The position numbers were made by a program, and so were the translations under genes. Of a DNA stretch of 9,489 nucleotides, positions 1 to 9,489 are shown in pieces. Position 1 is the stretch's first letter, and every line of letters starts with the position of its first letter. This DNA is from Bacilli bacterium (GTDB lineage Bacteria; Bacillota_I; Bacilli_A; RFN20; CAG-826): the NCBI GenBank assembly GCA_017617775.1, contig JAFZVO010000028.1, positions 1 to 9,489 on the forward strand. The letters are read 5' to 3'. The notes beneath the pieces are model-generated. The model saw nothing but the letters and a program-made list of their open reading frames with translations. It made no database searches and was not told where the DNA came from.

Positions 1-267
1 TTCTTCGCCTGGGTCATCCGCATCGGTATCAAACTCTTGAAGAAGCTCGATCCAAAGACTGCCAACACATTGATCATGGGTGTCTACCATCAACCGATGA
101 GGGGTCTCTCTCGTATGACAGGTGGCGCGGTCCACTGGGAACAACTCGATGGTCTCATCATGATGTTTAACGGCAAATTCTTCAAAGGATTACATACATT
201 CCGCAAAGAAGGAAAAAGATTGAAAAAAGAAGCAAAACAAGCCGAAAAGGCTGCAAAACAAGCATAA
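1..267 (+). CDS. C-terminal fragment of a probable membrane-associated glycoside hydrolase (GH3-type tail)
   Basis: The frame is open from base 1 to the TAA at 265-267, so this is the last 88 codons of a gene that starts upstream. A TTG at 37 is in frame but is internal and should not be taken as the start. The visible protein has a short hydrophobic stretch at the left edge, then a compact region with RGLSRMTGG and the FNGKFFKGL motif, and ends in a Lys/Ala/Glu-rich tail of about 20 residues. From memory, very similar tails (MPFRAIAKMTGG, then NGHFFRGL) occur at the C-terminus of large GH3 beta-glucosidase-like proteins of gut Firmicutes, after a transmembrane segment. No catalytic residue is in view, so the enzyme class is inferred. 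The next gene, a GPH sugar symporter, starts 20 nt later on the same strand, which fits a glycosidase plus sugar importer operon. An unrelated small membrane protein remains possible. Confidence 0.5.
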   Translation, partial: FFAWVIRIGIKLLKKLDPKTANTLIMGVYHQPMRGLSRMTGGAVHWEQLDGLIMMFNGKFFKGLHTFRKEGKRLKKEAKQAEKAAKQA

Positions 268-287
268 TTTGAAAGGAGAATGATTTC

Positions 288-2339
288 ATGGAAAAAGCAC
301 AGAAGCGTAGTTTCTTTGAAAGCAAATTGATGCGCACAAAGATCAAAAGCCAAAATGTTTCCTTATTTCCAGAAGCCGGACTTGGCTATCTATTAGGACC
401 AATCCTCGCCTTATTATCTAATGGCGTGATCAACATCTGGTTAATTCAATACTGGGATAAAGTATTAGGCTTAGGATCATGGGCTCCATTATTTGAAACC
501 CTATTACCAATCATCTCGTCTATCGTCATCGTCATCGGTAATTTATTCGTCGGACGATTGATGGAGAGAAAACCATCCTTAGCTGGTAAAGCGAGACCTT
601 TAATTCTATTAGGTATGCCTGCCGTTGCGGTAGCGTTACTCGCCTTATTCTTAGTTCCGTTCCCAACGGCGGCTCAAGAAGAAACAGTGATCGCTGGCCT
701 CATCTCTGGTAACGTCTCTACTGAAGGTGGTTTATTAGCCTCAATTATCATCGCGGTTGGTTATAACTTATATTATGCGATTGCTTGGCCAATCTATTTC
801 ACATCACATTCCGCTTTAGTGAACTTATCCACTCGTGATAGCGGTAAACGTGGTTTATTATCCACTGCGGTCATGGCCGCCCAATTAGCGGCAGCCGGCG
901 TCTCTGGTATGTTCGGCGGATTATTGATTGACTTATTAGGATTATTACCTGTCTATACTTATTCTGATGCTTATATCGCCGCGAACAACTTAGGTGATAT
1001 CACATTCACCAACGATTTCAATGAAGTCGCCGGTTTAACACAAGGCACTGATTACACAATCACAATCAGCCGTCAACAAGCCAACGAGAAATGGACTATC
1101 TTAATGATCGTCATGATCGTCGCCTTAATCGTCGGTTGTATCTTAGAATATTTCTTCACTCGTGAAAGAATCACTGAAGAAACAGTGAAACTCAATGAAA
1201 AAGCGGAAGCCAGCGGTGAGAATAAGAAAGAACCAAAGAAAGTTTCCATGAAACAACAATTCGCCATCTGTGCGAAAGATAAATACTGGTGGTTCATCAT
1301 GATCTTCTGGTTCCTCTATCAATTCGGCGGACAGATGAAGAACAATGCGATGTCATTCTATTCCCAAGCTTTGACTGGTGGAAACTCCGTCTCCTCACTG
1401 ATCAATACAGTGGGTGCAATTCCAACAGCCTTAGGTATGGCTCTCGTCTGGCCTCTCGCCAATAAATTCACCAAAGCGAAAACTATTTCTTTAGGTGGTG
1501 TCGTCGCCGCTTTAGCGGCTGCTGCAGGATTCACTGCTCTCGCCTTTGTCGGCAACACTGCTGCTGTTGCGGGTATTTCTGTCGCTTCCTTCTGTATCAA
1601 AGCCTTAGGCACAGCTCCAGCGATGTATATCTCCTTAGCTTTAATGGCGAACGTCTTAGATCACCAAGAAGCGGTCCACGGTGTTCGTACTGATGGATTA
1701 TCGATGGCGATCTATGGTTCCTTAATCGTCGCTTCTGCGGGTATCTGTAACGGTATCATCGTCGGCCTTAACGCCGCCTTCCCGAACGATAGAGCGTTCC
1801 TCCATACATTCCTCGCTTACGGCGTGGAAGGTATCTGCTATCTCATTATCGCGATTATGTTCTTGTTCATGGGCGTTGAGAAATTCACTAAACTCGATGG
1901 ACAAGCGATCATCGCTGACCAAAAGAAGAGATGTGACAATCTCGGTATCGAATATGTCGCTCCTGATGTGAGAATGAAACTCGAAGAGGAAGAAGCGAAG
2001 AAAGAAACTGAGAAAGAAAGAATCGCTAAGCTCAAAGAGAAATGCGAAAAACAAGGCTTAGACTTCACTGTAGAAGAACAGAAATATCAAAACGCTCTCG
2101 CGGAAAAACAAGCAGCCGCGGATGCGAAAAAGAAAGAGGCGGAAGAGAAGAAAGCCGCCAAAGAAGCCGAAGCGAAAGCGAAATATGACGCTTTATCTCC
2201 TGAAGAGAAACAAGCTTTAGAAGAGAAGAAAGCCGCGAAAGATGCCAAACAAGCGAAACGCGACGCGGAGGTCGAAAAAGAATTTGAAGCCTTACGCGAT
2301 GCGGCAGCTTCTCAAAGAGAACAAGTCCTTCAAGCGTGA
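288..2339 (+). CDS. GPH-family (MFS) sugar:cation symporter with long charged C-terminal tail
   Basis: A polytopic inner-membrane transporter of the glycoside-pentoside-hexuronide:cation symporter type, probably importing a glycoside or oligosaccharide released by the upstream hydrolase. Residues about 25-530 are strongly hydrophobic and carry about 12 segments, with a charged central loop near residues 295-325 (many Lys and Glu). The VLDHQE-x3-GVRTDGLSMAIYG stretch (about residues 458-476) matches the conserved late-loop motif of GPH proteins. AAAGGAG at 272-278 lies 9 nt before the ATG and fixes the start; an ATG at 280 is too close to that site. Usual family length is about 450-500 aa; this protein has 683 because of a roughly 150-residue Glu/Lys/Ala-rich, helix-forming cytoplasmic tail. 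The tail contains two related segments at C549 and C586. The TGA stop lies inside IS-derived sequence (copy A, 2336-2386), so the original C-terminus may have been different. The exact substrate cannot be told. Confidence 0.85.
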   Translation: MEKAQKRSFFESKLMRTKIKSQNVSLFPEAGLGYLLGPILALLSNGVINIWLIQYWDKVLGLGSWAPLFETLLPIISSIVIVIGNLFVGRLMERKPSLAGKARPLILLGMPAVAVALLALFLVPFPTAAQEETVIAGLISGNVSTEGGLLASIIIAVGYNLYYAIAWPIYFTSHSALVNLSTRDSGKRGLLSTAVMAAQLAAAGVSGMFGGLLIDLLGLLPVYTYSDAYIAANNLGDITFTNDFNEVAGLTQGTDYTITISRQQANEKWTILMIVMIVALIVGCILEYFFTRERITEETVKLNEKAEASGENKKEPKKVSMKQQFAICAKDKYWWFIMIFWFLYQFGGQMKNNAMSFYSQALTGGNSVSSLINTVGAIPTALGMALVWPLANKFTKAKTISLGGVVAALAAAAGFTALAFVGNTAAVAGISVASFCIKALGTAPAMYISLALMANVLDHQEAVHGVRTDGLSMAIYGSLIVASAGICNGIIVGLNAAFPNDRAFLHTFLAYGVEGICYLIIAIMFLFMGVEKFTKLDGQAIIADQKKRCDNLGIEYVAPDVRMKLEEEEAKKETEKERIAKLKEKCEKQGLDFTVEEQKYQNALAEKQAAADAKKKEAEEKKAAKEAEAKAKYDALSPEEKQALEEKKAAKDAKQAKRDAEVEKEFEALRDAAASQREQVLQA

Positions 2340-2386
2340 ACTCACTCGGCAATTGAATAACCGAGGATTCCCGTTCGGCGTCCTAA
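2336..2386 (-). repeat. Copy A: solo IS200/IS605-type right end with tnpB 3'-terminal relic
   Basis: The hairpin CTCGG (2345-2349), 11-nt loop, CCGAG (2361-2365) is the same as the one at the 3' end of the resident tnpB. The 30 bases 2336-2365 match 3615-3644 with two differences, and those two form a compensatory pair (T2346-A2364 versus C3625-G3643). Read on the minus strand in the tnpB frame, the copy encodes a relic ending GYSIAE followed by TGA (2344-2342) and GTTCAC. The resident tnpB ends GYSIAG, TGA, GTTCAC. Identity with copy B stops after GTTCAC, which marks the right tip of the element. The downstream 20 nt on the minus strand, in the guide position of an omega RNA, are antisense to the end of the symporter gene. 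No tnpA or tnpB body is attached. Confidence 0.75.
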
Positions 2387-2401
2387 TTATCTATAATAAT
2401 T

Positions 2402-2440
2402 AACCCCTAGTATGATAAAATATCTATACAGGGGTTTTTG
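2402..2440 (+). terminator. Terminator-like hairpin between the symporter and glf
   Basis: AACCCCT (2402-2408) pairs perfectly with AGGGGTT (2430-2436) across a 21-nt loop and is followed by TTTTTG, as in a Rho-independent terminator for the upstream sugar operon. The loop is longer than usual and also holds the probable glf promoter, so the hairpin may form only in read-through transcripts. A transcript starting inside the loop would carry only the AGGGG half, which could then serve as the glf ribosome binding site. Confidence 0.5.
2413..2421 (+). promoter_or_regulatory. Extended -10 promoter for glf
   Basis: TGATAAAAT is a TGN-plus-hexamer extended -10 box. No convincing -35 hexamer is seen at the right spacing. 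Transcription would start near 2428, giving a leader of about 20 nt that contains AGGGG (2430-2434) 13 nt before the ATG at 2448. A further TATAAT at 2392-2397 could act instead, but it would put the whole terminator-like hairpin in the leader. Confidence 0.45.
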
Positions 2441-2447
2441 TTTACCA

Positions 2448-3554
2448 ATGAAAAAGAAATATGATTATTTGATTGTCGGGTCTGGTCTATATGGATCAAT
2501 CTGCGCTTATGAACTCCATAAAAGAGGATATAAATGCCTGGTCATAGATAAAAGAGACCATATTGGAGGCAATATCTACACGAAGAATGTGGAAGGTATC
2601 AATGTCCACGTCTATGGAGCGCATATTTTCCATACCTCCAATGAAGAAGTTTGGAAATATATCCAGCAGTTCGCTTCGTTCAATAACTTCATCAACTCCC
2701 CGATCGCTATCTACCAAGGAAAGAAATATAATCTCCCTTTTAATATGAACACATTCGTGGAGATCTGGCCTGATGTCTTCACTCCTGAAGATGCGAGAGA
2801 AAAGATAGAAGAAGAAAAGAAAGAATATCATATCGATGAACCGAAGAATCTTGAAGAACAGGCGATCAATCTCGTTGGCAAAACCATCTATGAGAGATTA
2901 ATTAAAGGATACACCGCGAAACAATGGGGAAGACCGTGCACAGAGCTTCCTCCATTCATCATTAAAAGAATTCCAGTTCGATTTGAATATAATAACAACT
3001 ATTTTAACGATATCTATCAAGGTATACCTATCGGAGGATATACCTCAATCATCAGAAAGATGTTAGAAGATATCGATGTCGAATTAAACTGCGATTTCTT
3101 CAAGAAAAGAGAGGAATTAGAATCTCTCGCGGATAAAATCATCTATACTGGTCCAATCGATCAATATTTTGATTATAAATATGGACCATTAGAATATCGC
3201 ACGGTGAGATTTGAAACTGAGATATTAAATACCCCTGATTATCAGGGAAATGCAGTTGTGAACTACACTGAATATGAAGTTCCATACACTCGTATCATCG
3301 AACATAAGCATTTTGAATTCAATACAGCCTCTTTAAGGACCGTAATCAGCAAAGAGTATTCCTCATCCTGGAAACTCGGAGACGAGCCTTATTACCCCGT
3401 TAACGACGATAAAAACAATGAATTATATCAACGATATAAGTTAGAAGCGGATAAACTAAATAACGTTCACTTCGGAGGAAGGCTCGGACAGTATAAATAT
3501 TACGATATGGATAAGGTGATATTAGAAGCCTTAGAATATCTTAAAACCATATAG
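2448..3554 (+). CDS. glf: UDP-galactopyranose mutase
   Basis: A cytoplasmic FAD enzyme that interconverts UDP-galactopyranose and UDP-galactofuranose, the donor for galactofuranose in surface glycans. Counting from the ATG at 2448, the N-terminal FAD-binding loop is VGSGLYG (residues 10-16), followed by the family motif GAHIFHT (57-63). The YTAKQWGRP-x6 segment near residue 160 and the NYTEYEVPYTR-x5-H segment supply the substrate-binding aromatic and arginine residues, and FGGRLGQYKYYDMD near the C-terminus closes the flavin site. The length, 368 aa, is normal for the family. An in-frame ATG at 2412 would add 12 residues (start MIKYLYRGF) that overlap the promoter and hairpin and precede the usual Glf start, so 2448 is preferred. 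No glycosyltransferase or other glycan gene lies beside it. It stands alone between IS relics, so it may have been transferred or stranded from a larger cluster. Confidence 0.93.
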   Translation: MKKKYDYLIVGSGLYGSICAYELHKRGYKCLVIDKRDHIGGNIYTKNVEGINVHVYGAHIFHTSNEEVWKYIQQFASFNNFINSPIAIYQGKKYNLPFNMNTFVEIWPDVFTPEDAREKIEEEKKEYHIDEPKNLEEQAINLVGKTIYERLIKGYTAKQWGRPCTELPPFIIKRIPVRFEYNNNYFNDIYQGIPIGGYTSIIRKMLEDIDVELNCDFFKKREELESLADKIIYTGPIDQYFDYKYGPLEYRTVRFETEILNTPDYQGNAVVNYTEYEVPYTRIIEHKHFEFNTASLRTVISKEYSSSWKLGDEPYYPVNDDKNNELYQRYKLEADKLNNVHFGGRLGQYKYYDMDKVILEALEYLKTI

Positions 3555-3556
3555 AA

Positions 3557-3590
3557 AAGGTGGCACTTAAGCCACCTTATTTCTTTTTCT
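3557..3590 (+). terminator. Bidirectional Rho-independent terminator after glf
   Basis: AAGGTGGC (3557-3564), loop ACTTAA, GCCACCTT (3571-3578) forms a perfect 8-bp stem followed by ATTTCTTTTTC on the plus strand, 2 nt after the glf stop. On the minus strand the same stem is followed by TTCTATAT, preceded by the final TT of the stem, so it can also end transcripts leaving tnpB and its right end. A minus-strand read-through would carry about 35 nt of flank beyond the IS tip, in the position of an omega RNA guide. Confidence 0.88.
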
Positions 3591-3614
3591 CACTGATTTT
3601 CGTGATATAAGATT

Positions 3615-3644
3615 GTGAACTCACCCGGCAATTGAATAACCGGG
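3615..3644 (-). repeat. Copy B: right-end hairpin of the resident IS
   Basis: GTGAACTCAC (3615-3624) followed by stem CCCGG (3624-3628), 11-nt loop and CCGGG (3640-3644). It overlaps the last codons and TGA stop of tnpB. It matches copy A except for the compensatory C-G pair in the stem. Beyond the stem, toward tnpB, it differs from copies A and C, so it belongs to a different sub-lineage of element. Confidence 0.75.
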
Positions 3645-3740
3645 CATCTGGGTTATGAGCTGGTTGAGTAACTCTTCCAATTCATATCCATCTGGGTAGT
3701 TCCTACCTGATATCCCTACATTACCAGCTTTGCCATTCCA
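3615..3740 (-). ncRNA. Candidate omega RNA (reRNA) scaffold at the tnpB 3' end
   Basis: In IS200/IS605 elements the guide RNA of TnpB covers the 3' end of tnpB and the right end, and its guide is the flanking DNA just past the tip. Here the scaffold would be the minus strand from somewhere inside the tnpB 3' region down to 3615, ending in the covarying hairpin and GTTCAC. The guide would begin AATCTTATATCACG (from 3614 downward). The 5' limit given is approximate. The assignment rests on family knowledge plus the hairpin, with no transcription evidence. Confidence 0.4.
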
Positions 3741-5066
3741 ATTGATGTAATCTTCATTTAAAAACTGATCTGTTACAGGAATATATTCTCTTCTTGGATT
3801 AGATAATCCTTGTAGAGGTATTGGAAAATAAGTATGCACCTCTTGTCGATATAATCTCATGATATTAAATGCCCCGACTGCATCGGCATTATAGATATCA
3901 TTCCCATCTTTAAATAAACCGCGATGTTTTCTTTGACACTTGTTGTAATAATCTTTTGATACTCTTAAGGCTTTAGGAGATACTCCAGAGGAATATGACT
4001 CATTTTGTTTGATGAGTTCAATTCCTTCTAGTTTTAATTTATAAGAAAGCATTTCATATATACGAGAAAAGCATATAGAACGGATATTTTGGTTATATCG
4101 ATGTTTCTCTTTATTATTGATGAACTCTTTCTTGCTAGTAAGCATTCCTGATAGGTCTCCTATTATCACTTTAGAGATATCGTGAGTAATACAATAATCA
4201 ATGATGTATTTGCTCACTCGATGGAGAACGAGATTAATCCTTTTGTTTTTAAGTTCATATAAATGTTTGATTCTTTTGGTTGTTTCTCCTTTCTTATGGT
4301 TTGGAAAACATTTATCGAACTTTGATTGATAACAAGCAATCGTTTTTGAGAAATAGTAACTAGTATTGAGAATAGATTGACCTGAGACAATAAAAGAGGA
4401 CCCCTTATTGTCATAGACTGTTAACAGGTTATTAGTTCCAATATCAATGCTTATATAATGCTTGTTGTCATCTTTAAGAGGTTTATTGTTTTGTTCATAT
4501 ATCACATACACTTTGTATTTGTTCTTGTTGATATATGAAAACTCTATTTGTTTGATGATATTAAACGACTTTTTTAATTTGATATAGAAGAATTGATCAG
4601 TGATTTGATATTTATCTTTAAGATGTGTTTTTAAAGCTTTGGGAATGGACAGTCTTACTTTATTATCCATAACCTTAATGCCACCAGAAAGATATTTGAT
4701 ATTTGTATGACTACCATCTTTCTTATAGTAAGGTGGCTGAGGTTCTCCATCCTTTTCTTTTAAATGTTTTTGGTTCTTATTATATTCCCACTTCTCATGA
4801 AGGGTGAAATAGCTCTTCCAAGCCTCATCTAATCTTGCAAGAACTTCTTGGCTGGTTTGGCTGGGTAGAGATTTATACCAGATATTATCCTTTAATCTTT
4901 TCTTTTGATCATACCAATCTGGCATTACATCAAATCCAAGAGACTTATACTCTTTTCTTTCATAATTGCCAACATTGAATAATTTAGACGCTGCATAAGA
5001 AAGATGTCCTAAGATAACGGACAACTTTTCATCGACTCTTAATTCAAATTGGTAAGTTAGTAACAT
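3621..5066 (-). CDS. tnpB: RNA-guided nuclease TnpB, zinc-ribbon-less type with relocated RuvC-II glutamate
   Basis: IS200/IS605-family OrfB/TnpB, ancestor-type relative of Cas12, which cuts DNA guided by an RNA made from the element's right end. The N-terminal part has the usual LPSQTSQEVLARLDEAWKSYF region (67-87). RuvC-I is ISIDIGTNNL with D208. The usual RuvC-II position reads VIIGDLSG, with G303 where canonical TnpB has the catalytic Glu. The next block is QNESYSSG with E356, then RGLFKDG and YNADAVGAFNI with RuvC-III D395. The Cys-x2-Cys zinc ribbon is absent. This pattern matches the TnpB group with ESYTSKASFLD and NADVNGAxNI motifs, in which the catalytic glutamate is thought to have moved, so the protein is probably active rather than dead. 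The length of 481 aa is full. AGGAAG lies 4-5 nt before the ATG, which settles the start. Base composition is visibly more AT-rich than in the neighbouring genes, as expected for mobile DNA. Confidence 0.88.
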   Translation of the reverse strand: MLLTYQFELRVDEKLSVILGHLSYAASKLFNVGNYERKEYKSLGFDVMPDWYDQKKRLKDNIWYKSLPSQTSQEVLARLDEAWKSYFTLHEKWEYNKNQKHLKEKDGEPQPPYYKKDGSHTNIKYLSGGIKVMDNKVRLSIPKALKTHLKDKYQITDQFFYIKLKKSFNIIKQIEFSYINKNKYKVYVIYEQNNKPLKDDNKHYISIDIGTNNLLTVYDNKGSSFIVSGQSILNTSYYFSKTIACYQSKFDKCFPNHKKGETTKRIKHLYELKNKRINLVLHRVSKYIIDYCITHDISKVIIGDLSGMLTSKKEFINNKEKHRYNQNIRSICFSRIYEMLSYKLKLEGIELIKQNESYSSGVSPKALRVSKDYYNKCQRKHRGLFKDGNDIYNADAVGAFNIMRLYRQEVHTYFPIPLQGLSNPRREYIPVTDQFLNEDYINWNGKAGNVGISGRNYPDGYELEELLNQLITQMPGYSIAG

Positions 5067-5083
5067 ATTATCTTCCTATTAAT

Positions 5084-5092
5084 ATTATATCA
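5084..5092 (-). promoter_or_regulatory. Extended -10 promoter of tnpB
   Basis: On the minus strand TGATATAAT gives a consensus extended -10 (TGA plus TATAAT). Transcription would start at about 5077, inside or just before the AGGAAG ribosome binding site, so the leader would be only about 11 nt. The possible -35 (TGGAGT, 5112-5107) is poor and falls inside the palindrome at 5096-5115. Confidence 0.6.
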
Positions 5093-5095
5093 AAT

Positions 5096-5115
5096 AAGTG
5101 GAGTTTACTCCACTT
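5096..5115. repeat. Perfect 9-bp palindrome upstream of tnpB (probable left-end hairpin)
   Basis: AAGTGGAGTTTACTCCACTT is a 9+2+9 inverted repeat about 30 bp upstream of tnpB. IS200/IS605 elements carry a subterminal hairpin at each end that the Y1 transposase recognises as single-stranded DNA, and this is in the right place for the left one. It also overlaps the -35 region of the tnpB promoter, so it could double as an operator. Its sequence does not resemble the right-end hairpins. Confidence 0.55.
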
Positions 5116-5192
5116 AATATTTCTATTATTACAACATAATTTTATCACATATAGTGACGATTATAATCTTAACAAACAAGGCTCACTTTCAT

Positions 5193-5234
5193 CTCGGCAG
5201 TTGAACAACCGAGGATTCCCGTTCGATGTCCTAA
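5193..5234 (-). repeat. Copy C: solo IS200/IS605-type right-end hairpin abutting the GNAT gene
   Basis: The 42 bases match copy A (2345-2386) at 38 positions. Two of the four differences form a compensatory pair in the hairpin loop (A2352-T2358 versus G5200-C5206). The stem is CTCGG/CCGAG. On the minus strand the conserved unit starts TTAGGAC, and its TAG is the stop codon of the GNAT gene. Past the hairpin the sequence reads GATGAAAGTGAG and lacks the TGA-GTTCAC tip found in A and B, so the right tip is lost or altered. It has no T-run and is not a Rho-independent terminator. Confidence 0.7.
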
Positions 5235-6352
5235 AGCAACATTTTTGTAAACCACATCGTGTGGCCGTCTTCTTTATAGGCGATAAACCCATTTCGATCT
5301 AATACATTCTGTGATTTGAAGTTGTTACATAACGTATCCGCGAAGACGATGGTCACTCCATTGTTTTTGCCGTACTCAAGAAGTAAAGCGAGGGCTTCGG
5401 TCATATAGCCATTCCCACGATATTTTGGATTCATCCCATATCCCACTTCTGTCGCTCCATGGTTGGGGAGTTTCTTATAATAGATTGTTCCTATCACTGT
5501 ATTAGTGTCCTTCAAGACAATGAGTTGATCCACTGCAAGAGGATATTCTTCTGGATGCTCTTCTAAACGCTTTCTAATCTTACGGAGATATTCTGGATTA
5601 GGAGTGAGATATTCATCACCTTCATTAACTAATCCAAAAGCATCATAAAAAGCTTTATCAGAAATAAGTAACTTATCGATCATCTCTAAGGTGATAGGGA
5701 TGAGTTTAATTCTTTTGTTTTCCGCAATTGATAACATATGATCTTTTTTCATGATATGCCAAATCACTTCTTCTTTGAAACCACATTTCTGGTATAACTT
5801 TATCGGTTGATGCTCACTATTGAGCCTCCCAGAGACAGTGACAAAATCGGCTTTATTCTTCATTAGAGAAAGAAGCTTGTTCACTAAAAATGTCCCCAAT
5901 CCTTGCTTACGATATTCTTTAGATACTTCAACCCATTCAATGATTCCTTCTCTAATTTCTTTATCGACTTCTCCAACCGCAGAAGCGATGATTTTGCCAT
6001 GAAAATTCACGACAGAAACCCATAAATCCTCGTCAAAACTCGGTCTTTTTTGATAATTTGCCAAATCTTCTAATGTTAATGAATCACCATAACATTCATT
6101 GATATGATTCACAAAATCGATGGTCTCGCTTCTCACGAGTTTATAGGCTTTATCTAATATAGGTGCCCCAACATTATCTAATCTATGAACCATCTTATAA
6201 TAGGGTTCATCTATATAGTTTGGATAGTCTTCCTTGCGATATTGATCATCTCTAATGACGAGCATATTATCTGGGATAACAAAAGACACGCTCTTCCAAT
6301 AAGGGAGAGATGATGCTTTTGAAGGTGAAGCTAAATAATCATTCTTTGTCAT
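5231..6352 (-). CDS. Tandem GNAT-domain N-acetyltransferase
   Basis: A 373-aa protein with two GCN5-related acetyltransferase domains, which transfer acetyl from acetyl-CoA to an amine; the substrate is unknown. The N-terminal segment (YLASPSKASSLPYWK, residues 6-20, and DEPYYKMVHRL, 48-58) is a leader typical of one GNAT subfamily. Domain 1 has the acetyl-CoA loop RKQGLG (148-153) in IIEWVEVSKEYRKQGLGTF. Domain 2, from about residue 212, is RimJ/RimL-like, with the loop YRGNGYMTEA (311-320) and an N-x2-S-x7-GF segment (344-356). Both pyrophosphate-binding loops look intact. There is no Shine-Dalgarno sequence before the ATG; an extended -10 box sits 11 nt upstream, suggesting an almost leaderless message. 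The TAG stop is part of copy C. The gene follows the shortened amylase by 49 bp on the same strand. Possible roles include small-molecule or antibiotic modification, but nothing here decides. Confidence 0.85.
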   Translation of the reverse strand: MTKNDYLASPSKASSLPYWKSVSFVIPDNMLVIRDDQYRKEDYPNYIDEPYYKMVHRLDNVGAPILDKAYKLVRSETIDFVNHINECYGDSLTLEDLANYQKRPSFDEDLWVSVVNFHGKIIASAVGEVDKEIREGIIEWVEVSKEYRKQGLGTFLVNKLLSLMKNKADFVTVSGRLNSEHQPIKLYQKCGFKEEVIWHIMKKDHMLSIAENKRIKLIPITLEMIDKLLISDKAFYDAFGLVNEGDEYLTPNPEYLRKIRKRLEEHPEEYPLAVDQLIVLKDTNTVIGTIYYKKLPNHGATEVGYGMNPKYRGNGYMTEALALLLEYGKNNGVTIVFADTLCNNFKSQNVLDRNGFIAYKEDGHTMWFTKMLL

Positions 6353-6363
6353 AATCTAAAAGA

Positions 6364-6372
6364 ATTTTAACA
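6364..6372 (-). promoter_or_regulatory. Extended -10 promoter of the GNAT gene
   Basis: On the minus strand TGTTAAAAT is a TGN-plus-TAAAAT extended -10 in the 49-bp gap after the amylase stop. Its end is 11 nt from the ATG at 6352, so the expected leader is only a few nucleotides and no ribosome binding site fits. The GNAT gene can thus be transcribed independently of the amylase. Confidence 0.5.
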
Positions 6373-6401
6373 GATAAACGAATATAATCTTATTTAATAT
6401 T

Positions 6402-8711
6402 TTAACGACTATTGGCGATTAAAACTTGACCGTTTTGCCAACCCCAATCAGGACGATAGCCGACATCACCGCTTCTGATTGAGACATCTGGTTTTGGTCT
6501 TACGAAGTAGAGCAAGTTGGTGTCTTTACTCGCTTGCGCTAATGACTTGTATGTAGCGTTTCTCACGTCTTGATTATTGCCATCAGGATTACTCATATAA
6601 TCATCATGAGATTCACCCCACGCCACACAGTTTTGCGCGGATAAGTCATACCAGCCAGGTTGAGCAGTTACTGCATAGAACCATGCATCGTTGAGGTATT
6701 GCTGATAGCTACGATTTGGGCCTGCGCCATTGACGATTTCGCCATATGACCAGATAGTTTTCTTATATGTGTTTTCGGCATAAGTGGAAACTGCGCCTAA
6801 AGTATTGGCCCAGAATGTTGAACCACCACCCGCGTCATTCTTTGTTTCAATATGTTTAGCCGCGTCGAAACGGAAGCCAGTCACACCGCAGTCCACTAAA
6901 CTCTTTAAGAAGTTATAGACTGAATTTTGAACTGTTGTGTTAGAAGTATTCAAATCTTTTGGGAAGGCATCAGCGTGGACATAATCATATGCACTACCAT
7001 TATCGTAGTCTATGCCAACATACTGACTAGGATTATGGAGAGTGTGAGATTGATCGTTGTAGATTTCTGGATTGAACTGAGCGACTTGATAATAAAGATT
7101 CTTCTTATCACCATCAGAGGCTAAATGATTAACAACGACATCGACAATGACTCTAATACCTTTTTGAGTAGCTGCCGCTGTTAGTTCTTCTAGTTCAGAA
7201 GCGCCATCACCAGTGGAGAACAAGATATTTGTTGTGCTATTACCGATACATAAACCAACTGGTTGGTAGAATCTCCACCAATTACGATGAGTATCATTGT
7301 ATGATTCATGGTAATCCTTCACTGGTTGAACAGGTGAAGTCTGAATTGCTGTAAATCCTTGATCCGCAATCGCGTCAAGATTATCGACAATTGTAGAGAT
7401 TGGCCAGTCAAATGCGTGGAAGATATTTTGACCTTTAGTCTTCATCGTACGAGCGCCACTCTCATACCATTGGCCAACCGTATATTTACCGCCTTCACCA
7501 TTCTTAGCATCAAGATAGAAAGCGTTCTTGTTCGATGCAATAGACGTTGCGGCAATATTTACTGTTTGGTCGCTTCCATAGTTAAAAATAATATATTCAT
7601 AATTTGATAATCCGGAGATTTCATATACATTTTCGCCGTATTCGTTTGTCTTGAAGAGTGACATTGCAACACCTGGCCAAGAATGATTTTCATGTCCTGC
7701 ACCACCAGTTCCTTCCCAGGCATATGCATTTACACTTGCCCAGCCTTTATTGCTAGAAAAATAAAGTTTATTCGGCAATTTGTTGCTTGCTGGCTTAGGT
7801 GTTTTAGTGAATGTCGCAGTATATGTGGCATCATTGACGACAGGAGAAATACCAGGTGTCCAACCTGAAAATGTGTAGTTATATTGAGAGTCAGAAGCTT
7901 TGGTTGGAGTCGCTCCTGTATATTCAGGGGTCTCACCATAAGTCACTAAATCAGTATCTAAAGTTGTCCCATTCGCGTTTTTCCAAGTGACTGTGTATTG
8001 GACCGTTTTATCAATACTGTTATAAACAGCCTTATACGTGGCAGGTCCAGTAACAGGTTCAATCGTTTTATCCCAATGAGCAAATGTATAAGCATAATGC
8101 GCATCTTCTTCTTTTTCTGGGATGTCTTGATATTCAGGAGTTTTACCATATTCCACAGGATCCACTCTCAACACTGAATCATCATCATTTAGCCAAGTGA
8201 TATCGTATTTTCTTGTCGTCGATGTAAATACTGCAGTGTATGTGGCGTTACCAGCTACTGGAACGACTTCTGGATTCCATCCTTCAAATGTATAATTGGC
8301 ACCGACTGTCGATTCTTTTGTTGGATTAGTCGAACCATAGCTCGGTGTTTGGCCTAACAAATAATCATTTTCTGTTTTTAATGTGACTCCTTGATCGTCT
8401 TTCCAAATAATCGTGTATTTCTGTACAGGAGCCTCTGAGCTAGAAGATGATTCTTGGCTTGATGTCTGTTCTTCAGTAGATGAGGATTGTTCCACACTAG
8501 AAGATTGTTCTACTGAACTTGTCGTTTCAGTGCTTGATGTAGTTCCTTCCGGAGAAGATGTTTGTTGTTCTGGTTGTGATTCCACACTGTTCTCAGTAGG
8601 TGTGCTTGGTTCAGCAGGTTCTACTGAACTAGGATTTGCCGTTACAGAACATGCAGAAAGAGAGAGGGTTGCTAAAAGAGCAAAGAATAGTAAATGCTTA
8701 TGTGTTTTCAT
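6402..8711 (-). CDS. Secreted alpha-amylase lipoprotein (InlB repeats, CBM26-like, GH13), C-terminally shortened
   Basis: A cell-surface enzyme for hydrolysing alpha-1,4-glucan. The signal peptide ends in the lipobox LSAC (C21), so the mature protein is lipid-anchored. Residues 22-96 form a Ser/Thr/Glu/Gln-rich spacer. Three InlB B-type (Listeria-Bacteroides) repeats follow at about 98-163, 168-231 and 238-302, each with ITW or similar at the start and a YTAxF-like end. A CBM26-like starch-binding module spans 313-418 (NKLYFSSNKGW, WPGVAM). The GH13 barrel begins near 425. Region I is DVVVNH (524-529); region II GFRFDAAKH with nucleophile D616; region III YGEIV with acid E658; region IV ESHDD with H702 and D703. 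All catalytic residues are present. The protein stops at residue 769 right after GWQNGQVLIANSR, where relatives continue with N-[RK]-F-H-N and a beta-sandwich domain C. That domain is missing, so the gene may be a 3'-truncated pseudogene or a reduced enzyme. No Shine-Dalgarno sequence is seen before the ATG. Confidence 0.88.
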   Translation of the reverse strand: MKTHKHLLFFALLATLSLSACSVTANPSSVEPAEPSTPTENSVESQPEQQTSSPEGTTSSTETTSSVEQSSSVEQSSSTEEQTSSQESSSSSEAPVQKYTIIWKDDQGVTLKTENDYLLGQTPSYGSTNPTKESTVGANYTFEGWNPEVVPVAGNATYTAVFTSTTRKYDITWLNDDDSVLRVDPVEYGKTPEYQDIPEKEEDAHYAYTFAHWDKTIEPVTGPATYKAVYNSIDKTVQYTVTWKNANGTTLDTDLVTYGETPEYTGATPTKASDSQYNYTFSGWTPGISPVVNDATYTATFTKTPKPASNKLPNKLYFSSNKGWASVNAYAWEGTGGAGHENHSWPGVAMSLFKTNEYGENVYEISGLSNYEYIIFNYGSDQTVNIAATSIASNKNAFYLDAKNGEGGKYTVGQWYESGARTMKTKGQNIFHAFDWPISTIVDNLDAIADQGFTAIQTSPVQPVKDYHESYNDTHRNWWRFYQPVGLCIGNSTTNILFSTGDGASELEELTAAATQKGIRVIVDVVVNHLASDGDKKNLYYQVAQFNPEIYNDQSHTLHNPSQYVGIDYDNGSAYDYVHADAFPKDLNTSNTTVQNSVYNFLKSLVDCGVTGFRFDAAKHIETKNDAGGGSTFWANTLGAVSTYAENTYKKTIWSYGEIVNGAGPNRSYQQYLNDAWFYAVTAQPGWYDLSAQNCVAWGESHDDYMSNPDGNNQDVRNATYKSLAQASKDTNLLYFVRPKPDVSIRSGDVGYRPDWGWQNGQVLIANSR

Positions 8712-8768
8712 ACAACTATATTGTGCGCCTTATTTTGTAAAAATAGAATACTCTTATATATTTTTTGT

Positions 8769-8777
8769 TGTTATACT
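8769..8777 (+). promoter_or_regulatory. Extended -10 promoter of the SDR gene
   Basis: TGTTATACT (TG, one base, then TATACT) ends 7 nt before the ATG at 8785, so transcription would begin at or beside the start codon and the message would be leaderless. No Shine-Dalgarno sequence is present. The 73-bp space 8712-8784 also has to hold the promoter of the divergent amylase gene; no clear extended -10 was found for that strand. Confidence 0.5.
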
Positions 8778-8784
8778 TTTTTTG

Positions 8785-9489
8785 ATGGAAAAACAAAATA
8801 AAGCCGTATTATTAACAGGTGTCTCTGGAGGCGTGGGCTTCTCACTTGCCCAAAAATATATCAAAGAGGGATATCAAGTTTTTGGTTTGGATATCAAAGA
8901 GCCAAAGGAATCTCTTGAAGGCCTCACTTTCATCAAGACTGATATCACAAAAGAAGATGAAGTGATCAAGGCTTTTAACTTTGTTAAAGAAACTGGAACA
9001 AAACTATCTAATATCATCTCCACCGTGGGTATCTATAACCTTGATTCTCTCGTGGAGATCAGCGAGGAAGAATTCATTCGTATTTTCGATATAAATGTCT
9101 TTTCTATCTATCGCATCAATAAAACATTCCTCCCTCTATTAGAAAAGAATGGAAAGATCATCATGATCTCATCCGAATTAGCCCCATTAGATCCATTACC
9201 ATTTACTGGATTATATGCGATCACAAAATCGACAATTGAGAAATATGCTTATTCTTTAAGAATGGAATTACAACTACTCGGATATCAAGTTGTCTTAATC
9301 CGTCCAGGCGCGATTGATACTGGTTTAATCGATGTCTCTCAAAAGAAGCTTGATCAATTTGTTTTTAAGACAACTCACTATCAGACCAACTCCGCTCGTT
9401 TTAAAGGTATTGTTGATTCCGTGGAAAACAAAAAGATTCCACCATCTAAGGTCGCGAATCTCATCTATAAAGTATCTCTTAAGAAGAAA
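8785..9489 (+). CDS. Short-chain dehydrogenase/reductase (SDR), 3' end outside the window
   Basis: An NAD(P)-dependent oxidoreductase of the classical SDR family, cytoplasmic. The frame is open for 235 codons to the window edge, so the end is missing but most of the usual 250 residues are visible. The cofactor loop is TGVSGGVG (11-18). D36 at the end of the second strand (VFGLDIKE) favours NAD(H) over NADP(H). The NNAG motif is replaced by STVG (79-82). The catalytic set is N104 (INVFS), S130 (MISSE), Y144 and K148 (YAITK), followed by RPGAIDTG. The substrate cannot be deduced. It is divergent from the amylase, with 73 bp between the start codons. The ATG was chosen because it begins the typical first beta-strand nine codons before the glycine loop and sits just after an extended -10 box. 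Confidence 0.85.
   Translation, partial: MEKQNKAVLLTGVSGGVGFSLAQKYIKEGYQVFGLDIKEPKESLEGLTFIKTDITKEDEVIKAFNFVKETGTKLSNIISTVGIYNLDSLVEISEEEFIRIFDINVFSIYRINKTFLPLLEKNGKIIMISSELAPLDPLPFTGLYAITKSTIEKYAYSLRMELQLLGYQVVLIRPGAIDTGLIDVSQKKLDQFVFKTTHYQTNSARFKGIVDSVENKKIPPSKVANLIYKVSLKKK

Follow-up and report, generated by a model that had tools for sequence, protein, structure and literature searches.

The window analysed here is a 9,489-nucleotide stretch of a Bacilli bacterium genome (contig JAFZVO010000028.1, positions 1 to 9,489). It carries a tnpB-only element of 1616 bp on the minus strand (3615-5230), whose boundaries were set where the flanks of relatives diverge: the left end lies at 5230, directly 3′ of TTAG, and the right end at 3615, finishing in TTCAC. 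The tnpB gene (3621-5066, minus strand) encodes 481 aa, and its product matched Pfam OrfB_IS605 (3.8e-17) and Cas12f1-like_TNB (5.2e-7) as well as NCBIfam guided_TnpB (148.3 bits; cut-off 100). The window element lacks tnpA, and only 126 nt, too little room for that gene, separate tnpB from the left-end hairpin C (5193-5213), which has TTAG and 17 nt before it and the element interior ATGAAAGTGA directly after it. A guide AATC (5214-5217) lies at this end, and the target and left cleavage site TTAG (5231-5234) overlaps the stop codon of an upstream GNAT-family gene. At the other end, the hairpin B (3624-3644) overlaps the 3′ end of tnpB, whose last codons traverse it (PGYSIAG-stop), with a right guide GATG (3645-3648) and a right cleavage site TCAC (3615-3618) that forms the last 4 nt of the element, after which the flanks diverge; all of these features are on the minus strand. 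Judged by flank divergence among relatives, the element appears to have subterminal hairpins and no target duplication, and its TnpB cargo, the Y1 tnpA of its relatives, its hairpins and its guide/cleavage match would place it in the IS200/IS605 family. For the full element, no base-exact empty site was found in G013 or in 19 kb of the sister genome G043: G013 lacks the element at the GNAT gene end, but the locus is too diverged for alignment, and the stretch of G043 examined yielded no GNAT gene.

A CYCGGCARTTGAAYAACCGRG search with a tolerance of 3 mismatches gave exactly three matches in the window, all on the plus strand, at 2345-2365 (A), 3624-3644 (B) and 5193-5213 (C). None of them needed a mismatch, 0.01 matches are expected by chance, and three matches were reached in 0 of 200 shuffles. 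The preliminary description was thus right about three 21-nt hairpins with a 5-bp stem and an 11-nt loop, and also about two covarying pairs: in the tnpB orientation, B has C-G as its outer pair where A and C have T-A, while the inner pair is A-T in A (2352/2358) and B (3631/3637) and G-C in C (5200/5206). It had taken all three for right ends; only B is one, C being a left end and A a fusion of left and right. A and C share 42 nt at 90% identity because both start with the left end of the element. The folding stability of the hairpins was unremarkable (z of -0.7, -1.5 and -0.8 for A, B and C as RNA in the tnpB orientation, and of -0.2, -1.7 and -0.6 as DNA), and the argument rests instead on recurrence and context.

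Copy A is a 47-nt terminal-only (solo) element on the minus strand (2336-2382), made up of the left-end flank, a single hairpin (2345-2365) and the right-end flank, without any gene. It lies 3′ of its target site TTAG (2383-2386) at the end of an MFS-transporter gene. The insertion is missing at the corresponding site of G043, where the joined flanks of A aligned gap-free at the junction with a score of 143, compared with 122.5 when the 47 nt were retained, and the empty site showed no target duplication. Copy A has what marks a terminal-only PATE: a length too small for any gene, a palindrome related to that of an IS605-type element, no target duplication, and fused left and right ends with one palindrome. 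Its left-type guide AATC (2366-2369) mismatches its right cleavage site TCAC. The hairpin of A combines the outer pair of C with the inner pair of B and is no single-crossover mosaic of the two, and therefore the parent of A would have carried another right end; the T-A outer type is found in 9 of the 10 right ends of the exact set described below.

A pattern search of other genomes gave 75 contig stretches with 76 copies, in Bacilli and Clostridia, among which three contexts recurred: left end, right end and solo. The exact set, whose pattern let each letter of a variable pair vary within Y/R, comprises 79 copies (55 left ends, C among them, 10 right ends and 14 solos), and a wider set comprises 44 left ends, 40 right ends and 44 solos. 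The exact set is the better one for comparing ends with solos, because most left ends of the wider set were collected with the exact pattern and some of its right ends and solos with looser ones; all end and solo counts were made directly, with kinship ignored. L048 and the second hits in L063 and L211 (sorted as solos) and L038 (sorted as a right end) were left out as chance matches, L278 was reassigned from right end to solo before counting, and candidate solos in L276, L277 and L284, which failed the sorting rule, were excluded. Left-side counts omit 11 of the 44 solos and 2 of the 44 left ends, in which T(T/C)AG was absent at the expected distance, and the L008 copy has just 17 nt upstream, too short for the left-motif check. 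A Y1 transposase (PF01797) match lay 13-80 nt upstream of the tnpB match on 21 contigs, among 51 tnpB match rows, many of them truncated where a contig ends. A Y1 match was present in 33 of 42 genomes, in 32 of them above the curated cut-off. A sharing of the hairpin between element lineages, as first supposed, was seen in TnpB carriers of Bacilli and Lachnospiraceae and also in Ruminococcus, where the left hairpin and a related hairpin at the other end flank an IscB gene pointing the opposite way.

We then compared the pairing of ends and solos. In the exact set, both variable pairs were Watson-Crick in 64 of 65 ends and in 8 of 14 solos (Fisher p 7e-5, kinship ignored), and in 47 of 48 against 8 of 14 when only distinct rows were counted (p 3e-4, kinship ignored). 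This contrast leans on wobbles: the six exceptions among the solos were T.G (2), G.T (2), C.A (1) and A.C (1), and with G.T counted as paired, 2 of 14 solos and 1 of 65 ends were unpaired. In the wider set, copies with a mismatch other than G.T in at least one of the seven pairs numbered 3 among the 44 left ends, 11 among the 40 right ends and 21 among the 44 solos; disregarding the outermost pair lowered these counts to 2, 6 and 14, respectively. The inner pair of the 55 left ends in the exact set was G-C in 34 and A-T in 21. It had been argued that kept pairing means selection and that the absence of further pair-keeping copies would speak against it; many copies exist in other genomes and their ends do keep the pairs, but the solos often do not, so that an intact solo such as A is by itself no evidence of selection at that site.

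The letters beside the hairpin separated the classes further. The 4-nt guide 5′ of the hairpin and the cleavage site occur as AATC/TTAG, GATC/TCAG and GATG/TCAC, which fit the rule known from IS608, where CL TTAC goes with GL AAAG and CR TCAA with GR GAAT, and where the pairs A+16:T-3 and A+17:T-4 join guide letter 1 to cleavage letter 2 and guide letter 2 to cleavage letter 1, as given in the consulted part of PMC5934647. The rule applied here consists of both IS608 pairs plus guide 4:cleavage 4, the latter being our own extension. Of the 44 left ends, 42 had a target that could be located, and 41 of these satisfied all three pairs, as did 38 of 40 right ends, whereas no solo (0/44) satisfied the right-end rule, the solos combining a left guide with a right cleavage site. 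When the exact set was recounted with copies sorted without the guide letters, the 55 copies followed by element interior had AATC (45), GATC (8), AAGC (1) or GCTC (1), those with both the right and the left motif had AATC in 10 of 10, and those with the right motif but no left motif had GATG (10), AATC (3) or TATC (1). Working ends can thus be told from scars by four letters beside the hairpin and the letters beyond.

The outer limits of the solos are those of the full element (TTAG to TTCAC), and solos co-occur with full-element ends in G003, G009, G013 and G020. Some solo hairpins are mosaics of the left and right hairpins of their own genome: three solos of G009 have the left-end flank with right-end hairpin letters, and in G020, G035 and G013 (L260) the switch lies further inside the hairpin. 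L254 (G003) misfits a single switch, with a right-type letter 3 and a left-type letter 7, and so do L236 and L251 (G013), which have letters present in neither end. The reading that we consider highly probable is that B and C are recognition ends of a Y1 transposase and that A is a solo scar left by deletion between hairpin repeats. An IS200/IS605-type (Y1/HUH) transposase would recognize the hairpins as structures in single-stranded DNA, and a tnpB-only element without tnpA would need moving in trans. A full element would once have inserted 3′ of TTAG at the MFS-transporter gene end. Deletion between its two hairpins, 21 nt each and nearly identical, would later have taken out the core together with one hairpin, so that a single hairpin between the left and the right flank remained, comparable to the solo LTR of a retrotransposon. 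At working ends, the covarying pairs would persist because the transposase depends on a folded hairpin. We infer that the transposase binds these hairpins, that A itself originated by deletion, and that A is immobile.

It is also possible, but unlikely, that the solo is a mobile 47-nt single-hairpin element, a minimal PATE moved in trans by a Y1 transposase. G009 has two identical solos at different, unrelated sites, a pattern that moving solos would also give, and G021, G024 and G029 have 9, 4 and 8 solos with no left or right end classified, which requires lost full copies, draft-genome gaps or solo movement. Six strain-specific 52-bp copies of ISHwa23 may likewise indicate mobility, according to the passages of PMC3119063 consulted. 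However, in each of the 44 solos counted the guide breaks the IS608-type rule on the right side, a solo has a single hairpin where IS608 uses two, and hairpins that are mosaics of local ends suggest repeated formation in place. Against the deletion reading, in turn, no solo and full element were recognized at one orthologous place when 250-nt solo flanks were compared with the loci collected, among which the flanks did match other genomes.

A role of the pairing in RNA, with the hairpin as part of the omega-RNA at the tnpB 3′ end, we regard as improbable. Copy B does lie there, beside the expected omega-RNA guide start, and the change of the outer pair in the window and in L125 swaps two amino acids together (L..E to P..G), and therefore nucleic-acid constraint seems to outweigh protein at this right end. 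In contrast, left ends, which lie upstream of tnpB, have the same hairpin with the same G-C/A-T change, and this hairpin also begins the element with the oppositely oriented IscB gene on its left side; its presence in both settings points to the transposase rather than the omega-RNA as the common reader. An Rfam scan of the window gave nothing above gathering scores, only two weak matches (E 0.65 and 0.66), neither on hairpins A, B or C. Of the two roles first proposed, transposase hairpin or omega-RNA, the former agrees with hairpins at transposon ends, and the latter is likely to apply at most to B, where the right-end letters would also encode the TnpB C-terminus and probably lie within the omega-RNA too. 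The double amino-acid change that keeps the pairing would then mark a nucleic-acid constraint inside a coding end.

Far less plausible is that a domesticated RAYT-type transposase moved the copies as REP-like sequences, for which one might cite the several single-hairpin copies per genome in some Lachnospiraceae and the longer Y1 protein that G029 and G031 have, with an open frame of 265 aa; the solos share the outer limits of the full element, and relatives have tnpA and tnpB between such ends. REP/RAYT hairpins would lie outside the ends of tnpA/tnpB insertion sequences, and the copies here match both ends. Intrinsic terminators can be practically dismissed: A and C directly follow stop codons, but neither has a T-run after the stem on either strand, and the same letters recur between unrelated flanks and match element ends (79 exact copies).

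TnpB promotes retention of its element by cutting the excised site, whereupon the element is restored from a sister copy. We raise, as a doubtful extension of the deletion model, that, of the ways in which a TnpB element can be lost, solo formation alone is beyond repair by TnpB. A precise excision would re-create the target-adjacent motif with a guide-matching flank, which TnpB could cut, restoring the element, while a hairpin-to-hairpin deletion would leave 47 nt between motif and flank and so escape TnpB. If this holds, terminal-only scars would be no by-product but an expected, accumulating fossil record of TnpB-driven retention, and the solo set offers material for asking whether TnpB shapes element loss.

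With deletion between hairpins as the preferred origin, the puzzling covarying hairpins become a readable system, and terminal-only PATEs, described in a haloarchaeon, extend to Bacilli and Clostridia that are uncultured and in many cases, judging by the titles of their records, come from gut or rumen. In the consulted part of PMC3119063, Haloquadratum walsbyi has 52-bp terminal-only PATEs derived from ISHwa23 and HqIRS46, for which repeat-mediated deletion between 19-22-bp palindromes was proposed. Like the solos, these are remnants of an IS605-type/TnpB element or PATE with one near-terminal palindrome and fused flanks; the solos differ in their length of 47 nt and their bacterial hosts. Four allelic pairs are given there for HqIRS46, and none was seen among the loci compared here; the guide/cleavage mismatch and the hairpin mosaics were examined for the present solos. 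A PATE-like sequence of Halanaerobium hydrogeniformans is likewise an ends-only IS605 derivative in a bacterium, but by the excerpt consulted (PMC7290912) it is ~271 nt long and retains the final 58 nt of tnpB along with a whole right end, unlike the single-hairpin fusion of A. IS608 of Helicobacter pylori, in the portion of PMC5934647 used, shares subterminal hairpins at both ends, a TTA-type target preceding the left end, a 4-nt guide 5′ of each hairpin with the same pairing network, and tnpA together with tnpB, though here only relatives of the window copy have both; the letters differ, being TTAG/AATC and TCAC/GATG here, and the window copy has no tnpA. In L027 and L047, two hairpins with other letters again (CATG before and TTGAC after) fit the same guide rule.

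The three 21-nt hairpins, A (2345-2365), B (3624-3644) and C (5193-5213), all on the minus strand and read here in the tnpB orientation, lie where the preliminary description placed them and differ in the letters it named; 0.01 such matches were expected by chance. Their folding energy is ordinary under both RNA and DNA models, so the case for them depends on recurrence and context. An exact search of genome contigs for CYCGGCARTTGAAYAACCGRG gave 76 copies on 75 stretches, whose titles name Bacilli, Bacillales, Erysipelotrichaceae, Lachnospiraceae, Ruminococcus, Hespellia and other Clostridia, many of them from rumen or gut. Set in register, hairpin copies sort into three contexts: left ends (T(T/C)AG, about 17 nt whose last four letters are mostly AATC or GATC, the hairpin, then an interior reading ATGAAA or AGGAAT), right ends (GATG, the hairpin, then T(A/G)(A/G)GTTCAC or TAGTTCAC, with flanks diverging beyond) and solos, in which a left-end flank, a single hairpin and a right-end flank follow one another. 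The 79 copies with the exact pattern, the window's included (the exact set), comprise 55 left ends, 10 right ends and 14 solos. The three copies had been described as right ends, but their contexts show this for B only, which overlaps the 3′ end of tnpB (3621-5066, minus strand), the mobile-element gene seen in the window; C, 126 nt upstream of the tnpB start, is a left end, and A, where an MFS-transporter gene ends, is a solo.

Flanks diverge among copies 5′ of TTAG/TCAG and 3′ of TTCAC, which sets the full window element at 3615-5230 (minus strand, 1616 bp) and solo A at 2336-2382 (minus strand, 47 nt). The MFS-GLF gene order is kept in G043; this genome belongs to the genus of G013, in which close relatives of the window element occur. 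When window 2101-2335 was joined to 2383-2480 and aligned to G043, no gap appeared at the junction and the score was 143, compared with 122.5 when the 47 nt were retained. Solo A looks like a 47-nt insertion without target duplication; as the window and G043 are only ~76-78% alike there, its exact limits depend on the comparison of flanks as well. This insertion provides the MFS gene with its TGA stop; without the 47 nt, the frame would be CAA GCC TAA.

In IS608, according to a passage of PMC5934647, the cleavage sites are TTAC and TCAA and the guides AAAG and GAAT, and the base pairs A+16:T-3 and A+17:T-4 set the first guide letter opposite the second cleavage letter and the second opposite the first. 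Our analysis extends this by a third pair, guide 4 with cleavage 4, which fits both IS608 pairs. Taking the guide as the 4 nt directly 5′ of the hairpin, TTAG/AATC, TCAG/GATC and TCAC/GATG satisfy all three pairs. The rule was obeyed by 41 of the 42 left ends with a located target (L030 and L154 had none) and by 38/40 right ends, while solos followed it on the left side in 30 of the 33 whose target was located (a further 11 had none) and on the right side in 0/44. Because guide letters had partly entered the first sorting of ends and solos, the tally was repeated without them on the exact set. Copies with no right motif (n = 55) carried AATC (45), GATC (8), AAGC (1) or GCTC (1); those with both motifs carried AATC in 10/10; and those with a right but no left motif carried GATG (10), AATC (3) or TATC (1), the last four (L017, L024, L028 and L069) being solos with altered letters at or beside the target. 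Two hairpins outside the sorting rule, in L047 and in the IscB element L027, are preceded by CATG and followed by TTGAC; here too all three pairs hold, now between other letters (CATG and TGAC).

The proposal of two covarying pairs held for the ends, Watson-Crick at both in 64/65 of the exact set, and failed for many solos, where this was so in only 8/14; the search pattern let each letter of the two variable pairs vary within Y/R, so it did not force these counts. Among ends, the inner pair was G-C (34) or A-T (31) and the outer pair T-A (63), C-G (1) or C·A (1); among solos, the inner pair was A-T (11), G·T (2) or A·C (1) and the outer pair T-A (8), C-G (3), T·G (2) or C·A (1). At least one pair was non-Watson-Crick in 6/14 solos versus 1/65 ends (p = 7e-5), or versus 1/48 ends on distinct rows (p = 3e-4), both values ignoring kinship of the copies. 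This contrast leans on wobbles, as only 2/14 solos and 1/65 ends remain unpaired when G·T is scored as paired. In a wider set, for which some of the right ends and solos had been gathered with less strict searches, one or more of seven pairs was neither Watson-Crick nor G·T in 3/44 left ends, 11/40 right ends and 21/44 solos; without the outermost pair, 2, 6 and 14 had a mispair. Two G013 right ends carry an inner A·C. Within tnpB, the altered outer pair replaces L..E by P..G in the window TnpB and L125, and the other aligned Bacilli-type sequences, including the window's nearest (L118, L119 and L120), keep L..E; a constraint on base pairing would predict such a joint change of two amino acids.

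Several solos mix letters of the left and right hairpins of their own genome. Three solos in G009 join a left flank to a right-end hairpin, with the switch before position 7; in G020 left letters run through position 7 and a right letter stands at 20, in G035 position 7 is left-type and position 21 right-type, and L260 in G013 has a left letter at 8 and a right letter at 16. The site of the switch thus differs between genomes, lying ahead of position 7 in one and beyond it in others. These mosaics are consistent with deletion between directly repeated hairpins, the route that a passage on Haloquadratum proposes for its terminal-only PATEs (PMC3119063); L254 (G003), with a right-type letter ahead of a left-type one, does not fit a single switch, nor do L236 and L251 (G013), with letters found in neither end. 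Solo A has a C-like outer pair and a B-like inner pair, so its parent would have had a different right end. A full element at this site may have lost its interior by deletion between the hairpin repeats, leaving a 47-nt terminal-only scar. Taken together, the hairpins are probably Y1-transposase recognition ends, and A the scar of such a deletion. That the solo is itself mobile is unlikely, although two identical solos stand at unrelated sites in G009 and several occur with no classified end in G021 (9), G024 (4) and G029 (8). After a recount had shown a smaller pairing contrast than initially reported, the deletion reading was rated slightly lower and the mobile-solo reading slightly higher. 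The latter three genomes are Lachnospiraceae, with diverged solos such as L211, L225, L271-L278; L217, L223; L218, L224, L267-L270, and possibly represent an old invasion reduced to scars, or mobile solos.

Of 42 genomes reached through hairpin loci, 23 have tnpB relatives (E up to 1e-30) and 33 have a Y1 transposase match, which exceeds the cut-off in 32; on 21 contigs the Y1 match lay 13-80 nt upstream of the tnpB match, in the order tnpA, tnpB. The window element has no tnpA. Two copies in G013 align with it end to end; these tnpA-less near relatives (C5:13267-14891 and 20971-22592) each have one in-frame stop in tnpB. A Ruminococcus element (L027:1-1779) has the same left hairpin, a related hairpin at the other end and, inside, an IscB gene in opposite orientation (NCBIfam guided_IscB, 275.5 bits; cut-off 175). 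Elements encoding different RNA-guided nucleases therefore share the hairpin, which suggests that its reader is the transposase. In L027 the target is TCAG, and the far end, with guide CATG and TTGAC, is at the contig edge; the flank motif on the IscB side would be CTGA, resembling the NWRR-type motif of another IscB.

Most of the features that seemed striking are accounted for by a known system, since the window carries an ordinary element of the IS200/IS605 type and A is a terminal-only PATE. Terminal-only or ends-only precedents appear in passages on Haloquadratum (PMC3119063) and Halanaerobium (PMC7290912); our literature searches, covering openly licensed papers, found no report of such elements in this group of bacteria. 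We infer that TnpB may bias how elements are lost.

Residues 302-305 of the window TnpB, where presumably the usual RuvC-II glutamate would stand, read IGD, and 16 aligned relatives read I/V-GD. A conserved glutamate lies further on, at 355-358 (NESY, NEAYTSQC), six residues ahead of a cysteine where the cysteine is present. This placement resembles the 'alternative E' of Fanzors and some TnpBs in a passage of PMC10711439. Paired zinc-finger cysteines were not evident in the window TnpB when aligned with its relatives. In the Bacilli group, tnpB extends through the right end and hairpin (..GYSIAE/PGYSIAG; window 3621-3800, minus strand), and in five aligned Clostridia sequences (L133-L137) it stops ~55 codons earlier; the coding frame has apparently lengthened across what is presumed to be the omega-RNA region.
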